From: Massilia sp. R2A-15
GTDB lineage: Bacteria > Pseudomonadota > Gammaproteobacteria > Burkholderiales > Burkholderiaceae_D
DNA: 64,000 bases
NCBI RefSeq assembly: GCF_030704305.1
Contig: NZ_CP131935.1
Span: forward strand, 1,302,001-1,366,000
Direction of reading: 5' to 3'
Shown: piece after piece, positions 1 through 64,000 of the stretch
How positions within the stretch are numbered: the first letter of the stretch is position 1
Layout of the letters: every line of letters starts with the position of its first letter
The notes under the pieces: generated by a model
What the model was told of the DNA's origin: nothing
Databases searched by the model: none
Seen by the model: the letters and a program-made list of their open reading frames with translations, nothing else
Program-made: the position numbers and the translations under genes

Positions 1-27
1 TGAGCGCCACCGCTCAAGGGGTTTTTT
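1..27 (+). terminator. 3' part of a rho-independent terminator of an upstream gene
   Basis: The window opens with TGAGCG-CCAC-CGCTCA followed by AGGGG and a run of six T. This is the loop side and descending arm of an intrinsic terminator; the outer left arm (expected AACCCCT) lies before base 1. Its outer arm and T-tract resemble the terminator at 1842-1876. It probably ends transcription of a gene left of the window. Confidence 0.55.
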
Positions 28-223
28 CATTTGGGATCACGTTCTGCCGCAGCGCCAATCAACCGCATTCCCCACGCGGGCGCGTACTCCGGCTGCTTGC
101 TACTAAGAAATTGTCCTTGCGCGTTTAATACGGCGTAGAAATTTTTCCTCAAAAAAATTGAACTTCGGAACTTTCCACGGCTCAAACTCATTCCTTCACG
201 CAAATGATGTCAGGAAACTTCAG

Positions 224-1801
224 ATGAAAAAAGGCTTCACTTTCGCTTCGCAATGCCGTGTTCACGCCTTGCTGTGCTGCAGCGCTGCCGTACTGTTGAC
301 CGCTTGCGGCGGCGGCGCGTCCAGCGCCGGCACCGCCCAGCCAACCCAGGCGGCTGCGGTTTCGTCGACCAGCCCGGCGAACCAGTCCGGCGCGCCTGTC
401 GCCAGCGAGACGACCAGCGCCCCTGTTGCCCCCGCGACCAGCGCACCTGTGGCCAGCGAGACGACCAGCGCCCCTGTTGCCCCCGCGTCCAGCGCCCCTG
501 TCGCCCCCGCGTCCAGCGCACCTGTCGCCCCCGCGACCAGCGCACCTGCCGCCAGCGATACGACCAGCGCACCTGTTGCCCCGGCGACCAGCGCGCCTGT
601 TGCCCCCGCGTCCAGCGCACCGGTCGCCCCCGCGTCCAGCGCACCTGTTGCCCCCGTTCAGCCGGCGGCCAGCTCCCCAACAACGACCGCGGCGGTAGCG
701 GCGGCTTGCACCTACTACATCGCGCCAACCGGCTCCGACAGCGGCGCGGGTACGCTCGCTTCGCCGTGGAAGACGGTCGCGTATGCCAGCGCTAAATTGA
801 CTGCCGGCAAGACCCTGTGCGCCCGTGGCGGCACCTACTATGGCCAAGCTGGCCTGATCTGGAAATCGTCTGGCACGGCCGCGGCGCCGGTGACGTTCAG
901 AAACTATCCGGGCGAAACTCCGGTCTTTGACGGCCAGTGGGGCGACACCGGCACCGACGGCGACTTCCTGGTGTTCTCGAACAACTCGCACGTCGTCGTC
1001 GACGGCATCACGGCGCAGCACTTCGCCGACCAGTACGGCAACGGCACCATCGACCTGCACAACGGCGTGGGCCCGGTGGACGACATCACGATTCAAAATA
1101 GCACCCTGATCGACAACGGCAGCCACACCGCCCAGGATCACCATATCTATATCGCCACGGGCGTCACCAACGTCACGATCCGCAACAACCGCTTCATCCG
1201 CGCCGCCGGCTCGGCGATCCAGGCCTATCATTCGCCCGCCTCGAGCGGCATCAAGGTCTATAACAACGTGATGATCGGCGGCACGCTGAAGTGCTCGCAG
1301 AGCAAGAGCAATCCCTGCTCGGCCAGCGCAACCCAGCACTGGGGCCTGATCATCGGCGACGCCAAGGACACCCAGATCTACAACAACACGATCTACGGCA
1401 TGCAGTACGGCATGGACTTCAACTACGGCACCACCAGCACCGGACCGTACGTCGTCAAGAACAACCTGATCGTCAACAGCACGGTCGCCGCCATCCGCGT
1501 CGATTCGGCCTATGCGCCGTATTTCACCAGCGACTACAATGGCTTTTCGGGCAACGCCAACGACATCAACTGGAAAGGCTCGAACATGACCGCCGCCCAG
1601 TTCGCGGTCTCGACCACCAACGAGCGTCATGCGGTGAGCGGCAATCCGATGTTCGTCAATGCGGCCGCCGGCGACTTCCACCTGAACGCGGGCAGCCCGA
1701 TGATCAACAAGGCGCTGTCGATGAACCTGTTCAGCACCGACATGGACTGGCTGGCCCGTCCGAGCGGCGCGTTCGACATCGGCGCTTACGAGAAACAGTA
1801 A
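224..1801 (+). CDS. Right-handed beta-helix lipoprotein with repetitive Ala/Pro/Ser/Thr linker
   Basis: The 525-residue product starts at ATG 224, preceded by AGGAAA at 212-217; the in-frame codon at 158 would place extra sequence before an evident signal peptide. Residues 1-28 form a lipoprotein signal ending in LLTAC, with C28 the predicted lipidated cysteine. Residues about 45-160 are a low-complexity linker built from SAPVAP, ASSAPV and TTSAPV units. From about residue 163 the protein resembles pectate-lyase-like right-handed beta-helix proteins: it opens with YYIAPTGSDS and has many IYNNTI/VTIRNNRF-type turns. It ends in the FDIGAYE motif typical of choice-of-anchor Q proteins. It is probably an outer-membrane-anchored, surface-exposed polysaccharide-binding or modifying protein. 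The substrate is unknown. It lies beside exopolysaccharide genes, which fits that role. Confidence 0.85.
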   Translation: MKKGFTFASQCRVHALLCCSAAVLLTACGGGASSAGTAQPTQAAAVSSTSPANQSGAPVASETTSAPVAPATSAPVASETTSAPVAPASSAPVAPASSAPVAPATSAPAASDTTSAPVAPATSAPVAPASSAPVAPASSAPVAPVQPAASSPTTTAAVAAACTYYIAPTGSDSGAGTLASPWKTVAYASAKLTAGKTLCARGGTYYGQAGLIWKSSGTAAAPVTFRNYPGETPVFDGQWGDTGTDGDFLVFSNNSHVVVDGITAQHFADQYGNGTIDLHNGVGPVDDITIQNSTLIDNGSHTAQDHHIYIATGVTNVTIRNNRFIRAAGSAIQAYHSPASSGIKVYNNVMIGGTLKCSQSKSNPCSASATQHWGLIIGDAKDTQIYNNTIYGMQYGMDFNYGTTSTGPYVVKNNLIVNSTVAAIRVDSAYAPYFTSDYNGFSGNANDINWKGSNMTAAQFAVSTTNERHAVSGNPMFVNAAAGDFHLNAGSPMINKALSMNLFSTDMDWLARPSGAFDIGAYEKQ

Positions 1802-1841
1802 GCAGGCCGCAGTCCCGCGATAAAGCGGGGCCAGTCTCTTG

Positions 1842-1876
1842 AAACCCCTTGGGCGTCATCGCCCAAGGGGTTTTTT
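1842..1876. terminator. Bidirectional intrinsic terminator between convergent genes
   Basis: AAACCCCTTGGGC and GCCCAAGGGGTTT are perfect inverted arms around GTCATC, followed by a T-run on the + strand and preceded by A residues that give a T-run on the - strand. It sits between the lipoprotein gene (ends 1801) and the acyltransferase gene (ends 1912), which converge, so it can serve both. Confidence 0.9.
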
Positions 1877-1911
1877 CATTGGCGCCGGGCAGGAGGGGGC
1901 GATGCGTTTCC

Positions 1912-3108
1912 TCAATCGGCGCCCACCGCCGATGGGGGCGCCGTCCGCGCCCGGCCTTGCAGCAAAATGCGCTTGGCCAGGCGGCGCAGCCTGTAAGTCT
2001 GGGATTCAAACAAGCGGTAGGACAGATACGATGCCGCCAGCAGGGTGGCCAGCATGCCGAGGTAGATTGCCAGGTGCAGCGGCTGGTGCGGCGACAGGGT
2101 GCGCAGGCCCAGGGCGGTCCAGAGCCATTGCTGCAGCAGGCCGATCAGGGGAAGGTGCAGCACGTACAGGCTGAACGAGAAGTCTGCAAAGAAGCCGCCG
2201 ATCTTCGCCAGCGGGCGCCGCAGCGTCGAGCTGGCCGAGGCCTGGAACTGCAGGCTCGACATAAAGACCAGGAACACCACGCTGCACACCAGGTCCGGCG
2301 CCAGGTTGGCGAAATCGAACGCATCCATGTTCCAGGCCAACCGGTAATACACCCACAACGCGGCCGCCAGCACCAGCCAGCAGGCGCGCACGCCGGCGCC
2401 GCACTCGATGCGGATGCGGGAAAAGGCCACGCCGAGCAGCCATACGGCGAAGTAGCCGACGAGCGGACCGGGCAGCAGGCCCGCCAGCGCGATGACCGTG
2501 GCGCCGCATGCGAAACGGGCGGCGAGGCGGTGCGCCCAAAACGCCGCGACCAGCAAGGGGAACATCAGGTAGTACCAGGTTTCGTTGGCCAGGCTCCACA
2601 GCGCCAAGTTGTCGCCGAACACGGGCACCGAGACGGTCTGCAGGCCGAACAGGTTGCCGGCGAAGGCGAGGGCGGAGTAACTGTTAGAGGGAGAAAAATC
2701 GATGCGGCTGGCGCTGACGACGCCTGTGCCCACGCCCAACAAGAGCGTGAGCACGAAAGTTGGAATCAGCACGGTCCACAGGCGCGTCACGCGGTCGATC
2801 GCGTAGCCGGCGATCGCCGCGGGCTGGCGAAACTTGTCGAGCAGGCTGCCGCCGACCAGCCAGCCGCTGATGACGAAAAATACCAGCACCGCGTGGTGCG
2901 CGAAGCCGGTGATGAAAGCGAGCCCCTGAAACCACAGCGGCGGGCCGGCCACCTCGCGCAGGCCCGGATAGACCTCGGCGCGCAAGTGTGCGGCCGCGAC
3001 CTCGATCGCGGCCAGGCCGCGCAGCACGGCAATCAGCACCGAATGCCAGCAGTCGTCGCCGGACTGACTATGAGCCTGGAATGTCAGTTTGGGAATGTGC
3101 TTGCGCAT
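1912..3108 (-). CDS. Acyltransferase family 3 (OafA/OPG-type) membrane protein
   Basis: The 398-residue protein starts at ATG 3108, with GAGGAG six bases upstream. It has the usual length and about ten hydrophobic segments of acyltransferase-3 proteins. Diagnostic segments are HSVLIAVLRGLAAIEVAAAH near the N-terminus, VLVFFVISGWLVGGSLL, LWSLANETWYYLMFPLL (the conserved E in the first third) and FSLYVLHLPLIGLL near the C-terminus. The family moves acetyl or other acyl groups across the inner membrane onto surface polysaccharides. It is transcribed divergently from the SGNH hydrolase gene at 3331; such pairs often act together on O-acylation of a glycan. The long open frame continuing upstream to 5193 is only a high-GC artefact antisense to the glycosyltransferases. 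Confidence 0.85.
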   Translation of the reverse strand: MRKHIPKLTFQAHSQSGDDCWHSVLIAVLRGLAAIEVAAAHLRAEVYPGLREVAGPPLWFQGLAFITGFAHHAVLVFFVISGWLVGGSLLDKFRQPAAIAGYAIDRVTRLWTVLIPTFVLTLLLGVGTGVVSASRIDFSPSNSYSALAFAGNLFGLQTVSVPVFGDNLALWSLANETWYYLMFPLLVAAFWAHRLAARFACGATVIALAGLLPGPLVGYFAVWLLGVAFSRIRIECGAGVRACWLVLAAALWVYYRLAWNMDAFDFANLAPDLVCSVVFLVFMSSLQFQASASSTLRRPLAKIGGFFADFSFSLYVLHLPLIGLLQQWLWTALGLRTLSPHQPLHLAIYLGMLATLLAASYLSYRLFESQTYRLRRLAKRILLQGRARTAPPSAVGAD

Positions 3109-3330
3109 GGCGACTCCTCGGGTGCGAACTGCCCACCTTATCAATTGGGCAAGCGCTCGCATTGAAACTGCGCAAATGACCGGACCAGTATGCGTAGCGA
3201 ACGGATGGCACGAAAGCTGATCCCTGACAAATGCGCGTCTTGCAATCTCTCGCAAAATTGCATTTGCTTGTTTCAAAGCGGAGGCAGTTGCTCCTGCCAC
3301 GCGATCGATTTTTCCCATCCGAGGTGACGC

Positions 3331-4326
3331 ATGCGGCAAATTTACGAATACCACCCGATTATCGGCTACCGGTTCATCCCCAACCTGCGCGCGCGCATAC
3401 CGCATGAAAATGGCGGCTACCTTGTGCAGGTCAACGACACCGGCTTTCGCTCGGACCGCGCCTTCGTTCCTGCGCGGGCGCCCAGCAAGCCGCGCGTGCT
3501 GGTGTTCGGCGATTCCTTCACGGCCGGCGATGCGGTCCCGAACCACGAACGCTACACCGACCTGCTCGAGACGAAGCTGGGGGCGGAGGTCTACAACTAC
3601 GGGATCTCGTCCACCGGCACCGATCAGCAATACCTGGCCTGGCGCGAGTTTGCCCGCAACATCGAGCACGATGTCGTGGTGATCGCCGTGTTCGTCGAAA
3701 ATGTGCGCCGCGTGACGGCGCGCTACCGTCCCCACCGAGATGCGAGCGGACGCTACCGCATTTACGCGAAGCCGTATTACACCTTCGAGCGCGGCGAGCT
3801 GCAGCTGCACCATGTTCCGCCGCGCGCCGAGCCGCTCGAACTGGAGGACATGCCGCCGGAGGAGCAGGCCGCGGTCGATTCGGGCGGACGCTTCCAGCTG
3901 CTGCGCAAGGTGGCGGCGGCGGCCGGCGTCAAGGACGCGATGCAGCGCCTGACGCATTACCAGCCGGTGCCCGATTACGATTCGCCCGACTCGGCCGGAT
4001 GGCGCCTGATGCGCGCCATCCTCACGCAGTGGATACGCGCCCTCGACCGCCCGGTGATCCTGATGCCCTTGCCCTTGCCGCAGCACATAGACGAGGTATG
4101 CGACTCGTCCGGCTACCAGGCCAGGTTCGCCGAACTGGCGGGCGAACTCGGTTGCACGCTGCACGACCCGCTGCCGGATTTCCTGCGCTACCCGAAGGCC
4201 GAACGCCGCCGCTTTCGCTGGGAAAAGGACATCCACTTCACCCCCGCTGGACACCGGGTGCTGGCCCAGTCGCTGGCGCCGGTGCTGCAAAAAATGCTCC
4301 TGCCCGCCGCCGCGGCGCCGGCATGA
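3331..4326 (+). CDS. SGNH/GDSL hydrolase family protein
   Basis: The protein has 331 residues and starts at ATG 3331 after GAGGTGA. The nucleophile motif GDSFTAG places S62 as the catalytic serine. The C-terminal block KDIHFTPAGH (about residues 299-308) supplies the Asp/His pair. No signal peptide or membrane segment is evident, so it is probably cytoplasmic or exported by another route. SGNH enzymes of glycan loci add or remove O-acyl groups. It is the first gene of a forward train of glycan genes and faces the acyltransferase at 1912-3108, so a role in O-acetylation of the polysaccharide is inferred. The exact reaction cannot be read from the sequence. Confidence 0.75.
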   Translation: MRQIYEYHPIIGYRFIPNLRARIPHENGGYLVQVNDTGFRSDRAFVPARAPSKPRVLVFGDSFTAGDAVPNHERYTDLLETKLGAEVYNYGISSTGTDQQYLAWREFARNIEHDVVVIAVFVENVRRVTARYRPHRDASGRYRIYAKPYYTFERGELQLHHVPPRAEPLELEDMPPEEQAAVDSGGRFQLLRKVAAAAGVKDAMQRLTHYQPVPDYDSPDSAGWRLMRAILTQWIRALDRPVILMPLPLPQHIDEVCDSSGYQARFAELAGELGCTLHDPLPDFLRYPKAERRRFRWEKDIHFTPAGHRVLAQSLAPVLQKMLLPAAAAPA

Positions 4327-4359
4327 ACCGCTGCCGCCGCGCGCAGGTGAAGCATCGCC

Positions 4360-5481
4360 ATGGGACCGGACATGAATAGGATCGCGCACCTGACGTCGGC
4401 CCATCCGCGCCACGACACCCGGATCTTCCTCAAGCAATGCCGCACCCTGGCCGCGGCCGGTTACGACGTCACGCTGGTGGTGGCCGACGACGCCGGCGAC
4501 GGCTGCCGGGAGGCGGTCAAGTTCGTCGACGTCGGACGCCCGCGCGGCCGGCTCGACCGTATGCTGGTGACCACGCGGCGCGTGTTCAGCGAAGCCGTCG
4601 CCCAGGACGCGGCGCTCTACCATCTGCACGACCCGGAACTGATCCCGGTCGGCATGGCGCTCAAGCGCCGCGGCAAGAAGGTCATCTTCGATTCGCACGA
4701 GGACGTGCCCAAGCAGCTGCTGAGCAAACCGTATCTGGGCCGGGTCTCGCAACGCGCGCTCTCCGGCGCGTTCTCGCTGTTCGAGCAATATGCCTGCAGG
4801 CAGTTCGACGGCATCATCGCGGCCACGCCGTCGATCCGCGACAAATTTCAGAAGATTAATGGCAGGACGGACGACGTCAACAATTTCCCCATGGTTGGAG
4901 AACTCGACGCGGCCATCCCGTGGACGGAAAAGCGCAAGGAAGTGTGCTACGTGGGCGGGATCGCGGCGATTCGCGGCATCCGCGAAGTGATCCGCGCGAG
5001 CGGCCTGCTGCAATCGGGCGCGCGCCTGAACCTGGTCGGCGCGTTTTCCGAGCCGGAGCTGGAAGCGGAAGTGAAGACGTACGAGGGCTGGGGACGGGTG
5101 AACGAACTCGGCTTCCTCGACCGTGGCGGCGTGCGCGACGTGATGCAGCGCTCGGTCGCGGGGCTGGTCACCTTCCTGCCCATGCCCAATCACCTCGATT
5201 CGCAGCCGAACAAGATGTTCGAATACATGTCGTCGGGCATCCCGGTGATCGCGTCGGATTTCCCGCTCTGGCGCGACATCATCGAGCGCAACGACTGCGG
5301 TGTGTGCGTCGATCCGCTCGATCCGAAAGCAATTGCCGGCGCGATAGATTATCTCGTACTAAACCCGGACATCGCGAAACGCATGGGCGAAAACGGCAGG
5401 AAGGCAGTGCTGGATCAATATAACTGGTCGGTCCAGGCAATAAAGTTAACCGAGTTCTACGCCGCAATCTTGCGCGTTTGA
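4360..5481 (+). CDS. Glycosyltransferase family 4 protein
   Basis: This 373-residue GT-B fold enzyme starts at ATG 4360 with AGGTGA upstream; a second ATG at 4372 (MNRIAHLTSAHPRHDTRI) is possible. The N-terminal half carries the acceptor-side HPRHDTRIFLKQC and LYHLHDPELIPVG blocks. The C-terminal half has the nucleotide-sugar region with MFEYMSSGIPVIASDF, a GT4 hallmark, and DCGVCVDPLDPKAIAGAI. It should transfer a sugar from a nucleotide donor to a lipid-linked glycan at the cytoplasmic face. Its stop overlaps the region where the next glycosyltransferase begins, so the two are probably co-transcribed. Donor and linkage are unknown. Confidence 0.88.
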   Translation: MGPDMNRIAHLTSAHPRHDTRIFLKQCRTLAAAGYDVTLVVADDAGDGCREAVKFVDVGRPRGRLDRMLVTTRRVFSEAVAQDAALYHLHDPELIPVGMALKRRGKKVIFDSHEDVPKQLLSKPYLGRVSQRALSGAFSLFEQYACRQFDGIIAATPSIRDKFQKINGRTDDVNNFPMVGELDAAIPWTEKRKEVCYVGGIAAIRGIREVIRASGLLQSGARLNLVGAFSEPELEAEVKTYEGWGRVNELGFLDRGGVRDVMQRSVAGLVTFLPMPNHLDSQPNKMFEYMSSGIPVIASDFPLWRDIIERNDCGVCVDPLDPKAIAGAIDYLVLNPDIAKRMGENGRKAVLDQYNWSVQAIKLTEFYAAILRV

Positions 5482-5525
5482 TGGGGTCGTCGATTCCCTC
5501 GCGCACGGCGGCAACGGTCCGACAC

Positions 5526-6755
5526 ATGCGCATTCTCTATATCAATCACTACGCCGGCTCGCCGCGCCACGGCATGGAATTCCGGCCGTATTACCTGGCG
5601 CGGGAGTGGACGCGGCTGGGGCACGAGGTCCACATCGTCGCCTCCGCGCATACCCATCTTCGGGCCCGCCAGCCCGAGCTGATGGGGCAGTCGCGCCTCG
5701 ATGAAACCATCGACGGCATCCGCTACACCTGGTTCGCCGCGCCCGGATACAGCGGCAACGGCATCGGCCGCGTGCGCAACATGGGCGCCTTCATCGCCCG
5801 CCTGTATCGCGAGAGCAAGCGGCTGGCCGCCGGGTTCAAGCCCGATGTCGTGATCGCCTCGAGTACCTACCCAATGGACATCTGGCCCGCGCACCGGATC
5901 GCCCGGCTGGCCGGCGCGCGGCTGGTGTTCGAGATCCACGACCTGTGGCCGCTCACGCCGATCGAGCTGGGTGGCATGTCGCGCCGGCACCCCTTCATCA
6001 TGATGGCGCAGGCGGCCGAAGGCTTCGCCTATCGCAACGCCGATAGCGTCGTCTCGATGCTGCCCAAGGTGCAAACGCACGCGGAGTCGCGCGGCATGGC
6101 GCCGCATAAATTGCATGTCGTTCCAAACGGCATCGACCCCGGCGAGTGGATGGACGACGGGCCGGCCTTGCATGCGCATGCCGAGGACACGCTCGCCAAG
6201 CTGCGCGGCCAGGGGCTGTCGATTGTCGGCTACGCCGGCACGCACGGCATTTCGAACGCCTTGCACACCTTTGTCGACGCCGCAAAACTGATGCGCGGCG
6301 AGCAGGTCGCCTTCGTGCTGGTTGGCGGCGGGCCGGAGAAGGCCGGCTTGCAGCAGTGGGCGCACAGCGAACGCTTGAGCAACATCCACTTCATCGATCC
6401 GGTCGTCAAGGCGCAGGTGCCGGCGCTGCTGCAGTGGTTCGATGTGGCGTATATCGGCTGGCGCCAGCACTCGCTGTATCGATTCGGCATCGCGCCCAAC
6501 AAGCTGATGGATTACATGATGGCGGCGCGGCCCGTGCTCCACGCCGTCGATGCCGGCAACGACCCGGTGGGGGAGGCGGCGTGCGGGCTGACGGTCGCGC
6601 CCGAGAATCCGCCCGCGGCCGCGCAAGGCATACGGACCTTGTTGGGCTTGCATCAGGATGAGCGCGCGGCAATGGGGCGGCGCGGCAAGGCGTTTGTGCT
6701 GGAAAACCTGACCTACACCGTGCTGGCCGAGCGATTCCTGGCGGCGTGCCACTAA
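5526..6755 (+). CDS. Glycosyltransferase family 4 (WbuB/WcaI-like)
   Basis: This 409-residue GT4 enzyme opens with MRILYINHYAGSP, the usual start of WbuB-like transferases. ATG 5526 is therefore preferred, although ATG 5481, overlapping the previous stop as TGATG, would add 15 residues and allow translational coupling. The conserved blocks are FEIHDLWPLTPIELG (acceptor domain), HVVPNGIDPGEW, VGYAGTHG and FGIAPNKLMDYMMAARPVLH (donor domain). WbuB-type enzymes add an amino sugar early in O-antigen or capsule repeat assembly. It overlaps the following sugar-1-phosphate transferase gene as TAATG. Confidence 0.88.
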   Translation: MRILYINHYAGSPRHGMEFRPYYLAREWTRLGHEVHIVASAHTHLRARQPELMGQSRLDETIDGIRYTWFAAPGYSGNGIGRVRNMGAFIARLYRESKRLAAGFKPDVVIASSTYPMDIWPAHRIARLAGARLVFEIHDLWPLTPIELGGMSRRHPFIMMAQAAEGFAYRNADSVVSMLPKVQTHAESRGMAPHKLHVVPNGIDPGEWMDDGPALHAHAEDTLAKLRGQGLSIVGYAGTHGISNALHTFVDAAKLMRGEQVAFVLVGGGPEKAGLQQWAHSERLSNIHFIDPVVKAQVPALLQWFDVAYIGWRQHSLYRFGIAPNKLMDYMMAARPVLHAVDAGNDPVGEAACGLTVAPENPPAAAQGIRTLLGLHQDERAAMGRRGKAFVLENLTYTVLAERFLAACH

Positions 6756-7372
6756 TGTCGATGCCGGATCTTGCCATGTCAAAAACCGACATCTTCCTCA
6801 AGCGCGCTTTCGATCTCTGCTTTTCGGCGGCCGGGATCATCGTCTTCGCCCCGCTGATATTGGCCTGCTGGATCATCGCCGCGATCGAGACGCGCGGCAA
6901 CGGCTTCTTCGTCCATCCGCGGGTCGGCCGCCATGGCCAGATCTTCCGCGTCATCAAGATCAAGACCATGCACGCCGGCGACGCGCGGCGCAGCCCTATC
7001 GCGGCCCACAACGCGGCGGTCATCACGCGTTCCGGCGCTTTTTTTCGCAAGTACAAGCTCGACGAGTTGCCCCAGCTATTCAATGTTTTTATGGGCAGCA
7101 TGAGCTTTGTCGGCCCGCGGCCCGACGTGCCCAGTTACGCCGATCAGCTGACAGGCAACGACCGCATCATCCTGCTGATGCGGCCGGGGATTACCGGTCC
7201 CGCCTCGATCAAATACCGGAACGAAGAATACCTGTTGTCGATCGCGGAGGACCCGCGGCTCTACAACGACAGCGTCATCTGGCCCGACAAGGTCAGGATC
7301 AACAAGGAATATTTTCTTAATTATTCCTTGCTGGGTGATTTCAAGTACATCGCACAAACTCTTTTCAGGTGA
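6755..7372 (+). CDS. Initiating sugar-1-phosphate transferase (PglC-like, bacterial sugar transferase)
   Basis: The product has about 205 residues and is of the small PglC/WecA-independent monotopic type rather than the long WbaP/WcaJ type. One membrane segment lies near the N-terminus (FDLCFSAAGIIVFAPLILAC). Family signatures follow: VGRHGQIFRVIKIKTM, the catalytic KLDELPQLFNV with its Asp-Glu pair, MSFVGPRPDVP and RPGITGPAS. The enzyme moves a sugar-1-phosphate from a UDP-sugar to undecaprenyl phosphate, starting the repeat unit. ATG 6755 overlaps the previous stop (TAATG); ATG 6776 is the main alternative. The gene sits directly before a DegT-type aminotransferase, suggesting the first sugar is an aminated UDP-sugar. 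Confidence 0.88.
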   Translation: MSMPDLAMSKTDIFLKRAFDLCFSAAGIIVFAPLILACWIIAAIETRGNGFFVHPRVGRHGQIFRVIKIKTMHAGDARRSPIAAHNAAVITRSGAFFRKYKLDELPQLFNVFMGSMSFVGPRPDVPSYADQLTGNDRIILLMRPGITGPASIKYRNEEYLLSIAEDPRLYNDSVIWPDKVRINKEYFLNYSLLGDFKYIAQTLFR

Positions 7373-7379
7373 GGTCGCC

Positions 7380-8591
7380 ATGGATACCCAGGTTGGCAGT
7401 TGGCCCAGTTTCTCCGCGGAGGAAGCGACGGCCGTCCAGAACGTCATTTTGTCGAACCGGGTCAATTACTGGACCGGAACCGAGTGCCGCGAATTTGAAA
7501 AGGAATTCGCGGACTGGACCGGAACGCAATTCGCCGTGGCGCTGTCGAACGGCACACTGGCCCTGGACGTGGCACTGAAGGCGCTCGGCATCCGGGCCGG
7601 CGACGAGGTGATCGTTACGCCGCGCACCTTCCTGGCCTCGGCCAGCTGCATCGTCAACGCCGGCGCCATTCCCGTGTTCGCCGACGTGGACCGGGACAGC
7701 CAGAACATCACCGCCGAGACCATCCGGGCCGTGCTCACGCCGCGCACCCGGGCCATCATCTGCGTGCACCTGGCCGGTCTGCCTTGTGACATGGATCCGA
7801 TCATGGCGCTGGCCGAAGCGCACGGGATTTTCGTGATCGAGGATTGCGCCCAGGCCCACGGCGCGCGCTACAAGGGCCGCATGGTCGGCAGTATCGGGCA
7901 CATCGGCGCCTGGTCGTTTTGCCAGGACAAGATCATGACCACCGGCGGCGAAGGCGGCATGGTAACCACCAGTTGCCGCCAGTGGTGGCAGCTGATGTGG
8001 TCGTTCAAGGACCATGGCAAGTGCTGGGACGCGGTCTACGCGCAGGCGCATCCGCCCGGATACCGCTGGGTCCATGAGTCCTTCGGCACCAACTGGCGCA
8101 TGCTCGAGATGCAGGCGGTCATCGGGCGCATTCAGCTGAAGCACATGGCCTTGTGGACGGCGCAGCGCAAGGCCAACGCGGAGCGGATCGCGGCGGTCTG
8201 CCGCCAGCATGCGGTGGTGCGGGTGCCGCCGGTTCCGGCCGGTGTCGAGCCGGCGTTCTACAAGTTCTACGTGTTCGTCGACCCTGAACGCCTGGCGCAG
8301 GGCTGGACGCGCGACCGGATCGTGGAAGAAATTTGCGCGCGCGGGGCGCCATGCCTGCACGGCACCTGCTCGGAGGTGTACCTGGAGAAGGCCTTCGACA
8401 ACACCGGCTATCGTCCGAAGAACCGCCTGAAAGTGGCGCGCGAGCTGGGCGAAACGAGCCTGATGTTCCTGGTGCATCCGACCTTGACGGAGGCGGATCT
8501 GGAGCGCACCTGCCAGGCCATCGGGGAAGTGCTGTCGATGGCGGAGGCGAAACAGCCTTCGCCGCAGGAGTCGCTGCCTTGCCCTGGATGA
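7380..8591 (+). CDS. DegT/DnrJ/EryC1/StrS family aminotransferase
   Basis: The 403-residue PLP enzyme starts at ATG 7380, after AGGTGAGG. The PLP-binding lysine is K184 in the block SFCQDKIMTTGGEGG, and VIEDCAQAHGA is the conserved cofactor-contacting segment. The family aminates keto sugars bound to nucleotides. A WbpM-like dehydratase is encoded at 16075-18042, so a UDP-4-keto-6-deoxy sugar is a plausible substrate, giving a 4-amino sugar for the adjacent initiating transferase. This is inference from context. It is distinct from the second aminotransferase of the locus (wbpE). Its stop overlaps the next start as ATGA. Confidence 0.85.
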   Translation: MDTQVGSWPSFSAEEATAVQNVILSNRVNYWTGTECREFEKEFADWTGTQFAVALSNGTLALDVALKALGIRAGDEVIVTPRTFLASASCIVNAGAIPVFADVDRDSQNITAETIRAVLTPRTRAIICVHLAGLPCDMDPIMALAEAHGIFVIEDCAQAHGARYKGRMVGSIGHIGAWSFCQDKIMTTGGEGGMVTTSCRQWWQLMWSFKDHGKCWDAVYAQAHPPGYRWVHESFGTNWRMLEMQAVIGRIQLKHMALWTAQRKANAERIAAVCRQHAVVRVPPVPAGVEPAFYKFYVFVDPERLAQGWTRDRIVEEICARGAPCLHGTCSEVYLEKAFDNTGYRPKNRLKVARELGETSLMFLVHPTLTEADLERTCQAIGEVLSMAEAKQPSPQESLPCPG

Positions 8592-9186
8592 CCATCATCG
8601 ATGTTGGCCATGCGTCCGTCATGCTGCCGCTGGCCGGCGCGATCGCGGCCTGGCTGATCGCCGGGCAGGCGTGGAAGCTCGCGCTGTGCTGGTGTGCGAT
8701 GTTCGCCGCCGGGCTGGGCATCGTGGCCTTGTCGAAGATTGCTTTCCTCGGCTGGAACACGGCGATTCCGACGATCGCATTTCAGGCGCTGAGCGGACAC
8801 GCGTTTCGCGCGGCGGCCGTGATACCGGTTTTTTTTTTGTTGTGACGCAAGGCGCGGCGCCGCGCTGGCGCGCCGCGGCGGTGCTGGCCGGGATAGCGGC
8901 CAGCGTCGGCCTGGCGGCATTGCTGGTACGTTTTAAATTTCACACGGCGTCAGAAGTCAGCGGCAGCATCCTGCTCGGTTGCGCGGTGAGCCTTGGCTTC
9001 ATTCGCGTCGCGGCGGCCATGCCCGCCCCGCGGACCGGCCGCTGGGGCGTTGCTGCCGCTCTGCTGGCGCTGATCGCGATCTGGGCGCTCACGCCATTTC
9101 CGCTGAACCAGCGCCTGATCGACGCGGCCCTTTATCTCTCCGGGCACGACCATACGTACCGCTGGACGCGCAACTGGGAACGCTGA
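8588..9186 (+). pseudogene. PAP2-family phosphatase, reading frame broken at a T10 run
   Basis: ATG 8588 overlaps the previous stop (ATGA). The first frame encodes MTIIDVGHASVMLPL through SGHAFRAAAVIPVFFLL and stops at 8843-8845. The rest of the protein (VTQGAAPRWRAAAV, VRFKFHTASEVSGS, two more hydrophobic segments, ending RWTRNWER) is in the -1 frame and ends at 9186. The break falls at ten consecutive T (8829-8838). One extra T would restore a continuous 199-codon gene. The SGH and later H-x4-5-S/D-like blocks resemble PAP2 membrane phosphatases, which recycle undecaprenyl pyrophosphate in glycan assembly. It may be a real mutation, a phase-variable or slippage-rescued gene, or a base-calling error. 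Confidence 0.7.
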
Positions 9187-9198
9187 TCGGATCAACCG

Positions 9199-10308
9199 TC
9201 AGGCCAGGTCGGCCGCGAGCTGGCGCACGATGCGGCGCGCCGCGTCGCCCTTGCCGTAGGGTGAGACATCCGCGCCGGCGCTGCCCAGGCTGGCGCGCAG
9301 CGACTGCAATACCGACGCGCTGGAGACCGGCGGAGTGAGCCGGTTCCAGCCGGACTCGACCAGTTCGCTCCATTCGGTTTCATCGCGCAAGGTCACGCAC
9401 GGCACGCGGTAGAAGAAGGCTTCCTTCTGGACGCCGCCGGAGTCGGTGGCGATCAGCGCCGCGTGTTTTTCCAGCTGCACCATATCGAGGTAGCCGAGCG
9501 GGTCGAGCAGCAGCACGGCTTGCTCCAGCACCTGCAGCTTGCCCTCGCGCGCCAGCACGGCGCGGGTGCGCGGGTGCAGGGGCAGGACGACCGGGATATC
9601 CTTCGAAAAGGCGATCAGCGCCTCGACGATCGTCGCCAGCCGCGCCGGATGATCGGTGTTCTCCGCGCGATGGATGGTCGCCAGGCAGTAGCCGCCAGGG
9701 CGGACGTCGTGGCGCGCGCGCAGCTGGCCCAGCAGGCCGCCGCTTTCGTCCACCCGCGCGCCATGATGCAGCGCCACGTCGAACATCACATCGCCGACCA
9801 GGTGGATGTGGTCGGCGGCGACGCCCTCGCGCCGCAGGTGCGTGCAGGCGCCCTCGGTCGGCGTGAACAGCCAGCGCGACACGCGGTCCGTGCAAATGCG
9901 GTTGACCTCTTCCGGCGACGCCATGTTCAGCGAACGCAGGCCTGCTTCCACATGGGCGACCGGGATATGCAGCTTGATCGCGGCCAGCGAGCCGGCCAGC
10001 GTCGAGTTCGTATCGCCATAGACCAGCACCGCGTCCGGCTTTTCCGCCAACAGCACCTTTTCGATTTCGATCAGCATGCGCCCCGTCATTTCGCCATGGC
10101 CGCCGCCGTGCACCGCGCACTGGTAGGCGGGCGGGCGCATGCCCAGTTCGGAGAAAAAGACATCGGACATGTTGGCGTCGAAATGCTGGCCGGTGTGGAC
10201 CACCACTTCGTGCAGTTCGTCGGACTGTTCGAGGATTGCCGACACGGCGCTGGCCTTGATGAACTGGGGACGCGCGCCTATCACGGTGAGTATTTTCTTG
10301 GGTTTCAT
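9199..10308 (-). CDS. wbpI: UDP-2,3-diacetamido-glucuronate 2-epimerase (WbpI-type)
   Basis: The 369-residue protein begins MKPKKILTVIGARPQFIKA and belongs to the non-hydrolysing UDP-GlcNAc 2-epimerase family. Family blocks are YGDTNSTLAG, HVEAGLRS, and TDSGGVQKEAFFYRVPC with RDETEWSELV near the C-terminus. The LVGDVMFDV motif matches the WbpI/WlbD branch rather than WecB, which usually reads GNTVID. It inverts C2 of UDP-GlcNAc3NAcA to give UDP-ManNAc3NAcA, the last step of the pathway whose other four enzymes are encoded just upstream. It is the final gene of the reverse operon and converges on the PAP2 gene with 12 bases between. Confidence 0.85.
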   Translation of the reverse strand: MKPKKILTVIGARPQFIKASAVSAILEQSDELHEVVVHTGQHFDANMSDVFFSELGMRPPAYQCAVHGGGHGEMTGRMLIEIEKVLLAEKPDAVLVYGDTNSTLAGSLAAIKLHIPVAHVEAGLRSLNMASPEEVNRICTDRVSRWLFTPTEGACTHLRREGVAADHIHLVGDVMFDVALHHGARVDESGGLLGQLRARHDVRPGGYCLATIHRAENTDHPARLATIVEALIAFSKDIPVVLPLHPRTRAVLAREGKLQVLEQAVLLLDPLGYLDMVQLEKHAALIATDSGGVQKEAFFYRVPCVTLRDETEWSELVESGWNRLTPPVSSASVLQSLRASLGSAGADVSPYGKGDAARRIVRQLAADLA

Positions 10309-10345
10309 GCCAGCTTTCCGGTTGCTTGCGATGGGGCGAGCCTGG

Positions 10346-11125
10346 CTACCATGCCAGGCCCTCGTAAAAGCGGAACAGGTTGTCCTTGGTGTTCTCCACC
10401 CAGTTCGTTTCGAACTGGCGCGGATGGGTCACCAGGCAAATCCTGCGATGGGTGCGGATGGCCTCGAGCGGCGGACAGGGGTGGTAGTACTGCGGCGCCG
10501 GACGATCCGCGATGTAGATGTCCACATTGTCGAGCAGGGCGCGGTCGTAGGCCTCGCACTCGATGCCGCAGCGGTCGCGCAACTGGCGGTCATCGAGGAT
10601 TTCGGTGTTATTCATTTTGAGCCGGCGATTCGCGAAGTCGCCGTGGCCGGCGACGGTGCTGATCTTCTTGCCCAGGCGCTGTTCGATGCGGCGGAAATTG
10701 GCGTGGAAATCGTCGCGGACTTCCGCCAGCCGGCCGCGGATGGCCGAGGCGCTCCTGATCCGGTGCTTCTTGGCGAAGGTGGCCACTTCTTCGTAGTGAT
10801 AGGCCGCTTCGCTGCCGTACGCTTCAATCTCGCGCATCAGGTCGAAGTCCAGCGTCGAGAGGCGGAAGTAGAAGCTCGAGTGGATCTTGTGCTTCCTTTC
10901 GATCTCGAACAGTTTTCGCGTGGTGCGCAGGTCGGTGTCGATATCGTGCCGGTGCACGACGAATTTGCCGGCGCCGTCGAGGCCGCGGCGAAGGGCGGCC
11001 TGGTACTGGCGCACCGATAGCTGCGCATATCCCGCGTCCCGGGCGGCGCGGAGGAAGTCCTCGTAGGCGGCCAGTCGCGAGGGCATCGCGTAGTCGCTGT
11101 AAAAGCGGTGCAGCAAGGTCTTCAT
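10346..11125 (-). CDS. Polysaccharide deacetylase-like protein
   Basis: This is a 259-residue protein whose start overlaps the stop of the gene before it (ATGA). The core resembles NodB-type deacetylases: FVVHRHDIDTDLRTT holds the metal-binding Asp/His pair, SSFYFRL is the following strand, and AYHYEEVA carries a later His. No signal peptide is present, so it is probably cytoplasmic, unlike most polysaccharide deacetylases. It lies inside the UDP-ManNAc3NAcA operon between the GNAT-like gene and wbpI. It may therefore remove an acetyl or other N-acyl group from a precursor, possibly paired with the GNAT-like product. That pairing is inference; no canonical wbp operon needs this step. Confidence 0.6.
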   Translation of the reverse strand: MKTLLHRFYSDYAMPSRLAAYEDFLRAARDAGYAQLSVRQYQAALRRGLDGAGKFVVHRHDIDTDLRTTRKLFEIERKHKIHSSFYFRLSTLDFDLMREIEAYGSEAAYHYEEVATFAKKHRIRSASAIRGRLAEVRDDFHANFRRIEQRLGKKISTVAGHGDFANRRLKMNNTEILDDRQLRDRCGIECEAYDRALLDNVDIYIADRPAPQYYHPCPPLEAIRTHRRICLVTHPRQFETNWVENTKDNLFRFYEGLAW

Positions 11126-11817
11126 TGGATGGAATACTTCGCGCGATAGGGTTGAAATCCGAGCATCTCCTTGAATTGCAGCAGTCCCGGACTGGCGCCG
11201 AAGCAGGTGTCGTACATGATGTAGTTGCAGGTCCTCGCCTCGATGGCCTGGCAGACGATTTCGGTAATCATCATGTGCATCATGCCGTGATTGTTCCGCA
11301 CGCCGATGACCCGGTTGAAGGCGGCGAAATTGCCATAGAATCCCAAGTCGCCGTAGCCCGTCAGCCGGCCTTCCGCATTGAGCACCCCGAAATACTTGAA
11401 GTTCTTTTCGTCGTCGAAGTGGGTGATTTTCTGCAGATAGGCCGCATCCATCGGCCGTCCCTGGCGCGTCTCGACCGATATGTTGATCGCATGGATGTCG
11501 TCGATGTAATCGTTGCGGTCGATTTCGACCAGGCGGTAGCCTTTCGACTTTGCCTTTTTGGCGTGAAATCCGGCCGAGTTTTTGCCCTGGATGCTGTTGA
11601 GGTATTCCTCGCGGCTGGCGAACCTGCGCAGGTCGAGCAGCGCCGCGCCCACGGATTTGTTCTGGATGACCTTGTACTTCGGATGCGGCTTGGTGAAGTA
11701 GCGATGGACGCTGGCGACGTGCTCCGGGTTCAGCTCGCGCCTGAATTCCAGCCGGGCCACCGGCAGCTGGGCCAGCGTGTTGAGCCTGGAGGCCAGCAGC
11801 GATAATTTGTCTAGCAT
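11122..11817 (-). CDS. GNAT-like acyltransferase of the glycan operon
   Basis: This protein has 231 residues. ATG 11817 is chosen because GGAG lies nine bases upstream and residues before it look random. The central part, EIDRNDYIDDIHAINISVETRQGRP and KYFGVLNAEGRLTGYGDLGFYG, resembles GNAT or FemAB-type acyltransferase folds, and the tail FKEMLGFQPYRAKY is a common GNAT C-terminal pattern. I do not recognise a specific family. It is 65 bases after wbpE and overlaps the deacetylase-like gene by four bases, so it is in the same operon. A role in N-acylating an amino sugar of the glycan is plausible but unproven. Confidence 0.55.
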   Translation of the reverse strand: MLDKLSLLASRLNTLAQLPVARLEFRRELNPEHVASVHRYFTKPHPKYKVIQNKSVGAALLDLRRFASREEYLNSIQGKNSAGFHAKKAKSKGYRLVEIDRNDYIDDIHAINISVETRQGRPMDAAYLQKITHFDDEKNFKYFGVLNAEGRLTGYGDLGFYGNFAAFNRVIGVRNNHGMMHMMITEIVCQAIEARTCNYIMYDTCFGASPGLLQFKEMLGFQPYRAKYSIQ

Positions 11818-11882
11818 AGCAATGACTCCATGAAGGCGTTGTAGCGCACCGCGGGCCGGCCGGCGCGGCGCATCGGCGTTGG

Positions 11883-13013
11883 TCAGCATGTCGAATACGC
11901 CAGTTCGCCGCTGCCCGGCAGGGGCACGCCGGCGGCGTCCAGCAAGGTCAGGGCGACCCGGTCGGCGCTGGCGGCCGACAGATAGGGGCCCATCGGCAGG
12001 CTCATGACGCTGGCGGACATCTCCACGGCGACCGGGCAGCAGTCGGGATCGGACAGGTGGGCGTAGGCCGGCTGGCGGTGCACCGGCACCGGGTAGTGCA
12101 CCGCGGTCGGGATCTCGGCCGCGTGCAGGTGGGCCTGCAGGCGCTCGCGCTCGGCCACCACCACCGTGTACTGGGCGTACACGCTGGTGCGCTCGGCGCC
12201 GCGGCCGACCCGGCCGATGCGCCCCGACAGCAGCGCGTCGTAGCGCGCGGCCAGCTTCGCGCGCTGGTGCAGTTCCCATTCGAAGCGTTCGAGTTTGGCC
12301 AGCACGATGGCGCATTGCAGCGTGTCCATCCGGCCGCCGACGCCGATGCGGGTGTGGACGTAGCGGCGCGACTGGCCATGCACGCGGATCTCGCGCATGG
12401 CCTGCGCCAGTTCGTCGTCGCTGGTGAAGATGGCGCCGCCGTCGCCGTAGCAGCCGAGCGGCTTGCTGGGGAAAAAGCTGGTGCAGCCGATGGTGGACAG
12501 GTTGCAGCTCTTCTTGCCGTGGTAGGTCGCGCCGAAGCTCTGGGCCGCGTCCTCGACCACCGCCAGCCCGTGGCGGCTGGCGATGGCGTTGATGGCCTCC
12601 ATGTCGGCCGGCTGGCCGAACAGCGACACCGGCATGATGGCGCGGGTGCGCGGCGTGACCAGCGCTTCGATCAGCGACGGGTCGATGTTGCAGGTGGCCG
12701 CGTCGATGTCGGCGAATACCGGCTTCGCGCCCAGCAGCACGATCGCTTCGGCGGTGGCGATGAAGGTGAACGGGGTGGTGATCACTTCGTCGCCTGGCCC
12801 GATGCCCAGCGCCATCAGCGCGATCACCAGCGCCTCGGTGCCGGAGGCGACCGTGATGCAGTGGCGCGCGCCGGTGTAGTGGGCCAGCCGGGTTTCCAGC
12901 TCGCCCACTTCGGGGCCCATGATGTACTGGCCGTGGTCGAGCACGGTCTGGATGCGTTCGTTGATCAGCTCACGCGAGGCGTGGTATTGCGCTTTGAGGT
13001 CGATGAATTCCAT
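11883..13013 (-). CDS. wbpE: UDP-2-acetamido-2-deoxy-3-oxo-glucuronate aminotransferase (WbpE-type)
   Basis: The 376-residue DegT-family PLP enzyme starts MEFIDLKAQYHASRELI, typical of the WbpE/WlbC branch. The PLP-binding lysine is K184 in SFFPSKPLGCYGDGG, and VVEDAAQSFGA is the cofactor-contact segment. It aminates C3 of UDP-3-keto-GlcNAcA using glutamate, the step after WbpB and before WbpD. The wbpD gene ends 13 bases upstream of its start, consistent with one transcript. Confidence 0.88.
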   Translation of the reverse strand: MEFIDLKAQYHASRELINERIQTVLDHGQYIMGPEVGELETRLAHYTGARHCITVASGTEALVIALMALGIGPGDEVITTPFTFIATAEAIVLLGAKPVFADIDAATCNIDPSLIEALVTPRTRAIMPVSLFGQPADMEAINAIASRHGLAVVEDAAQSFGATYHGKKSCNLSTIGCTSFFPSKPLGCYGDGGAIFTSDDELAQAMREIRVHGQSRRYVHTRIGVGGRMDTLQCAIVLAKLERFEWELHQRAKLAARYDALLSGRIGRVGRGAERTSVYAQYTVVVAERERLQAHLHAAEIPTAVHYPVPVHRQPAYAHLSDPDCCPVAVEMSASVMSLPMGPYLSAASADRVALTLLDAAGVPLPGSGELAYSTC

Positions 13014-13026
13014 GATGGTCCTTGGC

Positions 13027-13626
13027 TCAGGCAGTCGGGGTCAGCGGCGTGCGCTCATGGTGCAGCTGGCACACGCCGTCTTGCAGGAAATACAGTTCGC
13101 CGGTGTGCGGGCAGCGCGCCCAGCCGCCTTCGTCCATCGCCAGGCGCTCGCCGAAGCGGCTGATCCATCCAATGCGGCGCGCCGGCACGCCGGCCATCAG
13201 GGCGAAGTCGGGCACGTCGCGGGTGACTACGGCGCCGGCCGCCACGAAAGCGTGCTGGCCGACCGTCACGCCGCACACGATGGTGCAGTTGGCGCCCAGG
13301 GTGGCGCCGCGCTTGACGCGCGTGGGCCGGTACTCGTCCTTGCGCGTCACCGCCGAACGCGGGTTGTAGACGTTGGTAAACACCATGCTGGGGCCGCAGA
13401 ACACGTCGTCCTCCAGCACCACGGCGTCGTACACCGAGACGTTGTTCTGCACCTTGACGTTATTGCCAATAACGACGTCATTACCGACAAACACGTTCTG
13501 GCCCAGCGAACAACCGGCGCCGATGCGCGCACCGCTGCACACGTGGGCGAAATGCCAGACCCGGGTGTCGTCGCCGAGGACGGCGCCGGGGTCGACGATG
13601 GCGCTGGGATGGATGACCGGCTCCAT
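13027..13626 (-). CDS. wbpD: UDP-GlcNAc3N-uronate N-acetyltransferase (WbpD-type)
   Basis: The 199-residue left-handed beta-helix acetyltransferase begins [18 protein letters not shown] and continues with hexapeptide repeats such as [20 protein letters not shown]. The segment [14 protein letters not shown] and the [10 protein letters not shown] close are typical of WbpD/WlbB proteins, which acetylate the C3 amine with acetyl-CoA. ATG 13626 lies two bases after the wbpB stop. The last 40 residues ([13 protein letters not shown], with two Cys/His pairs) form a short tail often seen in this family. Confidence 0.88.
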
Positions 13627-13628
13627 GA

Positions 13629-14690
13629 TCAGCACTCCAGCGGCAGCGCCACGCGCTTGCCGTCGCGGGCGGACTTGTAGGCCGCCACCAGCACTTCGAG
13701 CGACTTGAGTCCCTCGCGGCCGTCGGTCTCCGGCTCGGCCTCGCCGCGCAGCACCTTGATGACGTTGTCGTAGTACAGCGGATGGCCGAAGCCGTACACC
13801 GAGGTGGTCTGGTAGCTGGCGTCGGCCACCTTGGCGTCGTCGTCGTGCGGGGTGGCGAATTCCCACTGCTGCACTTCGTTGACGGCCACCCCGCCGATTT
13901 TCACCGTGCCCTTTTCGCCGAGGATGGTGATCGAGCCTTCCAGGTTGCGCGGGTAGGTCAGCATCGTCACGTTCATCGAGCCGAGCGCGCCGTTGCGCCA
14001 GCGGATCGACAGCACGCCGGTGTCTTCCACTTCGATGTCGCGCGCCAGCGTGGCGGTGTAGGCCTGCAGGCTTTCCACCGGGCCGATCAGCCAGTCGATC
14101 AGGTCGACGTAGTGGCTGGCCTGGTTCATGAAGGCGCCGCCGTCGTACTCCCAGGTGCCGCGCCACTTGGCGCTGTTGTAGTACTCGTCGGGCCGGGTCC
14201 AGAACACGTTCAGGTTGACCATGTAGATGCGGCCGAAGCGCTTCTTCTCGACCGCGCTTTTCAGCAGTTGCAAGGTGGCGTTGCGGCGGTTCTGCTTGAC
14301 CACGAACATGCGCACCCCGGCCGCGTCGCAGGCGGCGACCATGCGCTTGCCGTCTTCCCAGCGCGTGGCCATCGGCTTTTCGGTGATCACGTGGCGCCCG
14401 GCGCGGGCGATCTGCACCGCCTGTTCCGGGTGCAGGCCGGACGGGGTGGTGATGATGAAGGCGTCGGCGTCGCACTTGGCCAGCATCTCGGTCAGGGTGG
14501 CGTAGGGCGTGGCGCCGGTGTTGCCAGCCGCTTCCTCGAGCCGGCTGCGGTCGATGTCGCACACGCCGACCAGCTCGCAGCGGTCCTGGTGCTGGCGGAT
14601 GGCGCCGAAGTGGTTGGCGGCGATCCGGCCGCACCCGACGAGGGCGAAGCGGATCTTGCGGTCGAGTATGGCGGGAGCGAAGTTGCGCAT
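13629..14690 (-). CDS. wbpB: UDP-GlcNAcA 3-dehydrogenase, Gfo/Idh/MocA family (WbpB-type)
   Basis: The 353-residue oxidoreductase has an N-terminal Rossmann motif, [17 protein letters not shown], and the family EKP motif in [15 protein letters not shown], whose lysine is catalytic. The C-terminal half has the alpha/beta dimer domain. WbpB-type enzymes oxidise C3 of UDP-GlcNAcA so that WbpE can aminate it. The start is nine bases after the wbpA stop and the stop is two bases before wbpD. Confidence 0.88.
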
Positions 14691-14699
14691 GGTGGTTCC

Positions 14700-16028
14700 T
14701 CAGGCTTTGACAACGTTGGACAGGCGGTCGAGGTACACGCCGCGCGTGTCGACGATCAGCTGGGCGTGCTGCTGGATCAGTTCGTAGTCGAAGCCGCTGT
14801 GGGCGGTGGCCAGCAGCACCACGTCGTAGGCGGCCACCGTGTCGGCCGTCAGCGCGACGCTCGACAGGTCGAACTGGTGCTCGCGCATGCGCGGGAAGTG
14901 CGGCACGTGCGGATCGGAGTAGTCGACGATGGCGCCCTTGTCGCGCAGGATCTCCATCAGCTCGACCGAGGGCGACTCGCGCATGTCCTCGACGTCCCTC
15001 TTGTAGGCGATCCCCAGCACCAGCACGCGGCTGCCCTTGACCGAGCGCGAGCGCGCGTTGAGCGCGTCGGTCAGCTTGCCGATCACCCAGTGCGGCATGT
15101 CGCTGTTGATTTCGCCGGCCAGCTCGATGAAGCGGGTGTGCAGGCCGAACTGGCGCGCTTTCCAGGTGAGGTAGAACGGGTCGATCGGGATGCAGTGCCC
15201 GCCCAGGCCCGGGCCCGGATAGTAGGCGGTGAAGCCGAACGGCTTGGTGGCGGCGGCGCGGATCACCTCGTGGATGTCGATGTCCATCTTGTCGGCGATC
15301 ACCTTCATCTCGTTGACCAGGCCGATGTTGACGGCGCGGTGGATGTTCTCGAGCAGCTTGGTCAGTTCGGCCGCGCGGGTCGAGCTGACCGGCACCACCT
15401 TGTCGATCGCCGGCCCGTACAGCGCAAGCCCGGCCTGCAGGCAGTTCGGGGTGCTGCCGCCGCACACCTTGGGAATGGTGCGGGTTTCGAAGCGCGGATT
15501 GCCGGGGTCTTCGCGCTCGGGCGAGAACACCAGGAACACGTCCTCGCCGACGACGAAGCCGCGCGACTCGAGGCGCGGACGCAGCTCTTCCTCGGTGGTG
15601 CCGGGGTAAGTGGTGCTTTCGAGCGACATCAGCTGGCCCTGGCGCATGTGCGGCAGCAGCGCGTCGGTGGTGCCGAGCACGAACGACAGGTCCGGCTCGC
15701 GGTAGGCGTTGAGCGGGGTCGGCACGCAGATGATCAGCGCGTCGGCCTCGGCCACCCGGGTGAAGTCGGTGGTTGCCTCGAAGCCGCTCTCGCGGGCCCT
15801 GGCAATCTGGCTTGCCGGGATGTGCTCGATGTAGCTGGCGCCCTCATTGAGCCTGGCGACCTTGGCGCCGTCGATGTCGATCCCCAGCACCTTGAAGCCG
15901 ACCGCCGAATAGCGCAAGGTGAGCGGCAGGCCGACATAGCCGAGTCCGACGATGCCGATGACGGCGCTGCGGTCCTGGAATTTCGCGATCAGGTGCTTCA
16001 AATGGCCTGAGAACAGTTCGTCGCGCAT
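14700..16028 (-). CDS. wbpA: UDP-N-acetyl-D-glucosamine 6-dehydrogenase (WbpA-type)
   Basis: The protein has 442 residues and starts at ATG 16028 with GGAGG eight bases upstream. It is a UDP-sugar dehydrogenase: the NAD-binding GLGYVG lies at 28-33, and [11 protein letters not shown] contains the catalytic Cys. [18 protein letters not shown] marks the C-terminal UDP-binding domain. It oxidises UDP-GlcNAc to UDP-GlcNAcA and commits precursor to the pathway. Within this operon WbpA is more likely than a UDP-ManNAc dehydrogenase (WecC), because wbpB, D, E and I are all present. Confidence 0.9.
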
Positions 16029-16074
16029 GTTATTCGCCTCCGTGGGGTGCTGGGATTAGGGTTGGGGATAGGGC

Positions 16075-18042
<1,968 letters not shown>

Positions 18043-18483
18043 GGAGGCTAGCCGTATATTCGGTTGATTAATAAAAATAAATCCCGATAATCGCGCTTAG
18101 GTAAATCGGCACTTAGATAATTCACCGAAGCATAAGTTTATTATCGGGGGCGTCTATCGTGATTGGTTTGATAATAGTCAACTGCTAACGAAAAGCAAAA
18201 ATGGCGAATATCATTTGAATAATTTTGCGCAAGGTTTCGGTGAATCAAATTGCTGTTTTATCGGAAATGATGATATTGAGAATTAAATAACTTTCGGAAA
18301 TGCGCATCCCTGCGGCGATCCGCATCTGGATATTGGAAAATGAATCGGGACCCACGTTGGAGCATCGCCGCAGGGGGGCAGTTCCGCTATCGGCAGCGCC
18401 CTAACAAGGGACAGCGCAAAGGAAGATGGCGAACTTCAACAGCGGAGCTCGCCAGGAGGCGGGGAGGGGATTGCGAACAAGCC
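18043..18483. other. AT-rich intergenic region upstream of the wbp operon
   Basis: This 440-base stretch has no convincing gene. Bases about 18050-18300 are strikingly AT-rich compared with everything around them. It contains CCCGATAA at 18083-18090 and its inverse TTATCGGG at 18141-18148, a further TTATCGG at 18259-18265, and the inverted pair TTCACCGAA (18121-18129) and TTCGGTGAA (18236-18244). These may be regulator sites controlling the glycan operon. The right part, 18300-18483, returns to high GC and shows nothing recognisable. Confidence 0.5.
18153..18181 (-). promoter_or_regulatory. Candidate sigma-70 promoter of the wbp operon
   Basis: On the reverse strand TTGACT (18181-18176) is followed after 17 bases by GATAGA (18158-18153). 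The -35 matches five of six consensus bases and the -10 only three of six. It lies about 110 bases upstream of the dehydratase start, within the AT-rich block. Supported by motif only. Confidence 0.3.
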
Positions 18484-18510
18484 GGGGCCAGGTCCCGCAG
18501 GACCGGCCCC
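18484..18510. repeat. REP-like hairpin, family A (copy 1)
   Basis: GGGGCC-A-GGTCC and GGACC-GGCCCC form a hairpin around CGCA. It shares its core with the copies at 26398, 35213, 43730 and 46610. It lies immediately downstream of the DUF1460 lipoprotein gene, where it could affect mRNA 3' ends. Confidence 0.7.
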
Positions 18511-18518
18511 TGTATATG

Positions 18519-19460
18519 TCAGCCGGCCTGGCCGGGACGCGGCTGCGGCAGCGCCGGCGGCACCACGATGTTGTCGTTCAGGCGCAGGAACTTGAAGCCC
18601 GCCAGTGTCTGGCCCGGCTTGCCGGCGGCGGCATTGCGCGCCTCGCGCGCGCGGGTGCGGGCGATGAAGGCGTCGAACGATTCCTCGCGCACCTGCGGCT
18701 CGGCCGAATTGAGGAAGTTGCGGCGGCCGTCGGCGCCGGTGACCACCAGCCCCACGTGCGAGGCCCAGTAGGCGCCGTCGCGGGTTGAGATCACATTGAC
18801 GAAGTCGCCGTCCTGCAGCTGGCCGGCGACCTCGGCAACGGCGCCTGCCGGCACGTAGGCTTCGCGGCTGGTCTGCACCGGCAGCGTGCTGTCGGTGTGG
18901 TGGCGGTTCTTCAGGAAGCGCGCGCGGTCGACCGTCAATGGATACGACGGGCCGCCGGCGCCAGCCAGTTGCGCGCTGATGTCGGTGACCAGCCAGGCGT
19001 TGTTGATATTCCAGTCGACCTCGGTGTAATGGTTGCGCGTGGCAACGCCGACCACGCCGTCCTTGTAGCGGATGCGTTGCAGCATCCAGAAGAATTCTTC
19101 CCACGAATTGCTCAGCGCCATCGCGTAAGTGTGTTCGGCGAACACCACGCAATCGCTTTCCTCCAGGCTGAACATCGGCAAGGTGTCGTGTATTTGATAC
19201 GGAAACTCGCCGAGCAGATTGAGTTTGTAACGCTGGCCGATGTTGTGGCGGCCGATCGCGGCGATGCGCTTGCGCAGGTCCGGCTCGGCTTGATGGATAT
19301 AACTAATATAGCGTCCCGCTTCGGCCGGGCTCATCTGGTAGATCTGCTTTTGCAGCAATTGCTCGGTGCTGAGCGGCGACGGCGCCGCGGGCGCCAGAGG
19401 GACGGGGCGGGTGGCGCAACCGGTCAGGGCGGCCAGGAACAGCAGGGAAGCGAAACGCAT
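18519..19460 (-). CDS. DUF1460 amidase-like lipoprotein
   Basis: The 313-residue lipoprotein has signal MRFASLLFLAALTGC (C15 lipidated). It matches the N-acetylmuramoyl-L-alanine amidase-like DUF1460 family, an NlpC/P60-related papain fold. The probable nucleophile is the Cys of EESDCVVFAEH, the probable His lies in WASHVGLVV, and RRNFLNSAEPQVRE follows. The family is thought to act on peptidoglycan or related amide bonds at the outer membrane; the substrate here is unproven. The C-terminus is Pro-rich. It is separated from the glycan operon by the AT-rich region and points toward it. Confidence 0.8.
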   Translation of the reverse strand: MRFASLLFLAALTGCATRPVPLAPAAPSPLSTEQLLQKQIYQMSPAEAGRYISYIHQAEPDLRKRIAAIGRHNIGQRYKLNLLGEFPYQIHDTLPMFSLEESDCVVFAEHTYAMALSNSWEEFFWMLQRIRYKDGVVGVATRNHYTEVDWNINNAWLVTDISAQLAGAGGPSYPLTVDRARFLKNRHHTDSTLPVQTSREAYVPAGAVAEVAGQLQDGDFVNVISTRDGAYWASHVGLVVTGADGRRNFLNSAEPQVREESFDAFIARTRAREARNAAAGKPGQTLAGFKFLRLNDNIVVPPALPQPRPGQAG

Positions 19461-19688
19461 GGCGAATTGTTAAAAGTCAGAAAACCAGAAGGTAGCGCGT
19501 TTCGGCGGTCAGCGGTTAATGAAAATAACTTATTTCCCAATAACGTTTTAACATTGGTCGCTTGTGCAACATTCCGTGAGGTTATACACCTAAGCGTACA
19601 AGTGATTATTCACGAAAATGCCAATCGACAATACTCTGCGCATGGTCGGATACGCCGGCTTTGATCGAAGAAATATTGGAGAGTATTG

Positions 19689-22670
19689 ATGATTTTCAAA
19701 CAAAAGCCGGTGGCCGCGGCCGTGTCGATGGCCATGTGGAGCCTGGCAGCATTCCCCGCGCTGGCCCAAACCGAAGCGCCTGCGCAGATGCAAACGGTCG
19801 AAGTGACCGGTATCCGCGCGTCGATGGCGAAATCGCTGAACGTGAAAAAGAATTCGTCGGCCAACGTCGAGGTCATCACGGCCGAAGACGTGGGCAAGAT
19901 GCCGGACAAGAACCTGGCCGACTCGCTGCAGCGCCTGGCCGGCGTCGCCGTGCGCACCGACTACGATGAAGCGGAAAAAGTGTCGATGCGCGGCACCAAC
20001 CCGGACATGTCGCTGATCCTGTTCAACGGCCACACCGTCAGCGGCGGCGACTGGTACGTCGGCGACCAGACCTCGAGCAGCCGCTCGACCAGCCTGTCGC
20101 TGATGCCTTCGTCGGTGCTGAACCAGGCGGTCGTCTACAAGACCTCGCAGGCCAACATCGCCGACGGCGGCATGGCCGGCACCATCAACGTCTCCACCCG
20201 CAAACCGCTGGCGCAGAAAGAGCAGCTGAGCGGCGTCGTCAGCGCCGGCATGAGCTATGCCGACCTGCCGGGCAAGAGCGCGCCTGACATGAGCGCCTCG
20301 GTCAACTGGAAAAACGAAGCCGGCACCTTCGGCTTCATCGCCCAGGGCTTCGCCGAGAAGCGCTATATCCGCCGCGATTCGTCGTCGCGCCTGGCCTACG
20401 GCACCAGCAGCGGCTGGGACGTGATCAACACCGCGACCATGAAGGGCATCACCGACGAGTCGCTGGCCGGCACCGGCTACAAGGCGTCCGACCTGAACGG
20501 CGTGCGCATGCCCGGCTCGATGGCGACCGAATTCGTCGAAGGCGTGCGCGACCGCAAGGGCGGCATGCTGTCGATGGAGTTCAAGCCGAACAAGGACCTG
20601 GACGTGACGATGACGGGCTTCCACTCGTCGATGAACGCGAACAACTACGGCCGCGCGAACATGGGCGCAATGTACAGCATGCTGCTCGGTAAGGCGTCTA
20701 TCACTGACGGCGCGACCACAGCAGCTTCGCCAAACACCAATTCGAACGGCCAGCAAGTGTTCGCGATGATCAAGAAGCCGGTGATCGTCAACGAAACCAC
20801 CCTGTACGGCGACCAGCTGCGCGTGCTCAAGAGCGCCGACATCGTGTTCCCGGACGGCACCACGCCTCAGTACATCGGCAACAATGAAGGCTTTTACCGC
20901 GAAGGCGCCAACGCCACCAGCGGCTTCCTCGACCTCGACGGCAAGTACCGCGTCAACAGCGACCTGACCGTCAAAGGCCTGTTCTCGACCACCGAAGGCG
21001 TCGGCAAGACGGACGCCGACCAGGGCCTGACTTACGCGCGCTTCGGCACCGGCACCTCGTACGCGCTGAACGGCCTGCGCGAGGCGCCGTTCGTCAAGTA
21101 CTACGGCGCCGGCCCGATGACCCCAGGCCTGAACGCCGACGGCAGCGGCAACCTGCTGGTCCTGCGTACCCTGTCCGGCCTGAAAACCAGCGACAAGGAA
21201 CGCAGCCTGCAGTTCGACGCCCAGTACTCGGTCCAGAAGGGCTGGCTTGAATCGGTCGAATCCGGTGTGCGCTATTCCGATCACCATCGCGACAGCGCGC
21301 GTCGTTATCCGGCTTACCGCAGCCCGACCAGCGTGAGTCTGAATAACGCGGTGCCGACCAGCACGATCGCCTGGCCGTCGGACTTTGGCGCAGGCCTGGG
21401 CGGCACGCCAGGCTGGGACAACACCGGCTTCACCTGGAACCCTGAGGCGCTGAAGGCGTACTTCGCGGCGAACACCAAGACCACCACCGACGAATTCGAG
21501 CGCCGCATCCCATCCGAGCTGCACATGCGCGAGCGCCAGGGCGCCGCCTACGTGATGGCCAATCTGGAAGGCGAGGGCTGGTCTGGCAACGTTGGCCTGC
21601 GCGTGGTGAAAACCCGCGTCAACGCCGACATCCCGACCCCGATTCCGGCCGGCGTATGCCTGCGCACGGAACCGGGCCAGCCGGCGACGACCTGCGCCGC
21701 GTTCCCGGATGCGATCACCACTGCCGGCGACCTGCAGCCGTACTACGACAACGTCGCGTTCAAGAACAACACCGGCAACATCTACTACTTCAAGAAGACC
21801 GACCGCACCTACAACAATGTGCTGCCAAGCCTGAACCTGCGTTACGAGCTGACCAAGGACCAGATCGTGCGTTTCGGCGCCAGCGAGACCATCGGCCGCC
21901 AGAACTACAACCTGCTGGGCGCGGGCTTCGGTTCGCCAGTCTGCGATGCGCAGGGTTGCCGCGTGACCGGTCCTAACCCGGACCTGAAGCCGATGATCTC
22001 GAAGAACATCGACGCGTCGTGGGCCTGGTACTTCGCGCCGCGTTCGCTGGTCTCGGCCAACGTGTTCTACTCGAAGATCGACGGCTACGCCAAGACCGGC
22101 AACACGGGCACCTCGAACATCGACCTGTACGATTCGGCCACCAGCTCGATGAAGACGTACTCAATCGTCACCTCGTCGCAGCAGGGCGCGCACATCGGCG
22201 GCATCGAGCTGTCGTACGAGCAGCCGTTCGGTAAAACCGGCTTCGGCTTCACCAGCAACGTCAGCCGCGCCAAGACCAAAGTCGACGATGGCCGTCCGAT
22301 GATCGGCGCGTCCGAGTATGCGGCGAACCTGGGCGGCTACTTCGAGAACGACAAGTTCTCGTCGCGCCTGGTGTGGAACTACCGCAGCGAGTACGTCACC
22401 GGCAGCACCGCGCCGGCGCCAACCACCAACAGCCAGGGCCTGTACACGGTCAATGGCGTGACGATGCCTGGCGCGCCGACGATTTCAGCGCCGGTGGCGA
22501 CGCTGGCGTTCAACGCGAGCTACAACATCAGCCCGAAACTGGTGGTGTCGTTCGACGCGACCAACCTGACCAACGTGCGTCGCGCTCAGTATCGCTACAG
22601 CGAAGAAGAGCAGTCGAAGCTGGACGTGAGCGGCCGCCAGTACTACGTGAACCTGAAATACAAGTTCTGA
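19689..22670 (+). CDS. TonB-dependent outer-membrane receptor
   Basis: This is a 993-residue receptor. ATG 19689 follows GGAGAG at 19678-19683. Residues 1-27 are a signal peptide ending AFPALAQ. The plug domain includes VEVTGIRASMAKSLN, ITAEDVGKMPDKNLADSLQR and GGMAGTINVSTRKPL, a pattern frequent in carbohydrate or peptide receptors of Xanthomonas-like and Oxalobacteraceae genomes. The beta-barrel ends with the terminal aromatic YYVNLKYKF. No TonB-box partner, transporter or regulator lies next to it, so the ligand is unknown. A strong intrinsic terminator follows, so it is probably monocistronic. Confidence 0.93.
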   Translation: MIFKQKPVAAAVSMAMWSLAAFPALAQTEAPAQMQTVEVTGIRASMAKSLNVKKNSSANVEVITAEDVGKMPDKNLADSLQRLAGVAVRTDYDEAEKVSMRGTNPDMSLILFNGHTVSGGDWYVGDQTSSSRSTSLSLMPSSVLNQAVVYKTSQANIADGGMAGTINVSTRKPLAQKEQLSGVVSAGMSYADLPGKSAPDMSASVNWKNEAGTFGFIAQGFAEKRYIRRDSSSRLAYGTSSGWDVINTATMKGITDESLAGTGYKASDLNGVRMPGSMATEFVEGVRDRKGGMLSMEFKPNKDLDVTMTGFHSSMNANNYGRANMGAMYSMLLGKASITDGATTAASPNTNSNGQQVFAMIKKPVIVNETTLYGDQLRVLKSADIVFPDGTTPQYIGNNEGFYREGANATSGFLDLDGKYRVNSDLTVKGLFSTTEGVGKTDADQGLTYARFGTGTSYALNGLREAPFVKYYGAGPMTPGLNADGSGNLLVLRTLSGLKTSDKERSLQFDAQYSVQKGWLESVESGVRYSDHHRDSARRYPAYRSPTSVSLNNAVPTSTIAWPSDFGAGLGGTPGWDNTGFTWNPEALKAYFAANTKTTTDEFERRIPSELHMRERQGAAYVMANLEGEGWSGNVGLRVVKTRVNADIPTPIPAGVCLRTEPGQPATTCAAFPDAITTAGDLQPYYDNVAFKNNTGNIYYFKKTDRTYNNVLPSLNLRYELTKDQIVRFGASETIGRQNYNLLGAGFGSPVCDAQGCRVTGPNPDLKPMISKNIDASWAWYFAPRSLVSANVFYSKIDGYAKTGNTGTSNIDLYDSATSSMKTYSIVTSSQQGAHIGGIELSYEQPFGKTGFGFTSNVSRAKTKVDDGRPMIGASEYAANLGGYFENDKFSSRLVWNYRSEYVTGSTAPAPTTNSQGLYTVNGVTMPGAPTISAPVATLAFNASYNISPKLVVSFDATNLTNVRRAQYRYSEEEQSKLDVSGRQYYVNLKYKF

Positions 22671-22691
22671 TCGCGTAGCGTGGCATAAATG

Positions 22692-22720
22692 AAAAGGGAG
22701 CTTCGGCTCCCTTTTTTTTT
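22692..22720 (+). terminator. Intrinsic terminator of the TonB-dependent receptor gene
   Basis: AAGGGAGC-TTCG-GCTCCCTT forms an eight-pair stem with a stable TTCG loop, followed by a T-run through 22720. It starts 22 bases after the receptor stop codon. Confidence 0.95.
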
Positions 22721-22892
22721 CTGCGTGAAACGCGAACGTGCGGCACCGAACAGTGCAGGCAATCGTGCGCGCTTATGATGAAGCCGTGTGAGTGACGCGC
22801 CGCGTGAAGCTACGATGGCCAGCGAAAACCTCAGCAGGTAAGCCGGTCGCCTCAAGGACCGGCACCAGACACTAGCGGCAGCGGAGGTTCTT

Positions 22893-23051
22893 ATGTCCAC
22901 CAGCACCCATCCACCAAAACACCTTGTGCGGGAATACCTCGAGCGGCGCGCGCGCGACTCGAAGCCGCCGCCGACGCCCGAAGAAATTCGCCGTCAGCTG
23001 GGATGGGGATTGCTGCTGCCGGACTTCAAGCTGGCCACCAGCCGCAACTGA
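22893..23051 (+). CDS. Small hypothetical protein (52 aa)
   Basis: ATG 22893 has GGAGG six bases upstream. The 52-residue product begins MSTSTHPPKHLVREYLERR, has a PPPTPEEIRRQLGWGLL centre and ends KLATSRN. It is charged and soluble, with no membrane segment. The ribosome site and the PEEIRRQLGWGL block suggest a real gene. The EEIRRQLGW pattern is like short proteobacterial proteins of unknown role. The 170 bases upstream include a possible stem (GCCGGTC at 22843-22849 and GACCGGC at 22858-22864). Function unknown. Confidence 0.55.
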   Translation: MSTSTHPPKHLVREYLERRARDSKPPPTPEEIRRQLGWGLLLPDFKLATSRN

Positions 23052-23147
23052 CCTCCTCGTGTCCTACACGACGACATCGCGCCGTCCTATTTGACGATGG
23101 TTCAGCCAATAGCATCATATAAACACTAGCCTAAAGGAGCGCACCCC

Positions 23148-23321
23148 ATGACCAAACGCATTGGAAACAAAGACGAAGCCCAGCATCGCGGCAAGCAAGA
23201 GAAGAAAGACATCAAGCGCACCAACAAGGCGCGCGAGATGATCAAGCAGGCGATTGCGCGCGCGAAGTACCGCAACCAGGTCAGGAACCAGCCTATGGAA
23301 ACGTCCTTGCCACCGGCATAA
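23148..23321 (+). CDS. Small basic hypothetical protein (57 aa)
   Basis: ATG 23148 has AAAGGAG about ten bases upstream and the gene ends at TAA 23319-23321, just before an intrinsic terminator. The product is rich in Lys, Arg and Gln (MTKRIGNKDEAQHRGKQEKK, then IKQAIARAKYRNQVRNQP) and probably helical, which suggests nucleic-acid or ribosome contact. That is inference; the family is not recognised. Its own ribosome site and terminator make it a good candidate for an expressed small protein. Confidence 0.6.
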   Translation: MTKRIGNKDEAQHRGKQEKKDIKRTNKAREMIKQAIARAKYRNQVRNQPMETSLPPA

Positions 23322-23340
23322 CCGTTCGTCGGTTTCCACC

Positions 23341-23371
23341 AGCCCACCTCGGCAACCAGGTGGGCTTTTTT
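23341..23371 (+). terminator. Intrinsic terminator after the 57-aa protein gene
   Basis: AGCCCACCT and AGGTGGGCT form a nine-pair stem around CGGCAACC, followed by six T. It lies 20 bases after the stop of the small basic protein. Confidence 0.92.
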
Positions 23372-23509
23372 GCGTCCGCTCGCCGCGCCGCGGGCGCGGT
23401 CCGCCGAATCCTTCGCCGTTCGCCGATCCCCAGCCGCCATTCACCGAAAACCGGTTTCGCCGCGCGCGCTGCGCCGGTAATGTGTGGTCATCCAACCAAG
23501 GGAGGTATC

Positions 23510-23893
23510 GTGAACCCCAATGACTCTTACCACTGGCGCAAGCAGCTCTTGCTCGGCCTGATGCTGGTCGCCATCGGCGCCGGACTGCTGCTCGACCAGT
23601 TCGACATGCTCGACCTCTACGACTTATGGCATTATTGGCCGCTGATTCTGGTGGTCGTCGGCCTGAACAAGATGATCGGCTATCCGACCGCGCGCGATTT
23701 CACCAGCGGGCTGTGGACCATGTTCATCGGCGTGTGGCTGTTTGCGAACTTCGAGCACATGTTTGGCCTGACCTTTCGCACCAGCTGGCCGTACGTGATC
23801 ATCGCCTGGGGCGTCACGATGATCCTCAAGCCTTTCATCCGCGAGCGCTTCGCCGCCAATGCACCAGCCAGGGAGAGCAACCATGAAAACTGA
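23510..23893 (+). CDS. LiaI/LiaF-like transmembrane protein (DUF5668-type)
   Basis: The 127-residue membrane protein starts at GTG 23510, with GGGAGG five bases upstream. Residues before the GTG look non-coding. Two pairs of hydrophobic segments are visible: LLLGLMLVAIGAGLLLDQF then WPLILVVVGLNKMIG, and GLWTMFIGVWLFANFEHM then WPYVIIAWGVTMIL. Such repeated hairpins resemble the membrane region of LiaF/LiaI and phage-shock-like proteins. It overlaps the following LiaF-like gene by 11 bases, so translation is coupled. It is the first gene of a four-gene operon ending with a two-component system. It probably senses or modulates envelope stress. Confidence 0.75.
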   Translation: MNPNDSYHWRKQLLLGLMLVAIGAGLLLDQFDMLDLYDLWHYWPLILVVVGLNKMIGYPTARDFTSGLWTMFIGVWLFANFEHMFGLTFRTSWPYVIIAWGVTMILKPFIRERFAANAPARESNHEN

Positions 23894-24587
23894 GATCGAA
23901 CGCAAGGGCATGTCGCGCCAGGTGATGCTGGGCATGGTGGCGATCGGCATGGGCGTGCTGTTCCTGCTCGATAACCTGGCGATCTGGGACTTCCATCACG
24001 CGATCTCGTTCTGGCCGGTGGTGTTCATCGTGGTCGGCGCGATCAAGCTGTTCGACACCAGCAGCTCGGACGGCTATTTCGTCGGCGCGGTGCTGATGCT
24101 GGTCGGCGTGCTGATGGTGCTGAACCGGATGGGCATCGTGTACTTCACCTGGCGCGCCGTCTGGCCGGTGATGCTGATCGCGCTGGGCGGCTCCGTGCTG
24201 TACAAGGCGGTCACCGGGCGGCGCCTGATCGGCGCTTCGCTCAAGGGCGTCGCGTCGTCCGAGGACGTGGTCGATGTCACCGCCATCCTGGGCGGCTTCG
24301 AACGGCGCATCACCACCCCGAACTTCAAGGGCGGCGAAGTGACGGCGATCATGGGCGGCTGTTCGCTCGACATGCGCGGCTCGTCGATCGAGACCGAAGC
24401 GGTGATCAACGTGTTCGCGGTATGGGGCGGGATCACCATCAAGTGCCCGCCCGACTGGACCGTCATCCTGCACGGCACCCCGATCATGGGCGGCTTCGAC
24501 GAGAAGACCGCGCCGCCGCCGGACAACAGCAAGCGGCTGATCGTGCGCGGCTACGCAATCATGGGTGGCGTGGAAGTGCGCAACTGA
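23883..24587 (+). CDS. LiaF-like protein with C-terminal cell-wall-stress domain
   Basis: The 234-residue protein starts at ATG 23883 after GGGAGAGC. The N-terminal 100 residues carry two membrane hairpins of the LiaF type (MLGMVAIGMGVLFLLDNL, FWPVVFIVVGAIKLF). From about residue 120 comes the LiaF C-terminal domain, with the repeated VTAILGGFERR / VTAIMGGCSLDMR / TPIMGGFDEK / YAIMGGVEVRN strands of a small beta-roll. In Firmicutes LiaF inhibits a kinase. Here the kinase is of the LytS type and its gene overlaps this stop as TGATG, so a similar inhibitory or sensing role is inferred. Confidence 0.82.
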   Translation: MKTEIERKGMSRQVMLGMVAIGMGVLFLLDNLAIWDFHHAISFWPVVFIVVGAIKLFDTSSSDGYFVGAVLMLVGVLMVLNRMGIVYFTWRAVWPVMLIALGGSVLYKAVTGRRLIGASLKGVASSEDVVDVTAILGGFERRITTPNFKGGEVTAIMGGCSLDMRGSSIETEAVINVFAVWGGITIKCPPDWTVILHGTPIMGGFDEKTAPPPDNSKRLIVRGYAIMGGVEVRN

Positions 24588-25654
24588 TGCAGGGGCCGCT
24601 GCTGGGCCGGCGCGGCGCGGCCCTGTACCTGCTGGCCTGGCTGATGCTGGCCCTGGTGCTGGCCACGCTGGTTGTGTTCGTCGCGCGCGCCGGCTGGATC
24701 AACGGCCTGCTGTTCGCGCTGCCGCCGATGCTGGTGTATGCGTTCGCGTGCAGCTTTTCCGCTTACTACATGTGCCGCGCCTGGCCGCTGGCGCGGCAGC
24801 GCGGCATGTCGATCGTCGCGGTGTTTTGCGTCAGCGCGGTGCTGGCGGCCGCCGGCTGGACGCTGCTTGGCGCCGGCTGGAATGCGCTGCTGCTGTCGGG
24901 CGGCGTGGAGTGGGCCGGTGTGGCGCAGTTCGCGCCGCTGATGGCGCTGATGTTCGGGTTCGGCGTGATCCTGTACGGACTGTCGGCGCTGGGACACTAC
25001 CTGGCGATCGAGGTGGCGCGGGTGCGCGAATCGGAGCGGCGCGAACTGGAAGCGCGGGTGATGGCGCAGGACGCCGAGCTGCGCATGCTGCGCACCCAGA
25101 TCGACCCGCACTTCCTGTTCAACAGTCTGAACTCGATCAGCGCGCTCACTTCGATCAACCCGGCCGGTGCGCGCGCGATGACCCTGAAGCTGGCCGAGTT
25201 CTTCCGCCACAGCCTCAATCTCGAGGCGCATCGCAAGGTCGAACTGGCGGCCGAAGTGACGCTGGCGCTGGACTTCCTGGCGATCGAGCAGGTGCGCTTC
25301 GGCGAGCGGTTGGCGGTGGCGCAGGAAGTGTCGCCGGAAGCGGCGGCCTGCCTGCTGCCGCCGATGATCCTGCAGCCGCTGGTCGAGAACGCGGTCCGGC
25401 ACGGGATCGGCAACCTGACCGAAGGAGGCGTGGTGTGCATCGCCGCCGAACGGGCGGGCTCGCAGCTGCGTCTGGCGGTGGAAAACGACATCGATGCGGA
25501 GCAGCCGGCGAAGCCTGGCGGCGGTATTGGCCTTGCCAACGTGCGCCAGCGCCTGGCTGCAGCGTACGGGGAGCAGGCGGCGATCCACTGGTCGCGGCGC
25601 GAGAACACATTCCGGGTCGAGCTGACGCTGCCCGCTGAAACGAAAGGAAGCTGA
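24587..25654 (+). CDS. LytS/YehU-type sensor histidine kinase
   Basis: The 355-residue kinase starts at ATG 24587, overlapping the LiaF-like stop. About four membrane segments occupy residues 10-140, followed by a short coiled coil (RESERRELEARVMAQDAELR). The His_kinase domain has IDPHFLFNSLNS, with H175 the phosphoacceptor, and the ATPase domain has LQPLVENAVRHGIG and GGGIGLANVRQRL. It has no periplasmic sensor domain of note, so signal input may come from the membrane segments or from the two LiaI/LiaF-like partners. The regulator gene starts directly after its stop. Confidence 0.9.
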   Translation: MQGPLLGRRGAALYLLAWLMLALVLATLVVFVARAGWINGLLFALPPMLVYAFACSFSAYYMCRAWPLARQRGMSIVAVFCVSAVLAAAGWTLLGAGWNALLLSGGVEWAGVAQFAPLMALMFGFGVILYGLSALGHYLAIEVARVRESERRELEARVMAQDAELRMLRTQIDPHFLFNSLNSISALTSINPAGARAMTLKLAEFFRHSLNLEAHRKVELAAEVTLALDFLAIEQVRFGERLAVAQEVSPEAAACLLPPMILQPLVENAVRHGIGNLTEGGVVCIAAERAGSQLRLAVENDIDAEQPAKPGGGIGLANVRQRLAAAYGEQAAIHWSRRENTFRVELTLPAETKGS

Positions 25655-26383
25655 ATGCGGGTGATCATCGTGGACGACGAGCAGCTCGCGCGCATGGTCA
25701 TGCGCGAGTACCTGGGCGCGCATGCCGACATCGAGATCGTGGCCGAATGCGCCAACGGGTTCGAAGCGGTCAAGGCGATCGCCGAACTGCGGCCGGACCT
25801 GGTGTTCCTCGATATCCAGATGCCCAAGTTGACCGGCTTCGAAGTGGTGGAGCTGGCGGGGCGGGCGACACGCTACATCTTCGTGACCGCGTACGAGCAG
25901 TATGCGATCAAGGCGTTCGAGGTGCATGCGGTGGATTACCTGCTCAAGCCGTTCAGCCAGGAGCGGCTCGATGTCGCGCTGGCCCATGCGCGCGCGAGCG
26001 CCACGCCGGCGCCGGCGCTGGACGCGGTGATCCTGGATGCGGCCAAACGCAGCGCGCCGCTCGAGCGGGTGCTGATCCGCGATGGCGCGAAGGTGCACGT
26101 GATTGCGGCCGCGGACATCGACGTGATCGAGGCGCAGGACGATTACGTCGAGATCAGCGCCGGCGGGAAAACGTGGCTGAAGAACCAGAGGCTTGCCGAG
26201 CTGGAGGAACAGCTCGACGGCGGCAAGTTCGTGCGCATCCACCGCTCCTATATAGTCAATATCGAGCGCATGGCGCGGATCGAGCCGGCGGGGAAGGACA
26301 GCCACGCGGCGGTGCTGCAGGATGGGAGGAGGGTGCCGGTCAGCCGCAGCGGATACCAGAAACTGAGGGCATTGCTCGGCTAG
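25655..26383 (+). CDS. LytTR-type response regulator
   Basis: The 242-residue regulator starts at ATG 25655, with no gap after the kinase stop. The receiver domain spans residues 1-120, with acidic residues D7 and D8, phospho-acceptor D53 in FLDIQMP and the KPF switch lysine in VDYLLKPFSQERLD. The LytTR DNA-binding domain covers about 140-240 (VIEAQDDYVEIS, KFVRIHRSYIVNIERM, VPVSRSGYQKLR). It should control envelope-related genes, possibly its own operon. Target sites cannot be assigned from this window. Confidence 0.93.
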   Translation: MRVIIVDDEQLARMVMREYLGAHADIEIVAECANGFEAVKAIAELRPDLVFLDIQMPKLTGFEVVELAGRATRYIFVTAYEQYAIKAFEVHAVDYLLKPFSQERLDVALAHARASATPAPALDAVILDAAKRSAPLERVLIRDGAKVHVIAAADIDVIEAQDDYVEISAGGKTWLKNQRLAELEEQLDGGKFVRIHRSYIVNIERMARIEPAGKDSHAAVLQDGRRVPVSRSGYQKLRALLG

Positions 26384-26397
26384 CGGCGCATACAAAT

Positions 26398-26455
26398 GCG
26401 GTCAGGTTCGCAGGACCAGACCCCGGCCTGCGCATCAGGGGTCTGGTCCTGCGGA
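26398..26455. repeat. REP-like element, family A (copy 2, two facing arms)
   Basis: A slightly degraded hairpin (26398-26424, containing GCAGGACCAGACCCC) is followed by a second, opposite one starting GGGGTCTGGTCCTGCGGA at 26438. The pair lies between the LytTR gene and the convergent helicase gene. Changes in the first arm (GCGGTCAGGTTC) break some pairs, so this copy looks older. Confidence 0.75.
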
Positions 26456-26482
26456 GCGACGGGGACGCCGAGTCCCCATCTG

Positions 26483-28732
26483 TCATGCGGCGTCGAGCCC
26501 CCACCAGCGCGGCAACAAGGCCTGCACATCGGGCTGCGCGAACCGGTCGTCGATCAGGTACACGACGCCCCGATCGCCGGTCGTGCGTATCACCCGTCCC
26601 GCCGCCTGCACCACTTTCTGGATGCCGGGGTACAGATAGGTGTAGTCGTAGCCGGCGCCAAACGTCGTCTCCATGCGCTGGCGCACCTGCTCGTTCACCG
26701 GATTCATCTGCGGCAGGCCCAGCGTGGCGATGAACGCGCCGACCAGACGCGCGCCGGGCAGGTCGATTCCCTCGCCGAACGCGCCGCCCAGCACCGCGAA
26801 CCCGACCCCGCAGCTATCGAGCGAGAACCGCGCAAGGAAAGCGGCGCGGCCCGCTTCGTCCATGCGCCGTTCCTGCCGCCACATCGGGATGTCGGGATGC
26901 TGTTCGGCGAACGCCTGCGCCGCCTGCTCAAGGTAGTCGAAGCTGCTGAAGAACGCCAGGTAGTTGCCCGGCGCGTCGCGGTACTGGCCGCCGATCAGCC
27001 GCGCGATCGGCGCCACCGAACGGGCGCGGTGCTGGAAGCGCGTCGAGATGCGGTCCACCACATGGACCTCCAGCTGGTCCGCGGTGAACGGCGACTCGAC
27101 GTCGATGAAGGCGGTATCGGCCGGCATGCCCAGCGCGTCGCTGTAGTAATGCCAGGGACTGAGCGTGGCCGAGAACAGCGCGCTGGAATGGGCCAGCGCG
27201 AAGCGCGGCTTGAGGAAGGGCGCCGGCACGATATTGCGGATGCACAGGGTCGATCCGTTGGCGCCGTCGCGCGCGACGTCGAACAGCGAATGCGCGCCGA
27301 ACGACTCGGACAGGCGCGCGAAGTGCAGTGCGTCGAAATAGAAGCGTTGGAGCGCCGGGTCGAGCGGCGCCGGATTCTCGGCCAGGAACTCGGTGATCTC
27401 GCTGGCCGCGCCCTGCAGGTTGGTCAGCAGCTTGGCGGGCAGCTCGGGCATCACCTGGTAGGGCGCGGTGGCGCCCTTATCGAGCTCGGTCCAGTTGCGC
27501 GAGACGCGGTCCAGCGCTTTCTTGAGCAAGGCCGGCGCCACGGCGCGGGCGGCCCGCAGCGCGCCGCGCGACAGTTCGGCCGAATACATCGCGCGGCTGC
27601 GCGCGACCAGGTTGTGCGCTTCGTCGACCAGTACGCTGACGCGCCACTGGTTGGCCGCGGCCAGCGCGTACAGCATGGCGCCGCCGTCGAAATAGTAGTT
27701 GTAGTCGCCGACGATGACGTCGGACCATTTCGCCATTTCGCTGCCCAGGTAGTACGGGCAGACATCGTGCGCCAGCGCGGTCTCGCGCAAGGCCGCCCGG
27801 TCCAGCAGCGGCAGCGCGGCCGCGGCGCTGCGCGCCTGCGGCAGGCGGTCGTAGAAGCCTTTCGCGAGCGGACAGGAATCGCCGTGGCAGGCCTTGTCGG
27901 GATGCTCGCAGGCCTTGTCGCGCGCGGCCAGTTCGAGGATCCGGATCGGCATCGTTGGTGCGGCGGCGCGGATCGTTTCCATCGCGTCGAGCGCGAGCTG
28001 GCGGCCAGGCGTTTTGGCCGACAGGAACAGGATCTTGTCGAGCTTCTGGCCGGGCGCCGCCTTCAGCACCGGGAACAGGCTGCCGACCGTCTTGCCAATG
28101 CCAGTCGGCGCCTGCGCCAGCACGCAGCGCGCGCTGCTGTTAGCGCGGAAGATGGTCTCGGACAGGTGGCGCTGGCCGGGACGAAACGACGGGTGCGGGA
28201 ACCGCAGCGCGCCGAGGGCGGCGTCGCGTGCTTCGCGGTGCGCCAGTTCCCGCGCCGCCCACGCGACGAAGCGCTCGCACTGTTCGGCGAACTGCGCGGC
28301 CAGGTCCGTGCTGCTTGCGGTCTCGCGCAGCACGGTTTCGGTCTGGCGGCCGATGTCGAAGTAGACCAGCGCCAGGTTGACCTGCTCCAGGCCGCGCTGC
28401 TGGCACAGCAGGTGGCCGTACACGCGCAGCTGGGCCCAGTGCAGGTGGCGGTGGCGCTCCGGCATGCTGTCGAGGCGGCCGCGGTAGGTCTTGATTTCCT
28501 CGAGCAGGTTCTGGGCCGGGTCGTAGCCGTCGGCGCGTCCGCGCACCAGCAGCGGGCCGTGGACGCCGGACAGGCTCACTTCGGTCTCGTAGCCGTCGCC
28601 GCGGCGCGACGTGACGACGCCATGGCCGGCGATGCCTTCCTGGGCGGTGGGCGAGGGCGTGAAGCGCAGGTCGAGGTCGCCGGCCTTGGCGGTGAACTCG
28701 CACAGCGCGCGCACAGCGACGACGTAGCTCAC
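26483..28732 (-). CDS. XPD/DinG-like DNA helicase with N-terminal PD-(D/E)XK nuclease domain
   Basis: The 749-residue protein starts at GTG 28732, overlapping the FAN1 stop as GTGA. Residues about 60-130 carry a Cas4/RecB-like nuclease pattern: GRADGY (D68), EEIKTYRG (E79, K81) and QLRVYGHLL (Q101, Y105). The helicase has Walker A APTGIGKT at 208-215 and the DEAH box in VLVDEAHNLVARS. Four cysteines in ACEHPDKACHGDSCP and DVCPYYLG fit an XPD-type iron-sulphur domain. Motif VI-like QAAGRVIRT is near the C-terminus. It should unwind DNA 5'-3' and may cut it. It is translationally coupled to a FAN1 nuclease and lies under a LexA box, so DNA crosslink or fork repair is inferred. Confidence 0.88.
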   Translation of the reverse strand: MSYVVAVRALCEFTAKAGDLDLRFTPSPTAQEGIAGHGVVTSRRGDGYETEVSLSGVHGPLLVRGRADGYDPAQNLLEEIKTYRGRLDSMPERHRHLHWAQLRVYGHLLCQQRGLEQVNLALVYFDIGRQTETVLRETASSTDLAAQFAEQCERFVAWAARELAHREARDAALGALRFPHPSFRPGQRHLSETIFRANSSARCVLAQAPTGIGKTVGSLFPVLKAAPGQKLDKILFLSAKTPGRQLALDAMETIRAAAPTMPIRILELAARDKACEHPDKACHGDSCPLAKGFYDRLPQARSAAAALPLLDRAALRETALAHDVCPYYLGSEMAKWSDVIVGDYNYYFDGGAMLYALAAANQWRVSVLVDEAHNLVARSRAMYSAELSRGALRAARAVAPALLKKALDRVSRNWTELDKGATAPYQVMPELPAKLLTNLQGAASEITEFLAENPAPLDPALQRFYFDALHFARLSESFGAHSLFDVARDGANGSTLCIRNIVPAPFLKPRFALAHSSALFSATLSPWHYYSDALGMPADTAFIDVESPFTADQLEVHVVDRISTRFQHRARSVAPIARLIGGQYRDAPGNYLAFFSSFDYLEQAAQAFAEQHPDIPMWRQERRMDEAGRAAFLARFSLDSCGVGFAVLGGAFGEGIDLPGARLVGAFIATLGLPQMNPVNEQVRQRMETTFGAGYDYTYLYPGIQKVVQAAGRVIRTTGDRGVVYLIDDRFAQPDVQALLPRWWGLDAA

Positions 28733-30378
28733 GCGGCCGGCTCCTGCCACTGCAGGTAGCACACCGACACCGGCAGCTGGTGCTGCGCGCAGTAGTCGAT
28801 CCAGCGCAGCTGGTTGTCCTGCAGGCGGTCGCCCGGCCCCTTCACTTCGATCATGTTGTAGCGCCTCTCGGCGGGCCAGAACTGGATCAGGTCGGGGAAG
28901 CCGGTGCGATTGGCCTGCACGTCCTGCAGGATGCGCTCGCACATTTTTTTCAGGTGGGCGGCGGGAATGCAGTCGAGTGCGAGTTCGAGCAGCTCGTCGG
29001 ACACGCCGTCCCAGGCCACGAACGGAGAAGCGATGCCGCGCTTGGCGGCGGCCGTGGCGCGAATCGTCGCGCGCCAGGCATCGGTGTCGAGTTCGGCCAG
29101 GCAGGCGTCGAATTCGGCCGCGCGGCGCTGTACGAAGTCGGGACTGTACAAGTCGGCCGGGCCGCGATGGAAAGGGTGGAAGAAGGCGCCCGGAATGGCG
29201 CTGAACACGGCGCGCCAGCACAGCAGGCCGAACAGGGTGTTGACCAGCATGTTCTCGACATAGAACACGGGCGCCTCGGGCCGCGCCAGGTGGTCGCGCA
29301 CGACGCCTTCGACCCACCAGCCGTCGCCGGGATGCGGCAGGCGCAGGTCGAGGCGGCAAGCGGTGGGCCGGCGCGGCGCGCGCGTGGTGGGGCGCCCCAG
29401 CTGGCGCGTCAGGCGCGGCGAGATGCGCAACAGCTGCTGGCGCTCGGCCTCGCTTTCCGGCGCGCGCTGGGCTTCGAGCAGCAGCCGGTAGGCGTGGGCG
29501 TACTGCTTGTTTTTTTCGAGTACGCGGATGGCGCGAGCGCGGGCGCCGGGGAAGCGGCACCGTTCGTACAGGGGATAGGCGCTGGCCCAGTCCTTGCGCT
29601 TTTCGTAGTGCTGGGCGATCTGGTACATCAGGCGTTCGCGCCGGCTGTTGAGCCAGTCGTTCTCGAAAGGCGCCGACGGCAGGTCGCGCAGCACCGACTC
29701 GGGCGCGGCGCTGGCGCGAAAGCGCTCCTTGCAGTGGTGCAGTTCGATGTAGTGGTCGATGTCGCGGCGCGTGCGAAACCCGCGCGAGGCGGCAGTGAAC
29801 TCGACCTGCTCGTAGCGGACCACGCCCAGGTCGGACAGGACGAACTCGGTCCAGTCCTGGCGGAAGTTACCGAAGAAAATCAGGCGCAGGCGGTCGCACA
29901 GGGGCTTGACCAGGATGTGGAATACGTGGTCCGTGCAGTCGCGGTACCAGGCGGAAAAGCGGCGCGGGTCGCCAAAGCCGGCGCGCAGGGCGGCCAGCTG
30001 GTCGGCCTTGCGGGCGCTTTGTTCGGGCAGCGACAGGTGGAAGGCGGCGCCGATCTCGGGCTTCGACAGCACGTCGAATAGGGCGTCGAGCGAGAGCACG
30101 GGGTCAAGCTCGATCCAGCCGGTGGCTTGCAGGCGGCGCGCGGCTTCGACCGGGCAGCCGATTTCCGCGTAGTTGAGCTTGCTTGCGCGGAACAGGGTGC
30201 CCTTGCGCATGACCATGCGCACGAACAGCGCGCGCGACGGCTGCGGCAAGGTGGCGAACACGGAGAGGAAGGTTTTTTCCTCGTCGGCCAGCAGGTCGCT
30301 GTAGCGTTCGCCGATCCAGTCCAGCACGCGCTGGAAGTTATCCAGGTAGTAGAGCTGGTTGTCGATTACGTGGTTCAT
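28729..30378 (-). CDS. FAN1-type VRR-NUC structure-specific nuclease
   Basis: The 549-residue protein starts at ATG 30378. The C-terminal VRR-NUC domain has GFPDL (D496) and EVKGPGDRLQDNQ (E511, K513), the metal-binding PD-(D/E)XK triad of FAN1. The N-terminal part resembles the bacterial FAN1 DNA-binding and TPR-like regions, for example YYLDNFQRVLDWIGERY, FVRMVMRKGTLFR and FYVENMLVNTLFGLLCWR. Bacterial FAN1 cuts flap structures and unhooks interstrand crosslinks. The gene overlaps the downstream helicase by four bases and has a LexA-like box 28 bases upstream, so SOS induction is expected. Confidence 0.9.
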   Translation of the reverse strand: MNHVIDNQLYYLDNFQRVLDWIGERYSDLLADEEKTFLSVFATLPQPSRALFVRMVMRKGTLFRASKLNYAEIGCPVEAARRLQATGWIELDPVLSLDALFDVLSKPEIGAAFHLSLPEQSARKADQLAALRAGFGDPRRFSAWYRDCTDHVFHILVKPLCDRLRLIFFGNFRQDWTEFVLSDLGVVRYEQVEFTAASRGFRTRRDIDHYIELHHCKERFRASAAPESVLRDLPSAPFENDWLNSRRERLMYQIAQHYEKRKDWASAYPLYERCRFPGARARAIRVLEKNKQYAHAYRLLLEAQRAPESEAERQQLLRISPRLTRQLGRPTTRAPRRPTACRLDLRLPHPGDGWWVEGVVRDHLARPEAPVFYVENMLVNTLFGLLCWRAVFSAIPGAFFHPFHRGPADLYSPDFVQRRAAEFDACLAELDTDAWRATIRATAAAKRGIASPFVAWDGVSDELLELALDCIPAAHLKKMCERILQDVQANRTGFPDLIQFWPAERRYNMIEVKGPGDRLQDNQLRWIDYCAQHQLPVSVCYLQWQEPAA

Positions 30379-30405
30379 GTCGGACTGCCGGACTTCCTGA
30401 TGCGG

Positions 30406-30425
30406 TACTGTTTATATATACAGTA
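30406..30425. promoter_or_regulatory. LexA (SOS) box upstream of the FAN1-helicase operon
   Basis: TACTGTTTATATATACAGTA, or on the gene strand TACTGTATATATAAACAGTA, matches the proteobacterial LexA consensus CTGT-N8-ACAG with the typical alternating TA centre and the flanking TA bases. It lies 28-47 bases upstream of the FAN1 ATG, where LexA would block transcription or early elongation. The next gene on the other side ends at 30472, pointing in the same direction, so the box serves the nuclease operon. Confidence 0.9.
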
Positions 30426-30471
30426 TATCGCAGGAAGCCGGTCCGACCCAGCGAAATCGTCCTGGCGCGCG

Positions 30472-31230
30472 CTAGTCTGTGGCTTTCAGGTTCGATGGAG
30501 GCGGGCATTTCTTGCCGGTTCCGCAATGCGTGGCCGCTTCGATCTGGGCCCGCTCGTCCGCGTGGCGGCTGGCGTGCATGATGATCGCTGACAATAATGC
30601 AACGTCGCTGTCGGCGGCACTGTCCGCCACGGGGGCTGCGGGCGCTGGCGCCGGCTTGCGCGGGCGCGGCGCCGCGTGCCGTGCCGGCGCCGCGGCGGCG
30701 AGCGACTGTGCCGGAGCGATCGAAGCCGGAACGCGCGCGGCTCTGGCGGCCCGTTTCGGGGTCGGGGCGGAGGCCGGTTTGGGGGACGCCGGCTCAGCGG
30801 GGATATTGTCCTCCGCCTCCAGCATCGCCAGCGGTGGCACCTTGAGCTGCTCGTCGTCGGTGACGGCGGCGCGCGACGGCGACGGTTCCGGCAGCGGCTC
30901 GTCGCCGGCCCTGCCTGGCGCGGAACCGTGGGCGTCGGACATGACGGGCTCCTTGGCCGGGGCGGTCAGCGCGGGCCTGCGGTGCACCGCGATGTTTTCC
31001 TGCGCCAGTGACGCGAGCACCCCGATCAGCCCGATCACGGTCACGCCCGCCAGCGCGCTCCAGGCAAGCCGCGCGCTCATCCAGGAATGACCGCCCTTGC
31101 CGGACCCGGTGCGCGTGGCGTCGCGTTCGAGCCGGGCGAGGATGTTGTCGTCGGCCGCGGGGGCGCGGCGTCCGACCGACATGAAACTGGGTCGCGTGGA
31201 GGCGGATGGATGTTCGTCTGTGGGGCGCAC
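30472..31230 (-). CDS. Single-pass membrane protein with Ala/Pro-rich domain, unknown function
   Basis: The 252-residue product starts at GTG 31230, with AGGAG eight bases upstream. Residues 1-52 are cytoplasmic and charged (ILARLERDATRTGSGKGG). One membrane segment follows (LAWSALAGVTVIGLIGVLAS), then a long low-complexity Ala/Pro region that would be periplasmic. The tail DVALLSAIIMHASRHADER and CGTGKKCPPPSN is more structured, with two Cys. It looks like a periplasm-spanning linker protein. It lies between the SOS operon and the TssM-like gene and is divergent from the latter. No family is recognised. Confidence 0.6.
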   Translation of the reverse strand: MRPTDEHPSASTRPSFMSVGRRAPAADDNILARLERDATRTGSGKGGHSWMSARLAWSALAGVTVIGLIGVLASLAQENIAVHRRPALTAPAKEPVMSDAHGSAPGRAGDEPLPEPSPSRAAVTDDEQLKVPPLAMLEAEDNIPAEPASPKPASAPTPKRAARAARVPASIAPAQSLAAAAPARHAAPRPRKPAPAPAAPVADSAADSDVALLSAIIMHASRHADERAQIEAATHCGTGKKCPPPSNLKATD

Positions 31231-31453
31231 GATAGTACTCCTGAGATTGGACTTCGTATTCCGATTAGAAACAATCTGGGAAATCCCATGCTGATCTTTA
31301 TCGCACTTGTGTATTTTTGTTCGGCGTGCGGCGAACTGCAGTTGCGCCGCGTGATGCGCAAGCAGGTTTGTTGCCGCGCAAATTTGGGCGCAGGTAATGG
31401 TGCCAACATTGCCTTCCGGATTTAGTTTCCGTTATTCAAAAGCGCGAGGGACC

Positions 31454-32683
31454 ATGGCCCGAATCTGGCAAGTGCTCACCGAAAGCCGGATGCTCCGCGG
31501 GATCGGGGCGGCGCCCAGCGGCGAAATGGCGGTGCTGCGCAAGAGCGTGCTGGCGGCGGTAGCCACCATCAAGACCTCGAAGCCGGGCGCGGCGGCGCTG
31601 TACCAGCTGCCGTGGTACATGATCATCGGGAATCCGGCCGCGGGCAAGAGCAGCGCGGTCGGCGCCTCCGGCCTGCAGTTTCCGATCGGCGGCAGCAGGG
31701 CGGTGGATGGCATTGCGGGCACCCGCAACTGCGACTGGTTCTTCACCACCGACGGCATCCTGCTCGACACCGCCGGGCGCTATTCGACCGTCGACAGCGA
31801 CCGCGCGGAGTGGTTCGATTTCCTCGCGCTGCTGCGCAAGCAGCGGCGGCGCGCGCCGATCAACGGCGTCCTGGTCTGCGTCAGCGTCGCCGAGCTGATG
31901 GGCGCCACCCCGAAGAAATCGATGGACCTGGCCAGAAACCTGCGCACGCGGGTACAGGAACTGACAGAGCGGCTCGGCGTGTTCGCGCCGGTGTATGTGA
32001 TCTTCACCAAGGCCGACCTGATCGCCGGTTTCGCCGACTTCTTCCACGACACCGGGCGCCGCGAGCGTGACCAGGTGTGGGGCGCGACCATGCGCTACAA
32101 CCGGCGCAGCACCAGCCCGGATGTGCTGGGGTTCTTCGACCAGCGTTTCGACGAGCTGCACGAGGGCCTGAAGGAAATGAGCATCGCCAGCATGGGGGCC
32201 AGCCGCGGCGTGAAGCTGCGGCCCGGCGTATTCACGTTCCCGCACGAATTCGCGTCGATCAAGATGCCACTGCGCGCCTTTCTCGCCACGCTGTTCGAGG
32301 AGAACTCCCATCAATTCAAGCCGGTGTTCCGCGGTTTCTACTTCACCAGCGCGCTGCAGGTAGGCGAGGCGCCGAGCCAGTCGTTCGAGCGCGTCGCCAG
32401 CCGCTTCCACCTGTCGCTGCAGGACCAGCCGCGCGGCGAAACGGGAGAGCAATCGGGCTACTTCCTGCTCGACCTGTTCCGCAAGGTGATCTTCGCCGAC
32501 CGCGACCTGTTGACGCGCTACACCAGCCCGGCCCGCGCGCGCGTGAAGTACGGGGCGTTCTTCGCGGCGGCGATCCTGCTGGGCGCCTCGCTCGGGCTGT
32601 GGAGCTGGTCATACCTGGGCAGCGGCCACCTTGCGGCGCCGGCGGCAGGCACGCTGGCATCGACCAATGGAGGTGCGCAATGA
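31454..32683 (+). CDS. Truncated TssM/IcmF-like GTPase core protein (T6SS-related)
   Basis: The 409-residue protein covers only the cytoplasmic core of TssM: LYQLPWYMIIGNPAAGKSS (Walker A at about 59-66), WFFTTDGILLDTAGRY (Walker B-like), VYVIFTKADLI and FPHEFASIKMPLRAFLATLF. It lacks the two N-terminal membrane segments and, after one segment (YGAFFAAAILLGASLGLW), the roughly 700-residue periplasmic part of canonical TssM (usually over 1,100 residues). The stop overlaps the TagF start as ATGA, so the short form looks established, not newly broken. ATG 31454 has GAGGG just upstream; ATG 31397 is an alternative. Confidence 0.8.
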   Translation: MARIWQVLTESRMLRGIGAAPSGEMAVLRKSVLAAVATIKTSKPGAAALYQLPWYMIIGNPAAGKSSAVGASGLQFPIGGSRAVDGIAGTRNCDWFFTTDGILLDTAGRYSTVDSDRAEWFDFLALLRKQRRRAPINGVLVCVSVAELMGATPKKSMDLARNLRTRVQELTERLGVFAPVYVIFTKADLIAGFADFFHDTGRRERDQVWGATMRYNRRSTSPDVLGFFDQRFDELHEGLKEMSIASMGASRGVKLRPGVFTFPHEFASIKMPLRAFLATLFEENSHQFKPVFRGFYFTSALQVGEAPSQSFERVASRFHLSLQDQPRGETGEQSGYFLLDLFRKVIFADRDLLTRYTSPARARVKYGAFFAAAILLGASLGLWSWSYLGSGHLAAPAAGTLASTNGGAQ

Positions 32684-33651
32684 ACGTGACGGCAACTCGC
32701 GACCGGATCGGCTATTTCGGCAAGATCCCGTCCCGCAGCGACTTCATCAAGCTGGCGCCCGACGCCGGCTTCATGGCGGTGCTGGACGACTGGCTGGCCG
32801 AGGTCATGAGCCGGCTGCCGGAAGACCCTCGCTGGAAGATCCACTACGATGCGATGGCGCCGGTCAGCTTCGCCTTCGTCGGCCAGCGCCGGCGCCATGC
32901 GGTGGCCGGCCACATCGTCGCCAGCCGCGACCAGTCCGGGCGGCGCTATCCCTTCCTGATGATGCGCACGCTGGCGCTGGCCGACCCGGCGGCCTTCGTG
33001 TCGCACTGCCCGCTGGCGCTGGCGCCGCTGCACGCATTCTTTTCCACCACCGGGCCGAAGCTGCAGGGCACCGAGGACCAGGCCGCAGTGCTGCAGGAAG
33101 TGGCCGACACCACGCTGGCGCTGGAAGAAAACTGCCGCGGCGCGCTGGACACCTTCCTGGCCACCGGCACGATCGGGTCGCTGGCGGGGCTGCTCGGCCG
33201 CAGCGACGTGCGCCGGCTGGTGCTGGGCCTTGGCTTGCTGCTGCAGCCAGTAATGCACAGCGGCGGCGCGGACATTGAAAAAAGCCTCGTGCTGCCGCTG
33301 CCGAAGGAGTACGCGGCGCGCGCGGCCGTCGCGGCCTTCTGGATGGAGCTGATCGCGCCGTTCCTGCGCCAGGCAAACCTCGATCTGGTGCTGTTTACCA
33401 CCCGGCTCCACGGCCGCTCCGTGCTGGTGGTGGGCTTCCTCGACGCCTGCGTCGCCTGCCTGCACGCGATCATCGACCCGATTATCGGGCGCGAACAGCA
33501 GGTGACGTTCGCCGACACCGGCTGGGTCGAGGAGCAGGTCGCGGCGGACGCCGGCGTGCGCGCGTTGTCGAGCTACCTCGATCAGCCAAAGCTGCCCCTG
33601 TCGGTGGTGCGCGAACGGTTCCTCGACACCTTCATCGGAGCGGCGAAGTGA
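32680..33651 (+). CDS. tagF: T6SS-associated protein TagF
   Basis: The 323-residue protein opens with RIGYFGKIPSRSDFIKL, the hallmark of TagF (type VI associated, DUF2094 family). It continues with FLMMRTLAL and HCPLALAPLHAFF typical of its first domain; the C-terminal third adds a further domain. In well-studied systems TagF restrains T6SS assembly through Fha or TssM-linked partners. Here it is translationally coupled to the short TssM-like gene. Its last 20 bases overlap the end of the convergent TssL gene. Confidence 0.85.
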   Translation: MNVTATRDRIGYFGKIPSRSDFIKLAPDAGFMAVLDDWLAEVMSRLPEDPRWKIHYDAMAPVSFAFVGQRRRHAVAGHIVASRDQSGRRYPFLMMRTLALADPAAFVSHCPLALAPLHAFFSTTGPKLQGTEDQAAVLQEVADTTLALEENCRGALDTFLATGTIGSLAGLLGRSDVRRLVLGLGLLLQPVMHSGGADIEKSLVLPLPKEYAARAAVAAFWMELIAPFLRQANLDLVLFTTRLHGRSVLVVGFLDACVACLHAIIDPIIGREQQVTFADTGWVEEQVAADAGVRALSSYLDQPKLPLSVVRERFLDTFIGAAK

Positions 33652-34357
33652 CCAGCTGACTGGACGCATGGTCAAGGCTGGCGCGCAAGCCCGCGAAAAC
33701 GGCCAGGCCGGCCAGTGCGAACACCGCGGTCAGCACCCACAGCGAGAGGCCGCTGCGCAGCTTGTTGGCGATTCGGTCGGGCCGCGCGGCGTGCGGTGCG
33801 AAGGCCCGGGCCTTGCCGCGCATCCGGGCGATTTCGTGGCCAAGGGTCGCGCAGATGTCAGTGAGCTTGTCGTCGCCGTCGGGCGCTTGGCGGCCCCGGA
33901 ATCCCATCAGCAGGCACAGGTGAAAGATCTCGAGCGCCTGCATGTGGGCGACGCCGCGCGCGCGCAGGGCGTCGAGCTTATGAAAGAAGTGTTCGCTCGC
34001 CTGATTGTCGCCGAACAGGCGCAATTGCAGAGGGCGGACCTGCCACGCCTCGCGCATCGGGTAGTCGGAGCGCAGGATGGTTTCGTCGACCGCGGCGCAG
34101 AACGCGTAGCTGGCCGCACCGACGTCGTCGGCGTGCATGCCGAGATGCCTGGCGCGACGCTCGACGTCGGCGAGGAAGCGCGTCATGTGCTCGGCGAAGA
34201 CGCCCGCGTTCTGCGGCCCGCTGCCATTCTGCATCAGGTACAGCGCATAGAAGCCTTCGTGCATCAGGTCGGCAAGGCTCTGCGGACCGCTGCCGCCGGC
34301 GCCGCGGTTGGCCAGCAGGGTCGGCGGGGCGCGTCGGTCGGCGTGCTGGGTCGTCAT
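33632..34357 (-). CDS. tssL: DotU/TssL short-form T6SS membrane protein
   Basis: The 241-residue protein starts at ATG 34357, with GGAGG seven bases upstream. It has the DotU/TssL cytoplasmic fold: LADLMHEGFYALYLMQ, YAFCAAVDETILRSDYP, LRLFGDNQASEHFFHKLDAL and LEIFHLCLLMGFRGR. A single membrane segment near the C-terminus (LWVLTAVFALAGLAVFAGL) anchors it. There is no OmpA-like peptidoglycan-binding extension, so it is the short type. It converges on tagF and should partner the TssM-like core. No other T6SS genes are in the window. Confidence 0.88.
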   Translation of the reverse strand: MTTQHADRRAPPTLLANRGAGGSGPQSLADLMHEGFYALYLMQNGSGPQNAGVFAEHMTRFLADVERRARHLGMHADDVGAASYAFCAAVDETILRSDYPMREAWQVRPLQLRLFGDNQASEHFFHKLDALRARGVAHMQALEIFHLCLLMGFRGRQAPDGDDKLTDICATLGHEIARMRGKARAFAPHAARPDRIANKLRSGLSLWVLTAVFALAGLAVFAGLRASLDHASSQLVTSPLR

Positions 34358-34548
34358 GGCATCCTCCAACGAAGATTCGCTTAAGAAATGCATAGCTTGC
34401 TGCAACAGGCGAGGGCGCCGCTGACCTCGCGCAAGCCGCGCAATATTTCCTTGAAAAAACACGTTGCTGGTTTCATTGACCGACCTCAACAGACGCCGTT
34501 TTCCGTGGCCAATAATGTCGTCTGGACAAACGGTACCGGAGAACCAGC

Positions 34549-35100
34549 ATGAAGATGACACGCCTATTGGCCGCTGTTGGATGCGCCGCCTTGCTGGCCG
34601 CCTGCGCCGCGCAGGAACCCAAGCCGGCGCCCAGGCCGATGCCGATGGCGATCTCGCTGGCCGACGCCGAAGCGGCGGTCCAGGCCGGGCGCGTCGCGTA
34701 CGCCTACGCGATCCTCAAGCAGGCCGCGGCAGCCCATCCGACCGACAAGGCGCCGTGGCTGCGCATGGCGCAGATGCGTTTCGAGGAGAAGAATTACGGC
34801 GAAGCGATCGTCAACGGAACGGAAGCGATCGAGCGCGATCCCGACGACACGCTGGCCTACAGCCTGGTGGCGGTCAGCGGCTTGCGCGTGTCGAGCAAGG
34901 CGCTGGCCGACCTGACCCAGAAGAATGGCTTCGCCGGTTCGGTGCAAAGCGAGGCGCAGGATCTGGCCGCGCTGCTGCACAACACCCTCAAGGGCGAACG
35001 TATCGTGCCGGCCAAGGCGCCCGCCGCGCCGGCGCCGCGCCCCGGTCGGGCGGCGTCTGCCGCAAAGGGATGCAGTGGCCCGTCGTGCGGCCTCAAATAG
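34549..35100 (+). CDS. TPR-like lipoprotein
   Basis: The 183-residue lipoprotein has signal MKMTRLLAAVGCAALLAAC (C19 lipidated), after CGGAGAAC upstream. Residues about 40-110 contain two TPR-like helical pairs (AYAILKQAAAAHPTDKAPW, MRFEEKNYGEAIVNGTEAIE). The tail is Ala/Pro-rich and ends with a Cys pair (GCSGPSCGLK). It is divergent from tssL across 191 bases. It could be an outer-membrane partner of the TssM/TssL set in the position of TssJ, but it does not look like TssJ and this is speculative. Confidence 0.65.
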   Translation: MKMTRLLAAVGCAALLAACAAQEPKPAPRPMPMAISLADAEAAVQAGRVAYAYAILKQAAAAHPTDKAPWLRMAQMRFEEKNYGEAIVNGTEAIERDPDDTLAYSLVAVSGLRVSSKALADLTQKNGFAGSVQSEAQDLAALLHNTLKGERIVPAKAPAAPAPRPGRAASAAKGCSGPSCGLK

Positions 35101-35189
35101 TCCCCCCCCGGGCCGGTGAGGCGCCGGCCCGTTCGCGCCCATGGCGGCGCGGCGCGGCGCAGGAAGAGGGGAGTTTGCGTAGGCACTAA

Positions 35190-35209
35190 TTATGCAAGAT
35201 GTTGCATAA
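35190..35209. repeat. Short palindrome next to family A repeat
   Basis: TTATGCAA-GATG-TTGCATAA is a perfect eight-base inverted repeat with a four-base loop. A related one is at 42187-42208. It directly abuts the family A element at 35213. Confidence 0.6.
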
Positions 35210-35212
35210 AAT

Positions 35213-35281
35213 GGGGTCAGGTCCGCAGGACCAGACCCCGATGCTGCGGACGCTGGGGTCTGGTCCCGCGGACCTGACCCC
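35213..35281. repeat. REP-like element, family A (copy 3, complete facing pair)
   Basis: Two 27-base hairpins, at 35213-35239 and 35255-35281, face each other across a 15-base spacer. Each is GGGGTC-(A/T)-GGTCC closed by GGACC-(A/T)-GACCCC. The whole unit is also a large inverted repeat. It sits between the convergent TPR-lipoprotein and phasin genes and may serve as a shared transcript 3' end. This is the best-preserved copy. Confidence 0.85.
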
Positions 35282-35288
35282 ATCTTGA

Positions 35289-35828
35289 TTACTGCTGCTT
35301 CGGGATGACCTTTTCGGTGGCCTTGGCGATTTGTGCCTCGACCGTCTCCACCGCCTGGCGCGTGGCCAGCGTCACCTGTTCGTAGCCCTTGAATGCGTTC
35401 TCGATCGCAGTCTTGATGATCTCCACCGCATTCTCCGAGCCCGGCTTGACGTTCTGCGTGACGTCGTAGATCAGCGCCGTCAGCGCACTTTTCGCTTCGG
35501 CCAGGTGGGCGTCGGCCGCTTCGTTGAATTCCTTGCGGATGTCGTCGATGATCACCTTCACCTGCTCGGTGTATTCCACCGCGCCGGCCATGTCCGGCTT
35601 GGCGGCCGAAGCGACCGCCGCCATCGCCGCTTTCGGGTCCTTGGCCTCGCTGATTTCCTTGCCGGCGGCCATCGAGCCCGCGACCGAATTCTTTGCTGTC
35701 GCCATGTTCAGTGCAACAACCTGCTCGACGCCTTGCACCGCCTTGCTGGTCAGTGCGTTAAACGTCATCATCTGGAGTTCGAAAAGCGTCTTGGTGGCGG
35801 ATGCAAATTGTTCGGGATTCGTAAACAT
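35289..35828 (-). CDS. phaP: Phasin family protein
   Basis: The 179-residue protein starts at ATG 35828 after GAGGAGAAG. The N-terminus MFTNPEQFASATKTLFELQ and the segment FNALTSKAVQGVEQVVALNM are typical of betaproteobacterial phasins. The rest is amphipathic helix rich in Ala, Lys and Glu. Phasins coat polyhydroxybutyrate granules and control their size. The gene stands alone here; PHB synthesis genes are not in the window. Confidence 0.92.
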   Translation of the reverse strand: MFTNPEQFASATKTLFELQMMTFNALTSKAVQGVEQVVALNMATAKNSVAGSMAAGKEISEAKDPKAAMAAVASAAKPDMAGAVEYTEQVKVIIDDIRKEFNEAADAHLAEAKSALTALIYDVTQNVKPGSENAVEIIKTAIENAFKGYEQVTLATRQAVETVEAQIAKATEKVIPKQQ

Positions 35829-35889
35829 TAACTTCTCCTCGGTTGAATGGATGCAACGGACTGCCTGAATCTCCCACGCTGGTGATGCA

Positions 35890-36084
35890 TTATTTAGTAC
35901 GCTTGAGCTTTTCGCAATGGCTATCCTGATAGGGGCCGGCGGCTTTTTCCCAGCCCGGCCCGAGCGGCGTCTGGGCGCACACCTGCTGGCCGTCGGCCTT
36001 GCTGCGCCACTTGTACCATGGCGCCGGCGCGGCCCAGGCGGCCGACAGCACGAACGCGATGGCAATCGCTGTCAATGTCTTCAT
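35890..36084 (-). CDS. Small secreted protein (64 aa)
   Basis: The product is 64 residues, starting MKTLTAIAIAFVLSAAWA, a clear signal peptide, followed by APAPWYKWRSKADGQQVCAQ and ending SHCEKLKRTK. Two Cys could form a disulphide. The YKWRSKADGQQVCAQTPLG region resembles short periplasmic proteins found in Oxalobacteraceae. ATG 36096 (MLGT) is an alternative start. Function unknown. Confidence 0.65.
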   Translation of the reverse strand: MKTLTAIAIAFVLSAAWAAPAPWYKWRSKADGQQVCAQTPLGPGWEKAAGPYQDSHCEKLKRTK

Positions 36085-36115
36085 GGTGCCGAGCATAACG
36101 GGTTGGCGCGGCAAG

Positions 36116-37915
36116 TCAAGCGCCCGCGCCGGCCGACTGCGGCGCCGCGAGCGGCAGCAGCAGGGTGAAGCAGGCGCCTTTGCCGGGCGCGCTGCGCAGG
36201 TCGATGCGGCCGCCAAGGATGCCGGTGACGATATTGTGCGCCACGTGCAGGCCCAGGCCGGAACGCCCGGCCCCCATCGTGGTGGTGAAGAAGGGATCGA
36301 ACACGCGCGCCTGCACGTCGGGCGCCATGCCGGCGCCGTCGTCCTCGACCGACACCGCGACTAGCTCGTCGGTGCGCATCGCTGCGGAGATCCTCACCGT
36401 GCCGCCGCGGCCGCCCGCGAAGGCATGCGCGAGGCAGTTTTCGAACATTTCCGTCACCACCTGCGACAGCGGCCCCGGATAGCTGTCCATCTGCAGGCCC
36501 GGTTCCAGCGCCAGGTCGATCCTGGCTCCGGCGCCCTTGGCGGCCACGCGCAGCGGCGCGGCCAGGTCCGACAGCAACTGGGTCAGCGAAAACGCGCGGC
36601 GCTCCAGGCGCGAATGGTCGATGGCGATCTGCTTGAAGCCGGCCACCAGGGTCGCGGCGCGCTTGAGGTTGCGCACCAGCAGGGCGCCCGCCTCGGCGGC
36701 GTCGGCCAGGTAGCGGTCCAGCTCGGAGCGCCGCAGGCCGGTCGTCACGGTGTCGGCCAGCACGCCGGTTTTCTCGGCCAGCGAGGTGGCCACCACCAGG
36801 CTGTTGCCGATCGGCGTGTTCAGTTCGTGGGCGACGCCGGCCACCAGCGCGCCCAGCGCCGCCATCTTGTCGCGCCGTACCAGTTCGCCCTGCGCCAGCG
36901 ACAAGGTGTCGAGCGCGTTTTTCAGCTCGCGATTGACCTGGTCGGTGCGCGCCAGCGCCGCGGTCAGTTCCGCGGTGCGCGCGGCCACCAGTTCCTCCAG
37001 GTGGCCGCGGTGCAGCGTTAGTTCCTCCAGGCGGCGGTTGCGCTGGATCGCGATGCCGGCCAGGTGGGTGGCGATTTCGGCCAGGTGCAGCTCGGCCTCG
37101 GCCGGCGCGCGCACCTCGCGGTAGTACATCGCGAACGAGCCCAGTACGTGCACGCCGTCCGGGGCGATCGGCCGCGACCAGCAGGCACGCAGGCCGTAGG
37201 GCTCGGCCAGCTTGAGGTAGTTGGCCCAACGCGGGTCGGCCTGGATGTCGGGCACGATCACGGTTTTGTTTTCGAACATCGCATCGCCGCAGGAGCCGGC
37301 GTCCGGCCCGATGCGCAGGCCGTCGAGCGATTCCAGGTAGGGCGCGGGCAGGCTGGGACCGGACGCCGGGCGCACCGTGACGCCGTCGGTATCGAGCAGC
37401 AGGACCGAACACAGCACGCCGGGCGACTGCGCCTCGATCAGGTGCACCAGCCGGTCGAACACTTCCTTGAGTGGCGCGTCGCGGGCGATCAGTTCGAGCA
37501 CTTCGCGCTGGCCCTCGCGAAACTGCTCGGCGAGAACGCGTCGCGAAATATCGACCAGGCGCGCGTGGGCCAGGCGCTGGTGTTCGACCGGCAGGCGGAT
37601 CAGCAAGGCTTCGCACGGCACGGGCGCGCCGCCGGCGTGCTTCAGGGTGAGGGGGAACATCTCGCTGTGGCCCTGAAGCGCGCGTGCAATGTGGTGGTCG
37701 AGCAGCGAAGCGGGCGCCTGGCCGTCCGGCTGGATCGGCGCGCACAGCTGCGCAAGCGTCATTTGAAGCAGGCCTGCGCGCGGCACGCCCAGAAGCGCTT
37801 CGGCGCGCGCGTTGGCGTCGGCCAGGCGGCCGCTGTCGAGGTCGAGGAGGACGCTCGGATCGGGCGACTGCACCAGCATCGCGTGATAGTTCACTTCGAG
37901 CGAGTTCAGGTCCAT
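36116..37915 (-). CDS. PAS/GAF sensor histidine kinase
   Basis: The 599-residue soluble kinase starts at ATG 37915 after GAGGAGG. A PAS domain lies at about 5-125, a GAF domain at about 138-290 (RIGPDAGSCGDAMFENKTVI, VLGSFAMYYRE), then a coiled coil (295-345). The HisKA box is ALVAGVAHELNTPIGN with H363, and the ATPase domain follows (EMFENCLAHAF, VEDDGAGM, GLGLHVAHNIV). The GAF domain contains SCG and CWS, so redox or ligand sensing is possible. No response regulator is adjacent. It is 24 bases after the small HMA-domain gene, so the two may be co-transcribed. Confidence 0.9.
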   Translation of the reverse strand: MDLNSLEVNYHAMLVQSPDPSVLLDLDSGRLADANARAEALLGVPRAGLLQMTLAQLCAPIQPDGQAPASLLDHHIARALQGHSEMFPLTLKHAGGAPVPCEALLIRLPVEHQRLAHARLVDISRRVLAEQFREGQREVLELIARDAPLKEVFDRLVHLIEAQSPGVLCSVLLLDTDGVTVRPASGPSLPAPYLESLDGLRIGPDAGSCGDAMFENKTVIVPDIQADPRWANYLKLAEPYGLRACWSRPIAPDGVHVLGSFAMYYREVRAPAEAELHLAEIATHLAGIAIQRNRRLEELTLHRGHLEELVAARTAELTAALARTDQVNRELKNALDTLSLAQGELVRRDKMAALGALVAGVAHELNTPIGNSLVVATSLAEKTGVLADTVTTGLRRSELDRYLADAAEAGALLVRNLKRAATLVAGFKQIAIDHSRLERRAFSLTQLLSDLAAPLRVAAKGAGARIDLALEPGLQMDSYPGPLSQVVTEMFENCLAHAFAGGRGGTVRISAAMRTDELVAVSVEDDGAGMAPDVQARVFDPFFTTTMGAGRSGLGLHVAHNIVTGILGGRIDLRSAPGKGACFTLLLPLAAPQSAGAGA

Positions 37916-37939
37916 GTTCGCCTCCTCGCCGCCAGCAGG

Positions 37940-38137
37940 TCAGGCCGTGGCCGGCGGATATCCTTCTTCGGCCAGGCGCGCGCTCACCGCGGCCGGTTCG
38001 GCCCGCGTGTCGATGGCGGCGGTCTTGCGCTCGACATCGACCTGCACGCGGGCGTCCGGGTCGAGTTCGAGAACGGCCTCGGTGATGGCGCGGGCGCAAT
38101 GGCCGCAGCTGATGGCGGGAATGCTAAGGGTGAGCAT
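37940..38137 (-). CDS. Heavy-metal-associated (HMA) domain protein, CopZ-like
   Basis: The 65-residue ferredoxin-like protein starts MLTLSIPAISCGHCARAITE, with metal-binding C11 and C14 in a CGHC motif. The rest (VLELDPDARVQVDVERKTAA) is the standard HMA fold. It probably carries copper or a similar soft metal in the cytoplasm. It precedes the PAS/GAF kinase gene by 24 bases, which could link metal status to that kinase; this is inference. Confidence 0.85.
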   Translation of the reverse strand: MLTLSIPAISCGHCARAITEAVLELDPDARVQVDVERKTAAIDTRAEPAAVSARLAEEGYPPATA

Positions 38138-38201
38138 GCAGGTCTCCGGGGATGTCGAAACATCCACTGTACAACAACGGCGCAAACCGTGCGTGCATGG
38201 C

Positions 38202-38239
38202 AAAACGCCGCATTCCTCTTGCAAGGACTGCGGCGTTTT
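38202..38239 (-). terminator. Hairpin terminator downstream of tRNA-Leu
   Basis: AAAACGCCGCA (38202-38212) and TGCGGCGTTTT (38229-38239) form an 11-pair stem ending in T residues on both strands. It begins about 20 bases beyond the 3' end of the first tRNA-Leu gene. Confidence 0.7.
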
Positions 38240-38259
38240 GTGGCTGTTACTGCGGTAGA

Positions 38260-38344
38260 TGGTGCCCACGGAGGGACTCGAACCCCCACACCTTGCGGCA
38301 CATGGACCTGAACCATGCGCGTCTACCAATTCCGCCACGTGGGC
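38260..38344 (-). tRNA. tRNA-Leu (CAG)
   Basis: On the reverse strand the 85-nt gene has acceptor arms GCCCACG and CGTGGGC, discriminator A and an encoded CCA. The anticodon loop reads TTCAGGT, giving CAG, and the T arm contains GGTTCGAGTCC. The long variable arm (TGCCGCAAGGTGT) identifies a class II leucine tRNA. Confidence 0.97.
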
Positions 38345-38454
38345 ACTGATGCTGCAACTACGACTTCAACCAACTCAAACTAAAACGCCGTAACCTGGAC
38401 TGCGATCACGGCGCAATGTACTGCTTTACTGCTGCGGAGATAAATCCGGTAGAG

Positions 38455-38539
38455 TGGTGCCCACGGAGGGACTCGAACCCCCACACCTTGCGGCACATGG
38501 ACCTGAACCATGCGCGTCTACCAATTCCGCCACGTGGGC
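38455..38539 (-). tRNA. tRNA-Leu (CAG), second copy
   Basis: This has the same 85-nt sequence as the copy at 38260-38344, including the CAG anticodon and encoded CCA. The two are separated by 110 bases that differ from their surroundings and contain a weaker stem (CGCCGT 38386-38391 with ACGGCG 38408-38413). It is probably transcribed first in a tandem pair. Confidence 0.97.
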
Positions 38540-38802
38540 ACTGAACTGCTTTACTGCTCGGCGTTGCCGCCGACTTCTGCTATCATACTAGCCTTTGGAG
38601 TTTTGCGCCAGACTAACTTTCGTTACTCCCGGTTCAGTTCCTCAACTTCGTACTCTGCTTTCTTCCGCAGCAACTACCGTCGCCGCGAAAGACCAAAATT
38701 ATAGCGGAACATTTTCAAATGTCAAAGCTCCGGCCGAACAATTTTCGGAGCACGGCACGTTAGGCGATTCTTGGTGGTCTCCGTTACACTACGCATACCG
38801 AC

Positions 38803-41313
38803 GTGTCAATCCAATCACTGTGCCGGTTCATTCGCCGGCATACCGCACGCACAGTCAAAAACAATATAGAAACCGATTTGAACCAAGCTACCCACACTAT
38901 TCCCAGCCGCGAGGAAATTCTCGGCATCTTCCGCGATACCCAGTCTGCGCTCGACGTTGCAGCCCTGGCGCGCGTCCTCAAAGTGGACGAGGACGCGGTG
39001 CACGTGCTGACGCGCCGCCTCAACGCCATGCAGCGCGACGGCCAGATCGTCGTCGACAATACAGGACACTTCGCGCTGGCCGACCACTCCGGCTTCGTGG
39101 CCGGCAAAGTCAGCGCGCACCGCGACGGCTTCGGCTTCGTCATTCCGGACGAGCCGGGCGAAGACCTGTTCCTGTCCGATAAAGAGATGCAGAAAGTGCT
39201 GCATGGCGACCGCGTGCTGGCCAAGGTGACCGGCACCGACCGCCGCGGGCGCCAGGAAGGCACAATCGTCGAAGTGGTCGAGCGCGCCAACAGCCACGTG
39301 ATCGGCCGCCTGCTCAACGAGAACGGCGTGTGGGTGATCGCCCCTGAAGACAAGCGCATCGGCCAGGACATCCTGGTGGCCGGCTCGCCGGGCAAGGCCA
39401 AGGCAGGGCAGATCGTCAGCGTCGAACTGGTCGAGCAGCCGTCGCGCTTCAAGCAGCCGACCGGCCGCATCGTCGAGGTGCTCGGCGACCTGGACGACCC
39501 CGGCATGGAAATCGAAATCGCCGTGCGCAAGTTCGGCGTGCCGCACATCTTCTCGGACGCCGCATTGAAGCAGGCGGCCAAGCTGCCGGCCGAAGTGCGC
39601 GACGCCGACCTGGCCGACCGCGTGGACCTGCGCGACGTGCCGCTGGTGACCATCGACGGCGAGGACGCGCGCGACTTCGACGATGCGGTGTACTGCGAGC
39701 CGGTCAAAGTCGGCAACGAGAACTGCTTCCGCCTGCTGGTGGCGATTGCGGACGTCAGTCATTATGTGAAGCCGAACGATGCGCTCGACGTCGATGCGCT
39801 CGAGCGCAGTACCTCGGTGTACTTCCCGCGCCGCGTGATCCCGATGCTCCCGGAAAAACTGTCGAACGGCCTGTGCTCGCTGAACCCGGCGGTCGACCGC
39901 CTGACGCTGGTGTGCGACATGGTCGTGTCTTCAAGCGGCGAAGTGACGGCCTACCAGTTCTACCCGGCCGTGATCCACTCGGCCGCGCGCCTGACGTACA
40001 ACGAAGTGGCCGACATCCTCGGCAACACCGGCGGCCCGGAAGCCCAGCGCCGTCCGGCCATCGTGCCGCACCTGCTGAACCTGAACGACGTCTATCACGC
40101 GCTGCACAAGGCGCGCCAGGCGCGCGGCGCGATCGACTTCGAGACCACCGAGACCTACATCGTCTGCAACGCGCTGGGCAAGATCGAGAAGATCATCCCG
40201 CGCACCCGCAACGACGCGCACAAGCTGATCGAAGAGTGCATGTTGTCGGCCAACGTCTGCGCGGCCGACCTGCTGATTCGCCACAAGCATCCGGGCACCT
40301 ACCGCATCCACGCGTCGCCGACCGAAGAGAAGCTGAACCAGGTGCGCACCTTCCTCAAGCAGGTCGGTCTGAACCTGGGCGGCGGCGACAAGCCCACGGC
40401 CAACGACTACGCCGTGTTGATGAAGCAGGTGAAGGAACGTCCCGACGCGGCGCTGCTGCAGACCATGCTGCTGCGCTCGATGCAGCAGGCGGTCTACAGC
40501 CCGGACAACATCGGCCACTTCGGCCTGGCGTACGAGGCGTATGCCCACTTCACCAGCCCGATCCGCCGCTATCCGGACTTGCTGACGCACCGCGCCATCA
40601 AGGCGATCCTGCTGTCGAAGAAGTACGACCCGAAGGGCATCGAGCTGGCTGGTTTGAATACCACCGTGTCGAACGCAACGCGCAAGAAGCAGGCCAAGGA
40701 AAAGGCGGCCGGCACCCACAAGCAGGAGAAAGACCTGACGATCTGGGACGCGCTGGGCGTGCACTGCTCGGCCAACGAGCGCCGCGCCGATGAAGCCTCG
40801 CGCGACGTCGAGGCATGGCTCAAGTGCTACTTCATCAAAGACAAACTGGGTGAGGAATTCACCGGCGTGGTGTCGGGCGTGACCACCTTCGGTATCTTCG
40901 TGCAGCTCGATGCGCTGTACGTCGAAGGCCTGGTGCACATCACCGAGCTGGGCACCGATTTCTTCCAGTACGACGACGCGCGCCATGAGCTGCGCGGCGA
41001 GCGCACCGGCAAGCGTTATCAACTGACCGACCGCGTTACCGTGAAGGTGGCCCGCGTGGACCTGGAGGCGCGCAAGATCGACCTGGTGCTCGCCGACGGC
41101 GCGCGCGAGGTTGACGGCAGCGGTATGCCCAAGAGCAGCGCAGCCAAGGCGCTGGAAGCGAAGCCGGCCAAGTCGCGCAAGCCGAAGGCCGACACCGCAT
41201 CGCGCTACGAGTTGGACGAGAGCGTCGACGCCGCTGCGCCGGTCAAGCGTGCCAAGCGCAGCGCCGCCAAAGAAGAGAAACCAGTTACCAAGACCAGCAG
41301 GAAGAAGCGATAA
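38803..41313 (+). CDS. rnr: Ribonuclease R
   Basis: The 836-residue 3'-5' exoribonuclease starts here at GTG 38803; TTG 38878 (LNQATHTIPSREEILG), giving 811 residues, is an equally credible start because conservation begins there and neither has a good ribosome site. The domains are an N-terminal helix-turn-helix (EEILGIFRDTQSALDVAALAR), two cold-shock domains, the RNB catalytic domain with IDGEDARDFDDAVYCE (metal-binding Asp cluster) and an S1 domain (FTGVVSGVTTFGIFVQLD). A Lys/Ala-rich tail follows. RNase R degrades structured RNA. The rlmB start is three bases after the stop, a common pairing in proteobacteria. Confidence 0.95.
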   Translation: MSIQSLCRFIRRHTARTVKNNIETDLNQATHTIPSREEILGIFRDTQSALDVAALARVLKVDEDAVHVLTRRLNAMQRDGQIVVDNTGHFALADHSGFVAGKVSAHRDGFGFVIPDEPGEDLFLSDKEMQKVLHGDRVLAKVTGTDRRGRQEGTIVEVVERANSHVIGRLLNENGVWVIAPEDKRIGQDILVAGSPGKAKAGQIVSVELVEQPSRFKQPTGRIVEVLGDLDDPGMEIEIAVRKFGVPHIFSDAALKQAAKLPAEVRDADLADRVDLRDVPLVTIDGEDARDFDDAVYCEPVKVGNENCFRLLVAIADVSHYVKPNDALDVDALERSTSVYFPRRVIPMLPEKLSNGLCSLNPAVDRLTLVCDMVVSSSGEVTAYQFYPAVIHSAARLTYNEVADILGNTGGPEAQRRPAIVPHLLNLNDVYHALHKARQARGAIDFETTETYIVCNALGKIEKIIPRTRNDAHKLIEECMLSANVCAADLLIRHKHPGTYRIHASPTEEKLNQVRTFLKQVGLNLGGGDKPTANDYAVLMKQVKERPDAALLQTMLLRSMQQAVYSPDNIGHFGLAYEAYAHFTSPIRRYPDLLTHRAIKAILLSKKYDPKGIELAGLNTTVSNATRKKQAKEKAAGTHKQEKDLTIWDALGVHCSANERRADEASRDVEAWLKCYFIKDKLGEEFTGVVSGVTTFGIFVQLDALYVEGLVHITELGTDFFQYDDARHELRGERTGKRYQLTDRVTVKVARVDLEARKIDLVLADGAREVDGSGMPKSSAAKALEAKPAKSRKPKADTASRYELDESVDAAAPVKRAKRSAAKEEKPVTKTSRKKR

Positions 41314-41316
41314 GCA

Positions 41317-42060
41317 ATGAAGAATAAAATGATTTTCGGGTTCCACGCGGTGACCTCGCGCTTGCGTCACGAGGCGTCGTCGGTGGAAGAGATTTTTGTC
41401 GATGCCGGCCGCGACGACCGCCGCATGAAGGACCTGATCGCCGGCGCCAAGGCGGCCGGCGTGCGCGTGATGCCGGTCGATTCGGCGCGCCTCGACAAGA
41501 TCGTCGGCACCCGCCGCCACCAGGGCGTGATCGCGTTCGCCAGCCAGCTGGCGCTGGCGCGCAATCTGGACGAACTGCTCGATGCGATCGAAGGTCCGCC
41601 GCTGCTGCTGATCCTGGACGGCATCACCGATCCGCACAACCTGGGCGCCTGTCTGCGCGTGGCCGACGGTGTCGGCGCGCACGCGGTGATCGTGCCGAAG
41701 GACCGCGCGGTGGGGCTGAACGCGACCGCCGCGAAGGTGGCGAGCGGCGCCGCCGAGACGGTGCCGTATATCACGGTGACCAACCTGGCGCGCACGATGC
41801 GCGAGCTGAAAGAGCGCGACATCATGTTGATCGGTACGTCGGACGACGCGGAGATTGGCTTGTACCAGGCCGACTTCACCGGCCCGGCGGCGCTGGTGAT
41901 GGGATCGGAAGGCGAGGGCATGCGCCGCCTGACGCGCGAGACCTGCGACGTTCTGGTGAATATTCCGATGTTCGGCTCGGTCGAGAGCCTGAACGTGTCG
42001 GTGGCGTCGGGCGTGTGCCTGTACGAAGCACGCCGCCAGCGTCTGGCGCGCGAAGGCTAG
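41317..42060 (+). CDS. rlmB: 23S rRNA (guanosine-2251-2'-O)-methyltransferase
   Basis: The 247-residue SpoU-family enzyme starts [18 protein letters not shown]. The N-terminal L30e-like domain includes [12 protein letters not shown]. The SPOUT knot region follows, with [19 protein letters not shown] (motif 1, the catalytic Arg), [14 protein letters not shown] (motif 2) and [17 protein letters not shown] (motif 3). It methylates G2251 in the ribosomal P loop with S-adenosylmethionine. Confidence 0.95.
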
Positions 42061-42070
42061 TGACAAGGCG

Positions 42071-42171
42071 TGTCGTTCCAGCGAAGGCTGGAACCCATGC
42101 TGAGCTCGCAGCACTCCATTGGCCGCGTAGCTGCTGACTCTGTATGGGTTCCAGCCTTCGCTGGAACGACA
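42071..42171. repeat. REP-like element, family B (facing pair)
   Basis: GTTCCAGC-GAAG-GCTGGAAC hairpins occur in TGTCGTTCC...CCCAT (42071-42098) and in inverted orientation (42144-42171), separated by about 45 bases. The unit follows rlmB by ten bases. Related hairpins with different pairing bases are in the tilS gene at 54494-54672. Confidence 0.85.
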
Positions 42172-42186
42172 ATCGTTTATTCAGAA

Positions 42187-42208
42187 ATTATGCAAGATCT
42201 CGCATAAT
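42187..42208. repeat. Short palindrome ATTATGC/GCATAAT
   Basis: ATTATGC and GCATAAT flank AAGATCTC. The sequence TTATGCAAGAT is shared with the palindrome at 35190-35209. Each lies within about 20 bases of a REP-like hairpin. It lies about 90 bases upstream of cysE. Confidence 0.6.
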
Positions 42209-42296
42209 TAGGCATATCCCCCGAATTGACCCCCCGTAAGCAGCCCGTTGGCGAATGCGCTAACATGGCGCATTGCAACTGTCTGTCCCCTCTCGA

Positions 42297-43034
42297 ATGT
42301 TTCCCAATCTTACTGACGATATCAAGAGCATCATCGAACGCGACCCCGCGGCCCGCAACGGCTTCGAGGTGTTCACTTGCTATCCCGGTTTCCAGGCGAT
42401 CGTCATGCACCGCTGGGCCCACGCCTGCTGGATCAATCAGCTCAAGTGGCTCGGCCGCTTCATCTCGTACGTAGCGCGCGTCATCACCGGCATCGAGATC
42501 CATCCCGGCGCCACCATCGGCCGCCGCGTCTTCATCGACCACGGCTTCGGCGTGGTGATCGGCGAGACCGCCATCGTCGGCGACGACTGCACCATCTACC
42601 AGGGCGTAACCCTCGGCGGCACCTCGCTCACCTCCGGCACCAAGCGCCATCCGACGCTCGAGCGCGGCGTGATCGTCGGCGCCGGCGCACAGGTGCTCGG
42701 CTCGTTCACGGTTGGCGAGTACGCCAAGGTCGGCTCGAACGCGGTGGTGGTCAAGCCTGTCCCGGCCGGCGCCACCGCGGTCGGCAACCCGGCCCACATC
42801 GTCAAGAAGGATGTCGACAGCCGCAGCGCGCAGCTGTTCGCCGCGTATGGCGTCACGCCCAACGGCGACGATCCGCTGTCGAAGGCGCTGCACGGCCTGA
42901 TCAACCACGCCGCCCGCCAGGACGAGCAGATCGAACGCATGATGGCGACCATGAAGGCGGCTGGACTATGCTGCCCGAGCATGCCCGAGGGTGATAAACT
43001 CGACACCCTGCAGCTGAACAAGCTGGTTGACTGA
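42297..43034 (+). CDS. cysE: Serine O-acetyltransferase
   Basis: The 245-residue enzyme starts MFPNLTDDIKSIIERDPAA. The short N-terminal helical domain and the left-handed beta-helix with IEIHPGATIGRRVFIDHGFG and IYQGVTLGGTS match the short CysE type, with the catalytic His/Asp in the FIDHG region. The C-terminal tail includes MPEGDKLDTLQLNKLVD. It makes O-acetylserine from serine and acetyl-CoA for cysteine synthesis. The upstream start region lacks a good ribosome site. Confidence 0.93.
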   Translation: MFPNLTDDIKSIIERDPAARNGFEVFTCYPGFQAIVMHRWAHACWINQLKWLGRFISYVARVITGIEIHPGATIGRRVFIDHGFGVVIGETAIVGDDCTIYQGVTLGGTSLTSGTKRHPTLERGVIVGAGAQVLGSFTVGEYAKVGSNAVVVKPVPAGATAVGNPAHIVKKDVDSRSAQLFAAYGVTPNGDDPLSKALHGLINHAARQDEQIERMMATMKAAGLCCPSMPEGDKLDTLQLNKLVD

Positions 43035-43044
43035 GGATTCCCGC

Positions 43045-43719
43045 ATGACCACTGAAAACGCCGCCGACGGCGCGGCCCTGCTCGACCCGTTCGAGGTCCG
43101 CGTGCTGGCCGTGCTGGCCGAAAAAGAGGCGCTCACGCCCGATAATTATCCGCTGTCGCTGAACACGCTGACCAACGGCTGCAACCAGCTGTCGAGCCGC
43201 GATCCGGTGATGCAGCTGTCGGAAGAAACCGTGGCCGATGTGCTGCAGCGGCTCATGCAGCGCAAGTTCGTCAACGGCATCACGCAGGCGGGCGCGCGCG
43301 TGACCAAGTACGAGCACCGCATGCGCATCAAGTGGACGCTCGAGCAGGACAAGCTGGCGGTGCTGACCATCCTGATGCTGCGCGGCCTGCAGACCGCGGG
43401 CGAGATCCGCACGCGCAGCGGACGCCTGCACGAATTCAAATCGGTGGCCGATGTGGAGAGCTGCCTGCAGTTCTTGATCGACAAATATCCGCCGCTGGTG
43501 GCGCGCCTGCCGCTGGCGCCCGGCACCAAGGAGCCGCGCTACGGCCACCTGCTGTCGGGGGATGCGGCGCTGGCGCAGCAGGAGTCGGCGTTCGGATCGG
43601 TGTCGGCGCCGGCGCAGGGCAGCAGGGTGGCGCAGCTGGAGCAGGAAGTCGCCTCGCTGCGCAGCGAGGTCGACGACCTGAAGGCGCAGTTCGACGCGTT
43701 CAAAAAACAGTTTGAGTAA
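43045..43719 (+). CDS. yceH: YceH family protein (UPF0502/DUF480)
   Basis: The 224-residue protein starts at ATG 43045 after GAGGA. It contains two winged-helix-like repeats: VRVLAVLAEKEALTPDNYPL with LNTLTNGCNQLSSRDPV, then KLAVLTILMLRGLQTAGEIRTRSGR. The C-terminus is a short coiled coil (VAQLEQEVASLRSEVDDLKA). The family is widespread in proteobacteria, with no firm role. It follows cysE by ten bases. Confidence 0.9.
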   Translation: MTTENAADGAALLDPFEVRVLAVLAEKEALTPDNYPLSLNTLTNGCNQLSSRDPVMQLSEETVADVLQRLMQRKFVNGITQAGARVTKYEHRMRIKWTLEQDKLAVLTILMLRGLQTAGEIRTRSGRLHEFKSVADVESCLQFLIDKYPPLVARLPLAPGTKEPRYGHLLSGDAALAQQESAFGSVSAPAQGSRVAQLEQEVASLRSEVDDLKAQFDAFKKQFE

Positions 43720-43729
43720 ACGAAAAAAT

Positions 43730-43756
43730 GGGGCCAGGTCCGCAGGACCAGGCCCC
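43730..43756. repeat. REP-like hairpin, family A (copy 4, single)
   Basis: GGGGCC-A-GGTCC-GCA-GGACC-A-GGCCCC is a near-perfect hairpin between the convergent yceH and ABC permease genes. Relative to copy 3, T to C and A to G changes occur on paired positions, keeping the stem. Confidence 0.85.
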
Positions 43757-43778
43757 GATGCTGCAACACTTCCGTTTT

Positions 43779-44771
43779 TTAGCCCTCGTCGCGCCAGCGG
43801 CGCAGGCGCATCGCGGCAAAGATCATCGCAGCACCGACCACCACGCCGATCCACACCTGCGGCTGCGTCAGCGTCATCCACGACTGGGTGAACACGCCGG
43901 CCGCATCGACGCCACGTTCGCTGCTATTGAGCAGCGCATGGGGATCGACTTGTCCGAATGGCAGCCACAGGCCCGGAACTACGCCAGCCAGGGCGCGCAT
44001 GACGATGTTGATGGCGATCCAGTGGACATCGATCTGGGTGTCCAGGTAGCTCGAGGTCATGAAGTTGATCCAGCGCGCCAGCATCAGCCCCAGCAGCGGA
44101 ATGCCGACCGCCCACAGGAACACCTTCGAGCGCGCCCACGCCGATACCATCAGCAGCCAGCCGACGGTCGGGATGGCCCACAGCACGTAGACCGGCAGCA
44201 GTGCGACCAGGCGGAACGGCGCCAGCCAGAACTCGGGGTTCGACAGCACTAACCCGAACAGGCGCAATCCGTTCGCATCGGCCACCATCAGGCCGATCAA
44301 CACCGAGATCAGTGCGGTGGCGGTGCCGATGGCGATCGTGATCAGCGGGGCCACGCACAGCGCGGTGAGCACTTTCGACAGGACCGTCTCCTGGTCCGAC
44401 ACCGGCAGCGATTTCCAGAACAGGATGCTGCGGTCGCGCCGGTCGTCATACAGGGCGGCCAGGCAGTAGAAGAATGCGACAAACGGCAGCACGGCGAACA
44501 GTGGCGCGGCCGCCGCCAGGTAGCTGTTGGCGACGCTATTGGCGATCTGCTCGCGCACATGCAGCGGCAGCGCGCTGATCACGTGCGCCTGGCTGACCAC
44601 GTGGCCGTTGACGATCACGGTGCTGGTGCCGAGTCCATGGGTCAGCGAGCCGTAGGCGATGGTGCCGCCCAGGACGGCCAGCATCACCACCGCGATGATC
44701 GCCGGCGCCCAGAAAAATCCGCCCTTGTGCTCCCAGTACTCGCGGCGGAGCAGCCATTTCATCGTGTTCAT
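43779..44771 (-). CDS. ABC-2 type transporter permease
   Basis: The 330-residue membrane protein begins MNTMKWLLRREYWEHKGGFFW, followed by about six hydrophobic segments (APAIIAVVMLAVLGGTIAYG, APLFAVLPFVAFFYCLAALY, ATALISVLIGLMVA, LVALLPVYVLWAIPTVGWL and others). The DRSILFWKSLPVSDQE motif is typical of ABC-2 permeases. It is coupled to the ATPase gene (ATGA overlap) and lies last in the GntR operon. Substrate unknown; such GntR/YtrA-linked transporters often act in envelope or antimicrobial-peptide response. Confidence 0.87.
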   Translation of the reverse strand: MNTMKWLLRREYWEHKGGFFWAPAIIAVVMLAVLGGTIAYGSLTHGLGTSTVIVNGHVVSQAHVISALPLHVREQIANSVANSYLAAAAPLFAVLPFVAFFYCLAALYDDRRDRSILFWKSLPVSDQETVLSKVLTALCVAPLITIAIGTATALISVLIGLMVADANGLRLFGLVLSNPEFWLAPFRLVALLPVYVLWAIPTVGWLLMVSAWARSKVFLWAVGIPLLGLMLARWINFMTSSYLDTQIDVHWIAINIVMRALAGVVPGLWLPFGQVDPHALLNSSERGVDAAGVFTQSWMTLTQPQVWIGVVVGAAMIFAAMRLRRWRDEG

Positions 44772-45625
44772 GCGTAGCTTCCTTTCATGGTTGCGACAAA
44801 CAGGTCGGCAACGCTGATGTTGCGGGTTTCGCCGAGAGTGGACAGTTGGGTGCGCGGCACGCCGTCGAACAGCATCACCGACTTGCCGAACACGGTGCGG
44901 CGGTCGATCGGCTGCAGCGCGTTGGCGGCGTTCACTTTGTCCTGCGGCACCATCACTTCCGTGTAGCGCTCGCCCACTTCGTCCATCGAGGCGGCGAGGA
45001 TGATCTTGCCGTCGCGGATGAACATCAGGTCGGTCAGGATGTGTTCGACTTCTTCCACCTGGTGGGTGGTGATGACGATGGTCTTGCCTTCGTCGAAGTA
45101 GTCTTCCAGCAGGTTGTGATAGAACTGCTTGCGGTAGATGATGTCCAGGCCCAGGGTCGGCTCGTCGAGTACCAGCAACTTGGCGTCGATCGCCATCACC
45201 AGCGCCAGGTGCAGCTGCACGATCATGCCTTTCGACATGGATTTGACCTTCATCGACGGCTTGAGCTTGGTCGCGGCGAGGTAGCGCTCGGCCTTCTCGC
45301 GGTCGAACTTCGGATGCACGCCGGCGACGAAGTCGATCGCTTCGCTGACCTTCAGCCAGCGCGGCAGGATGGCGACGTCGGCGATGAAGCAGACGTTCTT
45401 CATCAGCTCGTCGCGCTGGGTGCGCGGGTCCAGGCCCAGCACGCGCAGTTCGCCGTCGAACGGCACCAGGCCCAGCGCCGCTTTCAGGGTGGTGGTCTTG
45501 CCCGAGCCGTTAGGGCCGATCAGGCCGACGATGCGGCCGGCCGGGATGTCGAAGTCGATGCCGTCGACGGCGGCCTGCTTGCCGTAGCGCTTGGTCAGGC
45601 CGCGTGCGGAGATAGCGGCGCTCAT
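44768..45625 (-). CDS. ABC transporter ATP-binding protein
   Basis: The 285-residue ATPase has Walker A GPNGSGKTTTLKAALG, a signature-like region SMSKGMIVQLHLALVMA, where the usual LSGGQ is replaced by MSKGM as in YtrB-like ATPases, and Walker B LLVLDEPTLGLD. The H-loop follows in ITTHQVEEVEHIL. It starts at ATG 45625 after GGGAGG and overlaps the upstream GntR stop as ATGA. It drives the ABC-2 permease at 43779. Confidence 0.93.
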   Translation of the reverse strand: MSAAISARGLTKRYGKQAAVDGIDFDIPAGRIVGLIGPNGSGKTTTLKAALGLVPFDGELRVLGLDPRTQRDELMKNVCFIADVAILPRWLKVSEAIDFVAGVHPKFDREKAERYLAATKLKPSMKVKSMSKGMIVQLHLALVMAIDAKLLVLDEPTLGLDIIYRKQFYHNLLEDYFDEGKTIVITTHQVEEVEHILTDLMFIRDGKIILAASMDEVGERYTEVMVPQDKVNAANALQPIDRRTVFGKSVMLFDGVPRTQLSTLGETRNISVADLFVATMKGSYA

Positions 45626-45990
45626 GCTGAACCTCCCGGCGTGGCCGTGCGAAGCAGTTGTTCGAGGTCCAGGCCCAGCAGCCGGATCCGCTCGACCATT
45701 GCCGGCCACTCTTCGCGCACGAAGCGCTCGCGTTCGCTTGCCAGCAGTTTCTCGCTGGCGCCTTCGGTAACATACATGCCGATCCCCCTTCTTTTTTCTA
45801 CGAGATTGTCGTCGACCAGTTCCTGGTATGCCTTGGATACGGTGATCGGGTTGAGCTGGTATTCCGCTGCGATCTGGCGCACCGAGGGCAGGGCGTCGCC
45901 CGCCTTCAGTGCGCCATCGAGCATCATACCGATGACCCGATCCTTGAGTTGCCGATAAATCGGCGTATTGTCGTTCCAGCCTATCGTCAT
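45622..45990 (-). CDS. GntR-family regulator, YtrA-like
   Basis: The 122-residue regulator begins MTIGWNDNTPIYRQLKDRV. The winged helix includes LKAGDALPSVRQIAAEYQLNPITVSKAYQELV, and a short C-terminal helical part ends at 122, the size of the YtrA branch, which lacks a large effector domain. Such proteins repress their own transporter operon. A strong promoter overlapping a palindrome lies directly upstream. The stop overlaps the ATPase start. Confidence 0.92.
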   Translation of the reverse strand: MTIGWNDNTPIYRQLKDRVIGMMLDGALKAGDALPSVRQIAAEYQLNPITVSKAYQELVDDNLVEKRRGIGMYVTEGASEKLLASERERFVREEWPAMVERIRLLGLDLEQLLRTATPGGSA

Positions 45991-46041
45991 GTTTGACTCT
46001 CCTGGGCCTGTTGGTGGTGTGATGAAGTGGTGTTGTAGTGA

Positions 46042-46069
46042 AGTATAACAGTGACTTTTGACGTGTCAA
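46042..46069 (-). promoter_or_regulatory. Sigma-70 promoter of the GntR-ABC operon with overlapping palindrome
   Basis: On the reverse strand TTGACA (46069-46064) and TATACT (46047-46042) are separated by 16 bases, close to consensus. The -35 lies inside TTGAC-GT-GTCAA (46058-46069), an inverted repeat suited to a GntR dimer. Autoregulation by the first gene is therefore likely. The same 95-base gap separates the operon from the divergent DUF488 gene. Confidence 0.75.
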
Positions 46070-46085
46070 CAACTTCTTGATACAT

Positions 46086-46643
46086 ATGAAAACACCGAAT
46101 ATTCCGCTGGTCTGCACGATCGGCCACTCGAACCGCGCGCTGGACGACTTCGTCGATCTGCTCAAGCGCAATCAGATCGAGCATGTGCTCGATGTGCGAA
46201 CGGTGCCGCGTTCGCGCCACAATCCGCAGTTCGCACAGGACGCGCTGCCGGACTCCCTGAACGCGGTGGGGATCGCCTACACGCATCTGCCCGGCCTCGG
46301 CGGATTGCGCCATGCGCGCGCCGATTCGCCCAATACGGGCTGGCGGAACGCGTCGTTCCGAGGCTACGCCGATTACATGCAGACGCCGGAGTTTGCAGAG
46401 AATGTGGAGCGGGTAGCGGAGCTGGCACGGTTCCAGCGATGCGTGCTGATGTGCGCCGAAGCGGTGCCGTGGCGCTGCCACCGCTCGATGATCGGGGATG
46501 CGCTGCTGGTGAGGGGCGTGCAAGTGGAAGACATCATCGGCCCGGGCGCGCGCAAGGCGCACCGCCTGACGCCGTTCGCCGTCGTCGATGGCACGACGAT
46601 CACCTATCCGGGGTCTGGTCCTGCGGACCTGACCCCATCTTAG
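46086..46643 (+). CDS. DUF488 family protein with C-terminus supplied by a repeat
   Basis: The 185-residue protein starts at ATG 46086. It has the DUF488 blocks TIGHSNRALDDFVDLLKRN, LDVRTVPRSRHNPQF and LMCAEAVPWRCHRSMI with conserved Cys, Arg and His. The last 11 residues (PGSGPADLTPS region) are encoded by the family A repeat at 46610-46636, which brings a new stop codon. The original C-terminus was probably lost or changed by the insertion. Molecular function of the family is not settled. It is divergent from the GntR operon. Confidence 0.88.
   Translation: MKTPNIPLVCTIGHSNRALDDFVDLLKRNQIEHVLDVRTVPRSRHNPQFAQDALPDSLNAVGIAYTHLPGLGGLRHARADSPNTGWRNASFRGYADYMQTPEFAENVERVAELARFQRCVLMCAEAVPWRCHRSMIGDALLVRGVQVEDIIGPGARKAHRLTPFAVVDGTTITYPGSGPADLTPS
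46610..46636. repeat. REP-like hairpin, family A (copy 5, within a CDS end)
   Basis: GGGGTC-T-GGTCC-TGC-GGACC-T-GACCCC forms a near-perfect hairpin. It lies inside the 3' end of the DUF488 gene, encoding its last residues. Confidence 0.85.
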
Positions 46644-46851
46644 CTTCGTCGCGAAATGGATCAGACTAACCCCCGATTCATCGTGGCGCGCCTCGTCATC
46701 GCGCGATGAATAGTTCCAAATGAAAATACCTTGCCCGGCGTCATAAGTAGCCTCCGGGAAATTGATTTAATAAGTCCTTGCCTGGCGAATGAAGTGGTTT
46801 TCAACCCTTTCGAGGCGGCCACGCCGCTTCCACTTAACCGGACGGACTTAA

Positions 46852-49092
46852 ATGAACAAAAATCCAAGAAACGCGGCAATGCTGGTTGCGGGCCTGTGTG
46901 CGATGACGACGGCCGTTATAGTGGGGTGCGGCGGGGGCGGCGGCTCGAGCTCCAGTCCACCGCCACCGGCCCCAACTTATTTGCTGGGCGGGACCGTGAG
47001 TGGTCTTAGTGAAGGAGGCAAGCTGACGATTGCGAATGGGAGCGACACTGTCGTGGTTGGTGCCAACGGCGGCTTCACCTTTCCAAATAGGTTGGGCTCC
47101 GGCGCCAGCTACAAGGTATCACTGACCAATTCGCCCCGCGGACACGATTGCCGCTTGAGCAACGCCGCTGCGATTGTTGCCAGTGCCGATGTTACTTCAA
47201 TCAGCGTGCAATGTATTCCCGTTGCGCTTGCCGGAATGGAAGTCGTCTTGCACCAACCGACAGGGCTCGCCATAGACGCGGAGGGGAACGCGTATGTGGC
47301 GGATTCTTATTATCACCTGATTCAGAAAATTACCCCGGCCGGCGTCGTCAGCATCTTCGCGGGCGCGAAGAATGGTGGCGCGGGTAATGTCGATGGCACT
47401 GCTGGCGATGCGCGGTTCAATTTCGATAATGGCACTGCGATGATCGTAGATCGCGACGCAAACCTGATCGTAACCGACTCATGCAGTCAGTCGATCCGTA
47501 AAGTGACAAAGGCGGGAATTGTGACGACGGTGGCAGGGCGTGGTTCTGCAACCTGTACTTCCTTTTCCACAGTAAAAGATGGCGTGGGGAGTGCGGCCGG
47601 TTTCACCAATATACGAGCTATAGCGCTCGACATCAACGGCGACTACCTCGTGTCCGACGGACAGTATGCCATCCGCCGCGTGACACCGGCCGGGGTGGTT
47701 TCCACAATACGATGGACCTCGCCGGCGCTGGCTGGGAGTGCTGAGCGTTTGGATTACGTTTCGAAACTGACTGTTGACAAAAACGGCACCATCTACGCGC
47801 TAGGCAGTAGTGGGTCCAGGGTATGGAAAATCGCTAACGGCCTTGCGGTCCCATTCGCCGGCGGCGCGGTGGCCACAACCTCAGCGGTCGACGGCGTGGG
47901 CGCCGCTGCAGGCTTCCGCTCTCCCCAAGCGCTGACAAGCGACAACGGGGGCAACCTTTATGTTTCCGACTGGGCCACGATGCGCAAAATCAGCCCTGAC
48001 GGCACCGTGTCCACGCTCGCGGGTGCCTATCCCCCTCCCTCTACCATTAATCCGCCTCCACCTGATGCAATAGACGGTACCGGGGCGGCAGCCCGCTTTC
48101 TCGGTTTCGGCGCCATCGCGGCGGACCCTTCGGGCAAGATCATTGCGCTTGACGAGGGTTGGGCTACCTTGCGTTACATCACCGCTCAGGGTGTCGTAAC
48201 GACCCATCCCGGTACCCCTTTGACCAAACAGTACCGGGACGGTGTTGGCGGTTCGGCACGATTCACCTCTTCCGCTCTCAGTTTAGCGCCCACAATCGAT
48301 GCAAAAGGCAATATTTTTGTCCGTGACTTTTACACGGTCCGAATGATCACGCCAGACGGAACGGTAAGCCGGTATGCGGGGACTTTTGGTTTGACCAGCG
48401 CCGTTGATGGAAGTAAGGACATCGCAACGCTCGGTTTGAATGGTCCGATGGCCGCTGACAACGCCGGCAACCTGTACTTTTCGAGCGCGGTTGCTGTGGG
48501 GCTACGGAAAATCGGGTCCAGCACGGTATCTACGGTATTCCAGCGGCCGGAATTGGCTAACGCCACGGCTGTAGCGGTCAGTCCCTCGGGAAATCTCGCG
48601 GTCGCTAGTATGGGTACGGTCAGAGTGTATTCGCCGGACGGTACGGTCTTGGACACCATCGATCAACCCAGGATCGTTGCGTCGCTTGGCAAAAGCGATT
48701 CGTCGTCATTCGGTATCATTCTCGGACTGGTCTACGATCCAAGTGGCAATTTGTTTATTGGCGATCTGTCCAACTCGGTTATTCATAAACTGAGCAAAGA
48801 AGGTAAGCTATCGGTGTTTGCAGGGACGCCGCGGGTAACAGGATTTGCGGACGGTGCGCCGGGAACGGGAACCTTATCCGTGGGATCTCTCACGATGGAT
48901 TCTAGCGGCAATTTGTACACCATGCGCGGGGTGAGGGTGAATGAGGTTGTGCTTCGGAAGATCACACCATCAGGTGTGATATCAACCCTGTCAACGCCGT
49001 GGGAAAATATCCCGATATCGGGAGTTACATACGGAAATGGTCGCTTGTATGCGATGTCACAAAATGCGCTGATGCAGATGTGGGTTCCGTAA
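46852..49092 (+). CDS. NHL-repeat beta-propeller lipoprotein
   Basis: The 746-residue lipoprotein has signal MNKNPRNAAMLVAGLCAMTT ending VIVGC (C26), then a Gly/Ser/Pro linker. Residues 42-125 look like a small beta-sandwich (YLLGGTVSGL...GGFTFP). After that come repeated NHL-type blades, each with patterns such as GLAIDAEGNAYVADSYYHLI, IRKVTKAGIVTTVAGRG and ALTSDNGGNLYVSDW. It is probably displayed on the outer membrane and may bind carbohydrate or protein. Base composition appears lower in GC than its neighbours, with many A/T-ending codons, suggesting a different history. Confidence 0.85.
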   Translation: MNKNPRNAAMLVAGLCAMTTAVIVGCGGGGGSSSSPPPPAPTYLLGGTVSGLSEGGKLTIANGSDTVVVGANGGFTFPNRLGSGASYKVSLTNSPRGHDCRLSNAAAIVASADVTSISVQCIPVALAGMEVVLHQPTGLAIDAEGNAYVADSYYHLIQKITPAGVVSIFAGAKNGGAGNVDGTAGDARFNFDNGTAMIVDRDANLIVTDSCSQSIRKVTKAGIVTTVAGRGSATCTSFSTVKDGVGSAAGFTNIRAIALDINGDYLVSDGQYAIRRVTPAGVVSTIRWTSPALAGSAERLDYVSKLTVDKNGTIYALGSSGSRVWKIANGLAVPFAGGAVATTSAVDGVGAAAGFRSPQALTSDNGGNLYVSDWATMRKISPDGTVSTLAGAYPPPSTINPPPPDAIDGTGAAARFLGFGAIAADPSGKIIALDEGWATLRYITAQGVVTTHPGTPLTKQYRDGVGGSARFTSSALSLAPTIDAKGNIFVRDFYTVRMITPDGTVSRYAGTFGLTSAVDGSKDIATLGLNGPMAADNAGNLYFSSAVAVGLRKIGSSTVSTVFQRPELANATAVAVSPSGNLAVASMGTVRVYSPDGTVLDTIDQPRIVASLGKSDSSSFGIILGLVYDPSGNLFIGDLSNSVIHKLSKEGKLSVFAGTPRVTGFADGAPGTGTLSVGSLTMDSSGNLYTMRGVRVNEVVLRKITPSGVISTLSTPWENIPISGVTYGNGRLYAMSQNALMQMWVP

Positions 49093-49129
49093 GGGGCTCA
49101 TCGAGTACGTCCTGTAATGCCAGCGCGGA

Positions 49130-49897
49130 TCAGTCCGCGCTGGTTCCGTCCCAGGCGTAGCGGCTTATGTCGCCATTTGAGTTAACCGCGATCCAGCCGC
49201 CTCTGCGCGGCTCGGCATCGAGTTCCCAGTCGGGCAGCACGAAGCGTTGGCGCGCGCCGTGCTCATGCAGGGCGGGGCGGTGGGTGTGACCATGGATGAT
49301 GATGTCGGCGTCGGTTGAAACATGCAGCGCATCGATCGCCGCCGGCGTCACGTCCATAATCGCCAGCGTCTTGCCTGTGTGCGCTTCCCGGCTGCCTTCG
49401 CGCAGGCCGGCGATGATCGCCTTTCGCTGCGCCAGCGGCATCGCCAGGAATTGCTGCTGCCAGACAGGATCCCGCACCTGCTTGCGAAACGCCATGTAGC
49501 TGACATCGTCTGTGCACTCGGCGTCGCCGTGAACCAGCGCGATGCGGCGTCCTCCGATGACGGCCACGTGCGGCTCGGCCAGCAAAGTCAAGCCCGCCGC
49601 CTGCGCAAAGCGCTCGCCCACGAGAAAATCGCGGTTGCCCGCTATCCAGTACACCGCCACGCCGGCGTCGCTGACGGCGCGGATCGCGTCGATGACGGAT
49701 TTATTGAAAGGGGAATCGAGGTCGTCGTCGCCTGCCCAGTATTCGAACAGGTCGCCGAGAAGATACAGTTCGCGCGCCGCCATCGCGTGTTCCGCCAGGA
49801 AGCGGAAAAACGCCGCGGCGGTGCGCGGGTGCGATTCCTGCAGGTGGAGGTCGCTGACAAATAGCGCGATCGCGCGCGCGGGCATGCTCATCGCCAT
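49130..49897 (-). CDS. lpxH: UDP-2,3-diacylglucosamine diphosphatase
   Basis: The 255-residue metallophosphatase is read from ATG 49897; ATG 49891 and TTG 49930 are other possible starts. Metal-binding motifs are in order: LFVSDLHLQ, YLLGDLFEYWAGDD, WIAGNRDFLVG, LVHGDAECTDD and IIHGHTHRPALHE. It cleaves UDP-diacylglucosamine to lipid X in lipid A synthesis. It starts 33 bases after the ppiB stop, in the same direction. Confidence 0.93.
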   Translation of the reverse strand: MAMSMPARAIALFVSDLHLQESHPRTAAAFFRFLAEHAMAARELYLLGDLFEYWAGDDDLDSPFNKSVIDAIRAVSDAGVAVYWIAGNRDFLVGERFAQAAGLTLLAEPHVAVIGGRRIALVHGDAECTDDVSYMAFRKQVRDPVWQQQFLAMPLAQRKAIIAGLREGSREAHTGKTLAIMDVTPAAIDALHVSTDADIIIHGHTHRPALHEHGARQRFVLPDWELDAEPRRGGWIAVNSNGDISRYAWDGTSAD

Positions 49898-49930
49898 GCT
49901 ACCGGATTCACTTGCCCGCGGATCATCCAA

Positions 49931-50425
49931 TTACGCCAGAACTTCGACTTTTTCGATGATCACGGCGTCGTTCGGCACGTCGGCGAACATGCCGCTGCGG
50001 CCGGTCTTGACCTTGTTGATCTTGTCGACCACGTCCATGCCTTCGACGACCTTGCCGAACACGGCGTAGCCCCAGCCGTCCTGGCCTGGATAGTCGAGGA
50101 AGGCGTTGTTTTTGGTGTTGATGAAGAACTGGGCCGATGCCGAGTGCGGATCGGAGGTGCGCGCCATTGCCAGCGTGTACTTGTCGTTCTTCAGGCCGTT
50201 CTTGGCTTCGTTCTCGACCGTCGCAGGTGCAGGCTTCTGCTTCATGCCTGGCTCGAAACCGCCACCCTGGATCATGAAGTCGGCGATCACGCGGTGGAAG
50301 ATCGTGTTGGAATAGTGGCCTTTGTTGGCGTAATCGATGAAGTTCGCAACCGTCTTCGGCGCTTTCTCGGCGTCCAGTTCGGCGGTGATGTTGCCCATGT
50401 TGGTGGTGATCAGTACTTTGGTCAT
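49931..50425 (-). CDS. ppiB: Cytoplasmic cyclophilin-type peptidyl-prolyl isomerase
   Basis: The 164-residue protein starts MTKVLITTNMGNITAELD. Catalytic core motifs are IFHRVIADFMIQGGG and AMARTSDPHSASAQFFIN. It lacks a signal peptide, which separates it from the homologous ppiA product upstream. It accelerates proline isomerisation in protein folding. It lies between ppiA and lpxH in the same orientation, 51 bases after ppiA. Confidence 0.95.
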   Translation of the reverse strand: MTKVLITTNMGNITAELDAEKAPKTVANFIDYANKGHYSNTIFHRVIADFMIQGGGFEPGMKQKPAPATVENEAKNGLKNDKYTLAMARTSDPHSASAQFFINTKNNAFLDYPGQDGWGYAVFGKVVEGMDVVDKINKVKTGRSGMFADVPNDAVIIEKVEVLA

Positions 50426-50476
50426 GATGTGCCCTTTAAATGTTGTTAGTTCGGGAATGCGTGAGCATCCGCTATT

Positions 50477-51070
50477 TTACCGTTTCACGACCGATGCCGA
50501 CTGAATCACGATCGGCACCACAGGCACGTTCTGCTGGCCCTTCACGTCGTCAACCACGACGCCCTTGATCTTGTCTACAACTTCCTGGCCCGAGACCACC
50601 TTGCCGAACACGGTGTAGCCGAAGCCGTCGCGGCCCGGGTAATCGAGTGGAGTATTCTCGGCAACGTTAATGAAAAACTGCGACGTGGCCGAATTAGGGT
50701 CGCCAGTGCGCGCCATCGCGATCGAGTAGGGGACGTTTTTCAGGCCGTTATTCGCTTCGTTCTTCACCGGAGGATTGTTCTTCTTGGTGACTAAATTCTT
50801 GTCCATGCCGCCGCCCTGGATCATGAAGCCGTCAATCACGCGGTGGAAAATCGTGCCTTTATAATGGCCGCTCTTGACGTACTGGAGGAAATTGGCGACC
50901 GTCTTCGGCGCCGCTTCCTGGTCCAGTTCGAGGACGATTTCGCCCATCGAGGTCTTCAGCGACACCTGCGGCATGTCGGCCGCGAGCACCGCGGTACCGA
51001 ACGACAGGCCGAAGAAAATGGTCAGGACACGCGCCAGCAGGGGCTTGAAGAACGAGGTGGATTCTTGCAT
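50477..51070 (-). CDS. ppiA: Periplasmic cyclophilin-type peptidyl-prolyl isomerase
   Basis: The 197-residue protein has a signal peptide (FFKPLLARVLTIFFGLSFGT to AVLAADM) and the cyclophilin core IFHRVIDGFMIQGGG and AMARTGDPNSATSQFFIN. It probably folds periplasmic or outer-membrane proteins. ATG 51070 is chosen because the signal peptide starts there. It is divergent from cysS across 262 bases. Confidence 0.93.
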   Translation of the reverse strand: MQESTSFFKPLLARVLTIFFGLSFGTAVLAADMPQVSLKTSMGEIVLELDQEAAPKTVANFLQYVKSGHYKGTIFHRVIDGFMIQGGGMDKNLVTKKNNPPVKNEANNGLKNVPYSIAMARTGDPNSATSQFFINVAENTPLDYPGRDGFGYTVFGKVVSGQEVVDKIKGVVVDDVKGQQNVPVVPIVIQSASVVKR

Positions 51071-51332
51071 GATAGCTTTCTGTAGGGGGAGTTTGCGCAA
51101 AGTGCTGTCAAGCCTTTTGCAGAAAAATAAACCTGACCCATATGCGGTCGGTGGAGTTTTTATCAATGCTATACTTTGCGCAGAACGTCCATTCTATCAA
51201 AGAAGAACAATACAGCGGGATCCGACGATATCGAATTAATACCGGTTTTTGCCGGTGCGTGCCTTTGCGGCATTCGCGCCTGCAACCGTATTGTCCGTGC
51301 GTTGCGTCCGCTCAAGATGAAGCAAGAGCCCG

Positions 51333-52718
51333 ATGAGCCAACTCAAGATTTACAACACGCTGGCGCGTGACAAGCAGGAATTCGTACCGATCGTTGCCGG
51401 CAAAGTCGGCATGTATGTTTGCGGCATGACGATCTACGATTACTGCCACATCGGCCACGCGCGCATGATGATGGCGTTCGACGTGGTGTTCCGCTGGCTG
51501 ACCGCATCGGGCTACGACGTCGCCTACGTGCGCAACATCACCGACATCGACGACAAGATCATCAAGCGCGCCGTGGAAAACGGCGAATCGATCTCGCAGC
51601 TGACTTCGCGCTTCGAAAAATACATGGACGAAGACACCACGGCGCTGGGCATCCTGCCACCGACCGTGGTGCCGCACGCGACCGCCTACGTGCCGCAGAT
51701 GCTGGGCATCATCGAGCTGCTCGAAAAGAAGGGCCTGGCCTACAAGTCGGACGACGGCGACGTCAATTACGCGGTGCGCAATTTCGAGGGCTACGGCAAG
51801 CTGTCGGGCAAATCGCTCGACGACCTGCGCGCCGGCGAGCGCGTGGACGTTAACACCGGCAAGCGCGATGCGCTCGACTTTGTGCTGTGGAAGGCGTCCA
51901 AGGAATCGGAGCCGGACGAAGTCAAATGGCCCTCGAAGTGGGGCAGCGGCCGTCCGGGCTGGCATATCGAGTGCTCGGCCATGTCGTGCGCCAACCTCGG
52001 CGAGCATTTCGACATCCACGGCGGCGGCGCCGACCTGCAGTTCCCGCACCACGAAAACGAGATCGCCCAGTCGGAAGGCGCGTTCGGCCAGCCGATGGTC
52101 AACTACTGGATGCACAACGGCTTCGTGCGCGTCGATAACGAGAAGATGTCCAAGTCGCTGGGCAACTTCTTCACGATCCGCGACGTGCTTAAAAAATACG
52201 ACGCCGAAGTGGTGCGCTTCTTCATCCTGCGCGCCCACTATCGCAGCCCGCTGAACTATTCGGACGCCCACCTCGATGACGCCAAGGGCGCGCTGACCCG
52301 GCTGTACACGGCGCTCGAGGGCTTCGACGTCGGCAACGGCAAGACCGCGGTGGACTGGACCGAACCGTACGCGGTGCGCTTCGCCGACGCGATGAACGAC
52401 GACTTCAACACGCCGATCGCGGTCGCCGTGCTGTTCGAGATGGCCAACGAACTCAATCGCACCAAATCGCTGGAGCTGGCGCGCCAGTACCGCGCGCTGG
52501 CGGACGTGATTGGCCTGCTCGGCCGCAGCCCGCAGGAATTCCTGCAAGGCGGCGCCGGCGAGGACGATGCGGCCATCGAAGAGGCGATTGCGCGGCGCAT
52601 CGAGGCAAAAAAAGCCCGCAACTTCGCCGAATCGGACAAGATCCGCGCCGAACTGCTCGCTGCCGGAATCATCCTCGAAGACAAGCCGGACGGCTCGACC
52701 AATTGGCGCCGGGCATGA
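51333..52718 (+). CDS. cysS: Cysteinyl-tRNA synthetase
   Basis: The 461-residue class I synthetase starts [20 protein letters not shown]. The zinc ligand and adenylate region is [18 protein letters not shown], with the HIGH motif as [12 protein letters not shown] and [12 protein letters not shown] carry further zinc and substrate ligands, and KMSKSLGNF is the KMSKS loop. It charges tRNA-Cys. The stop overlaps the next gene start. Confidence 0.97.
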
Positions 52719-53377
52719 TGGCGCTGAACAAGGACGCTGTGGGAACCGCCTCATTGCTGATCGAAGTTCCTCCGTACTGGGAAGAGGCGAAGATCGAGCT
52801 GATGAAGCGCGACCGCATCATGAAAAAGCTGATCCCGCAGTTTGGCGACCTGCACCTGGTCGGCCATCCGGACCCGTTCACGACGCTCGCGCGCTCGGTG
52901 GTCGGCCAGCAGGTGACCAACAAGGCGGCCGACGCCGCTTGGGCCAAGCTGATGATCGTCTGCCCGAAGATCACGCCGGCACAGGTGATCAAGGCCGGCG
53001 CGGAGCAGTTGTCCGCCTGCGGCCTGTCCAAGCGCAAGACCGAATACATCCTCGACCTGGCCGATCATTTCAAGGCCAAGCGGGTGCATGCAAATCAATG
53101 GGCGGAGATGGCCGACGAAGCCGTCATCGCCGAACTGGTGCAGATTCGCGGCATCACGCGCTGGACGGCCGAGATGTTCCTGATCTTCAATCTCCTGCGG
53201 CCGAACGTGCTGCCGCTTGACGACCCCGGCCTGATCCACGGGATCAGCCACAACTATTTCTCTGGCGAACCAGTATCCCGCAGCGATGCGCGCGAGGTCT
53301 CGGCCAACTGGGAGCCCTGGCGGACCGTCGCCACGTGGTATTTATGGCGTAGTCTCGATCCGGTTCCGGTAGAATAG
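52715..53377 (+). CDS. HhH-GPD DNA-3-methyladenine glycosylase (AlkA-like)
   Basis: The 220-residue protein starts at ATG 52715 or ATG 52718; both overlap the cysS stop. HhH-GPD features are [40 protein letters not shown], the hairpin [19 protein letters not shown], and the catalytic Asp in [11 protein letters not shown]. It removes alkylated bases from DNA. It has no iron-sulphur cluster cysteines and no AlkA N-terminal domain, so it is the short Mag-like type. Confidence 0.88.
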
Positions 53378-53436
53378 CGCTTGTATCGGCCCCGCTGAGG
53401 ATCTCGCGTGGCCAGCATAATAATTTCGGAGGACCA

Positions 53437-54414
53437 ATGATTAAAACAACTTTCCTCAATTTTGAGCAGCCGATTGCCGAGCTCGATTCCAAGATTGAAG
53501 AACTGCGCTTCGTGCAAGACGATTCGGCCGTCGACATCTCCGAAGAGATCGACCGCCTGGCCAAGAAGAGCCAGCAGCTGACCAAGGACATCTACGCCAA
53601 GCTGACGCCATGGCAAGTGTCGCAGATCGCGCGCCACCCGCAGCGTCCGTACACGATGGACTACGTCAACGAAATCTTCACCGATTTCCATGAACTGCAT
53701 GGCGACCGTTCGTACGCGGACGACCTGTCGATCGTCGGCGGCCTGGCCCGCTTCAACGGCCAGTCGTGCATGGTCATTGGCCACCAGAAGGGTCGCGACA
53801 CCAAAGAGCGCGCGATGCGCAACTTCGGCATGCCGAAGCCGGAAGGCTACCGCAAGGCGATGCGCCTGATGAAGCTGGCCGAGAAATTCGGCTTGCCGAT
53901 CTTCACCTTCGTTGACACCCCGGGGGCGTTCCCTGGCATCGACGCCGAAGAGCGCGGCCAGTCCGAAGCGATCGGCCACAACCTGTACGTGATGGCCGAA
54001 CTGAAAGTGCCGCTGATCGCCACCATCATCGGCGAAGGCGGCTCCGGCGGCGCGCTGGCGATCGCGGTCGGCGACGCGGTGCTGATGCTGCAATATTCGA
54101 CCTACTCGGTGATTTCGCCGGAAGGCTGCGCCTCGATCCTGTGGAAGTCCGCCGAGCGCGCGTCCGACGCCGCCGACGCACTTGGCTTGACCGCGCACCG
54201 CCTGAAGGCGATGGGCCTGATCGACAAGATCATCAACGAACCGCTGGGCGGCGCCCACCGCGATCCGAAGCAGATGGGCGTCATGCTCAAGCGCGCGCTG
54301 GCCGATTCGCTGCGCCAGTTCCAGGGCATGAAGACTAAGGACTTGCTGGAAGCGCGTCATCAGAAGCTGATGAGCTACGGTAAATTCAAAGAAACCATGC
54401 CGGCAGAAGAGTGA
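53437..54414 (+). CDS. accA: Acetyl-CoA carboxylase carboxyltransferase subunit alpha
   Basis: The 325-residue protein starts at ATG 53437 after GGAGG. Features are [19 protein letters not shown] at the N-terminus, the oxyanion and CoA-binding [16 protein letters not shown], and [15 protein letters not shown]. With AccD it transfers carboxyl from biotin to acetyl-CoA, giving malonyl-CoA for fatty acid synthesis. accD is not in the window. Its stop overlaps the tilS GTG. Confidence 0.97.
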
Positions 54415-56000
54415 GCCGGCAGCAAGCCGGGTGTCTCCCGGACACGTTCGCGCGGGCGCTCGACGCCCTGCGCGGGCAAACTTCCCCCCATGACGTCGTT
54501 CCTGCGAAGGCAGGAACCCATGCTAAGTCCGCGGACCCCCAGCTCGTCGTTCCTGCGCAGGCAGGAACCCATGCCGAGTCCGCGGCCCCCCAGCTCGTCG
54601 TTCCTGCGCAGGCAGGAACCCATGCTGAGTCTGAACATAGTCAGCATGGGTTCCTGCCTGCGCAGGAACGACATGCAATAGCTATCGCCCTCAGTGGCGG
54701 CCTGGACTCTTCGGCGCTGCTGCACCTCGCGCACGCCTACGCGCGCGAGCATGGCCTGGCGCTGTTCGCCTTCCACGTCCACCACGGCCTGAGCCCCAAC
54801 GCTGACGCCTGGCTGGCGCATTGCCGCGACAGCTGCGCCGCGCTCGGCGTAACCTTCGACGAACGCCACGTCACGCTCACCAAAGGCAAGACCGGCGTGG
54901 AAGCCGCGGCACGCAAGCTGCGCTACGCCGCGCTCGGCGCCATGTGCGCGCAGCACGGCGTGCGCCTCATGCTGACCGCGCACCACCTCGACGACCAGGC
55001 CGAAACCGTGCTGCTGCAATTGCTGCGCGGTTCCGGAACGGCCGGCCTGTCCGGCATGGACGCGGCCAACAGCGCGCCCGAACTGCTCGGCAATCCCGAT
55101 TTGGTGATGGCGCGGCCGTTGCTGCCGGTGTCGCGCGAGGCGCTCGAGGCGTACGTGAAAGCGTACGACATCGCCTATATCGACGACGAATCGAACACCG
55201 ACCCGCGCTACGCCCGCAACGCCCTGCGACTGCAGGTGATGCCTGCGCTGGCGCAGGCGTTCCCCGGCTTCCAGGAACGCTTCGCGCGTAGCGCCGCGCA
55301 CGCCCAGTCGGCGCAGCGCATGCTGACCGAACTGGCGGCGCAGGACTTGGCCGGCTGCCTCATCGATGACACCATCGACGTCGCCAAGCTGCGCGCCATG
55401 AGCATCGACCGCGTCCAGAACTTGCTGCGCCACTGGTTCGCCACGCGCGCGCTGCGCATGCCGTCGACCGCCTGGCTGGCCGAGATGGTGACCCAGTTGG
55501 TGGAAGCGCGGCCGGATGCTCAACTGCTCGTCACGCACCCCGACTGCCACATCCGCCGCCATCGTGACCGCCTGCACATCACCCCAAAGCTCGAAGACTT
55601 GGCCGGCATGCGCGACCCGGACGACGAAGGCGTCATCGTCCGCCATGCCCAGGCGTTCAAATGGCAAGGTGAAAGCGAAATCGCGTTTCCAGATTACGGC
55701 GGCACGCTGTATTTCGACGCGGCGGAGCAGGGCATCGACTCCGCCTGGCTGCGCGCGCAAGCGCTGCAGATCGACTTCCGCAAGGGCGGCGAAAAGCTCA
55801 AGCTGGCCGCCAACCGTCCCACGCGCAGCCTGAAGTATCACTACCAGGCCTGCGACGTCCCTGCGTGGGAGCGCACGCGCCTGCCGATCGTCAGCGCCGG
55901 CAAGGACCTGCTGTTCGCCGCCGGCATCGGCATGGATTGCCACCATCTCGGGAGCGGTCCCGGCATCGCTTTGCGCTGGAAAAGCGACCTCTCCAGCTAA
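54411..56000 (+). CDS. tilS: tRNA(Ile)-lysidine synthase with in-frame repeat insertion
   Basis: The 529-residue enzyme starts at GTG 54411 (GTGA overlap with accA). The catalytic P-loop is [16 protein letters not shown], with SGGLDS at 95-100, unusually far from the start: residues about 28-88 are encoded by REP-like repeats (54494-54672). Those give [24 protein letters not shown] twice and a reversed unit. The rest is normal: [44 protein letters not shown] and a C-terminal TilS domain. It makes lysidine at C34 of tRNA-Ile(CAU). TilS is usually essential, so the insertion is probably tolerated. Confidence 0.93.
54494..54672. repeat. REP-like element, family B (three direct 51-bp units plus one inverted) inside tilS
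   Basis: Hairpins GTTCCTGC-GAAG-GCAGGAAC (54494-54523) and GTTCCTGC-GCAG-GCAGGAAC (54546-54574, 54597-54625) recur with a 51-base period, and an inverted copy occupies 54644-54672. Because 51 is a multiple of three, the tilS frame is kept. The units have no cas genes nearby and are not CRISPR. Confidence 0.92.
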
Positions 56001-56120
56001 CATTCGAAAAGCGCATTACCATATACCCATAAGGTATAGGTTTTGGCTTGTTCTTTTGCATAGCAGCATGTAGAGTAAAGCCCTCTTTTTTATTCATCCT
56101 AGAGCGGAAACAGCACCCAA

Positions 56121-57368
56121 ATGGCTTTAATTGTCCACAAATACGGCGGTACGTCGATGGGATCGACGGAACGCATCAAGAACGTCGCCGCGCGGGTCGC
56201 CAAGTGGCACGATGCCGGCCACAAGATTGTCGTGGTGCCGTCGGCGATGTCCGGCGAGACCAATCGCCTGATCGGGCTGGCCAGGGAAATCATGGGGCAG
56301 CCGGATCCCCGCGAGCTGGACATGATCTGCTCGACCGGCGAACAAGTGTCGGTGGGCCTGCTGGCGATGGCGCTGCTGGCGATCGGCAAGGACGCCGTTT
56401 CCTACGCCGGCTGGCAGGTCGCGATCAAGACCGACTCCTCGTTCACCAAGGCGCGCATCCAGTCGATCGACGACGCCAAGGTGCGTGCCGACCTCGACTC
56501 CGGCAAGATCGTCATCATCACCGGCTTCCAGGGCGTGGACGAAGAAGGCAATATCTCGACCCTGGGCCGCGGCGGTTCGGACACTTCGGCGGTGGCGATC
56601 GCCGCCGCGATGAAGGCCGACGAATGCCTCATTTACACCGACGTTGACGGCGTGTACACGACCGATCCGCGTGTGGTGTCGGAGGCGCGCAGGCTCAAGA
56701 CGGTGACGTTCGAAGAGATGCTGGAAATGGCCTCGCTGGGATCGAAAGTGCTGCAAAGCCGCTCGGTCGAGTTCGCGGGCAATTACCGCGTGCCGACGCG
56801 CGTGCTGTCGTCGCTGACCGATCCCCTGATGCCGCTCGAAGAAGAAGCCAATTCGGGCACCCTGATTTCGTTTGAGGAAGATACAAATATGGAACAAGCC
56901 GTCATTTCCGGCATCGCCTTCAACCGCGATGAAGCCAAGATCACGATCCTGGGCGTGTCCGACAAGCCGGGCGTGGCGTACCACATCCTGGGGCCGGTCG
57001 CCGATGCCAACATCGAAGTCGACATGATCATCCAGAACCAGTCGGTGGACGGCAAGACCGACTTCACCTTCACCGTCTCGCGCGGCGACTATCAGCGGGC
57101 GATGGGCGTGCTGGAAGGCGTCAAGACCGACATCGGCGCGGCCAGCGTCACGGGCGACGCAAAGGTGTCGAAAGTATCGGTGGTGGGCGTGGGGATGCGC
57201 AGCCACGTGGGCGTGGCCTCGCAGATGTTCCGCACGCTGTCGGAAGAGGGCATCAACATCCTGATGATCTCGACCTCCGAGATCAAAATTTCGGTGCTGA
57301 TCGACGAAAAATACATGGAGTTGGCGGTGCGCGCGCTGCACAAGGCCTTCGATCTGGAAAAAGAGTAA
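56121..57368 (+). CDS. lysC: Aspartate kinase
   Basis: The 415-residue kinase starts MALIVHKYGGTSMGS (KYGGTS catalytic motif) and has the STGEQVS, GRGGSDTSAVAIAAA and YTDVDGVYTTDPR blocks of the kinase domain. Two ACT domains follow (ITILGVSDKPGVAYHILGP, VSVVGVGMRSHVGVASQMF). It makes aspartyl-phosphate for lysine, threonine and methionine. An internal ATG at 56889 with a good ribosome site may start a separate beta subunit, as in other alpha2beta2 enzymes. Confidence 0.97.
   Translation: MALIVHKYGGTSMGSTERIKNVAARVAKWHDAGHKIVVVPSAMSGETNRLIGLAREIMGQPDPRELDMICSTGEQVSVGLLAMALLAIGKDAVSYAGWQVAIKTDSSFTKARIQSIDDAKVRADLDSGKIVIITGFQGVDEEGNISTLGRGGSDTSAVAIAAAMKADECLIYTDVDGVYTTDPRVVSEARRLKTVTFEEMLEMASLGSKVLQSRSVEFAGNYRVPTRVLSSLTDPLMPLEEEANSGTLISFEEDTNMEQAVISGIAFNRDEAKITILGVSDKPGVAYHILGPVADANIEVDMIIQNQSVDGKTDFTFTVSRGDYQRAMGVLEGVKTDIGAASVTGDAKVSKVSVVGVGMRSHVGVASQMFRTLSEEGINILMISTSEIKISVLIDEKYMELAVRALHKAFDLEKE
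56874..56891 (+). promoter_or_regulatory. Internal ribosome site and start codon within lysC
   Basis: GAGGAAG (56874-56880) precedes ATG 56889 by eight bases, in frame with lysC. The 159-residue product (MEQAVISGIAFNRDEAKITI) would be the two ACT domains alone, matching the start of the beta subunit known from Corynebacterium and Bacillus enzymes (MEEAVLTGVATDKSEAK in Corynebacterium). Confidence 0.55.
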
Positions 57369-57467
57369 CTTTTTCGAAAAAAATGGGCGGGTTCCATTGA
57401 CCAAACCCGCTCTCAACCGGTACCATTGCGGACTTCTGATCTAGCGAAGGTTTTGCTGGATGGGAAA

Positions 57468-57560
57468 GGAGACGTGGCCGAGTGGCCGAAGGCACATCCC
57501 TGCTAAGGATGCATACGGCTTATACCTGTATCGTGGGTTCGAATCCCACCGTCTCCGCCA
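57468..57560 (+). tRNA. tRNA-Ser (GCT)
   Basis: The 93-nt gene has acceptor arms GGAGACG and CGTCTCC, discriminator G and encoded CCA. The anticodon loop CTGCTAA gives GCT. The long variable arm (ATACGGCTTATACCTGTATC) and T loop GGTTCGAATCC fit a class II serine tRNA. Confidence 0.97.
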
Positions 57561-57568
57561 GATTCAAG

Positions 57569-57598
57569 AAAAAAGCTCCCTCCTGGGAGCTTTTTTTT
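57569..57598 (+). terminator. Intrinsic terminator after tRNA-Ser
   Basis: AAAAAGCTCCC and GGGAGCTTTTT flank a short TCCT loop and run into eight T. It starts nine bases after the tRNA. Confidence 0.95.
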
Positions 57599-57796
57599 CG
57601 CCTTTTATTCGCGTCATTCGGCGCTGCGTAACCGACCCTCACGCTCAGGCGCTGACGACATCCCAATGTATTAGCACAACACCGCCGCCGTCTGCCCAAC
57701 AGCCATGGCGCCAAGCCGCTCGCATTTGATATGCAGCAAAGGTTTTTTTGCGCTATCACAGCATAGTGAGTGAAACCATGGCCCAAGGGGAAATCC

Positions 57797-59158
57797 ATGC
57801 AACTCCAATTCCTCGGCGCGACCGGCACGGTGACCGGGTCGAAATACCTGCTCACTTCAGGGAAGGCGCGGATTCTCATCGATTGCGGCTTGTTCCAAGG
57901 CTATAAACAGCTGCGCCTGCGCAACTGGGCGCCCCTGCCCATCGCGCCGTCCGAGATCGATGCGGTGGTGCTCACCCATGCCCATCTGGATCACAGCGGC
58001 TACTTGCCTCTGTTGGTGAAAAACGGCTTCCGCGGCAAGATCCTCAGCAGCGTGGCGACCTTCGACCTATGCAAGATCCTGCTGCCGGACAGCGGCCACC
58101 TGCTCGAAGAGGAGGCCAACTACGCTAACCGACACGGCTTCTCGAAGCATGCCCCGGCCTTGCCGCTCTACTCCGAAGCCGACGCTCTGCGCGCGCTGAA
58201 GCTGTTCGCGCCAGTCGAGTTTGGCAAGCGCTTCAAGATTGCCGGCGATCTGAGCGGAACGATGGCACTCGCCGGCCACATCCTGGGCGCGGCCATCGTG
58301 ACGATCGGCGACGGCCCCCGCACCATCACATTTTCCGGCGACCTTGGGCGGCTGCACGATCCGATCATGGTCGCCCCCGCACCGATGGCGCCGTCAGACT
58401 ACCTGGTGGTCGAGTCCACCTACGGCGACAAACACCACGATCCGACCGATCCGGCCATCCTGCTCGCAAAGGTAATTCGCGAAACCGCCAGGCGGGCCGG
58501 GGTGACCATCATTCCGTCCTTCGCCGTGGGCCGCGCGCAGTCATTGCTGCACTACATCGCCGAGCTCAAACGCAAGGGCGAGATCCCGGCCGTGCTGCCG
58601 GTCTACCTGAACAGCCCGATGGCGGTCGATGCGACCGCACTCTACGAGCGGCACTTGAAGGAGCACCGGCTGTCGCGCGCCCAGTGCGAGCAGATGCACC
58701 ACGCTGCAACGATCGTCAACAGCGTCGAAGAATCGATTGCGCTGAACGAGCGGCGCGGGCCGATGGTGATCATTTCCGCCAGCGGCATGGCCACCGGCGG
58801 GCGGGTGCTGCACCATCTGAAGGCATTCGCATCGGATCCGCGCAACACCATCCTGTTCGCGGGATTCCAGGCGGGCGGCACGCGCGGCGCGGCCATGGTC
58901 GCCGGCGTGGACGCGATCAAGATCCACGGCGCCTACGTGCCCGTGCGCGCGCAGGTGGCGCAAATCGACAATCTCTCGGCGCATGCCGACGCCGACGAAA
59001 TCCTCACCTGGCTCGGACATGCCGAAGCTCCGCCCAAGCGCACCTTCATCGTGCACGGCGAGCCGGCGGCGGCGGACGCCCTGCGCAAGCGCATCGAGGA
59101 AGAGCTGCACTGGAATTGCGAGGTTCCCGAGTACCTGGAACAGGTCGAACTGCCATGA
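57797..59158 (+). CDS. Beta-CASP metallo-beta-lactamase RNA-processing protein
   Basis: The 453-residue protein starts MQLQFLGATGTVTGSKYLL. The zinc-binding HAHLDHSG is followed by AGHILGAAIV, TFSGDLGR and the beta-CASP motifs, including VESTYGDKHH, PSFAVGRAQ and ISASGMATGGRVLHHL. The C-terminal HADADE and HGEPAAADALRKR complete the RNA-specificity domain. Related proteins (CPSF73/YsH1-like, RNase J relatives) cut RNA. Its gene overlaps the following phosphorylase gene as ATGA, so a joint role is likely. ATG 57797 is preferred over an upstream codon at 57770. Confidence 0.92.
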   Translation: MQLQFLGATGTVTGSKYLLTSGKARILIDCGLFQGYKQLRLRNWAPLPIAPSEIDAVVLTHAHLDHSGYLPLLVKNGFRGKILSSVATFDLCKILLPDSGHLLEEEANYANRHGFSKHAPALPLYSEADALRALKLFAPVEFGKRFKIAGDLSGTMALAGHILGAAIVTIGDGPRTITFSGDLGRLHDPIMVAPAPMAPSDYLVVESTYGDKHHDPTDPAILLAKVIRETARRAGVTIIPSFAVGRAQSLLHYIAELKRKGEIPAVLPVYLNSPMAVDATALYERHLKEHRLSRAQCEQMHHAATIVNSVEESIALNERRGPMVIISASGMATGGRVLHHLKAFASDPRNTILFAGFQAGGTRGAAMVAGVDAIKIHGAYVPVRAQVAQIDNLSAHADADEILTWLGHAEAPPKRTFIVHGEPAAADALRKRIEEELHWNCEVPEYLEQVELP

Positions 59159-60690
59159 GCACCGGAGACGCCGGGGCGTCGCGCGCCGTCGCCGCCGACA
59201 GCCTGCGCCTGCGCCGCCTGGGCATCGATACTTACCAGGAGCTGGTGGTGTACTTGCGGAGCAACTGCCAGATCATCAAGTCCGAGGGCTTCGAGGCGAA
59301 GTCGCGTGTCGAGGTCAGGCGCGGCGCGACCCATATCGTCGCCACCGTCAACGTGGTGCATTTTTCGCTGCTCGCCGATGACGAAATCGGCCTGTCGGAG
59401 GCCGCCTGGCGGGCCCTCGGCGGCATCGACGGCGAACTTGTGCAGCTGGCCCATCCCGAACCATTGAAATCGTTTTCCGCGGTGCGCGCAAAAATCTACG
59501 GCCGCCCGCTAGGCACCGATGCGGCCGGCGCGATCGTGCATGACATCGTGGCCGGCCGCTATGCCGACATCGAACTGGCGGCGCTGATCACGGCCTGCTC
59601 GGGCAACCGCATGGACCCGGCCGAAACCATCGCCATGACCAGCGCGATGGTGCAGAGCGGCGCCCACCTGCGCTGGGATTCGCGCGTGGTCGTCGACAAG
59701 CACTGTGTCGGCGGCTTGCCGGGAAACCGGACCACCTTGCTGGTCGTGCCCATCGCGGCCGCGTGCGGATTGACGATTCCGAAGACGTCCTCGCGCGCCA
59801 TCACGTCGCCGGCCGGCACCGCGGACACCATGGAAACGCTGGCCCCCGTCAATCTGGACCTGGCCACCATGCGGCGCGTGGTCGGGCGCGAGGGCGGCTG
59901 CATCGCGTGGGGAGGGGCCATTTCGCTCAGCCCGGCCGACGACCTTCTGATCCGCGTCGAGCGCCCGCTCAGCCTCGACAGCGATGGCTTGCTGGTCGCG
60001 TCGGTCCTGTCGAAGAAAATTGCGGCCGGATCGACCCATGTCCTGATCGATATTCCGTTTGGCCGAAGCGCGAAGGTGCGTTCGGCGGAGGCGGCGCGCG
60101 CGATCGGGGAGCGCATGCGGCTGGTCGGCGACGCGCTCGGCATTGCGGTGCAGGTCGTGCTGACCGACGGCTCGCAACCGGTTGGCTGCGGCATTGGTCC
60201 CGCACTCGAGGCCTGGGACGTGCTGCGGATTTTGAAGAACGAAGCCGGCGCCCCTGATGACCTGCGCCAGCGCGCATTGACGCTGGCCGCCGGGGTGCTG
60301 GAAATGGGCGGGGCTGCGCCGGCGGGCGAGGGGATGGCGATGGCGCGGGAAGTGCTCGAGAACGGGGCGGCGTGGACGAAATTCCAAGGCATCTGCGATG
60401 CCCAGGGCGGAATGCGGACGCCGCCGCGTGCGCGCTTCACGCATGTCGTCGAGGCGCTGCACAGCGGTACCGTGGTGGCCATCGACAACCGCAGACTGGC
60501 GCTGGCGGCCAAGCTGGCCGGCGCGCCGAAAGCGGCAGCGGCCGGCATCGCCTTTCACGCGCCGCTCGGCAGCGTGGTTGGCGCCGGGCAGGCATTGTTC
60601 ACGCTGCATGCCGAGTCGTCTGGCGAACTCGCCTACGCGCTGGCCTACGCGCGCGCCCAGGACAACCTGGTGTCAATACAGGAAATGTGA
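59155..60690 (+). CDS. Thymidine/AMP phosphorylase family enzyme
   Basis: The 511-residue enzyme starts at ATG 59155. It has an N-terminal extension (TYQELVVYLRSNCQIIKSEG) and FEAKSRVEVR, then the phosphorylase core: TSRAITSPAGTADTMETLAPV, phosphate-binding KHCVGGLPGNRTTLLVVPI, and LSPADDLLIRVERPL. The C-terminus has the usual domain (HAPLGSVVGAGQALFTLHAE). Length and the extension fit the putative TYPH2/AMP phosphorylase branch rather than DeoA (about 440). The enzyme would split a nucleoside or nucleotide with phosphate. The link to the beta-CASP protein suggests it uses products of RNA decay. Confidence 0.85.
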   Translation: MSTGDAGASRAVAADSLRLRRLGIDTYQELVVYLRSNCQIIKSEGFEAKSRVEVRRGATHIVATVNVVHFSLLADDEIGLSEAAWRALGGIDGELVQLAHPEPLKSFSAVRAKIYGRPLGTDAAGAIVHDIVAGRYADIELAALITACSGNRMDPAETIAMTSAMVQSGAHLRWDSRVVVDKHCVGGLPGNRTTLLVVPIAAACGLTIPKTSSRAITSPAGTADTMETLAPVNLDLATMRRVVGREGGCIAWGGAISLSPADDLLIRVERPLSLDSDGLLVASVLSKKIAAGSTHVLIDIPFGRSAKVRSAEAARAIGERMRLVGDALGIAVQVVLTDGSQPVGCGIGPALEAWDVLRILKNEAGAPDDLRQRALTLAAGVLEMGGAAPAGEGMAMAREVLENGAAWTKFQGICDAQGGMRTPPRARFTHVVEALHSGTVVAIDNRRLALAAKLAGAPKAAAAGIAFHAPLGSVVGAGQALFTLHAESSGELAYALAYARAQDNLVSIQEM

Positions 60691-60799
60691 TCTGGCTGGG
60701 CAACACGCCGCCAGGATTAATTTCTCATTGACACCGGCTGGCGAATGGATGACCCTCTTGTTTTGCTTTTATTTTCATTCCCGGTGTGAAGGAGAATTG

Positions 60800-61447
60800 A
60801 TGTCCGAACTCAAAGTGAATTGCTTCGCCGTGTCGCTCGATGGCTTCGGCGCGGGCCCGAATCAGAGCCTGCAAAATCCAATGGGAGAGGGGGGCGGCGG
60901 GCTGCATCAGTGGTTCCGCGGCACCCGCACATTCCAGCGCATGATGGGCGACGAATCCAAAGGAACGGACGGTCCGGACGAGGACTTTGCCGCCCGTGGT
61001 TTCGAGAACGTCGGCGCCTGGATCCTGGGCCGCAACATGTTCGGCCCGGTGCGCGGACCATGGCCGGACGACGAATGGAAGGGCTGGTGGGGAGATGAGC
61101 CGCCGTACCACGTCCCCGTGTTCGTGCTGACCCACTATCCCCGCGCTCCGCTGGAGATGAAGGGTGGCACGACCTTCTACTTTGTCACCGACGGCATCGA
61201 GTCCGCCTACGCGCAAGCCATTCGCGCCGCAAACGGCAAGGACGTGCGTCTGGGCGGTGGCGTGGCGACCGTCCGCGAGTTTCTGCAGGCCGGCCTGGTC
61301 GACGAGATGCATCTGGCAATCTCCCCGGTGTTGCTGGGATCCGGTGAATCATTGTTCGCAGGACTGGATCTGCACACCATGGGATTCCGCTGCGTCGAAC
61401 ACGTGCCGACCCAATTGGCAACGCACGTCGTGCTGCGGAAGAAGTAA
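60800..61447 (+). CDS. RibD C-terminal/dihydrofolate-reductase-like protein
   Basis: The 215-residue protein starts at ATG 60800 after AAGGAG. The fold is that of the RibD C-terminal (DHFR-like) family: VNCFAVSLDGFGAGPNQSL, AWILGRNMFGPVRGPW, VFVLTHYPRAP, and VRLGGGVATVREFLQAGLVDE with EMHLAISPVLLGSGE. It probably binds NADPH and reduces an unknown substrate. It stands alone between the phosphorylase and mgtA genes. Confidence 0.88.
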   Translation: MSELKVNCFAVSLDGFGAGPNQSLQNPMGEGGGGLHQWFRGTRTFQRMMGDESKGTDGPDEDFAARGFENVGAWILGRNMFGPVRGPWPDDEWKGWWGDEPPYHVPVFVLTHYPRAPLEMKGGTTFYFVTDGIESAYAQAIRAANGKDVRLGGGVATVREFLQAGLVDEMHLAISPVLLGSGESLFAGLDLHTMGFRCVEHVPTQLATHVVLRKK

Positions 61448-61594
61448 GCCGTCCAGCGGGCTAGCGCAACCGTGCGCTCGCTCGAATCCGCTTGCTGGAG
61501 TATGCTGAGATGGAATCAGCCGGGCGCCTCGCGCCGATGACAGCTAGCAAGCCGGGCCTGCCGCAGCACAGGCCTGGCGCCTCCGACAACGCGG

Positions 61595-64000
61595 ATGGAA
61601 CCCACACACGATCCATGGTGGCTGGCGCCGCAGCCGCAACCAACGGCTGAGCAAGCGGCCGGCTTGTCGCAGGCCGAGGCGGCGCTGCGGCTCGCCCGCT
61701 ATGGCGCCAATCAGTTTCGCGACCAGCCATCAAGATCGCTGCTCTGGCGCTACCTGACCCGCTTCAAGAATCCGCTGGTGCTGATCCTGCTCGGCGCCAG
61801 CGTCGCCTCGGCGTTTTCGGGCGAAATCGCCAATTCCCTGATCGTCGCCGCCATCGTCCTGTTCAGCGTGACCCTGGACTTTGTGCAGGAACACCGCGCA
61901 AACACCGCGGCGCAGGCCTTGTCGCAATCCGTTTCGGTCCGCGCCATCGTCGTGCGCGACGGCGAAAAGACGCAGATCCCGGTGCGCCAGGTCGTCCCCG
62001 GCGACATCGCGCTGGTCTCGGCGGGCGACCTGATTCCGGCCGACTGCCGCGTGCTGGAGTCGAACGACTTTTTCGTGCAGCAGGCGCTGTTGACAGGCGA
62101 GTCCTACCCGGTCGAGAAATCCCCGGGAATGCTGCCCGGCACCGCGCTGGACCTGCAGGAGGCGACCAACGCCGTCTTCATGGGCACCTCGGTTGTCAGC
62201 GGCAGCGCCCGCATCCTCGTCGTCAACACGGGAGCCGCGACCGAGGTCGGCAAGATCGCCGATACCCTGACCCGCGCGCCGCCCCGCACGTCGTTCGAGC
62301 TCGGTACGCGCCGATTTGGCATGCTGATTCTGCGGCTGACCGTCCTCATGGTCATGTTCGTCCTGCTCGTCAATGCCTATTTTCACCGGCCAGTACTGGA
62401 GTCCTTCCTGTTCGCCGTGGCGCTGGCCGTGGGTCTCACGCCGGAGCTGCTGCCGATGGTGGTCTCGGTGACGCTGGCGCGCGGCGCGCTGCGGATGGCG
62501 AAACAGCAGCTCATCGTGAAAAGGATGACCGCCATCCAGGACCTCGGGTCCATGGACTTGCTGTGCACCGACAAGACCGGCACCCTGACCGAAGCGAAGA
62601 TCTGCCTGGAGCGGCATGTCGATGCGGAGGGCCGCTCCAGCGAACGCGTCGTGGAGATGGCCTATCTGAACAGTTTTTTTGAAACCGGCCTCAAGAGCGC
62701 GCTCGATGACGCCATCCTCGAGCACCGGCACATCGACAGCAGCCGCTGGAGCAAGATCGACGAGGTGCCGTTCGACTTCGAGCGGCGCCGTGTGTCTGTG
62801 CTGATCGAGTCCGAGGGCAGGCGATGGCTGGTCGTCAAAGGGGCGGCCGAGGAAATCGCCGGGCTGTGCATCCGCTACGAGGCGCAAGGCGGCACTACGC
62901 AGCGGGAGATCGACCAGCCGGCTTCCGCTGCAATCCTGGACCAGTGCCACGCGCTGGAGGCCGAGGGGCTGAGGGTGCTGGGCATCGCATGGCGCGAGGT
63001 GCCGCTCGATCACCCGCACGCGGTGGTCAGCGACGAGGCCGCGCTGGTCCTGGTCGGTTTCGCCGCCTTCCTGGACCCGCCGAAAGCCAGTGCGGCCGCG
63101 GCCTTGGTGGCGTTGAACGAACTTGGCATCGGCATCAAGATCCTGACCGGCGACAGCGACCTGGTGACCCGGCACGTGTGCGGGCAGCTGGGCATCCCCG
63201 TCGCCGGCATCCTGACCGGCAAGGAAATCGCGCACCTGGACGATCACGCGCTGGGGGCGCGGGTCGAGGGCGCGAATCTCTTTTGCCGCCTCAATCCGGC
63301 GCAGAAGAACCGTGTGCTATTGGCGCTGAAGGCGCGCGGCCATGTGGTCGGCTACCTCGGCGACGGCATCAACGATGCGCCATCGTTGCACTCGGCCGAC
63401 GTCGGCTTGTCGGTCGATTCGGGCGTCGATGTGGCAAAGGATGCCGCGGACATGATCTTGCTGAAGCACGACCTGCACGTCATCGGCGTCGGCGTTCTCG
63501 AAGGACGCCGCACCCACGGGAACATCATGAAATACATCATGATGGGCACCAGTTCGAACTTCGGCAATATGTTCAGCATGGCGGGCGCCTCGCTCTTTCT
63601 GCCTTTCCTGCCGATGCTGCCGACGCAAATCCTGCTCAATAATCTTCTGTACGACGTGTCGGAGCTGCCGATCCCGTTCGATCAAGTGGATGCCCGGGAG
63701 ACGCGCCGGCCGCGGGTGCTCGACCTGGCGTTCATCCGCAATTTCATGCTGGTGATCGGGCCAATCAGTTCGGCATTCGATTTCCTGACCTTCTACGTGC
63801 TGCTGCACCTCTTCGCGGCGGGCGAAGCGCTGTTCCATACCGGCTGGTTCGTCGAATCCCTGTGCACCCAGGTGCTGGTGATTTTCATCATCCGCACGCG
63901 CGGCAATCCACTGAAAAGCCGGGCGCATCCCTTGCTTACCGCCACCTCGCTCGGCGTGGTGGGGCTTGCCGTGCTGCTGCCGCTCACCCCGCTCGGCACC
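61595..64000 (+). CDS. mgtA: Magnesium-translocating P-type ATPase (MgtA-like), 3' end beyond window
   Basis: The frame is open from ATG 61595 to the window end (802 codons), while MgtA proteins are near 900 residues. Seen in order: an N-terminal cation-ATPase segment, membrane segments 1-2, the actuator LLTGESYPVEK, the phosphorylation site DKTGTLTEAK (D326) after LCTDKTG, the hinge GDGINDAPSLHSADVGLSV, and late membrane helices (LPMLPTQILLNNLLYD, SELPIPFDQVD). The last two motifs are MgtA-type. It imports Mg2+. No leader or Mg2+ riboswitch could be recognised in the 147 bases before it. Confidence 0.9.
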   Translation, partial: MEPTHDPWWLAPQPQPTAEQAAGLSQAEAALRLARYGANQFRDQPSRSLLWRYLTRFKNPLVLILLGASVASAFSGEIANSLIVAAIVLFSVTLDFVQEHRANTAAQALSQSVSVRAIVVRDGEKTQIPVRQVVPGDIALVSAGDLIPADCRVLESNDFFVQQALLTGESYPVEKSPGMLPGTALDLQEATNAVFMGTSVVSGSARILVVNTGAATEVGKIADTLTRAPPRTSFELGTRRFGMLILRLTVLMVMFVLLVNAYFHRPVLESFLFAVALAVGLTPELLPMVVSVTLARGALRMAKQQLIVKRMTAIQDLGSMDLLCTDKTGTLTEAKICLERHVDAEGRSSERVVEMAYLNSFFETGLKSALDDAILEHRHIDSSRWSKIDEVPFDFERRRVSVLIESEGRRWLVVKGAAEEIAGLCIRYEAQGGTTQREIDQPASAAILDQCHALEAEGLRVLGIAWREVPLDHPHAVVSDEAALVLVGFAAFLDPPKASAAAALVALNELGIGIKILTGDSDLVTRHVCGQLGIPVAGILTGKEIAHLDDHALGARVEGANLFCRLNPAQKNRVLLALKARGHVVGYLGDGINDAPSLHSADVGLSVDSGVDVAKDAADMILLKHDLHVIGVGVLEGRRTHGNIMKYIMMGTSSNFGNMFSMAGASLFLPFLPMLPTQILLNNLLYDVSELPIPFDQVDARETRRPRVLDLAFIRNFMLVIGPISSAFDFLTFYVLLHLFAAGEALFHTGWFVESLCTQVLVIFIIRTRGNPLKSRAHPLLTATSLGVVGLAVLLPLTPLGT

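Follow-up and report, generated by a model that had tools for sequence, protein, structure and literature searches.

The tilS gene of Massilia sp. R2A-15 raises the question of whether a mobile palindromic repeat can settle within the first codons of a gene that most bacteria need and be translated there while the protein stays in use. TilS is a tRNA-modifying enzyme needed by most bacteria. The window analyzed here is a stretch of 64,000 nucleotides of the genome of this strain (G000), which consists of one 5.03-Mb contig and is 100% complete.

A repeat array in the open frame of tilS

The tilS gene (54411..56000, forward strand) encodes a tRNA-Ile lysidine synthetase of 529 amino acids, recognized from its ORF, from Pfam and NCBIfam domain models and from a match to PDB 1ni5. 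It is preceded by accA, coding for the acetyl-CoA carboxylase carboxyltransferase, alpha (53437..54414, forward strand; ORF with a Pfam ACCA match of 497 bits), whose stop codon overlaps the GTG start of tilS in a GTGA junction. The Pfam models PF01171 (ATP_bind_3), PF09179 (TilS) and PF11734 (TilS_C) all scored above cut-off, as did two NCBIfam TilS domain models, and the full-length NCBIfam model fell below its cut-off (298 versus 606 bits). Escherichia coli TilS (PDB 1ni5) was matched by sequence as well as by predicted fold, and the protein has both the PP-loop ATPase domain and the TilS-specific C-terminal domains. By TilS, the closest named relative is Massilia eurypsychrophila, with 88%, the window's own record possibly having been left out of the comparison.

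Residues 1-26 (54411..54488, forward strand), which carry an N-terminal helix and are kept in close relatives, are followed by an in-frame insert of about 62 codons (residues about 27-88; 54489..54674, forward strand) where the relatives have an empty site, and then by the P-loop SGGLDS (residues 95-100; 54693..54710, forward strand). The net gain relative to genomes G001 and G003 is 62 codons (186 bp), with boundaries uncertain by a few bases, in agreement with the first-pass annotation of this DNA, which had proposed about 60 extra residues between the TilS start and the P-loop. That annotation had also described three direct 51-bp units and one inverted unit, and these were found at 54494-54673, all within the open TilS frame (54411-56000). 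Unit 1 (54494..54520, forward strand) consists of a CGTC tag, an 8-bp stem, a GAAG loop and a CCA tail; units 2 (54545..54571) and 3 (54596..54622), on the same strand, each follow the preceding one at 51 bp, and unit 4 (54647..54673, reverse strand) is inverted. The direct copies of 51 nucleotides extend over 54485-54535, 54536-54586 and 54587-54637, the second and third matching the first at 86% and 82%, and TRF described the array with a period of 51, 2.7 copies and 94% matches. The REP core matched the array four times at 0 mismatches. With up to three mismatches allowed, ten matches were found in the whole window against 0.23 expected from shuffles, four of the ten being the same tilS sites on the other strand and two a pair at 42 kb.

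Unit 3 and the inverted unit make up a dimer (54597..54672, forward strand) with two 37-nucleotide arms (54597-54633 and 54636-54672) that are 2 nucleotides apart and 95% complementary, and which would form a long hairpin in the mRNA. A REPIN is a unit formed by two inverted REPs with a short spacer, and the pair at 54597-54672 is REPIN-like in this respect. The predicted RNA fold of 54480-54690 had an energy of -121.9 kcal/mol, compared to a shuffle mean of -67.9 (z -12.9). Hairpins are thus formed, as had been suggested, but the four that had been counted are rather two short ones and one of 37 bp.

The explanation that we consider very probable is that, in a single Massilia-related lineage, a cluster of CGTC-type REPs entered the first tilS codons, and that its translation yields a disordered linker of about 62 residues, with TilS still working. 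This linker is predicted to join the N-terminal helix to the PP-loop ATPase domain.

Assignment of the repeats and their spread in the genome

The consensus of 107 REP sites consists of a [T/C]GTC tag, an 8-bp stem GTTCCTGC/GCAGGAAC, a 4-nucleotide GNAG loop and a CCA tail, the stem being largely fixed by the search pattern and the sites being taken from sampled loci. The tag, which is unpaired at one end of the REP (CGTC or TGTC), starts with T in 60 or C in 42 of the 107 sites, followed by G (105), T (105) and C (107), and the tail reads C (107), C (85, with T in 21) and A (107). The second stem position is a T-A pair, and the searched form has G-C at the first; forms with A at this first position occur in relatives. 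For CGTC REPs in general, a high copy number, an 8-9 bp stem, a 4-5 nucleotide loop, a CCA-like tail and frequent inverted dimers are described, and the first two stem positions are 'almost invariably' A-T pairs (Di Nocera 2013, PMC3733652), a trait seen at only one of the two positions of the form searched here. Judged by tag, stem, loop and tail, the repeats are CGTC-type REPs, and their designation as REP-like is borne out. Rfam gave weak matches only, none of them at the gathering score.

The exact form of the REP occurs in 123 copies in G000 and in none of 59 relatives. When stem changes were allowed, 153 copies were counted in G000 and 2, 1, 3 and 0 in four genomes of the same genus, which points to a REP burst in the G000 lineage; 151 copies were counted in G014, a genome of another genus (40 genomes counted). 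The REPs are dispersed and neighbouring pairs are inverted in 22 of 35 cases. Among the 13 pairs sharing the same orientation, a spacing of 51 bp is seen in the two of tilS only, and the same-orientation spacings outside tilS are multiples of three in 4 of 11 cases, which is about chance. This favours local tandem duplication under frame constraint in tilS. The consensus REP contains no stop codon in five of its six frames, so that no special element is needed for survival in frame.

Two ORFs resembling Y1_Tnp transposases were found in G000 (L141 and L142, at G000:C1:4060168 and 4219615), neither with a close REP match within 1.5 kb. GTAG-type REPs are tied to RAYT transposases (PMC3733652); the repeats studied here differ from them in their CGTC tag and in the lack of close REP matches beside the Y1_Tnp genes, and a RAYT-linked GTAG-type REPIN was rejected on these two grounds.

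The 82 REP clusters sampled in G000 comprise 100 of the 123 exact sites and nine further loci. Codon use was scored in 86 open frames, 20 of which were submitted to Pfam; a domain was found in three of the 20, in each case downstream of the REP. The only case that could be shown to lie within a conserved protein is tilS. Because the codon score has little power on short pieces (-0.28 for the left part of tilS itself), tilS is the only one among the recognizable cases of the sample, not among all sites. The view that repeats colonizing such a gene are rare is thus in line with one conserved protein among 82 sampled clusters in this genome, but has to be narrowed, as intragenic REPs have been published for several genomes (PMC3733652).

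An independent array in another genus and the accA-tilS junction

The first 227 TilS residues were used to search 392 family genomes, 379 of which gave a match. In G148 (locus L249), a genome of another genus, the TilS alignment runs through an insert. The protein has 532 amino acids and all three Pfam TilS domains, and its linker contains, in frame, eight units spaced 21 bp apart and beginning CCGTCATT (L249, 1473-1650), that is, seven half-REPs followed by one full REP. The element presumably resembles Neisseria dRS3. The REP is read as SFPRKREPMLS in G148 and in another frame in the window; the different frames and different elements indicate that the G148 event is independent and argue against selection for one peptide. 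On the sequence evidence, a REP-derived array has arisen independently at the same TilS linker in G148.

REPs were present in the linker at one locus, that of G148, out of 17 picked among the matches listed because their alignment extended far into the insert, with a query start of 71 or less. A gapped pattern searched in the 392 genomes placed a REP beside the P-loop in the window tilS only; its leucine codon was too strict, so that it missed G148, and its tilS matches in G196 and G094 (two of seven other genomes) had no REP there. The rate of linker REPs is low, with at least two cases in the family sample.

The accA-tilS gap was surveyed in 141 entries containing the accA end and the P-loop, with some genomes represented twice, the window and L001 being the same. 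REP-like hairpins were present in the gap of five loci, L089, L252, L279, L280 and L282, starting 52, 22, 48, 89 and 47 bp, respectively, after the accA stop and all ahead of the homology-based tilS start. Four of these (L252, L279, L280 and L282) come from a single genus, g64, possibly by common descent. Another eight loose matches, whose stems are poorly paired or untagged, were set aside (L012, L027, which was the best of them, L090, L123, L134, L137, L138 and L140). The first REP stem in the window starts 84 bp after the accA stop and the L249 array at about 64 bp, and tilS overlaps accA (GTGA) at both loci. The same overlap occurs in 44 of the 141 entries, and thus does not by itself bring an insert. 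Where two genes run in the same direction, REPs in the space between them are reported to be close to the 3' end of the first gene (PMC3733652). The elements would then have landed at their usual place, which the overlap of accA and tilS makes coding, and the pair formed by the window and G148 suggests a route by which repeats become coding, namely insertion just past the stop of an upstream gene into an overlapping one.

According to this explanation, a REP dimer would have landed about 80 bp past the accA stop, where some relatives also have REPs, in a place that is coding because tilS overlaps accA. The direct copies would be the product of local tandem duplication in steps of 17 codons, and the insert would have survived because only one of the six frames of the element contains a stop and because the linker accepts added length. 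It would be neutral, or mildly attenuate TilS translation through the 37-bp hairpin, which may slow it. Against this explanation, a 37-bp hairpin lying in the coding region might impair translation, and none of 20 family genomes, picked from among those with high counts of REP-peptide candidates (32-191) and with REP numbers checked in eight of them, had REPs in the tilS linker.

The same null result also argues against a reading in which the array is kept because it tunes TilS, its copy number and long hairpin lowering tilS translation relative to accA, or because it protects the accA end of the message. The strength of the RNA structure (z -12.9), the repeated occurrence of such elements, in the G148 linker and close to the accA stop at five further loci, and a precedent in Burkholderia for a benefit from less TilS activity (PMC10128029) speak for such tuning, which we nevertheless regard as unlikely, given the two reading frames and unrelated unit lengths of the window and G148 sites and the origin of four of the five gap loci from one genus. 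An adaptive role for lowered TilS is possible but unsupported. It is likewise doubtful, and quite improbable in our view, that the tilS start is a recurrent landing site for REPs past the accA stop, at which tandem expansion in multiples of three bases would let array length adjust TilS, and hence AUA decoding, slowly and reversibly in Massilia and relatives, in the manner of the short-repeat contingency loci known elsewhere.

Position of the TilS start

The explanation by a translated insert depends on where TilS starts. In G001 (L002) and G003, five residues separate the conserved protein segments that flank the site, versus 67 in the window, and the N-terminal sequence on the 5' side of the insert is found without insert in close relatives. 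L136 gave no P-loop that could be read. The presence of conserved protein on both sides in relatives indicates that the part upstream of the repeats is protein and not leader. Between the helix and the first strand, 42 aligned relatives have 9-33 residues and the window has 71, so the insert fell into a stretch of variable length. The alignment of related tilS genes that had been proposed as a check thus gave an empty site with the N-terminal helix kept on its 5' side, and upheld the in-frame insertion between the TilS start and the P-loop.

No in-frame ATG, GTG or TTG codon occurs after 54411 and before the P-loop, the sole CTG, ATA or ATC codons in frame from 54411 to the P-loop being CTG 54468, CTG 54654, ATA 54678 and ATC 54684. 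A TilS start downstream of 54672 was rejected because the helix is kept upstream of the site in insert-free relatives and because of the lack of an in-frame start. That the repeats form a non-coding leader, with TilS starting on their 3' side, would find a parallel in the five related loci with REP-like hairpins ahead of the homology-based tilS start, and PMC3733652 cautions that misannotation makes many extragenic REPs look N-terminal; with a helix conserved in relatives sitting upstream of the insert, and only CTG 54654, ATA 54678 and ATC 54684 available in or after the repeats, we consider it very improbable. From the DNA we infer that the insert is translated.

Integrity of TilS

Among 252 first-look candidates in G000, 24 were scored and one full-length tilS match was found; the other matches are short ones to the part of the query encoded by the REPs, and a second tilS was rejected on this basis. 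ARAGORN typed all of 66 tRNA matches except four long ones (84-88 nucleotides, Ser/Leu-like by length). No tRNA-Ile(UAU) was present among the typed tRNAs, and four tRNAs had a CAU anticodon. TilS is regarded as essential where bacteria have no UAU tRNA (PMC10128029), and on the basis of this report, the single full-length match among the candidates scored and the typed tRNAs, tilS is probably essential in this strain too.

Compared to M. eurypsychrophila (L061), the window tilS has a dN of 0.077 and a dS of 0.571 (dN/dS about 0.13), values that partly reflect the period before the insertion and are no proof of function since. Relative to L062, dN is 0.153 for the window TilS and 0.156 for the insert-free L061, hence there is no sign of relaxed selection. 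All 66 columns that are invariant in 42 relatives are kept by the window TilS, as are 132 of the 133 columns conserved at 90% or more. An AlphaFold2 model (43 sequences) reached a mean pLDDT of 84.8, with a helix at residues 6-23 (mean pLDDT of 95 for residues 11-20) and values below 50 at residues 27-83, 1-3 and 398-408. Since a confident helix and strand flank the low-scoring insert, it is predicted to form a flexible loop attached to an otherwise ordinary TilS fold and to be the main disordered stretch of the protein. By these measures, tilS looks intact in sequence and under purifying selection.

A large insert with a strong hairpin beside the active-site domain might be expected to have disabled, or to be disabling, the gene, and experimental evolution of Burkholderia favoured tilS alleles of reduced function (PMC10128029). 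That tilS is a young pseudogene is nonetheless highly unlikely, as the frame is intact, the 66 invariant columns are kept, the protein changes no faster than in L061, and a single full-length copy was found with no UAU tRNA. An assembly or sequencing artefact, which the presence of the array in one genome only, with no second strain found to carry the insert, might suggest, is least credible in a complete genome of one contig whose units differ from each other and for which G148 offers a comparable event.

Relation to known intragenic repeats

The first-pass annotation had pointed to the Rickettsia palindromic elements as a parallel. The CGTC superfamily includes the rickettsial RPE-4 and RPE-6, many of which lie in coding regions of Rickettsia conorii; in Thauera and R. 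conorii, in-frame CGTC clusters account for 43 to 82 residues, and among the intragenic targets are genes of RNA-modifying enzymes, tRNA pseudouridine synthase B for example (PMC3733652). Family, coding clusters and tRNA-enzyme targets together make the parallel close in kind, although the Rickettsia elements belong to another class of bacteria, and here tilS is the sole sampled cluster shown inside a conserved protein. The published intragenic CGTC REPs have the same tag, 8-bp stem, 4-nucleotide loop and CCA tail as the tilS units, which differ from them by forming a 51-bp direct array and by the occurrence of an array at the same site in a second genus (PMC3733652). Neisseria dRS3 elements are CGTC-1 members (PMC3733652) that are not known to form coding arrays in tilS. 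Nor, to our knowledge, does the text of that paper name tilS as a REP target, and, its target-gene supplement aside, no report of REPs in tilS was found in the open-licence literature. Intragenic REPs, including those in tRNA-modification genes, are thus already known (PMC3733652), and the independent G148 array at the same linker is new.

The locus appears to show, outside the Rickettsia group, a mobile palindromic repeat becoming protein in a gene that few bacteria can do without. The case is a clean one: the site is empty in close relatives, and G148, from another genus, represents an independent event at this linker. The locus also offers a natural test of whether REP hairpins within a message lower its translation.

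Two further arrangements of the same repeats were observed. The pair at 42 kb of the window (42076-42166) is inverted and belongs to the same REP family, with a CCAGC/GCTGG stem that represents a paired stem change. Elsewhere in the genome, same-orientation REP arrays with a spacing of 120-158 bp are located at G000:C1:1249989-1250253 and 4193875-4194471.
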